Below are positions 1 through 46,443 of a DNA stretch of 46,443 nucleotides, piece after piece (position 1 is the stretch's first letter; each line of letters opens with the position of its first letter). The stretch spans positions 1 to 46,443 of the forward strand of contig NZ_JADNQZ010000037.1 in assembly GCF_015709515.1 (NCBI RefSeq). The letters run 5' to 3'. A program made the position numbers and the translations under genes. The DNA comes from Methylocystis sp. H62. GTDB taxonomy: Bacteria; Pseudomonadota; Alphaproteobacteria; Rhizobiales; Beijerinckiaceae. The notes below the pieces were generated by a model, which had not been told where the DNA came from, did not search any database, and was given only the letters and a program-made list of their open reading frames with translations.

Positions 1-1458
1 TGCATTGAACGCACACCGGAATGCTTTGCGTCATGAAGCCAATTGTTGAGCTTGTCCGGATCATCCCCGCGCAGAATGCTGCGAAAGCGCATCGCGAGTT
101 GGCGCATGACGACGAAGCTGGGGGAGGCCTGCTTCAAAACGACGACCTTAGCGTTCTCGGCGGGCGTGAGTCGCCGCGTCGGCTTCATGCAGAGAGAAGC
201 GGCAATGACCCGGAGAGATTTGCCAGCCGGTCGCTGGATCGACTGCCGGGATCTCAATGAACTTTCTATACTGCTGTTCTGACTGCTTCTTTTCCCTGCT
301 GCCGGCGCGCCATGTCGACAAAAGGCGCTCCAGATTTGAGAAGCTTCCCGTGTAGCCCCGATGTCGAAGGTCATGAAACAAACGCCGGCCTACCCGATCG
401 CCCTCGGCCCATCGGCGGGAAAGGAACTCTTGGAAATACAGCGGGGAAGTCGGCTTCAACGCCAAGCGCCGACGGTGTAGCGGGAAACCTGTCTTGATCC
501 ATTTCGCGACGGTCCTGTGGTCGACGCCGATCTGCGCAGCGATGTCGACAAAAGTCTTGCCCGAGGCACGCAGCGAACTGACCCGGTCAAATAGAGCTTG
601 ACGCGCGTGGCCGCATTCGCCGCGCCGCGCCGCGTGACGATCTCCGGTGGTCGGCGGGAGTTGGGGACGCCCGGCAAAACGGCTGATGCGGGTCATGTGT
701 CGCTCAATGCTTTCGCGCAAGTTCTGCAACAAATGAAAGCGATCAGCGACTTGTCGAGCTTGCGGCGCTCCCTGCCGAACGCCCTGTGCGTAAAGACCGC
801 AGCGATCGCGGCTGACGACTTCGATTTCAGGATGTTGCTTGACCCAATCCGCAGTCTTTTTGGCGGAGCGCGTTTCGAGTACGTCTGCAACGATCCGACG
901 TTCAAGATCGACAATGATCGTTCCGTAATTAAAACCTTTGCGCCAGCTCCAATCATCAATCGCGATGGCGCGCAGGGGCACCCTGTCGCGACGTTCGGAT
1001 GAATGACGTTTGAGCTGCCGCAGAATCGCATTGTCGCTGACTGGCATCGCCAGTCGCGCCAGCAACTTCTCGCTTGTCCTGCCGCCAGCGGCATGGCCGA
1101 ACAATCTCACGAGGTCGCTGACGCGCTGCGTTTTTCGCGCAAAGGGAAACGCCGTCGTCAGTCTTTCGACGAAAGTCTTTCTCGCGCACCCCTCGTTCAA
1201 GCATCGCCACCGCCCCAGGCGCAACTCGAGAACGACAGGGGCGCCCTGGATTGGAAGGTCTTGCAGGCGCCGGAGGTGCCAACTATGGCGCGATGCTGAC
1301 GCTTCTCCGCACCCGGGGCACGACCGCGCCCCGGCTCCATCAGCCGATACGAACCACCGGTTCTCCCGAAATACAGCGCTGCGCACGACCACTCCGGGCC
1401 CAAAGGCTAATTTCGTCTTCGTCATGCGCCATTGAGGCGCCAAGTTCCGCTTTGGCAA
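1..1458 (-). pseudogene. ISL3-family transposase, frameshifted and cut by window edge
   Basis: An ISL3 transposase reads leftward from 1458. It has an N-terminal zinc-ribbon-like part (CPGC...CLNEGC), a DDE-type core (AIDDWSWRKG; VADRFHLLQNLRE) and a helix-turn-helix-like stretch. The reading frame is lost near 209-213, where the run ccc seems to carry one extra base. After that the correct continuation (VIAASLCMKPTRRLTP...) runs in another frame to base 1 and beyond the window. The missing C-terminus matches family sequence seen again at 38707-38872 and 42866-43047. The gene lies just downstream of phaZ. It is probably inactive, but a single-base sequence error would restore it. Confidence 0.85.
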
Positions 1459-1464
1459 TCGAAC

Positions 1465-1496
1465 CGGCCATGTGCACGTAAAGTGACGCAGACCCC
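1465..1496. repeat. Terminal inverted repeat of ISL3 element
   Basis: These 32 bases (starting cggccatgtgcacg, ending gcagacccc) lie just outside the transposase 5' end. They recur base for base at 38841-38872, just outside the 3' end of another ISL3 relic. The same sequence reads outward beyond opposite ends of two copies, as terminal inverted repeats should. Bases after 1496 differ from those after 38872, which marks the element boundary. Confidence 0.8.
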
Positions 1497-1533
1497 GTTT
1501 GAGTGCAGCGTGACACTCCCAACCCGACCTACC

Positions 1534-2748
1534 TCAGACGCTGCACCGGATGTGGTCGCGCAGGACTGGATAGATCTGGTTCTCCCAACGCCGGCCGTTG
1601 AAGACGCCGTAATGGCCTACGTCTGGCTGCAGGTGGTGCAACTTCATATAGGAGCGCAATCCACTGCACAAATCCTGCGCGGCAAGTGTTTGTCCGACCG
1701 CGCAAATGTCGTCATTCTCGCCTTCGACCGTGAGGAGAAAGGTTTTCTTGATGGCGCTTGGCATGACCGAGCGCCCTTTAAAGAGCAGCTTCCCCTCGGA
1801 AAGGGCATTCTTGTGGAATACGGTCTCGATTGTTTGGAGATAGAAGTCCGCATCGAGGTCCATGATGGCAAAATATTCCTCATAGAAAGCGCGAATCCGA
1901 TCCGCCTTCTCGGAATCTCCTTCGACGCGGCTTCTGAATAGATCAACGAAAGCGTTTGCGTGTCGCTCGACGTTCATGCTCACGAACGCGGTAAGCTGGA
2001 GGAAGCCCGGATAGACGCGCCGGCCGGCGCCCGGAAGCGATCGCGGCACCACACTTATCAACTTCTCGCGGAACCATTCGATCGGTTTCGACTTGGCGAA
2101 TTCATTGACCTTTGTCGGCGAGGCGCATGTGTCGATTGGTCCCGCCATGAGCGTCAGGCTGGCGGGCTGATCCGGGTCGTTGTCCTCCGCCATCACCGCC
2201 ACAGCGGCGAGCGCGGCCACTGCAGGCTGACATACCGCCACGACATGGGACTGCGGCCCCATGAATTTGATGAAATCGATGATGCACTGGACAAAATCGT
2301 CGATACCGAAGGCCCCTTTATCGAGCGAAATGTCGCGCGCGTTGCGCCAATCGGTAACATAGACGTCGTGGTCGCGCAGCAGAGTGCGGATGGTGCCGCG
2401 CAAAAGCGTGGCGAAGTGACCGGACATCGGCGCGACGAGCAGCACGCGTGGCTCGTTGTCCGCGTCCTTGCGCGAGAAACGGAGCAAGGAGCAGAACGGT
2501 GTGGTCAGCACCGTTTCTTCCACGACATCCACGACGGCGCGGTCATGGGTCGTCAGCTGCGTAATCTGGTAGTCCGGCCGCTCATGCGTGAACCCCGCGA
2601 GCACGACGAGTTCGTAATAGGCTTCCATGCACCGCAGTGGGTAGGCGTACTGCGTTGTGCTCCACTGGCGCAGTAAGCGCTCGCCGCTTGCCGCCACAAT
2701 GCGCATTCGATCGCTTATGTCGGCATAGCTTTGGTAGGCGTCATACAT
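1534..2748 (-). CDS. phaZ: Intracellular polyhydroxybutyrate depolymerase
   Basis: Cytoplasmic depolymerase that attacks native PHB granules, a thiol-type alpha/beta hydrolase. The catalytic cysteine is visible as VAVCQPAVAA (about residue 173), and the region with the catalytic histidine as DVGHYGVFNGRRW near the C-terminus. The length of about 404 residues is normal for the Ralstonia PhaZ1 type. I chose the ATG at 2748 (MYDAYQSYAD) because family members start with a similar short aromatic-rich segment. An upstream ATG at 2802 in the same frame would add 18 residues that do not look conserved. It lies with phasins and PHA synthase in the same window, which supports a role in carbon-store mobilisation. 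Confidence 0.9.
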   Translation of the reverse strand: MYDAYQSYADISDRMRIVAASGERLLRQWSTTQYAYPLRCMEAYYELVVLAGFTHERPDYQITQLTTHDRAVVDVVEETVLTTPFCSLLRFSRKDADNEPRVLLVAPMSGHFATLLRGTIRTLLRDHDVYVTDWRNARDISLDKGAFGIDDFVQCIIDFIKFMGPQSHVVAVCQPAVAALAAVAVMAEDNDPDQPASLTLMAGPIDTCASPTKVNEFAKSKPIEWFREKLISVVPRSLPGAGRRVYPGFLQLTAFVSMNVERHANAFVDLFRSRVEGDSEKADRIRAFYEEYFAIMDLDADFYLQTIETVFHKNALSEGKLLFKGRSVMPSAIKKTFLLTVEGENDDICAVGQTLAAQDLCSGLRSYMKLHHLQPDVGHYGVFNGRRWENQIYPVLRDHIRCSV

Positions 2749-2864
2749 CGTGCCGTCACGGAATTTTCGGTTTTCGTCAAGAGATGCTGGAGCAAGCCCC
2801 ATGCCATACTGGGTTCCGATGGCATGATGTTTGCTGTGATGGCTGGAAATTGCGGGACCCAGTC

Positions 2865-3509
2865 ATGCCGGCAACAACGCTCACGATCAGCAGCAGGAAC
2901 TATTCCTCATGGTCCTTGCGCGGATGGTTGATGGCGAAGCTCTCGGGGATCGATTTTGAAGAGATCGTTATCAGTCCCGACGATGTCTCGGCGCGCGCGG
3001 AAATTTTGCTGCTGTCGCCATCGATCCTGGTTCCGTGCCTCACTTACGAAGGGGCTAAAATCTGGGATACGCTCGCCATCGGCGAATTCCTCAACGAGGT
3101 CGCGCCGACGGCGGGACTATTGCCCGCGGATTGTATAACCCGCGCCCATTGCCGCGCCGTTTGTGGCGAAATCCATTCGGGTTTCACCTCCCTCCGCTCG
3201 GCGCTCCCGATGAATCTCAAGGCGCATTTTCCAAGATTCAAGGTTTCGCAGGGAGACATCGCTCGCGTCACGCAGATCTGGCGCGAATGCTTCGACGCCT
3301 ATGGCGGTCCATATCTGTTTGGCGCGATCTCGATGGCGGACGCGATGTATGCGCCGGTCGCGACCCGCTTCCGCACCTATGACGTCCCGCTCGATGAAGT
3401 TTGCCAGGCCTATTGCGACCGCATCTTCGCATGGGACGCGATGCAGGAATGGCGCGCGCAAGCGTTTCTTGAGGAAGACCAGATCGAGGAACTCGAGGTC
3501 GGATTCTGA
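2865..3509 (+). CDS. Glutathione S-transferase family protein
   Basis: A 214-residue GST. The N-terminal thioredoxin-fold part begins TLTISSRNYSSWSLRGW, with the typical serine/tyrosine active-site region, and LVPCLTYEG is the cis-proline segment. The C-terminal half is helical (ISMADAMYAPVATRF is the usual helix with the N-capping motif). The start at 2865 is chosen because the GST fold begins there; a longer in-frame start at 2637 would run antisense through phaZ. It is divergent from phaZ. The substrate cannot be told from sequence; the closest general type is the YfcF/YfcG-like group. Confidence 0.85.
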   Translation: MPATTLTISSRNYSSWSLRGWLMAKLSGIDFEEIVISPDDVSARAEILLLSPSILVPCLTYEGAKIWDTLAIGEFLNEVAPTAGLLPADCITRAHCRAVCGEIHSGFTSLRSALPMNLKAHFPRFKVSQGDIARVTQIWRECFDAYGGPYLFGAISMADAMYAPVATRFRTYDVPLDEVCQAYCDRIFAWDAMQEWRAQAFLEEDQIEELEVGF

Positions 3510-3638
3510 CGGCCGACTTCGCGACTTCGGAGACTCCTTTTATTTCCCATCGATGCCTCAACACTCAGGCAATGGATTTCGATCGCTAGCGCCAGTAAAA
3601 TATTTCGGTTTCTAGTCCCATAAACTGAGCTTCATATT

Positions 3639-4013
3639 CTAGCTGTTCTCCGGTGAGCCGTTCTGCACAAGCGCCGACAGCTCGGCGACCTTTTCTGACA
3701 GGGCGTCGAATTGTTCACGCGTATGATTGGTCACGATGTCGCTGAATTCCATCGTCGACCTCACGCTCGAAAGCTTCCAAGCGCAATTTAAGGCGATGCC
3801 GGCATCGATAAAGGCGAGTTCCACGAGCGTCGCGTTGCCCATCAGGACGGTGTGTAAAAAGGCCCAGCTCGGGCTCTTCAGAAGGGCGGACTTTTCCAAG
3901 GACATTGCGCCCACCCTTGGTTTCGTCTTGCTTGCCAAAGCTCGGTATAGCGACGCAGCTTGTTCGAGCAGGCCCGGCGTCTGCTCGCATCTCTGCATTA
4001 GTCGTGCCGACAC
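3639..4013 (-). CDS. Phasin family protein
   Basis: Small PHA-granule surface protein. The core NATLVELAFIDAGIALNCAWKL followed by amphipathic helices (EFSDIVTNHTREQFDALSEKVAELSALVQ) is the phasin_2 pattern. The length, up to 124 residues, is normal. The start is uncertain: a GTG at 4013 gives the longest form, but methionines further in (MQRC, MSLEKS) are possible. It sits between a GST and an IS3 element and is convergent with the GST. With the second phasin at 6345 the region has two, different in sequence. Confidence 0.75.
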   Translation of the reverse strand: MSARLMQRCEQTPGLLEQAASLYRALASKTKPRVGAMSLEKSALLKSPSWAFLHTVLMGNATLVELAFIDAGIALNCAWKLSSVRSTMEFSDIVTNHTREQFDALSEKVAELSALVQNGSPENS

Positions 4014-4205
4014 ATGGTGTTGAGCGGATCCGACAAGCTAATTTTTATGATGGTTGTTGGATGATTACAGTCGCCAACCCCACGGCTTTGCGGGGTTCGC
4101 GTCATCGTATTGGATCGACGCGGTTTAGTTGACCTAGGAACGCCCCGCCGAAGCCCCTTCAGCAGTGTACTGCGGCCCGGTTTTGAGACAACCGGCTGCG
4201 CCTAT

Positions 4206-5120
4206 TCAGGCGGCCAAGGGTAGCTCTGCGATGATTGCCTTGGCAACCGCAAGCTGCTCAGCTCTCACCTGATCGGGCGTTTTGTAGCCGTGACGGGCGA
4301 CGAGCCAGGTTTTGTTATAACGCTCGGCGAACTCGACGAGCGCCACCCTGAGTTCCTCAATCGTGCGGAACGTCCTGACCCACAGCAGATTCTCCTTCAG
4401 GGTGCGGATGAAGCGCTCGGCGACGCCATTGCCTTCGGGCTCGCGCACGAAAGAGGGCGACGCTTCGATTCCCAAGCATTTGACCTCGGACTGAAAATCT
4501 TCCGACATGTAATTGGACCCGTGATCGTGACGCAGTCTCAATCCGCGGGCAATTTCTGGAGCGATCACGCCGAAGCAGCGTTTGACCCCCTGCCGAACCG
4601 GCTCCAGCGCCTCGAACCGATTGGCTGATTTTGCGGCATGAACGCCAACGACCTCCGAGTTGGCGTGTTCGACAGCGACGAACACATAGGCCTTGCCTTC
4701 GTCGGTCGTGACCGTTTGCGTCATGTCCGTTCCCCACATTTCGTTGACGCGATCGGTGACGATCGTGCCGTCATGCGTCTTGGCCGACGCCGACACCGCC
4801 CGATGCGGCGCAAGCAATCCATGTTCGCGCATCACGCGCCGCACCCGCCGGGGACTGGCGCGAACGCCGGAGAAGCGGAGCCGCGCCCATATCTTCCGGT
4901 AGCCCTCGCCATGGAATTCAGAGGCCTCGATTTCGCGACGGATGTGATCCGCCAGTTCAGCATCCGGACATGCCCCAAGGGGGCCGGGTCGGCGTCGGGG
5001 CGTGTCCTTGGGCGTCTCCACGCGGGACCGATACACGGTTGCCCGCGACAGGCCCCAGATCCGCGTCACGCGCAGTAATCCATAGATGCAGCCGAAGAAA
5101 GGGGAGCGGACCCGGCTCAT
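4206..5120 (-). CDS. IS3-family transposase OrfB (DDE integrase core)
   Basis: Catalytic subunit of the IS3 element, 304 residues. It has an HTH_21-type segment (EGYRKIWARLRFSGVRASPRRVRRVMREHG) and then an rve integrase core with the D,D,E residues in MWGTDMTQT, HDHGSNYMS and EGNGVAERFIRTLKE. The start ATG overlaps the OrfA stop as ATGA (5117-5120), which suggests translational coupling rather than the usual programmed -1 frameshift of IS3 elements. Confidence 0.9.
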   Translation of the reverse strand: MSRVRSPFFGCIYGLLRVTRIWGLSRATVYRSRVETPKDTPRRRPGPLGACPDAELADHIRREIEASEFHGEGYRKIWARLRFSGVRASPRRVRRVMREHGLLAPHRAVSASAKTHDGTIVTDRVNEMWGTDMTQTVTTDEGKAYVFVAVEHANSEVVGVHAAKSANRFEALEPVRQGVKRCFGVIAPEIARGLRLRHDHGSNYMSEDFQSEVKCLGIEASPSFVREPEGNGVAERFIRTLKENLLWVRTFRTIEELRVALVEFAERYNKTWLVARHGYKTPDQVRAEQLAVAKAIIAELPLAA

Positions 5121-5455
5121 TTCCTCCGCCTCCGGCGGGCCAAAGGGCGTTTGTTCTCCAGGGCGTCGATCTTGGCGTAAAGAAGCTCGTTATCCATGGT
5201 GATCTCGCCGACCTTGGCTTTCAGCCGGGCAATCTCGTCGTCGCGGTCGTCCCGCTCACGCTCCTTCAGAGCGGCGGCTGCGCCCGCCAGAGCCCGATCG
5301 CGCCATTCGGTCAGCTTCTGGATGTTGACGTTGCTCTCGCGAGCCACCAGTTCCAACGGCTCCCCGCGTAGTAGGCGGGCCACGACCGCCATCTTGCGCT
5401 GGACTGAAAAACGCCGGCCTCCGGCGCTAATCTTCTCTTCGTTCGTCACTTTCAT
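5117..5455 (-). CDS. IS3-family transposase OrfA (HTH protein)
   Basis: A 112-residue HTH_Tnp_1-type protein (RRFSVQRKMAVVARLLRGEPLELVARESNVNIQKLTEWRDRAL) followed by a leucine-zipper-like coiled coil (DDEIARLKAKVGEITMDNELLYAKIDALE) and a basic tail. It provides DNA binding and dimerisation for the IS3 transposase. It ends with TGA overlapping the ATG of orfB. Confidence 0.88.
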   Translation of the reverse strand: MKVTNEEKISAGGRRFSVQRKMAVVARLLRGEPLELVARESNVNIQKLTEWRDRALAGAAAALKERERDDRDDEIARLKAKVGEITMDNELLYAKIDALENKRPLARRRRRK

Positions 5456-5515
5456 ATCTCCGGTTGCGGTTCAAGTTACCGCAGCCGGATGTCTCACCTA
5501 ACCGTGCCGCACCCC

Positions 5516-5530
5516 AAGCCCCTTCAGCAG
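5516..5530. repeat. 15-bp direct repeat flanking the IS3 element
   Basis: The 15 bases aagccccttcagcag occur here and at 4151-4165, about 19 bp outside each IS end in the same orientation. They are too long and too far from the ends to be an IS3 target duplication. Confidence 0.6.
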
Positions 5531-6074
5531 CGCAGCCGCGCTGATGCGGGCCTCGATCCGTTAGACTTGCGAAACAAGCTTAGCAAGCCGCGCCCACGAC
5601 GGAACTCAATGAGGCAATTCCTTGCGCGTGTGAGCGGCAAGGCGCCTACGTAAACATCGGGGTGCCGCAATACGCTTAGCTGTTTCAGATTTGCGCAAAG
5701 CGGCGCAATAAGGCCCGCGCCCTGAGAACTTGCTGGTCATCCACGGAGCTTCGAAATAGACCGGTTGTGCTATCGCAAGCGGGGGTCCGACTGGCGTACT
5801 GCCGCGAAATGGGCGCGTCCGGCGCAGCTTCGTGACATTCTCCGCTGGCATGGTCCCGACCCGGGAAGCTCTTCCTGCAGATAAAAAGCTGCTTGGCTTT
5901 CTGCAGCCTAATGACGTCTTCTTGGAGCGGCGGCGTTAAGGGGCGCGTGCACTCACCGCTTGGCCGCGAGCAGCTACATCGTCGTGGATCGAAGCGAGCT
6001 CGGCGGCGCCTCCATAAAGGGGTGGGGGCGTCCGCTGTCCTACAGGGTTCGCCGTTCCCGCTGGGGTTGCGAAA

Positions 6075-6111
6075 AAATGTGAGAATATCGACCAAACATA
6101 TTCTCACATTT
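6075..6111. repeat. 14-bp perfect inverted repeat with 9-nt loop
   Basis: Arms aaatgtgagaatat (6075-6088) and atattctcacattt (6098-6111) are exact complements around the loop cgaccaaac. The core gtgagaatatcgacc...atattctcac closely resembles the reverse complement of the hairpin after tniQ (30262-30316). There is no T-run, so it is not a typical terminator. It may be a protein-binding palindrome or a small repeat element. Confidence 0.75.
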
Positions 6112-6125
6112 GCAGCATCTGGCGC

Positions 6126-6167
6126 GGACCGGCGCATTCTTGCAATGGACCGGCGCATTCTTGCAAT
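6126..6167. repeat. Perfect tandem duplication, 2 x 21 bp
   Basis: The unit beginning ggaccggcgcattcttgc occurs at 6126-6146 and 6147-6167 without mismatch. The core ggcgcattcttgca is seen once more at 13566-13579. It is followed by ttaagtgcaatg, giving paired TTGCA/TGCAA elements about 170-220 bases before the phasin start. Confidence 0.7.
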
Positions 6168-6237
6168 TAAGTGCAATGTGACATGGTCTGCTTGATTTGA
6201 TCATATCGCAACATCCCGGCCGGGCGCCGTTTTTATT

Positions 6238-6279
6238 TTGCGTCGCAACATATATCTTGACTTATTTGTGCAGCGCACA
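6238..6279. promoter_or_regulatory. Candidate PhaR-type operator sites upstream of phasin
   Basis: Two small palindromes lie 66-107 bases before the phasin start: TTGCGTCGCAA (6238-6248) and TGTGC-AGC-GCACA (6267-6279). PhaR, the PHA-responsive repressor of phasin genes in related bacteria, binds TGC/GCA dyads with a 3-4 nt gap, and these fit that pattern. Binding by PhaR is inference from position and motif. Confidence 0.45.
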
Positions 6280-6344
6280 TAGGCGGTGAACCCTTAGAGC
6301 CGCGCTGGAATTGCCCGCGCGCCTAGACCAGAAGGGGATAAACG

Positions 6345-6719
6345 ATGACAGTGTTCCCAGACATTAAGGCATTCGGCACGAACCCGTTCGAGGCGTTTAC
6401 CACGGCGACTGCCGCGTCGACCAAGGGTCTAGAGGCCATCGCGGCCGAAACGACGGATTATTCAAAGAAGTCCTTCGAGAAAAGCCGTGCGTTCTTCGAC
6501 AAGCTGACCGGCGTGAAGAAGATCGACGAGGCGATCCAGCTCCAGACGGACTTCGCTAAATCCGCCCATGAAGATTTCCTGGCCTACGCCACCAAGATTG
6601 GCGAGACGTATTCGAGCCTGGCCAAGGAAGCTTTCAAACCGATCAATGTCGCGTCGCCTGCACAGTCGCCGGTCTCCGCTTCGCCGTCAAAGGCGCCGGT
6701 CGCTGCTAAGCAGAGCTGA
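6345..6719 (+). CDS. Phasin family protein
   Basis: A 124-residue phasin that coats PHA granules. The N-terminus (MTVFPDIKAFGTNPFEAFTTATAASTKGLEAIAAETTDYSKKSFEKSRAFFDKLTGVK) is the classic alphaproteobacterial phasin, followed by amphipathic helix IDEAIQLQTDFAKSAHEDFL and an Ala/Pro/Ser-rich low-complexity tail. The start is set by the Shine-Dalgarno-like agaagggg about 9 bases before the ATG. It is followed by a strong terminator at 6761-6794, so it is transcribed alone. It carries PhaR-like sites upstream. Confidence 0.92.
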   Translation: MTVFPDIKAFGTNPFEAFTTATAASTKGLEAIAAETTDYSKKSFEKSRAFFDKLTGVKKIDEAIQLQTDFAKSAHEDFLAYATKIGETYSSLAKEAFKPINVASPAQSPVSASPSKAPVAAKQS

Positions 6720-6760
6720 TCTTACGCAGGTTAAACGCGTCGCATCCCAACCGACGAAAC

Positions 6761-6794
6761 CCGCTCGATCAGCTGTGCTCATCGAGCGGCTTTT
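6761..6794 (+). terminator. Intrinsic terminator after phasin gene
   Basis: A 9-bp perfect stem ccgctcgat / atcgagcgg (6761-6769, 6781-6789) with an 11-nt loop is followed by cTTTT. It lies 42 bases after the phasin stop and about 100 before pckA. Confidence 0.8.
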
Positions 6795-6890
6795 GTCGAA
6801 GAGTTTATCGGCGTGTGAGTCAGAGCCGAAACATAGGCCGCACCAGCGCCGGATTACCACATCGCTCGCAGGTAGAGCCTGGAGACGGCC

Positions 6891-8525
6891 ATGGCGCCTC
6901 AGAGACACGCCCCTCCGAAATCCTTTGGGGTTTTCAGCCCGAGCTTTGGCGCGGATAAATTCGGCTTTCACGGTCTCAGGAGCATTTCCTATAATCTCGA
7001 TGCGCCCCTCCTCTATGAGGAAGCTATCCGTCGTCACGAGGGCGTGATTGCGAAGGGCGGCGCGCTTGTCGCCGATACTGGCGCACATACCGGCCGCTCC
7101 CCTAAGGACAAGTTCATTGTCGCAGACGCGCTCACCGAAAACGCAATTTGGTGGGACAACTGCGGCCGCATGTCGACAGGCCACTTCGACGCGCTGCTCG
7201 CCGACTTCATCGCCTACGCAAGGGGCAAGGACCTCTTTGCGCAGGATCTGTGTGGCGGCTCCGATCCCGCGTTTCGCGTCAAGACCCGAGTCTTCACCGA
7301 GCTGGCATGGCACTCGTTGTTCGCCCGCAACATGCTGATTCGACCTCCGACCGCCGACCTGCCTTACTTTGAGCCGGAATTGACGATCGTCGACTTTCCA
7401 TCGTTCAAAGCCGATCCCGCTCGCCATGGTTGCCATTCCGAGACCGTCATCGTGATTGATTTCTCAAACAAGATCGTCCTCATCGGCGGCACGCATTACG
7501 CCGGCGAAATGAAGAAGTCGGTATTCACCTATCTCAATTTCGTCCTGCCCACTTCGGACACGATGCCGATGCACTGCGCCGCCAATGTCGGGCCCGGCGG
7601 CGACGTCGCGATCTTTTTCGGCCTCTCCGGCACCGGCAAGACGACGCTGTCGGCCGACTCGGCCCGCACCCTGCTCGGCGACGACGAGCATGGTTGGAGC
7701 AAGGAGGGCGTTTTCAATTTCGAGGGCGGCTGTTACGCCAAGGCGATCAAGCTATCGCGCGAGGCTGAGCCTGAGATCTTCGCCGCGACCGAACGCTTCG
7801 GATCAGTGATGGAGAACGTTGTCCTCGACCCGCTGACCCGCGTCCCTGATTTCGACGATGGTTCGAAGACCGAGAACACGCGCGTCGCCTATCCGCTCGA
7901 CTTCATTCCCAATGCTTCGCAAACCGGGCGCGCCGGCCATCCGACGAACATCGTGATGCTGACCTGTGACGCCTTCGGCGTGCTGCCGCCAATCGCCAAG
8001 CTCAACGCGAGCCAGGCCATGTATCACTTTCTATCCGGCTATACGGCCAAAGTGGCGGGCACGGAAAAGGGCGTTACGGACCCGCAGGCGACCTTCTCGA
8101 CCTGTTTCGGGGCGCCGTTCATGCCGCGGCATCCGATCGTCTATGGCAACCTGTTGCGTGACCTCATTGCGCGCCATCACGTCGACTGCTGGCTTGTCAA
8201 TACAGGATGGACAGGCGGCTCATACGGCGTGGGCCACCGCATGCCGATCCGCGTGACGCGCCGCCTGCTCGCCGCCGTGCTCGATGGCACGCTCAACAAG
8301 ATGCATTTCCACACCGAAACGTCATTCGGCCTCGCCGTGCCAACCTCGGCGCCAGGCGTCGAGCCGGACCTGCTGAGCCCGATCAAGACATGGGCGTCGA
8401 AGGAAGATTACGAAGCGACCGCAAAGAAGCTCGTCGACATGTTCCGCGCCAACTTCGTCACGTTCGAGCCGCACGTCGACACGGATGTCAAGGACGCCGC
8501 CTTCGATGTAGTTGGCGCGGGGTAG
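6891..8525 (+). CDS. pckA: ATP-dependent phosphoenolpyruvate carboxykinase
   Basis: Converts oxaloacetate plus ATP to PEP plus CO2, the entry to gluconeogenesis. Family landmarks: [15 protein letters not shown] near the N-terminus, the P-loop [13 protein letters not shown] at about residues 244-256, the metal-binding kinase-2 segment [19 protein letters not shown], and the C-terminal [17 protein letters not shown]. The length of 544 residues is normal and the gene is complete. The start at 6891 has ggag 8-9 bases upstream. It stands alone after the phasin terminator. In a methylotroph it would link C4 acids from assimilation or store breakdown to sugar synthesis. Confidence 0.96.
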
Positions 8526-8838
8526 TCGCACTACTCTCGTGTCCTGACTGCTGCAGCATGAGCACGATCGTCCGAGAGATCATTCACGTCTATCGTTCGA
8601 CAACCGGACGAAACCGTCGCGCGGGCCGCACAGCCATATTCGCGCTGTCGGCGTCGGCTCTGGTGCAAATTCAAATGAACAGTCGCGATACCGCGTTCGG
8701 GCGTTCGACGGCGGTCAACCCGCAAGGACCGTGTTCCAAATCTGTGGCGCGGTCTTGGCCTCGCAACTAACATTTTGAGTAGCGGTTACCCTTTACCGGC
8801 ATGCGTTATCGAACGGCAGAAGCTGATCGCCCGCCGCG
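8526..8838. other. Intergenic stretch, nothing recognised
   Basis: Between pckA and the convergent coiled-coil gene I see no gene, RNA or strong hairpin. Confidence 0.5.
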
Positions 8839-9600
8839 TTAGTGCTCGCGGCCGTGGGCACGGCTTCCAAGCGGGCGAGGGACTCCTGGAGCTCCAGGGT
8901 TTTGAGATGGGTCGAAGGCGTCGCCACGCCGTTTTTGGGCCCGCTTCTGGATAGTCCCCACTGCTAATTCCGAGGTGACGGAACGCGATGAAGCAGCAAG
9001 TGGGGCAGCGTGCTGGCGTTCTGTCCGATCGAGCTGCTCGTTAACTTGGGAAAACTTCGCCGTGGTTTCGCGTTGCATGTGCTCAACTTTACCCGCTAGC
9101 TCAGCGATCGCGGCGCTGCTCTCCCTCTTCACACCATCAAGACGCCTCTTCAGCTCCTCGAGTGCGGTGGCATCCTTCGCACTCATGCTTCGTGCGGCAG
9201 GTATCGCTTCGACTCTGGCTTGAAGGGCACGAATTTCATCGGCCATTTTTTGCTTGATGCGGAGCAACTCGGCGCGCTCCACGCTCTCTTGTGCCACGGC
9301 AGTCGGGCTGTGCTGAGGCTTCATGGGGTAAAACTGAATCTGACCACCAGAAAAATACAAACCTGCCACCCATGCGAAACCCGACACGCCGGCCGCCAGC
9401 GCCGCGCGCGGAGCATAAGTTAAGAGACGTTTGAAGAGTGTGGGCAACTTTCGCGCGAAGGCTGCCTCGGCCTTCCTGAATGACGTTGAGTCGAACGTTG
9501 CATCAGCCGCCCCTACCTTTATGTCCAGCACATTCGCATCCTGTGGGGAGACAGCGGCGACGCTGGCCTCGGTAACCGGGGCGTCCACAGGATGGGACAT
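8839..9600 (-). CDS. Hypothetical membrane-anchored coiled-coil protein
   Basis: A 253-residue protein of unknown function. From the start at 9600 (MSHPVDAPV; Shine-Dalgarno taggag 7 bases before) it has an acidic N-terminal segment, one likely transmembrane helix (APRAALAAGVSGFAWVAGLYF), then a long coiled coil (ERAELLRIKQKMADEIRALQARVE...ELKRRLDGVKRESSAAIAELAGKVEHMQRE) and a basic, Pro-rich tail. The topology suggests a cytoplasmic N-terminus and a periplasmic coiled coil. Similar single-span coiled-coil proteins occur in Rhizobiales, but no function is known to me. An upstream in-frame ATG at 9660 is less likely because it lacks a ribosome site. Confidence 0.65.
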   Translation of the reverse strand: MSHPVDAPVTEASVAAVSPQDANVLDIKVGAADATFDSTSFRKAEAAFARKLPTLFKRLLTYAPRAALAAGVSGFAWVAGLYFSGGQIQFYPMKPQHSPTAVAQESVERAELLRIKQKMADEIRALQARVEAIPAARSMSAKDATALEELKRRLDGVKRESSAAIAELAGKVEHMQRETTAKFSQVNEQLDRTERQHAAPLAASSRSVTSELAVGTIQKRAQKRRGDAFDPSQNPGAPGVPRPLGSRAHGREH

Positions 9601-9705
9601 GTACGAACTCCTACGCGCTACGAGGATAGCTAGGGGTGCTGTGACAAGCCTCGCGGGCATCTACCTAAAATTCTATTAAAGACTCGCGAGCCGGAGATGC
9701 ACGAG

Positions 9706-9747
9706 TCCTAAGTGACGCAATCCGAATCCTAAGTGACGCAATCCGAA
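9706..9747. repeat. Perfect tandem duplication, 2 x 21 bp
   Basis: The unit starting tcctaagtgacgcaatccg occurs at 9706-9726 and 9727-9747. It precedes an IstA relic. IS21-family ends carry multiple internal repeats, so this may be the old IS end. The segment taagtgacgca also resembles the ISL3 terminal repeat in this window. Confidence 0.65.
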
Positions 9748-9889
9748 CTCAGTGATTTCCGTTTAGCGTGAAAGTAAGCGAGGAAGGCCCGGAAAACTGG
9801 CCATCGGACACTGCAAAATTGTTAGGGTTTTCTGGATAGGCGCCATGGACTATGCGCTCGCTATGGTCAGGCGCGTTTCAAAGTCGACC

Positions 9890-10289
9890 AAGTCGGCGCA
9901 AACGCGCCGGCGCGGCAAAGAAAACCAAGGGACAAGGCGAAAGTCGAGCAGGCCGTCCTCATCGTCGAGCGATGGCTTGCTCGGGCGGCTGCGCCATCGG
10001 ACTTTCTACAGCCTGGCGGAGGTCAACGCCGCGATCGGCGGACTGTTGACGCATCTCAACGAGGAGCGCCCTCACCGGCTCGGCGCGACGCGCCGGCAGT
10101 TGCTGAAGGAGATCGATCGCCCGGCGCTCAAGGCCTTGCCGACCGAGCCCTATGAATTCAGCGAATGGCGCACGTGCCGCGTCGGCATCGATTATCACGT
10201 CGACGCCGGCTTCCATTATTACAGCGTTCCCTATCGCTTCTTGCGCGCCGAGGTCGACGTGCGGCTGACCGTCGGGACGGTCGAAATTC
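9890..10289 (+). pseudogene. IS21-family IstA transposase relic
   Basis: C-terminal part of an IstA transposase: RKPRDKAKVEQAVLIVERW in one frame, then, after a one-base insertion near 9975, LGRLRHRTFYSLAEVNAAIGGLLTHLNEERPH...LPTEPYEFSEWRTCRVGIDYHVDAGFHYYSVPYRF. The match stops at TVEI (about 10287), exactly at the stop codon of phaC on the other strand, so the rest was lost there. No IstB is present. Confidence 0.85.
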
Positions 10290-12072
10290 AAGCGTCCGAT
10301 CTCACCCGGGCGTAGGAGCCCGGCGCGTCCTCGATCACGGTCAGCCTGCCATCGCCGGGCTGGCGCGCAGGCATCCGACCGGAGGCGAAGCCCGTCACCC
10401 ATTCGTCCCAGATCGGCCACCACGAACCCTGCTGCGCAGCGGCGCCAGAGAACCATTGGTCGGGCGTCGCCGGCAGGTCATCGTTGGTCCAATGACCGTA
10501 CTTGCCGCCCGGCGCGTTGATCACCCCGGCCATATGGCCCGAGGCGGCTAGAACGAATTTGACCGGCCCCTTGTAGAGGTGGGTAGCTGCATAGGTGGAC
10601 TTCCACGGGGCGATGTGATCCTCCCGCGTCGACAGGATGAAGGTCGGCGTCGTGATCTGCGTCAGGTCGAGCGGCACGTCGTATAGGCGGATGCCGCCGG
10701 GCTTCGCCAGCAGATTCATCTGATACATATTGCGCAGGTAGAAAGAATGCATGGCTGCCGGCATGCGCGTCGAGTCGGCGTTCCAGTAAAGGAGGTCGAA
10801 CGGCAAATGCTCCCTGCCGAGGAGATAATTTCTCACCACAAAGGACCAGATCAGATCGTTCGAGCGCAGCATGTTGAACGACATCGCCATGTCCTGCGCC
10901 TCAAGATAGCCGCGCTCCTTCATGCGCTCATCGAGCGAAGCGAGCTGCTCATTGTCGATGAACACGGCCATGTCGCCGGCGTCCGCGAAGTCGACAAGCG
11001 TGACGAAATAGGAGGCGCTGGCGATCCGCTCGTCGCCGCGCGCGGTCATATAGGCGAGGGTCGAGGCGAGCAACGTGCCGCCTAGGCAATAACCAACGGC
11101 GTTGACTGAACGTTCGGCCGTCGCCATCTCGATCGCGTCGAGGGCTGCGAGCGGACCCTCCTGCATGTAGTCCTCGAAGCTCTTCTCGGCCAGCTTCTCG
11201 TCGGGATTGACCCAGGAGATGACAAAGACCGTGTGGCCTTGGTCAACGGCCCATCTGATGAAGGAGTTCTTCGGCTGCAGGTCGAGCACATAGAATTTAT
11301 TGATCCACGGCGGCACAATCAGCAGCGGTCGGCGACGCACGTCGGGCGTCGCCGGCGTATATTGGATGAGCTGCATCAGGTCATTCTGGAAGACGACTTT
11401 GCCCGGCGTCGCTGCTATATTGTCACCGAGGCGGAACGCACCCATGTCGGTCATGGTGATTGACAGCCGACCCTTGCCGCGCTGCAAATCGTCGAGCAGG
11501 TTCTCGAGTCCGCGGAGAAGATTCTGTCCGCCAGTCTCAAGCGTCGCAGCGAGGACCTCGGGATTGGTTGCGACGAAATTGGACGGGGAGAGCGCGTCGA
11601 CGAACTGGCGCGTATAGAAGTCGACCTTGCGCGCGGTCGCCGGGTCGAGCCCCTCGACGCCGCGCACCGCCGCGAGCACAGCCTTGGCCCAAATGAGATA
11701 GCTCTCTTTGACGAAATTGAAGACCACGCTCTCGGTCCAGTCGGGATGTTTGAAGCGCTTGTCCTGCGGCGGTTCCTCGGTCCCGGCGCTATGCCCCATC
11801 AAGCGCTCGGCCGTCGTCTGCCAAACGCGCAGGCTATCGTTGAATAGATCGATCTGGGTGCGGGCGATCGCGGCCGGATCGGTCATCATCTTCGTCGTCA
11901 GTTCGATGAAAGCGCCGGGTAGCGTCGTCACATCGCCCATGCCGAGCTGCGAGATGTCCGGCCGATCGCGCAGGAAGTCCTGGACGAGCCGCTGGCTCTG
12001 CTCGGCGATCTTGCCCAATTGCGTCGCGAGAGCGGCTGCATCCCATCCTGGCTGCGTCGAATTCTGAGCCAT
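10288..12072 (-). CDS. phaC: Class I poly(3-hydroxyalkanoate) synthase
   Basis: Polymerises (R)-3-hydroxyacyl-CoA into PHA on the granule surface. The lipase-like box GYCLGGT carries the catalytic cysteine at about residue 329. The catalytic Asp region (TREDHIAPWKSTY) and His region (ASGHMAGVINAPGGKYGHW) follow. The PhaC N-terminal domain precedes them (DKRFKHPDWTESVVFNFVKESYLIWAKAV). The length of about 594 residues is normal for class I. The start ATG at 12072 (MAQNSTQPGWD) has aggtagg just upstream; the longer in-frame form from 12129 lacks support. An IS21 relic abuts its stop codon, but the terminal residues look complete. No phaA or phaB is next to it. Confidence 0.95.
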   Translation of the reverse strand: MAQNSTQPGWDAAALATQLGKIAEQSQRLVQDFLRDRPDISQLGMGDVTTLPGAFIELTTKMMTDPAAIARTQIDLFNDSLRVWQTTAERLMGHSAGTEEPPQDKRFKHPDWTESVVFNFVKESYLIWAKAVLAAVRGVEGLDPATARKVDFYTRQFVDALSPSNFVATNPEVLAATLETGGQNLLRGLENLLDDLQRGKGRLSITMTDMGAFRLGDNIAATPGKVVFQNDLMQLIQYTPATPDVRRRPLLIVPPWINKFYVLDLQPKNSFIRWAVDQGHTVFVISWVNPDEKLAEKSFEDYMQEGPLAALDAIEMATAERSVNAVGYCLGGTLLASTLAYMTARGDERIASASYFVTLVDFADAGDMAVFIDNEQLASLDERMKERGYLEAQDMAMSFNMLRSNDLIWSFVVRNYLLGREHLPFDLLYWNADSTRMPAAMHSFYLRNMYQMNLLAKPGGIRLYDVPLDLTQITTPTFILSTREDHIAPWKSTYAATHLYKGPVKFVLAASGHMAGVINAPGGKYGHWTNDDLPATPDQWFSGAAAQQGSWWPIWDEWVTGFASGRMPARQPGDGRLTVIEDAPGSYARVRSDA

Positions 12073-12179
12073 ATGCCTACCTGCGGTCCATTCTGCGTCC
12101 ATGCAATCCTTGTCATACCATCTGGTCAAGTGCTGGGCGCGAGCGGACTCTCCGAAAGTCGGTTACGGGTCTTGGTTGT

Positions 12180-12420
12180 GTGAAAACGCGTTTGCGGTAT
12201 GCCTTGCTGATGCGCGCCACCGCCGAGGCGACAATGACGCTCGCCGAAAATCCGAGGCGTCTCGGTGCCAAGATCGGATTGCTCGCCGTCCTTCACACTT
12301 GGGGGCAGACGCTCACGCATCACCCCCACGTCCATTGCGTCGTCCCCGGCGGCGGCGTCTCGCTCGACGGGAGGCGCTGGATCGCCTGCAAACCAAGCTT
12401 CTTCCTGCCCGTGAAGGTGA
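12180..12420 (+). pseudogene. IS91-family transposase fragment
   Basis: Internal piece of a Y2/IS91 transposase: AKIGLLAVLHTWGQTLTHHPHVHCVVPGGGVSLDGRRWIACKPSFFLPV. The conserved HPHVHCVVPGGG motif is clear. The catalytic tyrosine part is missing, and the frame runs straight into a PhnA relic. It is a decayed remnant. Confidence 0.8.
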
Positions 12421-12423
12421 CGG

Positions 12424-12636
12424 TAGTTGTGAAAGACAGCAAATGGCGCAGAACTCAAGGACGGCGATTCCGTGACCTTGATAAAGGACCTGAAGGTTAA
12501 GGGCTCATCCGTCGTCCTCAAACGCAGGACCTTGATCAAAAATATCCGACTCACGGATGATCCGGCCGAAATCGATTGCCGCGCTGAAAAAGTAAAAGGG
12601 CTCGTGCTGCGTACGGAGTTCGTCAGGAAGGCCTAG
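12424..12636 (+). pseudogene. PhnA/YjdM C-terminal domain relic
   Basis: From VVKDSK the reading frame shifts near 12446 and continues as AELKDGDSVTLIKDLKVKG...LKRRTLIKNIRLTDDPAEIDCRAEKVKGLVLRTEFVRKA, stop at 12634-12636. This is the conserved C-terminal domain of PhnA (YjdM), a small zinc-ribbon protein once linked to phosphonate use. The zinc-ribbon N-terminus has been replaced by the IS91 fragment. There is no functional start. Confidence 0.75.
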
Positions 12637-12726
12637 CTGCTCGTCATCGAATGGCGCGCAGGACGAGCCGACCCATCGAAATTCTCGACCTGCGCACCTA
12701 GCGATTAGCAAGAAGACCGGTTTTCA

Positions 12727-13077
12727 TCAGGAAACTTTGGTCGCCGGCAGTGGAACGGCTCTTCCTGGAATGAATGTCCTAGTCCGGTTCGGAGCAAAAG
12801 CCATATTCTTGTGTGTATCGCAATAAATGGCCTCTGGTGCGCATCCGCATGCGCATGCGCATCCGCAGAACCGGAACGAGTCGAAATGGTGCGGATCGCC
12901 AATTGGCCAGCAGCACTTTCCATTCCGAATCTGCATGAAGAGGATAGGGACCGACTCCAGCAAGGGTTTCCAACTGCTGTCTTGGTCTAGGTTGCTTATA
13001 TCTCGGCGGTCTGCGTCTTGCCTTTCGAGCAGATCGGCGGGCGCAAGCCGGTTAGTCTCCTTCTTCAGCTTGGTCAT
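12727..13077 (-). CDS. GcrA-like protein lacking the HTH domain
   Basis: The C-terminal half, CCWPIGDPHHFDSFRFCGC...YCDTHKNMAF, is the Cys-rich GcrA C-terminal motif (CxWPxGxP...FxFCG...YCxxH). GcrA is the alphaproteobacterial cell-cycle regulator that binds sigma-70 RNA polymerase at methylated promoters. The usual N-terminal helix-turn-helix is absent; residues 1-50 are polar and unlike GcrA. Within the Cys motif a run CGCACACGCAPE comes from a short DNA repeat (gcatgcgcatgcgcatccgc near 12844-12863) and looks expanded. It may be a stand-alone GcrA domain or a decayed copy. The start is uncertain because no clear ribosome site is seen. Confidence 0.6.
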   Translation of the reverse strand: MTKLKKETNRLAPADLLERQDADRRDISNLDQDSSWKPLLESVPILFMQIRNGKCCWPIGDPHHFDSFRFCGCACACGCAPEAIYCDTHKNMAFAPNRTRTFIPGRAVPLPATKVS

Positions 13078-13294
13078 TTAGGTTTCATAGCCCTTTCGTT
13101 AATTGGAGAATAATGTCCAAGTGGTTCGCCAGTGCGGCACGGAAGCAAAGATCAAGGGTGCCGCGCTGGTCCTCTGAGGACGGGCGGGGAGCTTCGCGTG
13201 CTGGAGGAGCAGACGACCGTCGCACGCAGGCCCCTGCTGTTCAATTGCCGCTGATCGAACGTGTGCGAACATCCGGGTTTGCGTTTCCTGGGGC

Positions 13295-13486
13295 CTACCA
13301 CAGCATCTTGTAATAGATGACTTCGAAGAATCCTACGTCGATGGCGAGTAGCATCGCGACAATGAACGCTCCCCGATCAGATGGCCCGCGTTCCACGGCA
13401 TCTTTTCCGTAAAATTTCCGTATGCCGGGCAGCTCCGGCATCTCGATGCGTTTGCTGCGCTTTAATTGATAGTGGCAAATTGTCAT
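13295..13486 (-). CDS. Small hypothetical protein with hydrophobic C-terminus
   Basis: A 63-residue protein (MTICHYQLKRSKRIEMPELPG...). The C-terminal part FIVAMLLAIDVGFFEVIYYKMLW is probably one membrane helix. The start is chosen because aaggag lies 10 bases before the ATG at 13486. No family recognised. It lies 245 bases downstream of the aldolase gene on the same strand and may be transcribed from its own promoter. Confidence 0.5.
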   Translation of the reverse strand: MTICHYQLKRSKRIEMPELPGIRKFYGKDAVERGPSDRGAFIVAMLLAIDVGFFEVIYYKMLW

Positions 13487-13732
13487 ATTTGCTGAACTCC
13501 TTAAGCGAATACCCCTGATGTCTTGAAAATGATTCTCAAATAAGCTGCAGCAACGCCCGTGAAGCGGCGCATTCTTGCATTCACTGCAACGCGACAATGT
13601 CCGCCATCGCGCCACGACCAACCGAACAGCAAATCGAAGACGTCGCGCCTACTTCGCGAGCGTCGCGCCGCCGCCTATGCCGCCGCTGAGCGCGTCCAAT
13701 GTGAAGGATATTTCCAGCGGGAACACAACCAA

Positions 13733-14761
13733 TCATGGCGCGACGCGTTCTTCCATTTCCGTCCATTGTCCTTGGGCGGCAAGCGCGTTCATATGAGCTC
13801 GGTGAGTGAAAGCCGCCTGGGCGTCGAGAACATTGCTCGGCATTCCGGACCAGGTTTTCAACGCCGCCGTCTGCAAGGCTCGGCCGTAACTGAAAGTCAG
13901 CGCCCATGGCCCGCCAAGGCGATTGATGGCGCCGAGATTTGCGGTCGCCTCAATGTCGGATTGGCCGCCCGACAGGAAGGCGACACCTGGTACCGCCGCT
14001 GGAACGCAATTTTTCAACACCCGAATTGTCGAAAGCGCGACTTCTTCGGGCGACGCTCGCTTCGGATGTTTTTGTCCGGCGACGACCATATTGGGCTTCA
14101 GCAGCATTCCTTCGAGCAGGACCCGCGCTTCGTAAAGCCGCATGAAGACAGTCTTCAATACACATTCGGTCACTTCGCCGCATCGCTCGAGATCATGGTC
14201 GCCGTCCATTAAGACCTCGGGCTCGACGATGGGCACTAGATCGGCGTTTTGGCATAGCGCCGCGTAGCGGGCGAGCGCTTGCGCATTCGTCTCGATCGCG
14301 AAATCCGTTGGAATACCACTATCGGAACCGACGCTGATAACCGCGCGCCATTTTGCGAAGCGCGCCCCTAGGCGGCTATATTCGATCAGCCGTTCGAGCA
14401 GACCGTCGAGACCTTCAGTAATCGTTTCGCCGGGAAAATTGGCAAGCGGCTTTGCCCCCAAATCGACCTTGATGCCCGGAATGGCGCCGGCCGCCTCGAT
14501 GTATTTGACGAGTGGCGTCCCGTCGCTGGCGGTCTGTCTAATGGTCTCATCGAAGAGGATGACGCCAGAAATATATCGATTAATTGCCTCTTCGGCGCGG
14601 AACAGAAATTGGCGATAATCGCGCCGCGTCGCCTGGGTAGAGTCGACGCCGATTGCCGCGAACCTTTTCGCGATCGTTCCGGCGCTCTCGTCCGCGGCGA
14701 GAATGCCCTTCCCCGGTGCGACCATGGCTCTCGCGGTTCGAACGAGCACGTCCTTGTTCAT
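13733..14761 (-). CDS. Class I fructose-bisphosphate aldolase
   Basis: Cleaves fructose-1,6-bisphosphate to two triose phosphates by Schiff-base chemistry. Class I landmarks: GKGILAADESAGTIAKRF near the N-terminus, FAKWRAVISV, PIVEPEVLMDGDH, and the Schiff-base lysine in LLKPNMVVAGQ (K of LLKPN), then VPGVAFLSGGQSD and ALTFSYGRALQ. At 342 residues the gene is complete. The ribosome site aggagaagg lies 4-12 bases before the ATG. The family is the metazoan-like type found in many alphaproteobacteria. Monocistronic as far as visible. Confidence 0.95.
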   Translation of the reverse strand: MNKDVLVRTARAMVAPGKGILAADESAGTIAKRFAAIGVDSTQATRRDYRQFLFRAEEAINRYISGVILFDETIRQTASDGTPLVKYIEAAGAIPGIKVDLGAKPLANFPGETITEGLDGLLERLIEYSRLGARFAKWRAVISVGSDSGIPTDFAIETNAQALARYAALCQNADLVPIVEPEVLMDGDHDLERCGEVTECVLKTVFMRLYEARVLLEGMLLKPNMVVAGQKHPKRASPEEVALSTIRVLKNCVPAAVPGVAFLSGGQSDIEATANLGAINRLGGPWALTFSYGRALQTAALKTWSGMPSNVLDAQAAFTHRAHMNALAAQGQWTEMEERVAP

Positions 14762-14887
14762 AATCCTTCTCCTCTGAGCCAGCCCGGTCGATGACTAGTT
14801 TAGAGATGCATCCTCGGGCGCTTTCCTCTTCCGCTATGCCGACGCGTATGTGCCTTTGTTGAAGCTACGAATTGAACAGACGCTGAC

Positions 14888-15205
14888 ATGAATGATGAAC
14901 GCTCCCACCTGACGCCGGCCGCCGTCGCGCTTCTTGCCGAGACTGACAGTTTAATGAACTTCGCCCGCATCAAGGAAAATGGTGTCTCGGAAAAAACGCC
15001 AATGCAGACCTTCATTGATGCGCTGCCTTTGGCGCCGCCGCTTGAACCACCAACGGGCCAGCTCATGCCGTCGGTCAGATCAAGTGCCAATTGTACAGTC
15101 GATAAGACGGGTCGGAATAACCAGAGTGTTTCAGAGCGCCACGAGCGCGCCACGCCGATTTGGATCCGATCTGCGTACTTGCCATACGTGCCCGCGGCAT
15201 TATGA
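14888..15205 (+). CDS. Hypothetical protein, weak call
   Basis: An open frame of 105 residues (MNDERSHLTPAAVALLAETDSLMNFARIKENGVSE...). The first 60 residues have the local coding base pattern; the rest does not. No family recognised and no good ribosome site. It may be the start of a decayed gene. The stretch 14762-15303 otherwise shows nothing. Confidence 0.25.
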   Translation: MNDERSHLTPAAVALLAETDSLMNFARIKENGVSEKTPMQTFIDALPLAPPLEPPTGQLMPSVRSSANCTVDKTGRNNQSVSERHERATPIWIRSAYLPYVPAAL

Positions 15206-15303
15206 GGCCGGACACACGAAAGCGCCCGACCACATGCTCGCGCCCAAAGAAAATCCTTGCATTCGACGCGAGCGTCCCCACACGAGACACCCCCGTTCAA
15301 CAC

Positions 15304-15600
15304 TCAGCGCTCTCGTTTCACTTGCCCCACCCGCGAAGCGAGGTGCGCGAAGGATTGGCTACGGCCCTCGGATGACGCTTGTAACTCCTGTCTCAGAAAG
15401 CGCACCGGGAAGCAGATCGCATCCACATTCGCGCCCCGCAGTTCGGCGGGCCGATTAGGATCCGCCACCAGAGCCGATTCTGCTTCCGCCAACAGCCGAT
15501 CGATTTCCCCTTCCTCGAAAACTCCCTTTTCGCGCAAAGCGACAAGCAGGGCGGAAATGACGACGTAAAGGCCCTCAAGCTGAAGATTCGCGGTGTTCAT
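15304..15600 (-). CDS. Small conserved-looking hypothetical protein
   Basis: A 98-residue soluble protein (MNTANLQLEGLYVVISALLVALREKGVFEEGEIDRLLAEAESALVADPNR...AICFPVRFLRQEL). The sequence is amphipathic and helix-rich and has the codon pattern of a real gene. gagg lies about 8 bases before the ATG. Similar short proteins are found in Rhizobiales; no function is known to me. The 310 bases between it and the formate dehydrogenase stop (15601-15910) hold nothing I can identify. Confidence 0.6.
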   Translation of the reverse strand: MNTANLQLEGLYVVISALLVALREKGVFEEGEIDRLLAEAESALVADPNRPAELRGANVDAICFPVRFLRQELQASSEGRSQSFAHLASRVGQVKRER

Positions 15601-15910
15601 GGTTGCCTCGTGGCGTTGGGATTAAGTCCGCCGCCATCGTTCAGAGGTGTGCCGGGCAATGGATCGTGCGCCTACCCAAACTCCCACACAAGAGCCGACG
15701 CGTTCTGTCGTATCGCCTGTCGATTGTATAGAGGTCGCTTTTGCTTCGAGACTTGGAGGTTTGGCGAGAGAAGGTCCGAAAAGCCCTCGGCAAATGATAG
15801 CGCTCGAATGAAGTAATTGTTTGAGCTCCCGAGTCCGACACCAAAGCAATGCTTCAGTCGTCCATGATCGGGGCCAGGGCCAGCTCCAGTGCGTCGGGAA
15901 ACGGGCAACG

Positions 15911-17113
15911 TCAGCCTTTCTTGAAGCGGACGGCTTCTTCCGATCCGCTGGTTGCGTCGCCTGCGCTATATGAATGCGCCCCGGCGCCGGCGAGCATCCC
16001 CGCGCTAACGATGAGGTATTCATCGCGGATCGGGCGATTGTCGAACCAGCATTCGAGAATCTCCCGCACGCCAGCTGCATAACGCGTCTGCGCCGTCAGA
16101 CTGGTGCCAGAAATATGCGGCGTCATGCCATGGTGCGGCATACTTCTCCATGGATGGTCGACCGGTGCTGGTTGAGGAAACCAGACATCGCCCGCATAGC
16201 CGGCCAATTGTCCGCTTTCGAGGGCACGCACGATGGCGTCGCGATCGCAGATCTTGCCGCGCGCGGTGTTAACGATGTAGGAGCCGCGCTTCATTTTGGC
16301 AATTAATGCGTCATTGAACAGATGTTCGGTCTCCGGGTGCAACGGGCAATTTATAGTGACGACGTCACAAACCTCGACCATGCTTTCCACGCTGGGGTGA
16401 TACCTTACATTCAGTTCTCCTTCGACGGACTCCGGAAGGCGATGCCGGTCGAAATAGTGAAGGCCGACATCGAATGGCTTCAACCGCCGCAGTACTGCCG
16501 AGCCGATGCGGCCGGCGGCGACAGTGCCGACCTGCATGGCTTCAAGATCGTAAGAACGCGCTACGCAATCGGCTATGTTCCAGCCGCCTGTCACGACCCA
16601 TTGGTACGAAGGGATGTAATTGCGAACCAGCGCGAGGATCATCATCACCACATGTTCGGATACGCTGATGCTGTTGCAGTATGTGACTTCAGCGACGGTG
16701 ATATTGCGATCGATCGCTGCTTGCAGATCGGTGTGATCAGATCCAATGCCCGCGGTCACGATGAGCCTGAGCTTGGGCGCCTTCGCAATCCGCTCGCGGG
16801 TCATATAAGCCGGCCAAAAAGGCTGCGAAATGACGATGTCGGCGTCAGGAAGCTCTTGGTCGAGTACGCTGTCCGCGCCGTCCTTGCTGGATGTCACCAC
16901 TAGCTGATGACCGTTCGACTCTAGGAATTTGCGTAGTCCTAGTTCGCCGGAAACGCTGCCAAGGAGCGTACCCGGCTTGAAATCAATTGCTTTTGGGGAG
17001 GGCAGCGTTTGTCCGTCGGGATAGCGTTTGGGCTGAGCCACCTCATCGCGCGCATAGGCTTTCGGATAACCGTCGACCGGATCGTCATACAGCACGCATA
17101 CGATCTTGGCCAT
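15911..17113 (-). CDS. fdh: NAD-dependent formate dehydrogenase (metal-free type)
   Basis: Oxidises formate to CO2 with NAD+, giving NADH in the last step of C1 oxidation. It belongs to the D-2-hydroxyacid dehydrogenase superfamily, like Pseudomonas sp. 101 FDH. Landmarks: PDADIVISQPFWPAYMT, LIVTAGIGSDHTDL, VAEVTYCNSISVSEHVVMMIL, Rossmann motif GTVAAGRIG, DRHRLPE, NCPLHPETEHLFND, NTARGKICDRDA and HHGMTPHISGTSLTAQTRY, with the catalytic Arg/His region. At 400 residues it is full length. The ribosome site gggagcgg lies just before the ATG. A fragment of this gene (16772-16846) is duplicated at 42365-42438 beside the second formate dehydrogenase. Confidence 0.95.
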   Translation of the reverse strand: MAKIVCVLYDDPVDGYPKAYARDEVAQPKRYPDGQTLPSPKAIDFKPGTLLGSVSGELGLRKFLESNGHQLVVTSSKDGADSVLDQELPDADIVISQPFWPAYMTRERIAKAPKLRLIVTAGIGSDHTDLQAAIDRNITVAEVTYCNSISVSEHVVMMILALVRNYIPSYQWVVTGGWNIADCVARSYDLEAMQVGTVAAGRIGSAVLRRLKPFDVGLHYFDRHRLPESVEGELNVRYHPSVESMVEVCDVVTINCPLHPETEHLFNDALIAKMKRGSYIVNTARGKICDRDAIVRALESGQLAGYAGDVWFPQPAPVDHPWRSMPHHGMTPHISGTSLTAQTRYAAGVREILECWFDNRPIRDEYLIVSAGMLAGAGAHSYSAGDATSGSEEAVRFKKG

Positions 17114-17162
17114 GTTCCGCTCCCTCTCTCGCTGGGATGCAGGGTGCTAAGCTTTCGTGGCT

Positions 17163-17486
17163 CTACCCATCAGCAGCGCCAAGCGCGAACTGGCCTCGCT
17201 CATGGATACGCGCTAGCTCCGCCTCACCAGCCTCATCATAGTTGTCGACGTAGATAGCGCAGATCGTTTCATAGGCGATGCGTTCAGGGTTATCTGTCGA
17301 TTTCACCGAAGACGATATCCAGCGAGCGACGACAGCCGACATGTCTACCAGCCGACAATGCGATCGAGAGCGGCGTCGCCCCCATCCGCCCGGCATTGCC
17401 CTGCCTGCACTATAACGCTTTGGTCCGTCACTCGGCGGCGTTCCGAAATCGATCCCGTCTTTCAGACGGCGCAGTTCCGACCACAT
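17163..17486 (-). pseudogene. Relic of a formate dehydrogenase alpha N-terminus, fused to unknown sequence
   Basis: The frame starts MWSELRRLKDGIDFGTPPSDG, nearly the same as the start of the molybdenum formate dehydrogenase gene at 39214 (MWSELRGLKDEIDFGTPPRDG). After about 21 residues the match ends and the rest (…NPERIAYETICAIYVDNYDEAGEAELARIHERGQFALGAADG) belongs to no family I know. It lies 50 bases upstream of fdh on the same strand. I read it as a rearrangement scar; a real 107-residue protein cannot be excluded. Confidence 0.55.
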
Positions 17487-17900
17487 TCGCCCGCCCCGAT
17501 TGTCAGGCCAACTGGTGATCGCTCACAATTTGACCGGGCTCGACAGGCCGTAATGGCGATGGGGATTTGCGTAAGTATTGGGGTGCGCCACGATTAGGTG
17601 AGACATGCGATGCGCTAATTCGAAAACCGCAACCGGGTTAAAAATGACGAAAGACGCAAGGGCTTAACGCGGGAACGAGTCGCTCGCGAAGGACGCGCCC
17701 AAAGAGATACGCCGGAGACATCGCTCCTTTCAAGCAAATTGCGAATTTTTTCAGCGTGCGGCGCCGCATTCATGTCCACTCGGCACCGTCCGGCAGGCCT
17801 TCTTGGGCGAATCGCTCATGGGCCGTTTCGACCAGAACCCCAAAGAATCGTGGTCCCTCGTCGCTATTCGCCTGAAGTGGCACAACTACTTCGCTGTAGG

Positions 17901-17916
17901 TGGCGCCCGGATTGCA
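17901..17916 (+). promoter_or_regulatory. Sigma-54 type promoter upstream of outer-membrane gene
   Basis: TGGCGCCCGGATTGCA has the GG-N10-GC spacing of the -24/-12 RpoN promoter (consensus TGGCAC-N5-TTGC). It lies 36 bases before the first leader hairpin, an arrangement repeated at 21149-21164. Confidence 0.6.
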
Positions 17917-17950
17917 TCCATTCATTCGAAGGCGTCGTTCGCGACGTCAA

Positions 17951-17982
17951 GGTCCACAGAGGGGCCCCCAGCATCGCCGCTG
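17951..17982 (+). promoter_or_regulatory. ANTAR (NasT-type) antitermination RNA, two hexaloop hairpins
   Basis: Hairpin P1: ggtcc-ACAGAG-gggcc (17951-17966). Hairpin P2: cagc-ATCGCC-gctg (17969-17982). Both hexanucleotide loops have A at position 1 and G at position 4, the signature bound by ANTAR-domain antiterminators such as NasT/NasR. The two hairpins are 2 nt apart. The 3' arm of P2 is also the start of the terminator stem, so P2 and the terminator exclude each other. The same design precedes nrtA at 21204. Confidence 0.7.
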
Positions 17983-18027
17983 TCCTGAACGTCTGCTGCG
18001 CAGACATTCAGGCAGCGGTTTTTTTTT
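17979..18027 (+). terminator. Leader terminator (attenuator) of outer-membrane gene
   Basis: Stem 17979-17995 (gctg-t-cctgaa-c-gtctg) pairs with 18001-18016 (cagac-a-ttcagg-cagc) around the loop ctgcg, followed by nine T from 18019. It ends 41 bases before the ATG at 18069, so it acts inside the leader rather than after an upstream gene. Confidence 0.85.
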
Positions 18028-18068
18028 GTTTCCGACGCCGTGCAGGCGAGACGCACTCGAGGTTCGCG

Positions 18069-19310
18069 ATGAAGAAAGCACAGTTTCGAGGACGGACGCA
18101 TCGGCGCCGTCTAGGCCGCGACGCGTTTGCGACGAGCATGGCGGCCGCCGTCATCATGGGGACTGGCGCAAGTGCCGCGGCCAGCGCGAAGGCTTCCGCC
18201 AAGGCGACTTCGGTTCAACCGCAAGTCGCGGCGCCGACAGCCGCGGCGCCGGCCGCGCCGCCTCCGCCGCCACCGGCGCCCATGGGAGTATTTGGCGCCG
18301 ATATGCCGGCCGCCGGCAAACTCGTTCTCTCGATTACGCCCGTCTTCGCCAATCTGTCGGGCATCAAAATGGGAACCCGCACGGTCTCAAACGAATATAT
18401 CGTCACGACGGTCCCGTTCTTTCTCAATCCGAGGCAAACCGTCCGCATCATCCCGCAAAACATCGCGATCGCGACGCAAATTGTCGGCCTCAGCTACGGG
18501 GTCACGAAAGATTTCGCAGTGGTTCTCACGGCCGGCATGATCGAGAAGAATCTCAACGCGCTAACCTTCAAGGGCGCGTCGGGAATTCTGCCGCTGGGCA
18601 GGAGTTTGCCGGGAACGACAAGCCTTGCCGACGTCACTTTGTCGGGCGTCTATCGCATCTATCAAGACGACGTCCACCGCATTCAGCTCTCTCTTGGCTT
18701 CTCCTTCCCCGCCGGCAGCTATACCGCCACCTTCAAGGACTTTCTCCTGCCCGATGGAACCCGCCGCAACGTCCGGGCGTTTTATGGCATGCAGCCCGGC
18801 ACGGGCACGTTCGATTTCCTCCCCGGCGTCATCTATGCAGGCTATCTAGGACCGTGGTCGTGGGGCCTCGGCTATCGCGGGCGCTTCCCGCTGGCCGCAA
18901 ATTCACTGGGCTATTCCGGGGACTACCTGCTCGAATATCGCCTGCGCTTCCCGCTCGGCCCCACTCCTACGGGGGGCTACCGCTGGGGCGATTTGCATGA
19001 ATTCAACGCCTGGGGCGGCTACACCTGGACGCCCGGACTCACCACCACCTTCCGCGTGAGCGGTTCGACGCAGGGCCCGATTCGCGGCTTCGATCCGGAA
19101 ATCCGCGGCCCGGCCGTGCCCGCCAATCCGGCCTTTTACGGCGGGCAGCGGGTCGAGCTCTTCGGCGGCGCGACGATCAGCGGCAAATTTATCGGCTATG
19201 ACAATGCGACGGTCGCGGTCGAGGCCGGTCTGCCCGTCTATCAGAATCTCAACGGTCCGCAGATTATGAAAAACTGGCAGGCGGGCATGTCGCTGCGGTT
19301 CAAAATCTAA
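18069..19310 (+). CDS. Outer-membrane transporter-like protein (Phenol_MetA_deg type)
   Basis: A 413-residue exported protein. From the ATG at 18069 (gagg upstream) it has a basic N-terminus and a signal-like segment (FATSMAAAVIMGTGASAAASAKA), an Ala/Pro-rich linker (AAPAAPPPPPPAP), then a beta-rich domain of alternating aromatic strands (GYLGPWSWGLGYRGRFPL...YLLEYRLRFPLGP...) ending in the aromatic/basic MSLRFKI. This is the pattern of the MetA-pathway/transporter outer-membrane family. The substrate is not evident. Its leader carries a sigma-54 promoter and a NasT-type antitermination RNA, and the nitrate uptake genes follow, so a role in nitrate or nitrite passage is inferred. Confidence 0.75.
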   Translation: MKKAQFRGRTHRRRLGRDAFATSMAAAVIMGTGASAAASAKASAKATSVQPQVAAPTAAAPAAPPPPPPAPMGVFGADMPAAGKLVLSITPVFANLSGIKMGTRTVSNEYIVTTVPFFLNPRQTVRIIPQNIAIATQIVGLSYGVTKDFAVVLTAGMIEKNLNALTFKGASGILPLGRSLPGTTSLADVTLSGVYRIYQDDVHRIQLSLGFSFPAGSYTATFKDFLLPDGTRRNVRAFYGMQPGTGTFDFLPGVIYAGYLGPWSWGLGYRGRFPLAANSLGYSGDYLLEYRLRFPLGPTPTGGYRWGDLHEFNAWGGYTWTPGLTTTFRVSGSTQGPIRGFDPEIRGPAVPANPAFYGGQRVELFGGATISGKFIGYDNATVAVEAGLPVYQNLNGPQIMKNWQAGMSLRFKI

Positions 19311-19381
19311 ACGTGCTCGTCTACTCCATAGGGAATAGCCGCTTTTTGCCGTCGCATCAACCGAAGCTGAGGATGTTCGCG

Positions 19382-19606
19382 ATGTCGTTGGGGAACGCAC
19401 GGGGCCGCTTTGGCGCAATCACAGGGTGTGCAGCCAACTGCAAAGACGCGGATCTGGCGCGGTTATTGGCTCGCCTGGCTGGGAGCACGGCTTGGCGTCT
19501 TGCGGTCGGTGTGGCGCAAGCTGCGCTGCTGATTGCCGCGATCGTCCTTGGCACCGCAGCGACCGTCAAATTTGTCGACGCCTTATTGGATGCGATTCAC
19601 CGCTGA
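19382..19606 (+). CDS. Small single-span membrane protein
   Basis: A 74-residue frame (MSLGNARGRFGAITGCAANCKDADLARLLARLAG...) with one clear hydrophobic helix (LAVGVAQAALLIAAIVLGTAATVKFV) near the C-terminus. gagg lies 9 bases before the ATG at 19382. No family recognised. It follows the outer-membrane gene by about 70 bases on the same strand and could be co-transcribed. Confidence 0.45.
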   Translation: MSLGNARGRFGAITGCAANCKDADLARLLARLAGSTAWRLAVGVAQAALLIAAIVLGTAATVKFVDALLDAIHR

Positions 19607-19703
19607 AACCGAAAGCGGCGCCTTCCGCCGCGCTGCGCGGTCCGTAAAACAATCACGCATTCACCCCTCATACGCTACTAGGGACTCCGCTGCGCGCCAG
19701 AGC

Positions 19704-19874
19704 TTGAAGATCGTTGTCGTCGATGAAAGTCCGATCCGCGCGGGCTGCTGATGAAAGCAAGGGCTTCTCCGAGGAGAAGCCCTATCGGCTGATGCGCACG
19801 GCGGCAATGTGGGAAAACAAGAAATCGCCGGAATCGCGCGGGCGATCATCTCGGCGGCGGAGCTCCTCAAATGA
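19704..19874 (+). pseudogene. nasT: nasT remnant (ANTAR antiterminator), internally deleted
   Basis: NasT is a receiver-like plus ANTAR protein that binds leader hairpins and prevents termination of nitrate genes. Here only the first residues (LKIVVVDESPIRAG) and the ANTAR end remain: FSEEKPYRLMRTAAM in one frame, then, after loss of one A in the run at about 19820, IARAIISAAELLK and stop at 19872-19874. About 130 codons are missing between them. The stop overlaps the nasS start as ATGA, as expected for a nasT-nasS pair. The product cannot work. Confidence 0.8.
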
Positions 19875-21084
19875 CCGGCGCCATGAAGCGCTTGCGGATC
19901 GGCTTCATGCCGCTTGTCGACGCTGCGGCGCTCGTCGTCGCCGTCGACGGCGGCTTTGCGGCCGACGAAGGTCTCGATATCGAGTTGGTGCGGGAAGTCT
20001 ACTGGTGGAACATTCGAGACAAGTTGGCCATCGGCCTTTTTGACGCCGCCCATTTGCTTGCGCCTTTGGCGATCGGATCGAGCATGGGCCTCGGCCAGGT
20101 CAAGGCGCCGTTCGTCGCGCCGATGAACTCGGCGATGAACGGCAACGCCATCACTGTCTGCGGTGCGCTGTACGAGGAGTTGCTGGCCGCCGACGGCGAT
20201 CTACTCAACCCGGCGTCGAGCGCGCGCGCTGGCCGCCGCCGTTCGCGTCCGCGAGGCGCAAGGGCGCGAGCTGCTCACCTTTGCGATGACCTTTCCGTTT
20301 TCGACCCATAATTATCAGCTGCGTTATTGGATGACCGCTGGCGGCGTCGATCCGGATCAGGATCTAAGGCTCGTGACGCTGCCGCCTCCCTTTATGGTCG
20401 AGTCGATGGCGCAGGGGCAGGTAGACGGGGATTCTGCGTCGGCGCGCCATGGAGCTCCGGCGCCGTCGAGGCCGGCGTGGGCCGCATCCTGCATTTCGGT
20501 TGCGATATTTTTGGCCGCGCGCCAGAGAAGGTGCTGGCGCTCAGCGCGCGCGACATTGAAGCCGCGCCCGACGTCGCGCAACGCTCACGGGAGCCATCGC
20601 AACGGCGGCGTGTTATATGGAAGAGTCCAGAGGGCGCCAGGAAATCGCGGCGATGTTGGCGCGGCCCGACCGCGTCAGCGTTGACGCGCGTCTTATCCAG
20701 CGGACGCTCGTTGGCGAACTCAAGATCGTCGCAAACGAGACCCGCGCTAACCCGAATTACCTCATCCTCGGCGAGGCGGCGCGCTGCGGCCCGACGCGGC
20801 GCATGCGATATGGCTTTACGCGCAATTGCAGCGCTGGGGGGACAAGCGGATTCGTCCATGGAGCGCGTCGAAGAGGCGACGCGCGTTTTCCGAGCTGATC
20901 TCTTCGACGCCGCGATCGGAGACGACGCGCCCGGCGCAGCCGCTTTGGCGATCCGGTCGGCGCTTTCGACGCGTCCCCTCCCGTTGACAATTTGCGCGCT
21001 TATCTTGCGGCTTCTCGATCGGCCGAAAGCTTTAGCGTTTCCCCAATCAACGCACACCGTGACGGCACAGTGCCGCTTGTTTGA
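19871..21084 (+). pseudogene. nasS: nasS remnant (nitrate sensor), multiply frameshifted
   Basis: NasS is a cytoplasmic NrtA-like protein that senses nitrate/nitrite and holds NasT inactive. The match starts with MKRLRIGFMPLVDAAALVVAVDGGFAADEGL and KLAIGLFDAAHLLAPLAIGSSMGLG, then passes through other frames: FAMTFPFSTHNYQLRYWMTAGGVDP; GVGRILHFGCDIFGRAPEKVLAL; EIAAMLARPDRVSVDARLIQR; SSMERVEEATRVFRADLFDAAIG; and finally VDNLRAYLAASRSAESF, ending at 21084. I count at least five frame changes (near 20215, 20430, 20590, 20785 and 20945). No signal peptide, as for NasS. Confidence 0.8.
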
Positions 21085-21148
21085 TCGGCCAATAGGGGCC
21101 GCCGTCTCGCTTACGCGCTGGACATGACGGAATTCCAGCACTCGGTTC

Positions 21149-21164
21149 TGGCACCTGACTTGCA
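21149..21164 (+). promoter_or_regulatory. Sigma-54 promoter of nrt operon
   Basis: TGGCACCTGACTTGCA matches the RpoN consensus TGGCAC-N5-TTGCA exactly. It lies 40 bases before the P1 hairpin of the leader. It implies nitrogen control through an NtrC-type activator; I did not find a convincing activator site. Confidence 0.75.
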
Positions 21165-21203
21165 AAGATGAGGGGGAATCGCCGGACACCCCTCCCCGGC
21201 CAC

Positions 21204-21239
21204 GCGACCCAATGACGGGACGCATCAGCAACGCCGCTG
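21204..21239 (+). promoter_or_regulatory. ANTAR (NasT-type) antitermination RNA in nrtA leader
   Basis: P1 is a 7-bp stem with one A-A mismatch around loop AATGAC (21204-21223). P2 is cagc-AACGCC-gctg (21226-21239). Both loops are six bases with A1 and G4, separated by 2 nt. P2 differs by one base from P2 of the leader at 17969. The P2 loop and 3' arm overlap the 5' arm of the terminator that follows. Confidence 0.75.
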
Positions 21240-21291
21240 TTCCGAGAGACAAGCGCAATTGCGCGACGCTCCCGGCAAGCGGCTTTTTTTT
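21233..21291 (+). terminator. Leader terminator (attenuator) of nrt operon
   Basis: gccgct (21233-21238) pairs with agcggc (21278-21283); inside, ttccgagag pairs with ctcccggca with two mismatches, and gcgcaattgcgc forms an inner hairpin. Eight T follow (21284-21291). It ends 31 bases before the nrtA ATG, so it must be bypassed for expression. Confidence 0.8.
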
Positions 21292-21322
21292 ATTCGCTCT
21301 GCGACAAATGACGAGGACCAAA

Positions 21323-22633
21323 ATGGGCAACGACAAAGCCGACGTTTCGCGCCAGCCGGCGATCAATCGACGCGACACACTGAAAGGCGCGGTGGCGACA
21401 TTGGCCGCGGCGAAGTCCCTATTGCCTTGTGGCGCCTTTGCGCAAAACGCTGGCCCCGAGACCACTAAAGCGGCCCTTGGCTACATCGCGCTCACCGATT
21501 CAGCGCCGCTGATTATCGCCAAGGAAAGAGGCCTCTTCGCCAAGCACGGCTTGCCGGACGTCGAAGTGCTGAAACAGGCGTCCTGGGGCGCGACGCGCGA
21601 CAATCTCGTCCTGGGCGGCGCCAATAATGGCATTGACGGCGCGCATATCCTGACGCCGATGCCCTATCTCATCACGACCGGCAAGGTGACGCAGAATAAT
21701 GCGCCGACGCCGATGTATATTCTCGCGCGGCTCAATCTCGATTGCCAGGGAATATCGGTCGCTAACGAATATAAGGACCTCAAGGCCACCGCCAAAGCCG
21801 ACGCGCTAAAAGCGGCTTTCGCGAAGAAGAAAGCCGAAGGCAAGGAGGTGAAGGTCGCCATGACCTTCCCGGGCGGGACGCATGATTTGTGGCTCCGCTA
21901 TTGGCTCGCCGCCGCGGGAATTGATCCCGACAAGGACGTCTCGACGATCGTTGTTCCGCCGCCCCAGATGGTCGCGAATATGAAGGTCGGCAATATGGAC
22001 GCCTTCTGCGTCGGCGAACCGTGGAACGAGCAGCTCGTCAACCAGGGAATCGGCTACACCGCGTGCGCCACTGGCGAAATCTGGGCGAAACATCCCGAAA
22101 AGGCGCTCGGCATGCGCGCCGATTGGGTTGACAAAAATCCCAAAGCCGCGATCGCGCTGACCGCCGCCGTCCTGGAGGCTCAGCAGTGGTGCGACAAGAA
22201 CGAAAACAAAGCCGAGCTCGCCGAGATTGTCGGCCGTCGTCAGTGGTTCAACGTGCCGACGACAGACATCATCGGTCGGCTCAAAGGCGACATCAATTAT
22301 GGAAACGGCCGAGTCGAAAAGGGAACAAAGCAGCTCATGAAGTTCTGGCGCGATCACGCGTCATATCCCTTCAAGAGCCATGACGCCTGGTTCATCGTCG
22401 AAGACATGCGCTGGGGCAAGCTCGATTCCAAGACAGACGTCAAGGCTCTCGTCGACAAGGTCAACCGCGAGGACCTGTGGCGCACGGCCGCCAAATCGAT
22501 CAGCGTCCCGGCGAAGGACATTCCCGCCTCGACCTCGCGCGGCAAGGAAACCTTCTTCGACGGCAAGGTCTTTGATCCCGATCAGCCGCTCGCCTATCTC
22601 AAGAGCCTCGCCATCAAGCGGGCCGAAGTTTGA
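21323..22633 (+). CDS. nrtA: Nitrate ABC transporter substrate-binding protein
   Basis: Periplasmic nitrate-binding protein of the NrtA/CmpA family, 436 residues. The start ATG at 21323 has gagg 9-12 bases upstream. A twin-arginine-like signal is present (INRRDTLKGAVATLAAAKSLLPCGAFAQ), then the mature domain: ALGYIALTDSAPLIIAKERGLFAKHGL, GATRDNLVLGGANNGIDGAHILTPMPYL, VAMTFPGGTHDLWLRYWLAAAGIDPDKD, CVGEPWNEQLV and HPEKALGMRADWVDKNPKAAIALT, all typical of NrtA. Intact, unlike its cytoplasmic paralogue nasS upstream. The first gene of an operon with nrtB, the ATPase and an MFS gene. Confidence 0.92.
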   Translation: MGNDKADVSRQPAINRRDTLKGAVATLAAAKSLLPCGAFAQNAGPETTKAALGYIALTDSAPLIIAKERGLFAKHGLPDVEVLKQASWGATRDNLVLGGANNGIDGAHILTPMPYLITTGKVTQNNAPTPMYILARLNLDCQGISVANEYKDLKATAKADALKAAFAKKKAEGKEVKVAMTFPGGTHDLWLRYWLAAAGIDPDKDVSTIVVPPPQMVANMKVGNMDAFCVGEPWNEQLVNQGIGYTACATGEIWAKHPEKALGMRADWVDKNPKAAIALTAAVLEAQQWCDKNENKAELAEIVGRRQWFNVPTTDIIGRLKGDINYGNGRVEKGTKQLMKFWRDHASYPFKSHDAWFIVEDMRWGKLDSKTDVKALVDKVNREDLWRTAAKSISVPAKDIPASTSRGKETFFDGKVFDPDQPLAYLKSLAIKRAEV

Positions 22634-22653
22634 ATTCGACGCGCGAGGCCAAC

Positions 22654-23541
22654 ATGACGATGCCATTGACGAAGAACGCAATCTCGGCGAGCCCGCTCGA
22701 CGACGCCGACGAAATCTTTCGTCGACACCGCACGCCGCTCGCGGTCAAATATCGAACGCAGATTCGCGCCTTTTTCGCTGCAACCTTGCCGCCCATAATC
22801 ACGTGCGCCGTGATCCTCCTGGTCTGGCAGATCATATGCGCGCGGCCCAATTCGGCGCTGCCGTCGCCCGCGCGCATCTGGACCGAGGCTAATGATCTCA
22901 TCCTGCATCCATTCTTCGTCAATGGTCCGCAGGACATAGGGCTCGGCTGGCGCGTGTTGACGTCGCTTCAGCGCGTCGCTGTCGGCTTCGGGCTGGCGAG
23001 CGTCGCGGGCGTGATCGTCGGCGCCTTCGTCGGACAAGCGCAATGGGCGGCGCGCGGCCTCGATCCGATCTTTCAGGTCTTGCGCACGGTGCCGCCGCTC
23101 GCCTGGCTGCCGATCTCGCTCGCCGCCTTTGGCGACAGTCGACCGTCGGCGATCTTCGTGATCTTCATTACCGCGATCTGGCCGATCATCATCAATACCT
23201 CCGTCGGAGTGCGAAACATTCCGCAGGACTATCGCAACGTCGCCGCCGTGCTTCGGCTCAACGCGCTCGAGTTCTTTTACTGCATCGTCGCGCCAAGTGC
23301 CGCCCCTTACATTTTCACCGGACTACGCATCGGGGTCGGGCTTTCCTGGCTCGCAATCGTCGCAGCGGAGATGCTCACCGGCGGCGTCGGCATCGGCTTT
23401 TTCATCTGGGACGCCTGGAATTCCTCACGCCTGCCAGACATTTTCGTTGCGCTGCTCTACATCGGCCTCACCGGCTTCTTTCTGGATCGACTCATCGGCT
23501 TCATCGGCGCGTTGGTGACGGGCGGCGCGCAGCCGAACTAG
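22654..23541 (+). CDS. nrtB: Nitrate ABC transporter permease
   Basis: Inner-membrane permease, 295 residues, of the SsuC/TauC/NrtB family. An N-terminal cytoplasmic arm is followed by about six transmembrane helices and the EAA loop region (VAAVLRLNALEFFYCIVAPSAAPYIFTGLRIGVGLSWLAIVAAEML). I chose the ATG at 22654 (gagg upstream, MTMPLTKN); a TTG overlapping the nrtA stop would add eight residues. 20 bases after nrtA and 10 before the ATPase gene, so clearly one operon. Confidence 0.9.
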   Translation: MTMPLTKNAISASPLDDADEIFRRHRTPLAVKYRTQIRAFFAATLPPIITCAVILLVWQIICARPNSALPSPARIWTEANDLILHPFFVNGPQDIGLGWRVLTSLQRVAVGFGLASVAGVIVGAFVGQAQWAARGLDPIFQVLRTVPPLAWLPISLAAFGDSRPSAIFVIFITAIWPIIINTSVGVRNIPQDYRNVAAVLRLNALEFFYCIVAPSAAPYIFTGLRIGVGLSWLAIVAAEMLTGGVGIGFFIWDAWNSSRLPDIFVALLYIGLTGFFLDRLIGFIGALVTGGAQPN

Positions 23542-23551
23542 GGAGGTCAAC

Positions 23552-24346
23552 ATGTCAAGTTTTCTTAAGATCGAAAACGTCGACAAGATCTTTACGCACG
23601 GCTCCGCGACGACGAAGGTCTTGGAGAACATCAATTTGCGAGTGGAGAAAGGGCAATTTGTCTCCATCATCGGCCATTCTGGCTGCGGCAAATCCACGCT
23701 GCTTAACATTGTCGCTGGCCTTCTGACGGCGACGAGCGGCGGCGTCATTCTCGAGGAGCGGGAAGTCAACGAACCGGGTCCCGACCGCGCAGTGGTCTTT
23801 CAGAACCACTCGCTGCTTCCCTGGCTTTCGTCCTATGACAATGTACGACTCGCCGTCAATAAAGTGTTCCGCAAGACCGAGACTCGCGTCAAGCGGCATG
23901 AGCGCACGATGCGAATGCTTGACCTCGTGCAGATGACGCACGCAAAAGATAAGCGCCCCGGCGAAATATCGGGCGGCATGAAGCAGCGAGTCGGCATTGC
24001 GCGCGCCCTTGCGATGGAGCCGAAAGTCCTGTTGCTCGATGAGCCATTTGGAGCGCTCGACGCGCTGACGCGCGCACATCTGCAGGATCAGGTCATGGCG
24101 CTGCAGGCGAAGCTTGGCGCCACCGTGATAATGATCACCCACGACGTCGACGAGGCCGTGCTGCTCTCGGACCGTATCGTGATGATGACGAACGGGCCGC
24201 GCGCGACGATCGGCGAAGTTCTGCCAGTCCCGCTGCCGCGTCCACGCGACCGCATCCAGCTTGCCGTCGATCCAATCTATCTCGAATGCCGGCGACGAGT
24301 GCTGCAATTTCTTTATGAGCGCCACAGCTACATCGAAGCGGCGTAA
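23552..24346 (+). CDS. nrtD: Nitrate ABC transporter ATP-binding protein
   Basis: A 264-residue ABC ATPase that drives nitrate import. Walker A GHSGCGKSTLL at about residues 44-54, Q-loop VFQNHSLLPWLS, signature ISGGMKQRVGIARAL, Walker B VLLLDEPFGALD, and switch histidine in MITHDVDEAVLLSDR. agggagg lies just before the ATG. It is a single ATPase of the NrtD type without the NrtA-like C-terminal extension of cyanobacterial NrtC, so the pump would use a homodimer. Confidence 0.92.
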   Translation: MSSFLKIENVDKIFTHGSATTKVLENINLRVEKGQFVSIIGHSGCGKSTLLNIVAGLLTATSGGVILEEREVNEPGPDRAVVFQNHSLLPWLSSYDNVRLAVNKVFRKTETRVKRHERTMRMLDLVQMTHAKDKRPGEISGGMKQRVGIARALAMEPKVLLLDEPFGALDALTRAHLQDQVMALQAKLGATVIMITHDVDEAVLLSDRIVMMTNGPRATIGEVLPVPLPRPRDRIQLAVDPIYLECRRRVLQFLYERHSYIEAA

Positions 24347-24387
24347 GGAGCCGCGGGTCGCGCCCTTTATCCAGCACAACATAGCTC

Positions 24388-26121
24388 GTGAGCCACTTTA
24401 TGCCGGCGATATCCATTGCCCATCGCGATTTCTTGTCTCGCGAGCGAACCGTCGCTTCACCCGCGTTCAATCGCTGGCTCGTGCCGCCGGCGGCGCTCGC
24501 CATTCATCTCTGCATCGGCATGGCCTATGGCTTTTCCGTCTTCTGGCTGCCGCTGTCGCGGATCATTGGCGGCGCGCAGCCGAAGGAATGCGCAGAAACG
24601 CTCGGTCTTTTCGCGACGCTCGTCGCCACCGACTGCGACTGGAAGATCAGCTGGCTGGGCTGGACGTTCACGCTGTTCTTCGTATTTCTGGGCTCCTCGG
24701 CGGCGGTCTTCGGCCATTGGCTGGAGACGGCCGGCCCCCGCAAGGCCGGACTCGCGGCGGCCTGCTGCTGGTGCGGCGGCCTGCTGATCTCGGCGCTCGG
24801 CGTCTATCTCCATCAGATCTCTTTGCTGTGGATCGGCTCCGGCGTGATCGGCGGCATTGGTCTCGGGCTTGGATACATCTCGCCGGTCTCGACGCTCATC
24901 AAATGGTTCCCGGACCGGCGCGGCCTCGCGACCGGTCTCGCCATCATGGGTTTTGGCGGCGGCGCGATGATCGGCGCGCCGCTCGCCGATCGGCTGATGG
25001 GCTTCTATGCGACGCCGGCTTCGCCCGGCGTCTGGCAGACCTTCGTCACGCTCGCCGCGATTTATTTCGCTTTCATGGTCGCCGGCGCGCTCAGCTACCG
25101 GGTGCCGCCCGAGGGTTGGGCGCCGGAAGGCTTCACGCCGCCCGCGGCGGCCAAGAACGCCATGGTGACGCATCGCCATGTGCATCTCGACGTCGCATGG
25201 AAGACGCCGCAATTCTGGCTGCTCTGGGCCGTGCTCTGTCTCAACGTCTCCGCCGGCATCGGCGTTCTGGGCATGGCCTCGCCGATGCTGCAGGAAGTTT
25301 TCGGCGGCAGACTGATCGGTCTGGACATCGGTTTTGATCAGCTCGCCCCCGATCAGAAAAAGCAGATCGCGGCGATCGCGGCGGGCTTCACCGGCCTGTT
25401 GAGCCTGTGCAACATCGGCGGGCGCATCGGCTGGGCCTCGGCGTCCGATACATTCGGCCGCAAGGTCACCTACGCGATCTTTTTTATCGTCGGCATCGCG
25501 CTTTATTCCGCCGAACCCTTCGCGGCGAAGGGCGGCATGGTCGGCCTCTTCGTCCTGCTCTTCGCCGTCATCATCACCATGTATGGCGGCGGCTTCGCGA
25601 CGATTCCCGCCTATCTCGCCGACATCTTCGGCACGCATCATGTCGGCGCCATCCATGGCCGGCTGCTGACCGCCTGGTCGACGGCGGGCGTGCTCGGACC
25701 GGTGCTGGTCAATTACATTCGCGAATATCAGCTTGCGCACGGCGCGCCGCGCGAAGACGCCTATAATCAGACCATGTATGTGCTCGCGGGCCTGCTGCTC
25801 TGCGGTCTCGTCTGCAATCTGCTGGTGCGGCCCTGCGCCGAGAAATATTACATGAGCGATGAAGAGGTCGCGGCGCAAAAGCACATCACGGTCGCCGAGG
25901 TCGTCAAGGAAGATGACGAGGTCCACGCCGACTTCGAGGATTTTGTCGAAGAGGCGCTGGAGCCGGCTGCGACCGACTCCGCTCCGCCGATCGCCGCGCG
26001 CGCGCCGCCCGGCTCAAAGGGCGGATCGCTGCTGCTGGTTTTCGCCTGGGCCGCCGTCGGCATCCCCCTCGCCTGGGGCGTCTGGATGACGCTTCTTAAG
26101 ACAGCAGCGCTGTTTCGATAG
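24388..26121 (+). CDS. MFS transporter of the oxalate/formate antiporter (OFA) family
   Basis: A 577-residue inner-membrane protein with about 12 helices. GIGLGLGYISPVSTLIKWFPDRRGLATGLAIMGFGGGA is the characteristic OFA-family segment in the N half, and NIGGRIGWASASDTFGRKVTY the matching loop in the C half. An acidic cytoplasmic stretch (EEVAAQKHITVAEVVKEDDEVHADFEDFVEE) precedes a last helix. The start is a GTG at 24388 or an ATG at 24400. 41 bases after the ATPase gene, so likely in the nrt operon. The substrate is not shown by sequence; an anion such as formate, oxalate, nitrite or nitrate is possible. Downstream sequence is IS debris. Confidence 0.85.
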   Translation: MSHFMPAISIAHRDFLSRERTVASPAFNRWLVPPAALAIHLCIGMAYGFSVFWLPLSRIIGGAQPKECAETLGLFATLVATDCDWKISWLGWTFTLFFVFLGSSAAVFGHWLETAGPRKAGLAAACCWCGGLLISALGVYLHQISLLWIGSGVIGGIGLGLGYISPVSTLIKWFPDRRGLATGLAIMGFGGGAMIGAPLADRLMGFYATPASPGVWQTFVTLAAIYFAFMVAGALSYRVPPEGWAPEGFTPPAAAKNAMVTHRHVHLDVAWKTPQFWLLWAVLCLNVSAGIGVLGMASPMLQEVFGGRLIGLDIGFDQLAPDQKKQIAAIAAGFTGLLSLCNIGGRIGWASASDTFGRKVTYAIFFIVGIALYSAEPFAAKGGMVGLFVLLFAVIITMYGGGFATIPAYLADIFGTHHVGAIHGRLLTAWSTAGVLGPVLVNYIREYQLAHGAPREDAYNQTMYVLAGLLLCGLVCNLLVRPCAEKYYMSDEEVAAQKHITVAEVVKEDDEVHADFEDFVEEALEPAATDSAPPIAARAPPGSKGGSLLLVFAWAAVGIPLAWGVWMTLLKTAALFR

Positions 26122-26270
26122 AAACTGACGCATTATCGCAAACTCCTTCGACGCCGCATTCAATGCGTCAACGATGCGGATTTGCCGTGGCGTCATCTGT
26201 CCCCTTGGCTTTACGCAAAGCGCTGCTGCGGTTAACGGCGAAATGCGACGACCCCTCGTCGGATCAATCG
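26113..26270 (-). pseudogene. ISL3-family transposase fragment
   Basis: DPTRGRRISPLTAAALCVKPRGQMT followed by RQIRIVDALNAASKEFAIMRQ is the ISL3 C-terminal region, diverged from the copy at 1-1458. It starts and ends abruptly next to the MFS stop codon. No terminal repeat found. Confidence 0.65.
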
Positions 26271-26445
26271 CGGCCGCCTTCGAACATGGGTGAAAGTCAG
26301 TTACCGACAATGTTAACGACGATGATTTGACTACCGCCTCTGTGACTCAGACCCATAAGTGCAGCGTGACGACATGGCTTGCAAAATCATAAAGCCGAAG
26401 CCGGCCACCGATTTCGCGAGCGGATCTGCCGAAGAACCCCTTTGA

Positions 26446-26718
26446 TCAGTGATCCCGTAAGATCTCCCGGAGTATTTCCTCGACCGAGTGCGGCGAAATT
26501 CCGAGATCTTCAAATCTTGGCATCTCTGGCGAGGACACGTTATCGACTTGCATCAGCTCTACTTGATTGCGAGTGACGGGCGGGCTCGGGAGCATTTCCG
26601 CGACCCAAGCCAGCGTGCGCCAGACGCCGAACGGGACCGGAACCAAAATAGGCTTGAGGTTAGCTTCATGGGCAACGACTCTGAGCAATGCCTCGTAAGA
26701 GTAGACGCGAGGACCGCC
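26446..26718 (-). pseudogene. 3' end of an NDUFA9-like NAD(P)-dependent epimerase gene, cut by the transposon
   Basis: Reading leftward from the transposon edge: GGPRVYSYEALLRVVAHEA, then PILVPVPFGVWRTLAWVAEMLPSPPVTRNQVELMQVDNV...FEDLGISPHSVEEILREIL. This is the C-terminus of the complex I NDUFA9-like short-chain epimerase of alphaproteobacteria. The 5' part is absent: it should lie beyond the transposon at 30362 but is not there. Truncated and non-functional. Confidence 0.75.
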
Positions 26719-26745
26719 TGTCGGGAGCCATTTTGGCTTGAGAAT
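26719..26745. repeat. Left terminal inverted repeat of Tni transposon
   Basis: TGTCGGGAGCC-ATTTTGGC-TTGAGAAT, matching the complement of 30335-30361 with one difference (T versus C). A further motif, atggcttgcaaaa, occurs inside at 26816-26828 and outside at 26371-26383 and may be a transposase-binding subrepeat. Confidence 0.75.
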
Positions 26746-26884
26746 GCGCCTTCAGAAAAATCAATGATTTAATCGAAGCCATCATAGTACGGAATATCCA
26801 TTTAATTTGACAATATGGCTTGCAAAAGCCGCTTAATTTGAGATTTTGAAGCCGCAACCTTTTTTGTAAATCCGGCAGGCGGCA

Positions 26885-28458
26885 ATGGGCGGCGAAGACG
26901 ACTTTCCCGAGGATGACGCGGCTTCTCGGCGCAGAGAAGAAGGCTGCCGGCGCGAAGAGGCAATTCGTGGCCTATTAAAGCGGCACGATGACAAGAGGCT
27001 CTCGATCGGCGCCGTCGATGAAATCGCGCAGGAATTGGGCGTCAGCCGATCAACGATGTATCGTTTGATCACGGCCTATCGAGCCAAGGGCACGGTGTCG
27101 TCGGTCGAACCGCGCGCGCTGGGGCGACGAAAAGATACGCTCGTGTTGGACGCCAAGCGGGAAAAGCTCATCGCTGCGACGATCCACGAGATTTATCTGA
27201 AGCCCGAGCGCCCGACCATGACGTATCTGATTGAGCAAGTGCGGGCACGATGCGCGCAAAAAGGCTTGCCGCTTCCAGATCGCCGTTCGATCAAGGCGCG
27301 CGTTGATCGAATTGATCGACGAACTGTTGCTCTAAAGCGCAAGGATCTAAAGGGCGTCAAAGCCACAAAAGCCGTGCCGGGTCAGTATGTGGCGTCGCGA
27401 CCGCTTGAAGTCGTGCAGATCGATCACACAGAAGTCGATGTTTTCCTGGTCGACGAAACGACAAGGGAAACAATAAAAAAGCGACCTTGGTTGACGCTCG
27501 CCATCGACGTGTTCACGCGCATGGTCGTTGGATTTCATTTGTCGATGGACAAGCCGTCGCGCGTCTCACTCGGCCTCTGCATGTTGAACGCGGTTTACGA
27601 CAAGAGCGCGTGGTTGAAGGAACGCAAGATCGACGCGTCGTGGCCGGCCGCCGGATTGCCTGAGTCCGTGCACGCGGACAATGGCGCTGATTTTCGTAGC
27701 CGTGCTTTTGCATGGGCGTGCCGCGAAGAGGGAGTCAAGCTCATCTTTCGACCCCCAGGCGCTCCTCATTATGGCGGGCACATTGAACGCCTGATTGGCA
27801 CGATGATGGGGCGCGTGCATTTTTATCCAGGATCGACTTTCGCCAATCTAATTGCGCGCCAGGGCAACAATCCCGGGCGCTTCGCGGCGATGACATTCCG
27901 CGAATTCGAATGCGCGTTGGGATGGGAGATCGCCGGCCGCTACAACGAGGAAATTCACAGCGCCCTGCTCCGCCCCCCATCGCTGTATGGCGCGAATATG
28001 AGGCTTCGCTGGCGTTGCGCATGCCCAAAGACCGAATGGCGTTTTGGGTTTCGTTCCTGCCCGACGCACATCGTACGCTCAGGCCGGACGGGATCTGGCT
28101 CCATGATATTCCCTATTGGTCGAATGCGCTCTCTGGCCAGGTTGGACGCGCGAAAGGCGAGCTTCTCGTCAAATTCGATCCACGAGATGTTTCACGAATA
28201 TTCGTTCAACATCCCGACGGTCGCTTTTTAGAAGCCCGCGCGCGGCCTCTTAACTTCCCTGCCATCGGCCTGCGGGAGTGGAAGCAAGGCAGGAAAGCGC
28301 TGGGTGGAAAAGGCCGCAGGGAGCGGAACGACGAGCAGATCACCAAGACCGCGCTGACGCAGCGCAAACTGATCGACGAAGCGATCGCCAAGACCGCAGC
28401 CGCACGACGGGCGCCGATCAAAACAAAAAATGGGATGAGGCGGATTTCGGCTCGATGA
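26885..28458 (+). pseudogene. tniA: TniA transposase (Mu/TnsB-type DDE), one frameshift
   Basis: Transposase of the TniA/TnsB type with an N-terminal HTH (IGAVDEIAQELGVSRSTMYRLITAYRAKG), an rve integrase core with D,D,E in VVQIDHTEVDV, VHADNGADFRS and GGHIERLIGTMMG, and a Mu-transposase C-terminal barrel. The frame breaks at the C6 run 27973-27978: one more C would join ALLRPP to IAVWREYEASLALRMPKDRMAFWVSFLPD, which continues in another frame to the stop at 28458. Either a real frameshift or a homopolymer error. Confidence 0.85.
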
Positions 28459-28509
28459 GCGGCATCGACTCGCGCATACCAACTGTGTTGGAACTCGTGG
28501 AGCGGCAGC

Positions 28510-29391
28510 GTGACCGGAACACCCGACCATCTGACGGATGACGCCGGCGCCGTTTTGGCCGAGAGCATCGACGAGCGCATCTATTTTGTCCGCTCGAAGC
28601 GGTGGATCGCCTATCCCAAAGCGCTTGAGATACTGGGACATCTGAACGCCCTGCTCAAGCATCCGCGGACAACGCGGATGCCGTCTCTGGCTGTTTATGG
28701 CGACAGCGGCATGGGCAAATCCATGCTGGTGGAAAAGTTCAAAGACGACTACACGCTGAGCGCCCGCGAAAAGCCACACGGACCGAAGGCAAAATTGTTG
28801 ATTGTCGAACTGGCGGGACGGCCGAATGAGCGCCGTCTCTTCGCGTAAATTCTCGCGGTGTTGGGCGCGCCCCAAAACCCACGCGCCACGATCGTCGAAC
28901 TCGAAAGGACCCCAGTCCGCCTGCTGGACGACCTCGGCGTCCAAGTGTTGGTTTTAGACGAGATCCATAAACTGCTCGCGGCGTCATGGCGCGAACAGCG
29001 CGTCGTCTTCAACACACTGCGCTATTTGAGCAACGAACTGAAACTGTCTTTGGTTTGCTTTGGGATTATGGAAGCGCGCCAGGCGATCAATGGCGATGTG
29101 CAATTGGCGCGCCGCTTTGACTCCATCTCATTGCCGCGATGGATAGCGGACAAAGAGTTCGAGCAACTCGTCCTTGCCATCGTGCGTAACCTGCCCTTGA
29201 AGGAACCGAGCGTTCTGACGGTGAAAGGCTTGCGACGCATTCTGTTGGTCAGCGGTGGAGTCAGCGCACGGATTTTCCGCATGCTCAATGACGTGGCGAT
29301 CGAAGCCATTGAAACTGGCGCCGAACGGATCACCGACGAAGCGCTGGAGCGCTACAAGCCCGTGGGGGAAGACGAGGCGACTTTCCAATGA
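28510..29391 (+). pseudogene. tniB: TniB AAA+ ATPase, one nonsense codon
   Basis: The target-selection ATPase (TnsC relative). Walker A YGDSGMGKSMLVEKF and Walker B VLVLDEIHKLLA are intact. The frame from the GTG at 28510 is interrupted by TAA at 28846-28848 (RRLFA-stop-ILAVLGAP). The family has Gln here, so one C-to-T change (CAA to TAA) explains it. The frame then stays open to 29391. The stop separates Walker A from Walker B, so no active ATPase can be made without readthrough. Confidence 0.85.
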
Positions 29392-30272
29392 TCGACGACG
29401 ATGACGCCCAGAGGCCCCTGCCGGTGGTGCTGAAGCCGGTCGACGACGAACTGCTCTCGTCGTGGTTGGAAAGGCACGCAGCATACTATGGTGTGTCGGG
29501 ACCGTTTTTCGCCAAATGGCTGATGCTCGGCACGCGCAACCTCTCGCTCCTCGATCATCGGCTAGGGTTGACGCAGGTCGCGCGCTTATCTGAAAAGCTC
29601 CGATGCGATCCGATCGCGCTCATCGCGATGACGTTCATTGATACTCCGGCACGATCCGCTGAATTGATCTGCCGCAACAGAGCGCCACAAATTTGTCGGT
29701 CCTGCGCGGAGCGGCACGCGCGCGAGGGCGCATCAGGCGCGGTTCCGAAGCATTGGCGAAAAGTCTGGCGCATCACCTGCCCCGCTTGCGGCGCGCCTTT
29801 GTCAGACACGAATGAGCGTCCCGACGCCGGTGAAACATTGCGCGACACCAGCCCGTTCGCGCGCGTTTGGAAAGAAGCTGTCGCCGGCGAAGCGATCATT
29901 GAGCGCTTCCTGCAAGGCGACGTTTCGTTCGACTATTCGCCGATCGCGCTCATGCGCGCGCTGCTCGTGCATACGTGGCGGCCATGCGGCGCGAATGGCC
30001 GTGAGCCTGCGGCCGGATGGGCGCTTGGCGCGATCTTTCCCGAATTCGACAATCTCGCGCGGCCAATCAAGCGCAGGATCAATCATGCGGCTGTTGCAGC
30101 TCTTCCAATCTCGCTCCGGCCGGCGCTCTTGGCGGGCGTTGCGCGAACCATCGCCAGTCCCGCAATCCTCGACGCTGTTCGAGATGAGACGAGCCTGCGA
30201 GGTCGAAGAGCATTCGAGCGCCTATGCGAGACAGCTCGTCTCGAAGCTCAAACCACAAAAGAAAGCCATTAA
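29388..30272 (+). CDS. tniQ: TniQ family protein
   Basis: A 294-residue targeting factor of Tn7/Tn5053-like transposons. The N-terminal TniQ domain (PVDDELLSSWLERHAAYYGVS...FFAKWL) and the zinc-binding motif (ICRSCAERH...RITCPACGAPL) are clear. The ATG overlaps the tniB stop as ATGA, so it is translationally coupled. It looks intact. The stop codon lies in the 5' arm of the hairpin at 30262-30316. Confidence 0.88.
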   Translation: MIDDDDAQRPLPVVLKPVDDELLSSWLERHAAYYGVSGPFFAKWLMLGTRNLSLLDHRLGLTQVARLSEKLRCDPIALIAMTFIDTPARSAELICRNRAPQICRSCAERHAREGASGAVPKHWRKVWRITCPACGAPLSDTNERPDAGETLRDTSPFARVWKEAVAGEAIIERFLQGDVSFDYSPIALMRALLVHTWRPCGANGREPAAGWALGAIFPEFDNLARPIKRRINHAAVAALPISLRPALLAGVARTIASPAILDAVRDETSLRGRRAFERLCETARLEAQTTKESH

Positions 30273-30316
30273 GCGTGAGAATATTGAAGGTCGATATTTT
30301 CACGTTTAATGGCTTT
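30262..30316. terminator. Long hairpin ending the tni operon
   Basis: 23-base arms (30262-30284 and 30294-30316) pair with two mismatches around a 9-nt loop, followed by TT and AT-rich sequence. It probably terminates tniABQ. Its inner core gtgagaatat...atattttcac plus loop resembles, in reverse complement, the palindrome at 6075-6111. Confidence 0.65.
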
Positions 30317-30334
30317 TTCCATTCGGAATCGGGT

Positions 30335-30361
30335 ATTCTCAAGCCAAGATGGCTCCCGACA
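30335..30361. repeat. Right terminal inverted repeat of Tni transposon
   Basis: Complement of the left repeat with one mismatch, ending ...ggctcccgaca at 30361. Confidence 0.75.
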
Positions 30362-30450
30362 GTCTCAGTTTGAATTTTCGTGGGATTGACGCGCGCTCGT
30401 GTCGACACAATTCACGTGTAATGCTTAGCGCAAAGCAGGAGATCGGCAAT

Positions 30451-30702
30451 ATGATGTCGATGACACGAGCGGAACTTGACGACGCTATTGCATCGCTGGT
30501 CGAGCAAAAAACCCGTAGGCTCCCGTTGACCCACAAAGACATGTCAGAGTGGTTGTTCGGTAGCAATTGCCATGCAGCGAGCGTGAATGCCGCTTGCCTT
30601 CGTTTGATCGAGCAGAAGCGGATTGATCGCGATGGCCTTGGGGTTTCCGGCGACCCTTTCACGTATCGGCCCTATCGGGAGCCGATTGACCGCAGGATTT
30701 GA
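30451..30702 (+). CDS. Hypothetical protein, possibly winged-helix
   Basis: An 83-residue frame beginning MMSMTRAELDDAIASLVEQKTRRLPLTHKDMSEWLFGS. It is helical with alternating charge, and LRLIEQKRIDRDGLGVSGDPFTYRPY resembles a recognition helix plus wing, but I do not recognise a family. aggag lies about 9 bases before the ATG at 30451. It sits just outside the right transposon end. Confidence 0.5.
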   Translation: MMSMTRAELDDAIASLVEQKTRRLPLTHKDMSEWLFGSNCHAASVNAACLRLIEQKRIDRDGLGVSGDPFTYRPYREPIDRRI

Positions 30703-30703
30703 A

Positions 30704-30920
30704 ATGCCAATCGGACCTAAAGGCGAAAAACGCCTCGCCGACGCTATAGCCCGCGCCGTGAAAGTCATGCGGATCGCCACTGGCGATGAGCCGGAGGATT
30801 ACGGCAACGCCCCCGCGAAGAACCAGCCGCCGCCGAGCTAGGCCGCAAGGGCGGTAAGAAGCGCGCCGAGGTATGACGCCAGAGCGGCGTGCCGAGATCG
30901 CGAAGAAGGCAGCTAAGTGA
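30704..30920 (+). pseudogene. Relic of a small basic RNA/DNA-binding-like protein
   Basis: MPIGPKGEKRLADAIARAVKVMRIATGDEPED matches the start of a short conserved Rhizobiales protein (MPKGPxGxKRPADVIGxAVxVxRIATGE). Its usual end is found in other frames: AAELGRKGGKKRAE near 30828-30871 and MTPERRAEIAKKAAK ending at 30920. Two frame changes separate the parts. The family's function is unknown; the basic tail suggests nucleic-acid binding. Confidence 0.65.
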
Positions 30921-31287
30921 CGATGAACCGCTAGGGCTAAGTGAAACCGGGCCTTGGACGATCTGTACAGCTTGTTGCCGCACTATTGCTCTCCCGAGGT
31001 GATTTTCTATTATCTTGAACGGCGCCGTATTGCTTAGGGTATGCATATGGCAATGATGAAGTGTTAGAACTAAATCCTGAAACGTTTGATCAGATTCGAG
31101 CCTGACAACATGGACCAACGCTAGCACATTGGTCGAATAGTATATGAGTGTTGTGTGCTCTGCCTTCATTATTGGCAAATATCTTTGCAATAGATTCAAC
31201 AACTTGGTAGTGCGTCAGTTTGAACTTCAGCTCGCAAGTCAAGCGTGAGAGCTGGATCTAATCGGCGCCGACGAATGGAGCAACCGG
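30921..31287. other. AT-richer intergenic stretch, nothing recognised
   Basis: No gene or RNA is recognisable. The base composition is clearly lower in GC than in neighbouring genes. The GST promoter should lie at its right end. Confidence 0.4.
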
Positions 31288-31929
31288 ATGGTCGACCTGA
31301 TCCTCACCACCTTCGATTGGGTTCCCGAGACGCCGCGCGGTTTTGTGCGTGACATACGAGTGCGTTGGGCACTGGAAGAAGCCGGGTTGTCCTATCGCGT
31401 CGAGAGCACATCATTTCGCGATCGGCAACCTCTGCACTTCTCGCGCCAGCCTTTCGGTCAAGTGCCATGGCTGACAGATGGAGACATTGTGATCTTCGAG
31501 AGCGGCGCGATCCTGCTCCATCTGGGCGAACTGAGCGACAAGCTGATGCCTGTCGAGCGGCGCGGTCGCAGCGAAGTCAAGGAATGGCTGTTTGCCGCAC
31601 TCGCATCGGTCGAGGCGGCAAGCCAACCTTGGTCTTTCTTCAAGTTCTCCGGTGATGCCGGAGAAACGCCGATGTGGAATTTTTTTGACGATTTCCTAAA
31701 CAAGAGCCGACTCAGGCACATGGAACCGGTAGTGGCACAACGTAAATGGTTGGCAGGGACCTTTTCGGTCGCCGACATCCTCATGGCGGATGTGCTGCGC
31801 CTTGTTGATCGATTTGACGGGCTGGCGGAATTTCCCGCTTGTCGAGCCTATGTCGCGCGTGCCACGGCTCGCCCATCCTTTGTGAAGGCGCACGCAGATC
31901 AGATGGTCCATTTTGCTGCGGCAGACTGA
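31288..31929 (+). CDS. Glutathione S-transferase family protein
   Basis: A 213-residue soluble GST. The thioredoxin-fold half (RDIRVRWALEEAGLSYRVESTSF...PFGQVPWLTDGDIVIFESGAILLHLGE) contains the cis-Pro (VPWL) and the glutathione-binding ESGA motif. The helical half has AGTFSVADILMADVLRLVDRFDGL. ggag lies about 11 bases before the ATG. Not closely related to the GST at 2865. Substrate unknown; no obvious partner nearby. Confidence 0.88.
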   Translation: MVDLILTTFDWVPETPRGFVRDIRVRWALEEAGLSYRVESTSFRDRQPLHFSRQPFGQVPWLTDGDIVIFESGAILLHLGELSDKLMPVERRGRSEVKEWLFAALASVEAASQPWSFFKFSGDAGETPMWNFFDDFLNKSRLRHMEPVVAQRKWLAGTFSVADILMADVLRLVDRFDGLAEFPACRAYVARATARPSFVKAHADQMVHFAAAD

Positions 31930-32152
31930 GCAATATCGGGTGCCCAACGTTCCTGCCGTACAGCTCAAGACCGATGGTCACACATTTACCCGAAGTCCTT
32001 AATATCTGCGCGACTCCATCGCCAAACTACCAGCGACCTCCATCAGCGCCTCAGAGTACGATTATGGGAAATTTCTGCGATGACCCCTAAGGTGTAATGG
32101 ATTAAGCTTTATACGTCGCCGGTTTTGATCTCCTCTTTGCCGGCACCAGGAG

Positions 32153-32189
32153 CGCCCCGACCGTGGATGTAACGGCGGGGCGTTTTTTT
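32153..32189 (+). terminator. Strong intrinsic terminator with no obvious gene
   Basis: cgccccga-ccgt (32153-32164) pairs with acgg-cggggcg (32172-32182), followed by seven T. It lies 224 bases after the GST stop. It could end the GST transcript or an unannotated small RNA; I could not define such an RNA. Confidence 0.75.
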
Positions 32190-32668
32190 GCGATCAGCCC
32201 AGCTTTAATGCCAGCACGACAATTTTCTCGATTTTGGGCGGCTGCTAGAAACCTCCGGCGCCTTTGCCATGAGCGCTTTTGCGACTTCCCCGGCAAGATG
32301 AGCGTCTCTCCCGGCTTTCGTCATGGAAGATGTCAAAGATGCAAAAAAATGGTGGGCGACACTCGGATCGCTAGCCACGAAACGTGCCAGGCTCCGCCTC
32401 TACGAGCGGCAGCGCCGATTTCAAGAACGTCGCAACCTCGTGCTCCTTGCCGATCTTCGCTTCCAGCGTTGCCAAGATGCCAAACTTTACGAACTACGGC
32501 CTCCTCACCATCAGTTTGCACCTTTCGACGTAATTTGCACCACGGCATAATTCTTCGCTCGCCCGCGCTGTCGCCGATTGGCTGTTCACTTGCGCAGCCA
32601 CCGCAGAACGTCGGGTGCTCGAAGAGCCTCTCGACAAGCCCAAACGGATGACGGCCGGAGGCGTCGCC
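32190..32668. other. No supported gene
   Basis: Overlapping short frames on both strands, none with a recognisable family or ribosome site. A minus-strand start MTKAGRDAHLAGEVAKALMAKAPE at about 32321 looks coding-like for some 35 residues, then breaks. Probably eroded genes. Confidence 0.35.
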
Positions 32669-32995
32669 ATGAACGCGCCCGATTTGAATAACCAGACCAC
32701 GAACGAAGCCACCGGCGGCAACGAGGATTTGGCTCATCAGCCTGCCCGTGAGAGCTACGATGTCGCCGCCGCGCTAAATCTTGTGTCGGAAACAGCGGCG
32801 GCAATCAAAGCATTCGATGAACAGGCAGCTCGATCGCTAATGCGCGCTCATGAAGTCGCCGATGCGGTCAAAGAAGAATTGGCCCGCGCAGAGCTGCGCG
32901 CCGAACGCGTGAGACGACGCTGCGCTTGGCCGAGGCTCAAATCAAGCAAATGTTGGCCGCTACCGGGTCCAGGCGGCGAGGCCTGCCGAGCGTGA
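32669..32995 (+). pseudogene. Hypothetical helical protein, probably frameshifted near its end
   Basis: MNAPDLNNQTTNEATGG then ...SYDVAAALNLVSETAAAIKAFDEQAARSLMRAHEVADAVKEELARAELRAER: a long acidic/helical coiled-coil-like protein with ggagg 7 bases before the ATG at 32669. After about 32906 the frame reads Arg/Trp/Pro-rich nonsense. In another frame the coiled coil continues (TTLRLAEAQIKQMLAATGSRRRGLPSVTL, stop near 32999). I infer a frameshift. Similar coiled-coil proteins occur on rhizobial plasmids; function unknown. Confidence 0.5.
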
Positions 32996-33023
32996 CCTTG
33001 TGAGATCCAGTGCGTGCGGCCGT

Positions 33024-33236
33024 TTAGTAGCCATGACGGCGGATAGCACGGCGCTTCTGCCGACGGGCTTCCCTGCGCCAGACACCACCGGCAATCACAG
33101 CCTGAACGAAAAGGCCGTCGGCGTTCGAGATCACGGCGCTCGATGGGACCGTCACAGGGGCAGCATCAGCGATCGGCTCATAACCGAAAAGCAACGACAG
33201 GCTAATCGCAAATCCTACAACTTTATAGCGAGTCAT
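33024..33236 (-). CDS. Small secreted basic protein
   Basis: A 70-residue protein starting MTRYKVVGFAISLSLLFGYEPIADA, a good Sec signal peptide with a likely cleavage after ADA. The mature part is short and ends in an Arg-rich tail (WRREARRQKRRAIRRHGY). gagggagg lies shortly before the ATG at 33236. Short exported proteins with Arg/His-rich tails are common in Rhizobiales; function unknown. Confidence 0.6.
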   Translation of the reverse strand: MTRYKVVGFAISLSLLFGYEPIADAAPVTVPSSAVISNADGLFVQAVIAGGVWRREARRQKRRAIRRHGY

Positions 33237-33295
33237 AGACACCCTCCCTCGTTGATCCCGAGCGACGGCTGCTCAGTTAGCGTCCCAGCATCCCC

Positions 33296-33574
33296 TGGCA
33301 AGTGTTTGGCGCGCTGTTCACCAAACGCCGCAAGGAGGCCTATGAGGCGCTTCACCCGGAGACGAAGTATGAGGCCAGGCCGGGACGCGCCGGTAAATGT
33401 CGCCAAGTTGGCGACATTTGAGAATCTGCCGACCGCCTCAACTCCGACACGGCCGCGAAGATGGGCCAGTCAGAGCGCACCATACAACGCGACGCTGAGC
33501 GCCGCGAGAAAATCAGCGAGTAGGCGCTGTCGCCTTTGCGCGACGACGCTGTTGCGGCAATCTCGCCGTCCTAG
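33296..33574 (+). pseudogene. ParB-like protein fragment with in-frame stops
   Basis: WQVFGALFTKRRKEAYEALHPETKYE, GKCRQVGDI-stop-ESADRLNSDTAAKMGQSERTIQRDAERREKISE-stop. The pattern RKxxYExLHPETK...DTAAKTGxSERxIQRD belongs to ParB/Spo0J-like nuclease-domain proteins of plasmids and phages, with an HTH after the ALHPETK segment. Stops are at 33418 and 33521, with no start codon. The perfect palindrome at 33395-33419 lies within it. Confidence 0.65.
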
Positions 33575-33634
33575 CCGCGCCAGGGTGCGGTCCGCCGAGC
33601 GGTTATGCTCCCCGGGGCCTGAGGAAAAGGAGCC

Positions 33635-33871
33635 ATGACTTTAGACAAACTCAGACGAGAACTTGAAGCTTATAACCGCCGCGTTGCATATGCGAGCGAA
33701 TGCCACGCATGGAGCGATTTTGTCATCGACTGCCGCAACAAATACGGTGTCGTGCCTTGGCATAACAATGCCGCGGAAATTGAGCCTTCAGGGGATTTTG
33801 TCGATTATTGGCTTGGCGTCACGAACGGCAAAAATCACGAATATGACGCTGCGACTGGCGATCGAACTTAA
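33635..33871 (+). CDS. Small hypothetical protein
   Basis: A 78-residue soluble protein (MTLDKLRRELEAYNRRVAYASECHAWSDFVIDCRNKYGVVPWHNNAAEIEPSGDFVDYWLGV...). aaaggagcc directly precedes the ATG. The composition is aromatic-rich and acidic and looks like a real gene. No family recognised. It lies among plasmid-like relics. Confidence 0.55.
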   Translation: MTLDKLRRELEAYNRRVAYASECHAWSDFVIDCRNKYGVVPWHNNAAEIEPSGDFVDYWLGVTNGKNHEYDAATGDRT

Positions 33872-33909
33872 AACCCGAGCGCAGCAAAGAAGATGGAGGC
33901 GCATGCGCG

Positions 33910-34158
33910 GGAATAAAGCAGTACTCGTCCACGATCTCCGGTCGGCTGGCCTCGACGCCAACGCTTGGGTTTACGGCCGGAGGGCGGGCGCGTGTTGTCG
34001 CTGCCATTGCCACAGACAGTGGCGAGACACTTGTGATCGAAGCCTATGGCATACATGCGCTTACCGCGCTTTTGTGCCTCCCGAATGGCGCTCGCCTCAA
34101 GGTCTTCGGCGAACTAGCCGGGGGAAATTTCAGGGTCGGACGTGTCGAGCGGCGTTAA
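33910..34158 (+). other. Coding-like fragment without start
   Basis: The frame ending at the TAA 34156-34158 reads ...GFTAGGRARVVAAIATDSGETLVIEAYGIHALTALLCLPNGARLKVFGELAGGNFRVGRVERR with good codon pattern but no start codon upstream. Probably the end of a lost gene; family unknown. Confidence 0.3.
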
Positions 34159-34176
34159 CTCTTGGCGTTAACTCTT
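34151..34176. repeat. Tandem duplication, 2 x 13 bp
   Basis: ggcgttaactctt occurs at 34151-34163 and 34164-34176 without mismatch, over the stop codon of the preceding coding-like fragment. Confidence 0.6.
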
Positions 34177-34364
34177 GCTCGCGCCTGAGCCATCGGCACC
34201 CACTCAAAACGGCGGCCGCCGACGGCGACGAGCCAGCCGTGGGCAAGCGTCGACGTCGCGGGGCGCGGGCTGCGCCAACAGTCACGCTTGGCAATCGATG
34301 GTGCGACTCCATATTTTTACTGGGGCATATCGCGTTGCGCACAAATGCGCACACAGGAGCGCAT

Positions 34365-34622
34365 ATGCTGAATCACTCCGAATTTCTCCGGTCTTCCTGG
34401 AAGCGCAGCGTGACGTCGATGCCGCAGGGAACCGAGCGCGAACCATGTATTGAACCACATGAGACGCTCACAGCACTGCTTCGCTCAGGAATGACGTCCG
34501 AAGCGACTACGCTGGTGTTGCTTGTCGAACTGGATCGGATCGGGCGAATTGTGCGCGAGATTGAGCGAGAACTTTCGCTGTGGGACGCTTCGGAGGCTCG
34601 TGGAGATTCCCGCGCCAATTGA
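34365..34622 (+). CDS. Small hypothetical protein
   Basis: An 85-residue frame (MLNHSEFLRSSWKRSVTSMPQGTEREPCIEPHETLTALLRSGMTSEATTLVLLVELDRIGRIVREIERELSLWD...). The middle is a plausible amphipathic helix pair. caggag lies about 6 bases before the ATG. No family recognised. Confidence 0.45.
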   Translation: MLNHSEFLRSSWKRSVTSMPQGTEREPCIEPHETLTALLRSGMTSEATTLVLLVELDRIGRIVREIERELSLWDASEARGDSRAN

Positions 34623-35511
34623 CCCGAAACGGTTAGAGCGCAAGGGTGTTCTACTCGAGCTCTCTCGGCGTAAAGGTGGCAATTGTCGGAGGGGCGGGCA
34701 CTATAAATGACTAACATGCATGCTCGAGCTTTCGTCGACACAGACGAACAGTCAAAAATGTCGCTGAGAGGAATTGTCGTACGCTGGCGTCCGGCGACGC
34801 TTATCGGGTAAATGTGGGGCGCGCGCTAGTCGCGGGGCATCTTCAGTCGCAAGATATTGAAATCATTGGCGCGCCCAAGCGCATTTGAACCTCCGTTTTC
34901 GCCGTGAACGGGCGGCGAGCAGCGCGACCGGAGACGGGAGGGCGCGCCAGTCTCTTTGCCTGCCGCCTCGAGCGCTTCGATTGGCCGGAGCTGAGAGCGG
35001 CGGCGGGAGAAATTCGTAATGAGCGACAAAGAGGCGCAATGGCCGTTCTGGCCGACGCGCTGACGAAGATCGGGCGTGGCGACGATCGATCTCGCGATAA
35101 CGACGCAGATGGTCGACCTTGCGGCGCGCACGGGCGATCTCCCGCTCAGGCGCTCGCCGCCGCCACCTATGAGCCGTTGCCATCGCCGGGGCGATCTTTT
35201 TCAAGGCTTCGTTCTCGTGCATTTGCTTATTGCTAATGATAGCAATACACATCCACTTTTTATCGATAGTAAATAACTGCGCATTCAAAATATTCATAAC
35301 CAAAATGGAGGCTTCAAGAGATTTCTGCATAAAAAATGGGCATAACGCTGATAATAAATTGGCCAACGATGTTTTATTCCTGTCATAAATTTGCTTCCGT
35401 CAACTGTAATTATGATGAAACATCGTCGAGCCTCCACAGTTGCCTTTAGCAAGCACGCGGCAGCTTCCGCGTGCGCTCGAATGTCAGCCGAAAGGCTGCG
35501 GGTGAACGAAT
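34623..35511. other. Long stretch without a supported gene
   Basis: About 890 bases. On the minus strand, about 34840-35080 has a coding-like codon pattern (SLITNFSRRRSQLRPIEALEAAGKETGAPSRL...) but no recognisable family. 35237-35450 is AT-rich and non-coding. A perfect 8-bp hairpin (gcacgcgg-cagctt-ccgcgtgc, 35453-35474) lies just before the kinase relic. Confidence 0.4.
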
Positions 35512-36873
35512 GTGACAGGTCGACCATGTAGCGGGGGCGGAGGCGGCCCAGGCAGCGAAGAACTGCTCCGGCTACTAGTCGAAAGCGCAACCGACTTCGC
35601 CATCATCTCGATCGACAGCCAAGGCAGCGTACGAGCTGGAACGCCGGTGCTGAACGTCTGCTTGGCCAGACATCAGCGGAGATGCTCAATCAAAGCAGTG
35701 ACATCATCTTCACGCCAGAGGATCGGGCGGCCGGCGCACCCGAGCGCGAGCGGGCCGAGGCTAGGGCAAAGGGGCGCGCCGAGGACGAGCGTTGGCATCA
35801 GCGAAAGGATGGTTCGCGGTTCTGGGGCTCGGGCGTCATGATGCCGCTCGCAGACGGCAGCGGCTTCGTGAAAATCTTTCGCAATTTGACCGAGCGTCGA
35901 GTGGCCGAGCAGCGGATCCGCGAGAGCGAAGAATCGTTCCGTCTGCTCGCGACCAACATCCCACAGCTTGTCTTTCGAACTAAAGGTAATGGCGCGCGCG
36001 CCTGGGGCAGCCCACAGTGGATCGAATTTACAGGCCTCTCACTTGAGGACAGCCTGGGCTTTGGATGGCTTGAAGCGATTCATCCCGAGGACCATGACGC
36101 AACTGTCGCCGCCTGGGCCGCGGCGGAAGAGACTGGCGAATATTGTGTGGAGCATCGGATTCGGCGGGGAAGCGACGGGGAATATCGCTGGCACCAGACC
36201 AGGGCGAAGCCTATCGCCGAGATCCAGGGCGATTGGGTTGGCACCTCAACCGACGTTCACCAGTTGCGTGAGTTTCAAGAGCTCCAGCAGGTTCTCTTGG
36301 CGGAGCTCCAGCACCGAACCAGAAACCTGCTCGCCGTTGTGCAGTCGATTGCGCGCCAGACCATACGCACTAGCCGCTCCCTAGACGAGTTTGTACCTCA
36401 ATTCGAGGGGCGGTTGCGTGCACTTAGCCGAGTTCAGGGACTGCTCGCGCGGCTTGATCACGGTTCCATCGATTTGCGCGGGCGACGATCTGGGTAATGA
36501 CAAAGTGAGGATTGAGGATCCGAGCGTGATGTTGTCCGCAACTGTGGCGCAGGTTTTGGCGCTTGCAATCCATGAGCTCGCCACTAATGCGATAAAATAT
36601 GGCGCGCTTAAGCAACGCTCAGGAAAGCTTGAGGTTATGTGGCGAATAGATGACGGCGACAACGAGGAGCGGCGCGTGGCGTTGGAGTGGCGGGAAACGG
36701 GCGTCGATATGCCAGACCGAGGCGCTCCAATGCGGAGAGGCTATGGCCGCGAGCTGATCGAGCGTGCGCTCCCCTACCAGCTCAAGGCCTCAACGAGCTT
36801 GGAATTCGGACTGGATGGCGTGCGCTGTGGAATCGTTCTCGCAATTGAGCGCGAGGTGGGAGCCAATGGCTGA
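35512..36873 (+). pseudogene. PAS-HWE sensor histidine kinase, frameshifted
   Basis: A cytoplasmic sensor kinase: PAS 1 starts LLRLLVESATDFAIISIDSQG, shifts frame near 35628 to SWNAGAERLLGQTSAEMLNQ, and continues to RDG-SRFWGSGVMMPLADGSGFVKIFRNLTERR. PAS 2 is SFRLLATNIPQLVF...GSDGEYRWHQTRAKPI. The HWE dimerisation box has its phospho-acceptor histidine in AELQHRTRNLLAVVQSIARQT. The frame breaks again near 36480, with loss of a few residues, before the ATPase part (LALAIHELATNAIKYGALKQRSGKLEVMW...RGYGRELIERALPYQLKA). Two breaks make a working kinase unlikely. Confidence 0.8.
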
Positions 36874-37234
36874 GCGAACAGCAGACACACTGAGCGGCCG
36901 GCGCATTCTCATCGTCGAAGACGAGTACATAATCGCTGCCGACCTGGCGCAATCGCTTGAGGGCCTCGGCGCCAAGGTGATCGGCCCTGCAGGGTCGGTG
37001 GCCGACGCCTTGGCCCTGATCGCCCGCGAACGGGCGATCGACGTTGCGGTGCTCGACGTCACGCTTGGGTCGGAGAAGATTTTCCCTGTTGCCGACGTCT
37101 TGCAGGCGCGTGGGGTGGCGTTCGTCTTCGCCACTGCCCATGACGCGTGGATCGTACCTACCGCCTACGCGAATGCCCCGCATTTCAAAAAGCCAATCGA
37201 TACGCGGGCGCTTGCGCGATTTTTTCCGGAATAA
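36866..37234 (+). CDS. Single-domain response regulator receiver protein
   Basis: A 122-residue CheY-like receiver with no output domain. RRILIVEDEYIIAADLAQSLEGLG carries the acidic pocket; the phospho-acceptor Asp is in VAVLDVTLG; the conserved Thr is in FVFATAHD and the Lys in HFKKPID. The ATG at 36866 overlaps the kinase stop (36871-36873), so the pair was one operon. The family is the one often paired with HWE kinases. The receiver is intact while its kinase is broken. Confidence 0.85.
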   Translation: MAERTADTLSGRRILIVEDEYIIAADLAQSLEGLGAKVIGPAGSVADALALIARERAIDVAVLDVTLGSEKIFPVADVLQARGVAFVFATAHDAWIVPTAYANAPHFKKPIDTRALARFFPE

Positions 37235-37282
37235 AAACTCTGGTTCGTAACGCCAGGCTCGCGCATTCGCCGCGCGGTGGTT

Positions 37283-37414
37283 TTAAACGGCGCTAGGGAG
37301 CAGAATTGTGATTTGAATGGTGGTCGCCTCCATCGAGAGCTCGACGAGGACAGGATCGTTTAGGAAATCCACTTCGTGGCGGCGGCCGCTCGCGCCACGT
37401 AGGATAGCGAACAT
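37283..37414 (-). CDS. Short protein, 43 residues
   Basis: A short frame, MFAILRGASGRRHEVDFLNDPVL to ILLPSAV, with a perfect ggagg 7-8 bases before the ATG at 37414. The sequence has a regular strand pattern and high third-position GC. No family recognised. It is convergent with the receiver gene. The 315 bases up to mucR (37415-37729) show nothing else. Confidence 0.45.
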   Translation of the reverse strand: MFAILRGASGRRHEVDFLNDPVLVELSMEATTIQITILLPSAV

Positions 37415-37729
37415 TGTTGATCCTCCTTCACTTTCCAGGAATCCGCTGTCGCGGGACCATTGATTCTGCTTGGATTCTTTGTTGCAGAAGTTACTTGCAC
37501 AATTGGGCGCGTGACCAGCGCGATTGGCCGTGTGTGCCGACGACAGACGATAGGGAGTCCTACCCGCTTGTGAATTCGAGTATCCCGCCTCGAGACTTCA
37601 GGCACGAGACGAGCACGAAGCGTGCCTGAATCAGGGGCGGCGGATTTGCCCGGCGGATTCGTGAAGAAAGAATTGAGGCACGATTTTTGATGGTGCCGGA
37701 AGCAGCGAACCTATCGACGAGGATTTTCC

Positions 37730-38188
37730 GTGTCATCAAATACAGATCAGCCGAATATAACCGAGCTCGCCGCCGAAATCGTAGCGGCGTTCGTCTCTCG
37801 CAATTCGCTGCCAGCCTCGGAGCTTCCCGCCCTGATCTTGTCCGTGGATACGGCGTTGCGTCGTCTCGCGACGGGCACCCCGGCGACGGCGGCTTTGCCG
37901 CGCGAAAAACCCGGGCCCGCAGTCTCTATCCGTAAGTCGGTCACGCCTGACTATCTCATCTGTCTGGATGATGGGAAGCAGTTCAAATCGTTGAAGCGGC
38001 ACCTCCGTTTGCTCGGAATGTCGCCCGACGAGTATCGGGCCAAGTGGGGCTTGCCCGGCGACTATCCGATGGTCGCGGCGAATTACGCGGCGCAGCGGTC
38101 GGAACTGGCGAAGGGCATGGGGCTCGGTCACGCGCGCAAGAAGGTCGCGCCGGCTCCGGGCGGCCGCAAGCCGACGGCGAGCGCCTAA
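37730..38188 (+). CDS. mucR: MucR/Ros family transcriptional regulator
   Basis: A 152-residue zinc-finger regulator of the alphaproteobacterial MucR/Ros family, acting as a nucleoid-associated repressor at AT-rich promoters. The N-terminal part is oligomerisation-like (ITELAAEIVAAFVSRNSLPASELPALILSVDTALRRL). The zinc finger is DYLICLDDGKQFKSLKRHLRLLGMSPDEYRAKWGLPGDYPMVAANYAAQRSELAK, in which the usual first Cys pair appears as a single Cys, as in several MucR proteins. GTG start at 37730 with gagg upstream. Confidence 0.9.
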   Translation: MSSNTDQPNITELAAEIVAAFVSRNSLPASELPALILSVDTALRRLATGTPATAALPREKPGPAVSIRKSVTPDYLICLDDGKQFKSLKRHLRLLGMSPDEYRAKWGLPGDYPMVAANYAAQRSELAKGMGLGHARKKVAPAPGGRKPTASA

Positions 38189-38256
38189 CAATCGCGGTGG
38201 ACGTGCGCGTCGCTGCCACGATCCTTCCTGAGCTTCACTACGTATGATAATGCCCT

Positions 38257-38274
38257 TTATCATATAATTGATAA
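38257..38274. promoter_or_regulatory. AT-rich palindrome, possible operator
   Basis: TTATCA-tataat-TGATAA, a perfect 6-bp dyad in an otherwise GC-rich context, 16 bases before the start of the next small gene and 69 after mucR. AT-rich sites of this sort suit MucR binding, but that is inference. Confidence 0.35.
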
Positions 38275-38289
38275 GAGGCCACACCCCGA

Positions 38290-38504
38290 ATGCCAGACGA
38301 ACATGACAAACGCTTCCTCGATGACTGGCGGGCGGCGTTCGTCCAGTTGCAGCAGCGCGGAAGGAGACTGACGCAGCTCAAGGACGAGGGGAGTCGACAA
38401 AACCGATCAAACCGTCGCGGATGCGGAGGGCGAATTCGCCAGGCTCCTTGCAGAGCTCGAGCAGCTCTGGAACGTGTATTACGCGGAGCGCGCACAAGGA
38501 TGAC
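38290..38504 (+). pseudogene. Small helical hypothetical protein, one frameshift
   Basis: MPDEHDKRFLDDWRAAFVQLQQRGRRLTQLKDE continues in another frame, after a shift near 38390, as VDKTDQTVADAEGEFARLLAELEQLWNVYYAERAQG, stop at 38502-38504. Joined, it is a coherent 70-residue helical protein. Family unknown. Further on, a frame starting at 38552 (RDELIGLAADDPDETTEYEEMVDFRDIEAV) is coding-like and runs into the ISL3 relic. Confidence 0.5.
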
Positions 38505-38706
38505 CGCACACGTCGGAAACCAGAATACGCGACGCCGCCGTAGGATCTCTCATGCCCCTCCTGCCGAAATTCGCCGTCGTCGTTTGGATCAGGAAGACCG
38601 CCGCCCTGCCCGCGCTGCGCGATGAGCTGATCGGACTCGCCGCCGATGACCCTGATGAGACGACCGAATACGAGGAGATGGTGGATTTTCGAGATATCGA
38701 GGCCGT

Positions 38707-38872
38707 CAGGAACGCCATCGTCGAACATTGGAGCAGTGGCCAAGCCGAGGGGCAGATCAATCGCCTCAAGACACTTAAGCGCGCCATGTACGGCCGCGCA
38801 GGCATTGAGCTGCTGCGAGCGCGAATGCTTCCATTCGAAACGGCCATGTGCACGTAAAGTGACGCAGACCCC
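38707..38872 (+). pseudogene. ISL3 transposase C-terminus with terminal repeat
   Basis: VRNAIVEHWSSGQAEGQINRLKTLKRAMYGRAGIELLRARMLP is the conserved ISL3 C-terminus with the catalytic-Glu region (SxGQxEGQINRLK). It is followed by the 32-bp terminal repeat 38841-38872, identical to 1465-1496. It is fused at its left edge to an unrelated frame, so only the 3' end of the element remains. Confidence 0.85.
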
Positions 38873-39213
38873 CTTGAAAGCAAATCGACACCCCGCGTGC
38901 TGCTCTTCGCGATGTCGTCGAAGGATGCCGAGAAGCAGTTCGTCAACCGGCTCGGCCAATGCGCGCTCTCTTGCCCAGGCTCGGCCGTCTATTCGACGGT
39001 TGAGGGCGAGTTCGAGATCAAGTTTGGCGACGCGGTTCGCCAATTCGGCGACAAGTGCAGATGTGATGCACGAGTAGATGGAGAGTGTCGCCCGTCGCCA
39101 GAGATGGAAACAACTGGATGGGGGAAGGAAAGCGTCCTAACCTGCTCTTCAAGAGGGTCGGCTCACTTCTTGAAGGATACAAGAAAAACAGCTTTGGATT
39201 GGTGAGGTGGCAA
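38873..39213. other. Upstream region of molybdenum formate dehydrogenase
   Basis: No supported gene. In related fds/fdh operons the gamma and beta (NADH-dehydrogenase-like) subunit genes usually sit here; no trace of either is visible. The sequence upstream is the ISL3 end. Confidence 0.5.
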
Positions 39214-39945
39214 ATGTGGTCTGAACTGCGCGGACTGAAGGACGAGATCGATTTTGGCACCCCGCCCAGAGACGGGTCGCCCGTAACGCTTGAAATCGAC
39301 GACGTGACCGTCAGCGTTCCGGCGGGAAGCTCCGTGATGCTTGCCGCGGCCAAGGCCGGCCGCAACATCCCCAAGCTTTGCGCGACCGATATGCTGGAAC
39401 CTTTCGGCAGCTGCCGCGTCTGCCTCATCGAGGTCGAGGGGCGAAACGGCTATCCGGCCAGCTGCACGACGCCCGTCGCCGAAGGCATGAGTGTGCGGAC
39501 GCAGTCGCCGACACTGCAAAGGTTACGCCACGGGGTCTTGGAGCTTTACCTTTCGGACTTTCCGCCGAGCGAAATTCCAGACGGCTGGAGCGAGTTCCAC
39601 GAAACTCTCAAGGCGGAGGGCGTCGCGGAGAACCGCTACGGGGCGGGATGCAATCATTTCGACAGTGAAATCGACGCTTCGAATCCATATTTTCTCTTCG
39701 ACCCGGCCAAGTGTATCGTCTGTAGCCGATGCGTGCGCGCTTGCGCCGAGGTGCAGGGCACCTTCGCGATTACGATCGCGGGGAGAAGTTTCGAGTCAAA
39801 GGTCGTGGCCAGTCAGGACCAGCCGTTCTTCGAATCGGAATGCGTCAGCTGCGGCGCCTGCGTGCAGGCGTGCCCTAGTCACGCACTGGTCGAAAAGAGC
39901 CTGTTCGAGGGAGAGTACCGTCATGCCCAATCCGCTGAAGCCTGA
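39214..39945 (+). CDS. Formate dehydrogenase alpha, N-terminal iron-sulfur part (separate gene)
   Basis: Electron-transfer part of a cytoplasmic FdsA-type formate dehydrogenase, 243 residues. Ligands of a [2Fe-2S] cluster: C56, C67, C70, C84 (LCATDMLEPFGSCRVC...ASC). Two [4Fe-4S] sets: C167, C170, C173, C177 (CIVCSRCVRAC) and C210, C213, C216, C220 (CVSCGACVQAC). The start at 39214 (MWSELRGLKD) has gagg upstream and agrees with the paralogous fragment at 17486. In the usual FdsA this part is fused to the catalytic domain; here it ends in its own stop, 23 bases inside the next gene. Confidence 0.85.
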   Translation: MWSELRGLKDEIDFGTPPRDGSPVTLEIDDVTVSVPAGSSVMLAAAKAGRNIPKLCATDMLEPFGSCRVCLIEVEGRNGYPASCTTPVAEGMSVRTQSPTLQRLRHGVLELYLSDFPPSEIPDGWSEFHETLKAEGVAENRYGAGCNHFDSEIDASNPYFLFDPAKCIVCSRCVRACAEVQGTFAITIAGRSFESKVVASQDQPFFESECVSCGACVQACPSHALVEKSLFEGEYRHAQSAEA

Positions 39946-42085
39946 GAAATCTGTCGTCACGACATGTGCCTATTGCGGCGTCGGTTGCGGCTTCAAGGCC
40001 GAGACGCGCGGGGACAAGATTGTTCGCATGACTCCCTGGAAGGAGGGAAAGGCGAACCACGGCCATAGCTGCATCAAGGGCCGCTTCGCTTATGACTATT
40101 ACATCGCTGCGGACCGCGTGCGAACACCGCTTATTCGCGCCTCAATTGAAGATCCGTGGGCGCCGGTGAGTTGGGAAGAGGCTTTCAGCCATGCAGCGAG
40201 CGAGTTCAAGCGCATCCAGGCCAAGTACGGCGTCAAGTCCGTGGGCGCCGTCTCGAGCTCGCGCTGCACCAATGAGGAAATCTTCCTCGTGCAGAAATTC
40301 GCGCGCGCCGTGCTCGGCAACAACAACATCGACAATTGCGCCCGCATCTGCCACTCGCCGACGCAGTTCGGCCTCACCAACACGATCGGCTGGGGCGCGG
40401 CGAGCCAACATTTCGACTCGATCCTTCAGGCCGACGTCATCATGGTGGTCGGCGCCAATCCGACCGAGGGTCATCCGGTCTTCGGTTCGCTGATGAAGCG
40501 GCGCATCCGCCAGGGCGCGAAGCTGGTCGTCATCGATCCGCGCAAGACGGAGACAGTTGAGTCGGCGCACTGCAAGGCGGACGTTCATCTTGCGATCCGT
40601 CCGGGCACGAATGTCGCGACGCTGGACAGCTTCGCTCACGTGATCGTGCGCGAGAAGCTCTATAACGAGGCTTTCGTGCGCGCCCGCTGCGAGGTTAACG
40701 AATTCGAGAACTGGAAGGCGCTCGTCGGCTCCGACAAATATGCGCCGGAAGTTGTCGGTCCGATCGCGGGCGTCGATCCGGAAGACATACGCAAGGCGGC
40801 CCGCCTGTATGCGGGCGGCCCGAACAGCGCGATCTATTACGGGCTCGGCGTGACCGAACATTCGCAAGGCTCGACCGGCGTGATGTGCTTGGGCAATCTG
40901 GGTCTCTCCTGCGGCATGCTCGGGCGCGAAGGCGTGGGCGTGAACCCGCTGCGTGGCCAGGGCAATGTGCAGGGTGGAAGCTGCCTCGGCAGCTGGCCGC
41001 ATGTGTTTAGCGGCTATCGTTTTGTCACCGACGACGCCACGCGCCATAGTTTCGAGGCCGAATGGGGCGTGACGCTCGACGCGGAGCCGGGCCTGCGCCT
41101 GCCCAACATGCTCGACTCGGCCGTCTCCGGAGCGTTCAAGGGCATGTACGTGATGGGCGAGGATCCGGTGCAGAGCGATCCCAACCAGCATCATGTCATC
41201 GCCGCGATGAAGAACATGGAATGCGTCGTACTCCATGATCTCTTCCTCAACGAGACGTCGAAATACGCGCATGTCTTCTTCCCCGGCTCGTCGTCGCTGG
41301 AGAAGGATGGCACCTTCACCAACGCCGAGCGCCGCGTCTCGCGCGTCCGTAAGGTCGTGGAGCCGCTCGCCGGCTACGAAGACTGGGAGATCACCGTCAA
41401 ATTCATGAACGCGATGGGCTATCGGATCTCCTATTCGAGCGCCGGGGAGGTTCTGGACGAGATCGCGCGGCTCTCGCCCGCCTATCGCGGCATGAGCTTC
41501 GCGCTTATCGACCGGATCGGTTCGGCGCAATGGCCTTGCGACGAGGAAGCGCCCGAGGGCACGGAGGTTCTTCATCGCGTGAAGTTCCCGCGCGCCAACG
41601 GACTGGGGACCTTCATGCTGACGGAATATGTGCCGACGGCGGAGCGTACGTCGGACCAGTATCCGCTGCTGTTGACGACGGGCCGCATTCTCACGCAATA
41701 CAATGTCGGCACGCAGACGCGCCGCACCGCGAACTCCATGTGGCATCCCGAGGACGTGCTGGAGATCAACGCGGACGACGCTGCGCCTCGTGGCCTAAGG
41801 GACGGGGACTGGGTGCATATTTCGAGCCGCTTCGGTCAGATCGAACTGCGCGCGCAGATTTCGGAGCGCGTCAATTCCGGCGTCGTTTACACGACCTTCC
41901 ACCACGCGAAATCGAAGGCGAACGCCGTCACCTCGGACCTTTCCGACTGGGCGACGAACTGTCCGGAATACAAGGTCACGGCAGTGGATGTGGTGCGCAT
42001 TTCGGCACCCGCTTCCGCCGACGCCAATGAAGGCGCAAGGCCGGGCGTCAAGACGCCGGCGAAAGAACTGGAGCCCGCGGAATGA
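39923..42085 (+). CDS. Formate dehydrogenase alpha, catalytic molybdopterin part (separate gene)
   Basis: Catalytic part, 720 residues, oxidising formate at a bis-MGD molybdenum or tungsten centre. The proximal [4Fe-4S] cluster is C15, C18, C22, C50 (CAYCGVGC...HSCIKG). The metal ligand is cysteine 143 (NCARICHSPT), not selenocysteine. Other family segments: VVGANPTEGHPVFGSLMKRR, IYYGLGVTEHSQGSTG, GREGVGVNPLRGQGNVQGG, FLNETSKYAHVFFPGSSSLEKDGTFTNAERR and the C-terminal domain LLTTGRILTQYNVGTQTRRT. The ATG at 39923 has gagggagag 9-17 bases upstream, which favours a real separate gene over a frameshift error. Together the two parts equal one normal FdsA (about 960 residues). Confidence 0.88.
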   Translation: MPNPLKPEKSVVTTCAYCGVGCGFKAETRGDKIVRMTPWKEGKANHGHSCIKGRFAYDYYIAADRVRTPLIRASIEDPWAPVSWEEAFSHAASEFKRIQAKYGVKSVGAVSSSRCTNEEIFLVQKFARAVLGNNNIDNCARICHSPTQFGLTNTIGWGAASQHFDSILQADVIMVVGANPTEGHPVFGSLMKRRIRQGAKLVVIDPRKTETVESAHCKADVHLAIRPGTNVATLDSFAHVIVREKLYNEAFVRARCEVNEFENWKALVGSDKYAPEVVGPIAGVDPEDIRKAARLYAGGPNSAIYYGLGVTEHSQGSTGVMCLGNLGLSCGMLGREGVGVNPLRGQGNVQGGSCLGSWPHVFSGYRFVTDDATRHSFEAEWGVTLDAEPGLRLPNMLDSAVSGAFKGMYVMGEDPVQSDPNQHHVIAAMKNMECVVLHDLFLNETSKYAHVFFPGSSSLEKDGTFTNAERRVSRVRKVVEPLAGYEDWEITVKFMNAMGYRISYSSAGEVLDEIARLSPAYRGMSFALIDRIGSAQWPCDEEAPEGTEVLHRVKFPRANGLGTFMLTEYVPTAERTSDQYPLLLTTGRILTQYNVGTQTRRTANSMWHPEDVLEINADDAAPRGLRDGDWVHISSRFGQIELRAQISERVNSGVVYTTFHHAKSKANAVTSDLSDWATNCPEYKVTAVDVVRISAPASADANEGARPGVKTPAKELEPAE

Positions 42086-42363
42086 CAGGCTCGGCGCAAG
42101 ACGGCGACGTGATAGCGCTGGAGCGCATTATCGTGATGGCCAATCAGATCGGGGATTTCTTCTCTGCCTATCCACCGGAACGTTGTGCTGAGGGCATTCG
42201 CAATCATTTGCGGACCTACTGGGATCCGCGGATGCGCGAGGAGCTGCTGGAGCATATCGCCGCCGGCGGCGCGGGGCTTGCGCTCCATGTCGTCGAAGGC
42301 GCGGCGCTTTTGCGCGACGAGTCGCACGGGAAGCCCGGCTATTATGGCCCGCCTAAGGCGTGA
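42082..42363 (+). CDS. fdsD: Formate dehydrogenase delta subunit
   Basis: A 93-residue FdsD-type protein needed for assembly or activity of the FdsA enzyme. Typical segments: LERIIVMANQIGDFFSAYPPERCAEGIRNHLRTYWDPRMREELLEHI and LHVVEGAALLRD. Overlaps the catalytic gene stop as ATGA (42082-42085), so it is translationally coupled. No fdsC, beta or gamma gene follows. The next bases are a fragment of the other formate dehydrogenase. Confidence 0.9.
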   Translation: MTGSAQDGDVIALERIIVMANQIGDFFSAYPPERCAEGIRNHLRTYWDPRMREELLEHIAAGGAGLALHVVEGAALLRDESHGKPGYYGPPKA

Positions 42364-42364
42364 C

Positions 42365-42438
42365 CTTGGGCACCTTCGCAATCCGCTCGCGGTCATATAA
42401 GCCGGCCAAAAAGGCTGCGAAATGACGATGTCGGCGTC
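42365..42438 (-). pseudogene. 74-bp fragment of the NAD-dependent formate dehydrogenase gene
   Basis: Matches 16772-16846 inside fdh with one substitution and one deleted base, encoding DADIVISQPFWPAYMT on the minus strand. It begins two bases after the fdsD stop. Confidence 0.85.
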
Positions 42439-42613
42439 GAACAGCAGGTCGGCGCCCCGCCCTGTCGCGCAACGGCTGGGCCGTGCGCGCGTCTCATCGG
42501 ACGCTGCGCCATCAGCGCGCGCCGCCTTCGTCGACCGCATGTCGGCGTCCCTCCCATCACATTTTTTTGCGCGTTTACTTCACGCAAACCGGTTCCCACT
42601 TTGCTCGAAAACG

Positions 42614-42868
42614 CTACAGTCCATACAGCCGAAAATTGGCGCGGCCGGTGAGTTCCCGAATGGCACCGACCGCGACCAGTCGATCGAACAGACGCCGCGC
42701 AGCGCGATCGGAAAGCCCCGCCGCCTTCGCCGCGCGCGACGCCGAAACGCAATCATCCGAAAGCAGCAAATCGACGACGCGCACCGCTCTTTTGGCGCGC
42801 AATTTCGGCGCGTGACTCAACAATGTTTCCGAGCGACGCCACAGTTCGCCGGCAAGCGCTGCATAGAA
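42614..42868 (-). pseudogene. C-terminal fragment of an RHE_PE00001-type (DUF1612/HTH) plasmid protein
   Basis: AALAGELWRRSETLLSHAPKLRAKRA followed by VRVVDLLLSDDCVSASRAAKAAGLSDRAARRLFDRLVAVGAIRELTGR. This is the HTH end of a protein family common on rhizobial plasmids. Its upstream part is replaced at about 42866 by ISL3 sequence. Confidence 0.65.
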
Positions 42869-43047
42869 CGCACCCCGGAATGCTTTGCGTCATGAAGCCA
42901 ATTATTGAGCTTGTCTGGATCATCGCCGCGCAGAATGCTTCGAAAGCGCATCGCGAGTTGGCGCATTACGACGAAGCTGGGAGAGGCCTGTTTCAATACG
43001 ACGACCTTAGCGTTCTCGGCGGGCGTGAGTCGCCGCGTCGGCTTCAT
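42866..43047 (-). pseudogene. ISL3 transposase fragment, near copy of 1-189
   Basis: MKPTRRLTPAENAKVVVLKQ...MRQLAMRFRSILRGDDPDKLNNWLHDAKHSGVRSMQ, over 90 percent identical in DNA to bases 1-189. Both edges are abrupt: into the DUF1612 fragment on one side and into unrelated sequence on the other. No terminal repeat. Confidence 0.8.
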
Positions 43048-43387
43048 GCCTTCAATGCCTGAAACCCGTTCTCGAAAATGGATCGCGCCGCCAAGCTGAG
43101 CTTTTTGGGTGAACCGGAGTGGAGTTTTTTCAACAAGGTCGCCAGACGCCGGGCTCAACAAAGAGAAGACCGAACGCTGCGTTAAGCGTCGGGCTGGTCA
43201 TTACGCCGCAAACCGCGACAGTTTTGCTGATTTGAGCAGCCGGCGAAGAAACTTTCCGCCGGAACTCACCATTCCATTGACCGGCTCGAGCCCGCGCATG
43301 TCCTTGAGTTCGACGCGGATGTTGTCTTCGCTAGTCGGGGTTGCGCTGCCGCGCTGCTCGAACAGAACCGCGATCTTTCAGAGACCT

Positions 43388-43556
43388 TCAGCCTACCTTG
43401 AAAATGCTCTTGGCCTGGCCGCCCCGGCGCGGCGCCTTCTTACTGCGGCTCACGCCGAGCTGCTTCTGGCGTTCTGCGATATAGGCCAACACTGGTCCCA
43501 ATCGCTTGTTTTCGACAATCGCAGCCTGATCGACCTGGAGAGCATGCAAGGTTGTG
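43388..43556 (-). other. Coding-like fragment on minus strand
   Basis: LHALQVDQAAIVENKRLGPVLAYIAERQKQLGVSRSKKAPRRGGQAKSIFKVG-stop has a good codon pattern and reads like a protein C-terminus, but it has no start of its own; the frame upstream is antisense to the ISKra4 transposase. Family not recognised. The rest of 43048-43591 shows nothing supportable. Confidence 0.35.
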
Positions 43557-43591
43557 GGGGGAGGCGAGCCTATGCAAAAGCTGTTTGGCGG

Positions 43592-44950
43592 GTGAAGCTT
43601 GTCGCGGACTTTGGGGACGAAGCGGCGGAGGTGGCCCGGATCGAAAGAGACGAGTTCACTGTCCCGGAAACGCTTGGTCTTTCGCTTGGCGAAGGGAAAC
43701 GCCTTACCGCTGCTATTCAAACGGAAATGGTTCGCACGCAGGTGGAGACGATGGGCGAGCGCTTCCGCTGCTGCGTGCATTGCGGTTCGACCTTGGCGAG
43801 CAAAGGGTACAGATCGGTCACCTTTCGATCCCTCTTCGGCGACGTGCCGCTTCGAGTTCGTCGGTTCACGAACTGCCAATGCTGCCGCGAAGTCGCGGAT
43901 GAACCGAGAAGTTTTTCGGCGTTGACGCTTGAACGCGGCATAGCGCCCGAACTCGCCTACGTCACCGCCAAATTCGCCGCGCTTGCGCCGTTTGCCAAGG
44001 TGGCTGATCTGCTCGCGGAGTTGCTGCCCATCGGCGGCGCCGTCAATGCCGGTACGGTGCGCAATCGAACTCGCCGTGTCGGCGAGCATATCGCGCGACT
44101 GCGTCCCGAGGGAGTGGCGGATCCCGACATTGACGCAGTGACCCCCGCAGTCGTGATCGGCCTTGATGGAGGCTATCTGCGCAGCCGGCATCGTCGCCCC
44201 GAGCGGAATTTCGAAGTGCTAACGGGCAAGGTGCTCAATGTCGATGGATCGCAGCATCGCTTCGCCTTTGCTCGCAACGGCAATTCTGCGAGCGAATTTG
44301 CCGATGCGGTTGTGAGCGCGGGCGTCCGTCTCGGCGCGCCGGCGACGGTGCTTTGCGACGGCGACCCTGGACTGTGGAAGTTGCAGCGTCAGGTCATGCC
44401 AGAGGCGAGTCTCGTCCTCGACTGGTTCCATATCGCCATGCGTTTTGAACACGCCCTGCAGGCGGCGCGCGGCCTTGGCGCCGGCACTTTCAGCGACTAC
44501 CTCCAAGGCCATCCGATCCGCGAACTCGAGAGCGCCAAGTGGAGACTCAGGCACGGCCGCTCCAGCGCATGTCTTGGGCGCTTGGCGCGCCTGATGCATT
44601 GGTTCGACGCCGCTCATGTCAGAGACGTCAAAGGCGCCGCCGCGGTCCCGCGACATATCAACGATTTGATTGAATATCTCTACGCCAATGAACTTGCGCT
44701 CGTGAACTACGGACGGCGACACCGCGATCGGCTGCCGATTTCAACCGCATTTGTGGAAAGCGCAGTTAATGAAATCCTATCAAAGCGCATGATCAAGAAG
44801 CAGTAGATGCGATGGAATAGGTGGACTGTGCAGCCCTTTCTTGACGTGCGTGTTGCCGTTCTCAACAAGACCCTCGCTGGCTCGTTCAGGCGGCTCTATC
44901 CAGACTTCGAACCAGACAATGAAAATCACCCAATGCGGCTCTCAGCGTGA
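43592..44950 (+). pseudogene. ISKra4-family transposase, amber stop near C-terminus
   Basis: Probable GTG start VKLVADFGDEAAEVARIERDEF; zinc-finger part CCVHCGSTLASKG...CQCC; HTH-like middle; DDE core with VIGLDGGYLRSR, VLCDGDPGLWKL and the DWFHIAMRFEHA segment. TAG at 44804-44806 follows RMIKKQ. After it the family sequence continues in the same frame (MRWNRWTVQPFLDVRVAVLN...FRRLYPDF) to TGA at 44950. A CAG-to-TAG change explains the break. About 50 residues are lost. Confidence 0.8.
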
Positions 44951-44979
44951 CGAACCCCACGACTTTGCATGCTCCCCAT

Positions 44980-45555
44980 ACCTTCTACGACGTCGAGCAC
45001 CGTCTCTGTCGTCTTGGATTCCTCCACCGTGATCACGCCTTCGTTGCCGACCTTGTCCATGGCCTCCGCGACGAGCTCGCCGATGGTGGGATCGTTGTGC
45101 GCCGAGATCGCGGCGACCTGGGCCTTTTCTTTGCGCGTCGCCACTGGTCGCGATAGGGCCCGCAATGCTTCGATCGCGCCCTTGGCGGCCCGATCCAGGC
45201 CGCGCTTGATGTCGATCGCGCTTGCGCCGGCGACGACGTTGCGTACGCCGTCGGCCAATATCGCGTGAGCCAGAATCGTTGCTGTGCTCGTTCCGTCGCC
45301 GACCATGTCGCCCGTCCTTTCGGCTGCCTGGCACAGCATCCGAGCGCCCAGATTCTCCTCTGGGTCCTTGAGATCGAATTCCTTTGCGATGGTGACGCCG
45401 TCGTTGCAGACGATCGGAGCGCCCCACTTCCTTTCGATTAATACAGATTTCGATCGCGGCCCCAAAGTCACACGAACCGCATCGGCGAGCTGCGTGGCGC
45501 CGCGTAGTATCTTTTCACGCGCGGCGGAGCGAAACAGGACTTGTTTGTGCGCCAT
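44980..45555 (-). pseudogene. groEL: groEL paralogue, 3'-truncated
   Basis: The first 190 or so residues of a GroEL: MAHKQVLFRSAAREKILRGATQLADAVRVTLGPRSKSVLIERKWGAPIVCNDGVTIAKEF, the ATP-binding GDGTSTATILAHAI, and DKVGNEGVITVEESKTTETVLDVVEG. The match stops at about 44980, and the frame runs on for 17 unrelated residues next to the ISKra4 end. The apical domain and all that follows are missing, so no chaperonin can form. No groES is next to it. Confidence 0.85.
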
Positions 45556-45674
45556 CCGCAATCAGGGCTGTTCAACGCTCAGTGCTTTGGTTTGACCGAG
45601 AGGGGTGATTTTTCGCTTTTCAGGTCGGGAAGTGTCTGAATCTATGGGGAGCAACCCGAATCGGAGGTTGCCCT

Positions 45675-46443
45675 ATGACGACGATCGATCTTGCATCCTG
45701 TCTTGCCGCCATCCCGGATCGGCGGCGCGCCGAAGGAAAGATTTACGGTCAGGTCGGCGTCATTCTGTTTTCGATCATCGCGATGCTGAGCGGCGCTCGG
45801 TCGTATCGCCAAATCCATGCCCTGATCCGCGCGAGGCTTTGCGTGCTCAATGCGGCTTTTCCGGACGCTGCGCTGCGACGAGCGCCAGCCTTATTCCTCC
45901 GTGCGCGGAATCCTGCGCCGACTCGATCCGAACGAAGTCGAGCAGGCGTTTCGCCGTCATGCGGAAAGTCTCGACGTTTCCTGCGCCGCCGCGCCGTCCC
46001 GCTTCATCGCCATCGACGGAAAGACGTTGCGGCAAAGCTTCGACGCTTTCGCCGACCGCAAGGCCGCACATGTGCTCAGCGCCTTCGCCGTCGACCATCG
46101 GATCATTCTCGCGCATGAAGTGATCGACGAGAAATCGAACGAGATCCCCGCCGCGCAGGCGCTGATCGCCGCCATGGGCCTGAGCGACCGCGTCTTCACG
46201 CTCGACGCCATGCACTGCCAAAAAAACCTTCGAGATCGCACGCGGGACCGGCAATGAACTGATCGTTCAAGTCAAAGCTAATCAGCCGGGTTTGTCGCAA
46301 CGCTGCGAGCACATCGCCGCGACGGCGGCTCCAATCGCCGTCGACGACAGCCGCAATCTGACGCGAAATCGCCAGGAAGACCGGCGTGTCGAAGTCTATG
46401 CTCCCGGCGCCGCCCTCGATGACGACGAATGGGCGCCGTTGAT
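45675..46443 (+). pseudogene. ISAs1-family transposase, two frameshifts, cut by window edge
   Basis: The N-terminus LASCLAAIPDRRRAEGKIYGQVGVILFSIIAMLSGARSYRQIHALIR is the DDE_Tnp_1-associated domain. A shift near 45855 leads to SSVRGILRRLDPNEVEQAFRRHAESL...RFIAIDGKTLRQSFD and VFTLDAMHCQK. A second shift occurs at the A7 run 46219-46225. Then TFEIARGTGNELIVQVKANQPGLSQRCEHIA runs to the end of the window. The A7 run may be an assembly error; the first break is not in a homopolymer. Confidence 0.8.

Follow-up and report, generated by a model that had tools for sequence, protein, structure and literature searches.

Positions 17901-18027 of the window (the whole 46,443-nucleotide stretch of Methylocystis sp. 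H62 DNA analysed here) very probably comprise a promoter of the sigma-54 type and, behind it, a transcription antitermination leader of the ANTAR kind that responds to NasT, as judged from sequence. We regard it as roughly an even question whether the protein encoded directly downstream lets more nitrate or nitrite into the cell as an outer-membrane channel. The observations cover the sequence elements, their predicted folding and covariation, how many such sites there are and where, gene order and conservation; from them we infer NasT binding, the nitrate response, autoregulation, the barrel fold and the substrate.

In the proposed mechanism, NasS would hold NasT when neither nitrate nor nitrite is present, the terminator would form, and RNA polymerase would stop before the gene. 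When nitrate or nitrite is present, free NasT would bind the loops of two hairpins, P1 and P2, on the nascent RNA. Because the 3' arm of P2 is also part of the terminator, the terminator could not form once NasT holds P2, and the gene would be transcribed. The nrtABC genes and a paralogue-nasT-nasS gene run would be co-expressed through the same switch and, where the switch stands ahead of nasT, NasT would amplify its own synthesis. The outer-membrane channel would then raise nitrate/nitrite entry to the periplasm for NrtABC and a NarK-like carrier.

The broader reading, to which we give somewhat less than an even chance, is that Methylocystis-type methanotrophs have a dedicated nitrate-inducible outer-membrane nitrate/nitrite channel, encoded by the first gene of an assimilation run whose leader also controls nasT. 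This arrangement would give positive feedback by antitermination and possibly all-or-none nitrate use. The channel gene, promoter and leader would form one cassette, as suggested by an orphan copy that persists and by a relative's leaderless copy that lies with nitrate/nitrite carriers. General porins are usually regarded as the way by which nitrate and nitrite pass the outer membrane; a Methylocystis cell may make a dedicated outer-membrane door for these ions only when needed. A NasT-controlled outer-membrane gene heading a run with an inner-membrane carrier and reductases would make a specific outer-membrane route testable in methane oxidisers, and nasT behind its own switch predicts autoregulation.

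Leader anatomy, folding and covariation

All of the leader elements named in the first-pass annotation (the promoter motif, P1, P2, a terminator with nine T and an ATG 41 bases further on) are present as read (Table 1). The promoter motif has correctly spaced GG and GC elements at -24/-12, and one sigma-54 gene was found in the genome. A -24/-12 motif occurs 12-43 nt 5' of P1 in 36/36 rows of our pattern search, which is not independent evidence because the search demanded such a motif. The best NtrC-type enhancer site within 500 nt upstream of the window promoter scored 7/12, no better than the shuffled maxima, and no such site above the shuffled level was found within 500 nt of this promoter or of the three other promoters scanned.

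Downstream of the promoter, the window leader contains two adjacent small hairpins with A1/G4 hexaloops, separated by a spacer of 2 nt. As had been noted, P2 differs by a single base from the P2 of the nrtA leader (CAGC-AACGCC-GCTG). The arms of the terminator are CCGCTG (17977-17982) and CAGCGG (18013-18018), and its T9 (18019-18027) ends 41 bases before the ATG. The hairpins had also been described as "again 2 nt apart", which holds for the window leader and, in the nrtA leader, only if the inner stem is extended over an A.A mismatch. The exact promoter-to-P1 spacings given earlier, 36 and 40 bases, did not stand, although they were only a few bases off: between the 16-nt promoter motif and the base at which P1 pairing starts we count 34 nt in the window leader and 43 in the nrtA leader, the latter to a 3-bp inner stem, or 39 nt if the P1 stem is extended across the mismatch. 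The window leader has one more element that the first-pass annotation does not mention, a 7-bp hairpin at 17931-17948, 5' of P1; a similar hairpin is also readable at this place in the leader of a paralogue on contig C56.

The full window leader is predicted to fold into the terminator form (-49.9 kcal/mol, z = -5.59; 0/200 shuffles were as stable). With a transcript start at 17928 assumed, P2 is absent from the full-length fold, and retaining it costs 10.3 kcal/mol relative to the terminator fold; P1 and P2 are both intact in the predicted folds of truncated transcripts ending at 17989, 17996 and 18010. By predicted folding, the overlapping terminator and P2 are mutually exclusive. Because P2 forms in the truncated transcripts and gives way to the terminator in the full leader, this predicted geometry fits a switch decided during transcription.

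Table 1. Features of the window discussed in the text (all on the forward strand)
Feature	Position	Strand	Basis or remark
Sigma-54 (-24/-12) promoter motif TGGCGC-CCGGA-TTGCA	17901..17916	+	sequence reading
Extra 7-bp hairpin with TTCG (UUCG) loop, 5' of P1	17931..17948	+	predicted fold
Match to leader covariance model R1	17943..18028	+	77.0 bits, E 1.1e-16; leader itself among the 26 of R1
ANTAR hairpin P1, GGTCC-ACAGAG-GGGCC, hexaloop ACAGAG (A1, G4)	17951..17966	+	sequence, fold
ANTAR hairpin P2 (antiterminator), CAGC-ATCGCC-GCTG, hexaloop ATCGCC (A1, G4)	17969..17982	+	sequence, fold
Intrinsic terminator with T9, 5' arm overlapping P2	17977..18027	+	sequence, fold, covariation
Gene for 413-aa probable outer-membrane protein	18069..19310	+	signal-peptide-like N-terminus, Pro-rich linker, distant PF13557 relative
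Decayed nasT (fragments 19695-19871) and nasS (19871-20919; stop, frame changes)	19695..20919	+	receiver and ANTAR fragments
-24/-12 motif of nrtA, TGGCAC-N5-TTGCA	21149..21164	+	sequence
Second leader, 5' of nrtA	21198..21292	+	R1 74.1 bits, E 6.4e-16; among the 26 of R1
nrtA-nrtB-nrtC, nitrate ABC transporter genes	21323..24346	+	TIGR01183 (nrtB) and TIGR01184 (nrtC) above cut-off; PF13379 (nrtA); nrtA start from sequence reading

With both strands searched, the window contains a single instance of two A1/G4 hairpins with an overlapping terminator, and 0/100 dinucleotide shuffles of it contain one. This strict pattern misses the nrtA leader because its terminator arm differs. No Rfam family matched at gathering scores across the whole window or at E <= 1 in 17850-18100, so that the identity of the leader rests on its anatomy and on a covariance model, R1, constructed from 26 leaders (34 were cut out, and near-copies were dropped). 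Note that these leaders were gathered by a pattern requiring loops with A1/G4 and, in P2, a CAGC/GCTG stem, and thus their uniformity in both respects is no evidence. Compensatory changes are found in P1 and the terminator among the 26 leaders and in the P2 stem among leaders of other families (see below). In the 26, 11/20 pairs show a double change (shuffled mean 7.5; 3/500 shuffles as high), and 45 double-changed cells are observed versus 16.1 in shuffles that ignore relatedness (0/500 as high); register-slid controls contain 4-7 pairs with a double change. The P1 helix contributes 3/5 pairs changed on both sides, with 96.8% of its cells paired, and the terminator helix 8/15.

When R1 is run on the 4.54-Mb genome, with 150 of 5411 first-look candidates scored, it gives three strong matches of 77.0, 75.9 and 74.1 bits (E <= 6.4e-16), followed by a fourth at E = 0.78. 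These three scores are partly high by construction, because all three leaders are among the 26; the gap to the fourth match and the matches in other families are free of this effect.

The NasT regulon and the distribution of the leader

The three strong leaders precede the window gene, its 86%-identical paralogue on contig C56, and nrtABC in the window. The earlier proposal of a single regulon is supported in that the genome yielded one ANTAR protein and each of the three leaders is located at nitrate genes, the location expected of an ANTAR/NasT leader. This protein is the NasT encoded on C56, which has response-regulator and ANTAR domains. No other ANTAR gene was found in the genome, so that this NasT most likely acts on each of the three leaders, its own included, and the presence of a leader ahead of nasT implies positive autoregulation.

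The C56 run comprises, on one strand, the paralogue, nasT, nasS, nirB-like, nirA, cysJ-like, nasC-like and narK-like genes, with the paralogue and nasT, as listed, one base apart. NasS belongs to the NMT1-like family, the nirB-like product is an FAD/NAD reductase, and a NirA-family nitrite reductase and a CysJ-like flavoprotein follow. The molybdopterin reductase scores 398.6 bits with the NasC model and 476.3 bits with that of formate dehydrogenase alpha, both below the cut-offs, and the NarK-family carrier scores 231 bits versus a cut-off of 311.7. The 327-nt gap between nasS and the nirB-like gene contains no R1 match; a single transcript over the whole run is therefore uncertain, and its second half may start separately.

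Relatives of the protein are present in 35/61 genomes of the genome set. A copy was considered eligible when it had at least 350 bases upstream and at least 800 downstream; 7 copies that were too weak or lay too near a contig end were not counted. The remaining 55 copies, drawn from the window and loci L032-L091 with a G001 fragment at a contig end excluded, are divided into 26 with both a leader and nasT downstream, 3 with a leader only, 1 with nasT only and 25 with neither. In other words, the leader is found in 26/27 copies with nasT downstream versus 3/28 without it. The leader-only copies are the window copy, L050 and L078, a broken copy in genome G005. The nasT-only copy, L090, is the downstream half of a gene whose two parts lie about 1.6 kb apart; the upstream half, with the leader, is counted among the 26. 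At this locus (G035:C26, 3408-6049) the nasT-linked copy is split with the leader still ahead; the same genome also has the L045 copy described below.

In a second, named set, 37 eligible copies (8 set aside) include 1 with both, 2 with the leader only, both from Methylosinus, and 34 with neither. This set left out duplicates of the genome set (L092-L123 except L107, L110 and L111; L132, L133, L141 and L156) and the too-short L152. For both sets, leaders were assigned by running R1 over 99 of the loci. Conservation of the leader upstream of orthologues, the check suggested in the first-pass annotation, is thus seen for copies linked to nasT and not for the family at large. We reject the idea that the leader marks every family member, since leader and nasT are both missing from 25/55 copies of the genome set and from 34/37 of the named set. 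Nor does the protein tree support the idea that the leader arose once: 6 changes are needed, at least 5 of them forced by starred branches, on a tree that used 63/70 rows and for which the program warned of long branches.

Within the genus, an ANTAR protein is encoded in 31/39 genomes, and 31/31 of these have a leader match at E < 1e-10; in G001, where nasT lies at a contig start, this match is of a weaker class only. At E <= 0.01, with 108 candidates scored per genome, R1 matches in 34/39 genomes, the match in G003 (E 0.007, 24 bits) probably being noise. Two drafts, G010 (97% complete, 270 contigs) and G011 (59% complete), have a strong leader and no ANTAR match. Some Methylocystis have two leaders, one before the outer-membrane gene, nasT and nasS and the other before nrtA or nir genes, and the runs of the outer-membrane gene with nasT occur in several gene orders. 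Two genomes, G025 and G062, have two and three ANTAR matches, respectively, and five R1 matches each, one of which per genome is weak and on the opposite strand; these appear to be enlarged NasT systems.

The weaker leader class consists of seven loci (L214-L220, in G029, G013, G026, G023, G017, G032 and G001), with T at P1 loop position 1 in all seven and the P2 loop AAAGCC in six; no R1 match in the window's genome belongs to it. In the window, an oxalate/formate-antiporter-like MFS gene (24388-26121), for which all NCBIfam full-length models score below cut-off, lies directly 3' of nrtABC. An MFS gene 87-94% identical to it is found downstream of the weaker leader in 4/7 loci, and in the other 3/7 the 4.1-4.9 kb examined contain no MFS match. 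Given this position before its relatives, the window MFS gene may encode a NasT-regulon transporter.

In a sample of the order containing 297 genomes, including the window's genome and G009, R1 matches were found in 48, using stricter filters and 14 scored candidates per genome. We read the 28 loci obtained from other genomes, all in other families (L230-L257), over about 1.5 kb on each side. The nasS gene lies directly upstream of the match in 27/28 and was not found upstream within this distance in L247; downstream are nrtA (18), a NarK-type carrier (6), a NasS/NrtA-like binding protein (3) and a contig end (1). A further match, L264 (G256), also falls between nasS and a binding-protein gene. 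The outer-membrane gene is present in 0/28 loci within the same range, and the position of the leader before this gene and nasT was seen in Methylocystis and Methylosinus only, among the genomes examined.

As for the loops, 29 leaders from other families, none of them used for R1, have A1/G4 in P1 in 27/29, in P2 in 24/29 and in both in 22/29, and in six the P2 stem is changed on both sides, from CAGC/GCTG to CGGC/GCCG or AGGC/GCCG. Among 24 further genus leaders (three sources of which had served for R1), A1/G4 is found in P1 in 15/24 and in P2 in 23/24. Position 1 of the P1 loop is T in the seven leaders of the weaker class and G in the second leaders of L049 and L064, and one P2 loop starts with G. 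A1/G4 is not universal among leaders.

Because its matches fall in the gap between nasS and nrtA or narK, with A1/G4 mostly kept, R1 finds NasT leaders. It is accordingly very improbable that the hairpins in the window are a plain attenuator or a leftover terminator outside NasT control. Such an element could have a terminator that is strong on its own, as this one is in the predicted fold, but it would not be expected to share a model with leaders in that canonical gap, to show a covarying P2 stem, or to have a counterpart in all 31 ANTAR-bearing genomes of the genus.

The outer-membrane protein and the history of the window copy

The 413-aa protein begins with a hydrophobic Ala-rich stretch, followed by the Pro-rich linker, and its conserved part ends YQNLNGPQ...WQAGMSLRFKI. 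The C-terminus is of an alternating hydrophobic type, which we take to be the expected look of an outer-membrane barrel. No Pfam or NCBIfam model matches the protein at E <= 0.001, searches of PHROGs and PDB sequences gave nothing significant, with no solved relative at E <= 1, and PF13557 has no direct match in the protein or in 29 aligned relatives even at E <= 1. PF13557 is reached through intermediates: a profile of distant relatives (A4) reaches PF13557 proteins, some of which are named 'transporter'. The earlier description of the gene as outer-membrane transporter-like is therefore supported by remote homology, and the barrel reading rests on distant relatives, since the protein has no Pfam match of its own and no solved relative at E <= 1. 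From these data and the gene context we infer a barrel fold and nitrate/nitrite passage.

Among the 120 matches listed, 14/15 named relatives carry the NCBI label 'alpha-amylase', with no supporting domain in the 30 scanned. We reject this label because Pfam and NCBIfam show no such domain. A role is now suggested for proteins labelled 'alpha-amylase' or 'hypothetical'.

The nitrate link of the protein would rest on gene context, namely the nasT-linked runs and the neighbourhood of L045. At this locus (G035:C77, 932-7494), a leaderless copy with 82% identity lies beside genes for NnrS, a Crp/Fnr-type regulator and a 918-aa protein made up of two NarK-family halves; the sequence surrounding the start codon of the copy is kept despite the missing leader. 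The suggestion that nitrate or nitrite may pass the outer membrane through this protein is plausible and appears strengthened by this context. A more distant relative (46% identity) in an unclassified proteobacterium (L124, 7001-12357) is convergent with genes for a NorQ/CbbQ-type ATPase and a COX1-family protein, possibly NorB.

It is also quite conceivable, if short of an even chance, that the NasT switch is functional and the protein has a role other than nitrate/nitrite passage, for example an envelope- or metal-related one or the export of nitrite or a small molecule, and merely shares the regulon. Part of the leaderless genus relatives lie in neighbourhoods that look unrelated to nitrate (ORF lists, by eye), the Met-rich consensus of distant relatives may hint that the wider family handles metals, and a literature search on the PF13557 family returned no title on nitrate. 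However, the leader-bearing copies of the genome set nearly all adjoin nasT, in several gene orders, and the L045 copy, which has no leader, is again found with nitrate/nitrite genes.

In the window, decayed nasT and nasS lie between the outer-membrane gene and nrtABC; intact nasTS genes are on C56. The DNA at 17889-19313 is 94.5% identical to a nasT-linked copy in G017, and that at 17891-19316 is 86% identical to the genome's own copy on C56. The G017 match extends from 12 bases upstream of the promoter motif to 3 bases beyond the stop codon. In the blastn pieces found, the nasT and nasS remnants are 68-72% identical to relatives. The gene itself is under purifying selection (dN/dS 0.18-0.23 versus seven relatives). 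The G017 match spans promoter, leader and gene, the gene is under purifying selection, and nasTS has decayed; the three thus appear to form a single cassette that has persisted after the decay of its nasTS. The window copy may stem from a G017-like relative by import, or from gene conversion.

As an orphan beside decayed nasT and nasS, this copy may be surplus. We consider it unlikely, at perhaps a minor share of the probability, that a unit of outer-membrane gene, nasT and nasS was once duplicated or imported and that this copy is what is left of it, redundant or dying, with leader and gene only passively kept. Such a remnant would explain the decayed neighbours and the greater similarity of gene and leader to the G017 copy than to the genome's own, and it has a parallel in L078, a broken second copy in G005 with an intact leader. 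Set against this are a gene that is open over 413 codons and constrained in sequence, and a leader that still scores 77.0 bits, next to remnants of only 68-72% identity. The intact state is not decisive, since a recent import would also look intact.

Comparison with known systems

In Paracoccus denitrificans (PMC3795266, PMC5424462), nitrate releases NasT from NasS, and NasT binds the nasA leader RNA. The Methylocystis system resembles this one in having NasS, an ANTAR-domain NasT, and hairpins with a terminator before nitrate assimilation genes. The leaders found in the order between nasS and nrtA- or narK-type genes occupy the same place as the studied Paracoccus leader, between nasTS and nasA (PMC5424462). 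The Paracoccus leader lies 3' of nasTS and controls nasABGHC, with nasTS as a separate unit, whereas in Methylocystis the leader lies 5' of the outer-membrane gene, nasT and nasS. Thus, unlike in Paracoccus, nasT is behind the leader and a probable outer-membrane gene comes first.

The leader is also like the ANTAR dual-hairpin leaders (EutV/eutP, NasR/nasF, AmiR; PMC3369931): two hexaloop hairpins with A1/G4, a terminator over P2, and nitrogen-related targets. It differs from those leaders by standing before a gene for a probable outer-membrane protein; the main text of that paper contains neither 'outer membrane' nor 'porin'. A gene described as coding for an outer-membrane protein, blr1311 of B. 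diazoefficiens, is listed as up, not down, in a nasT mutant, which weighs against the proposed reading. As for the PF13557 (Phenol_MetA_deg) 'transporter' family, distant homologues of the window protein carry the domain, and the window protein itself has no match.

The mechanism and the RNA, as an ANTAR/NasT leader type, are known already. As had been surmised, no outer-membrane protein of this family was found described as a NasT target in the literature searched; within that literature, an outer-membrane protein as NasT target and the placement of nasT behind such a leader are new. By its sequence, the element would be an ordinary NasT leader; what is unusual is its target and its place, ahead of nasT itself.
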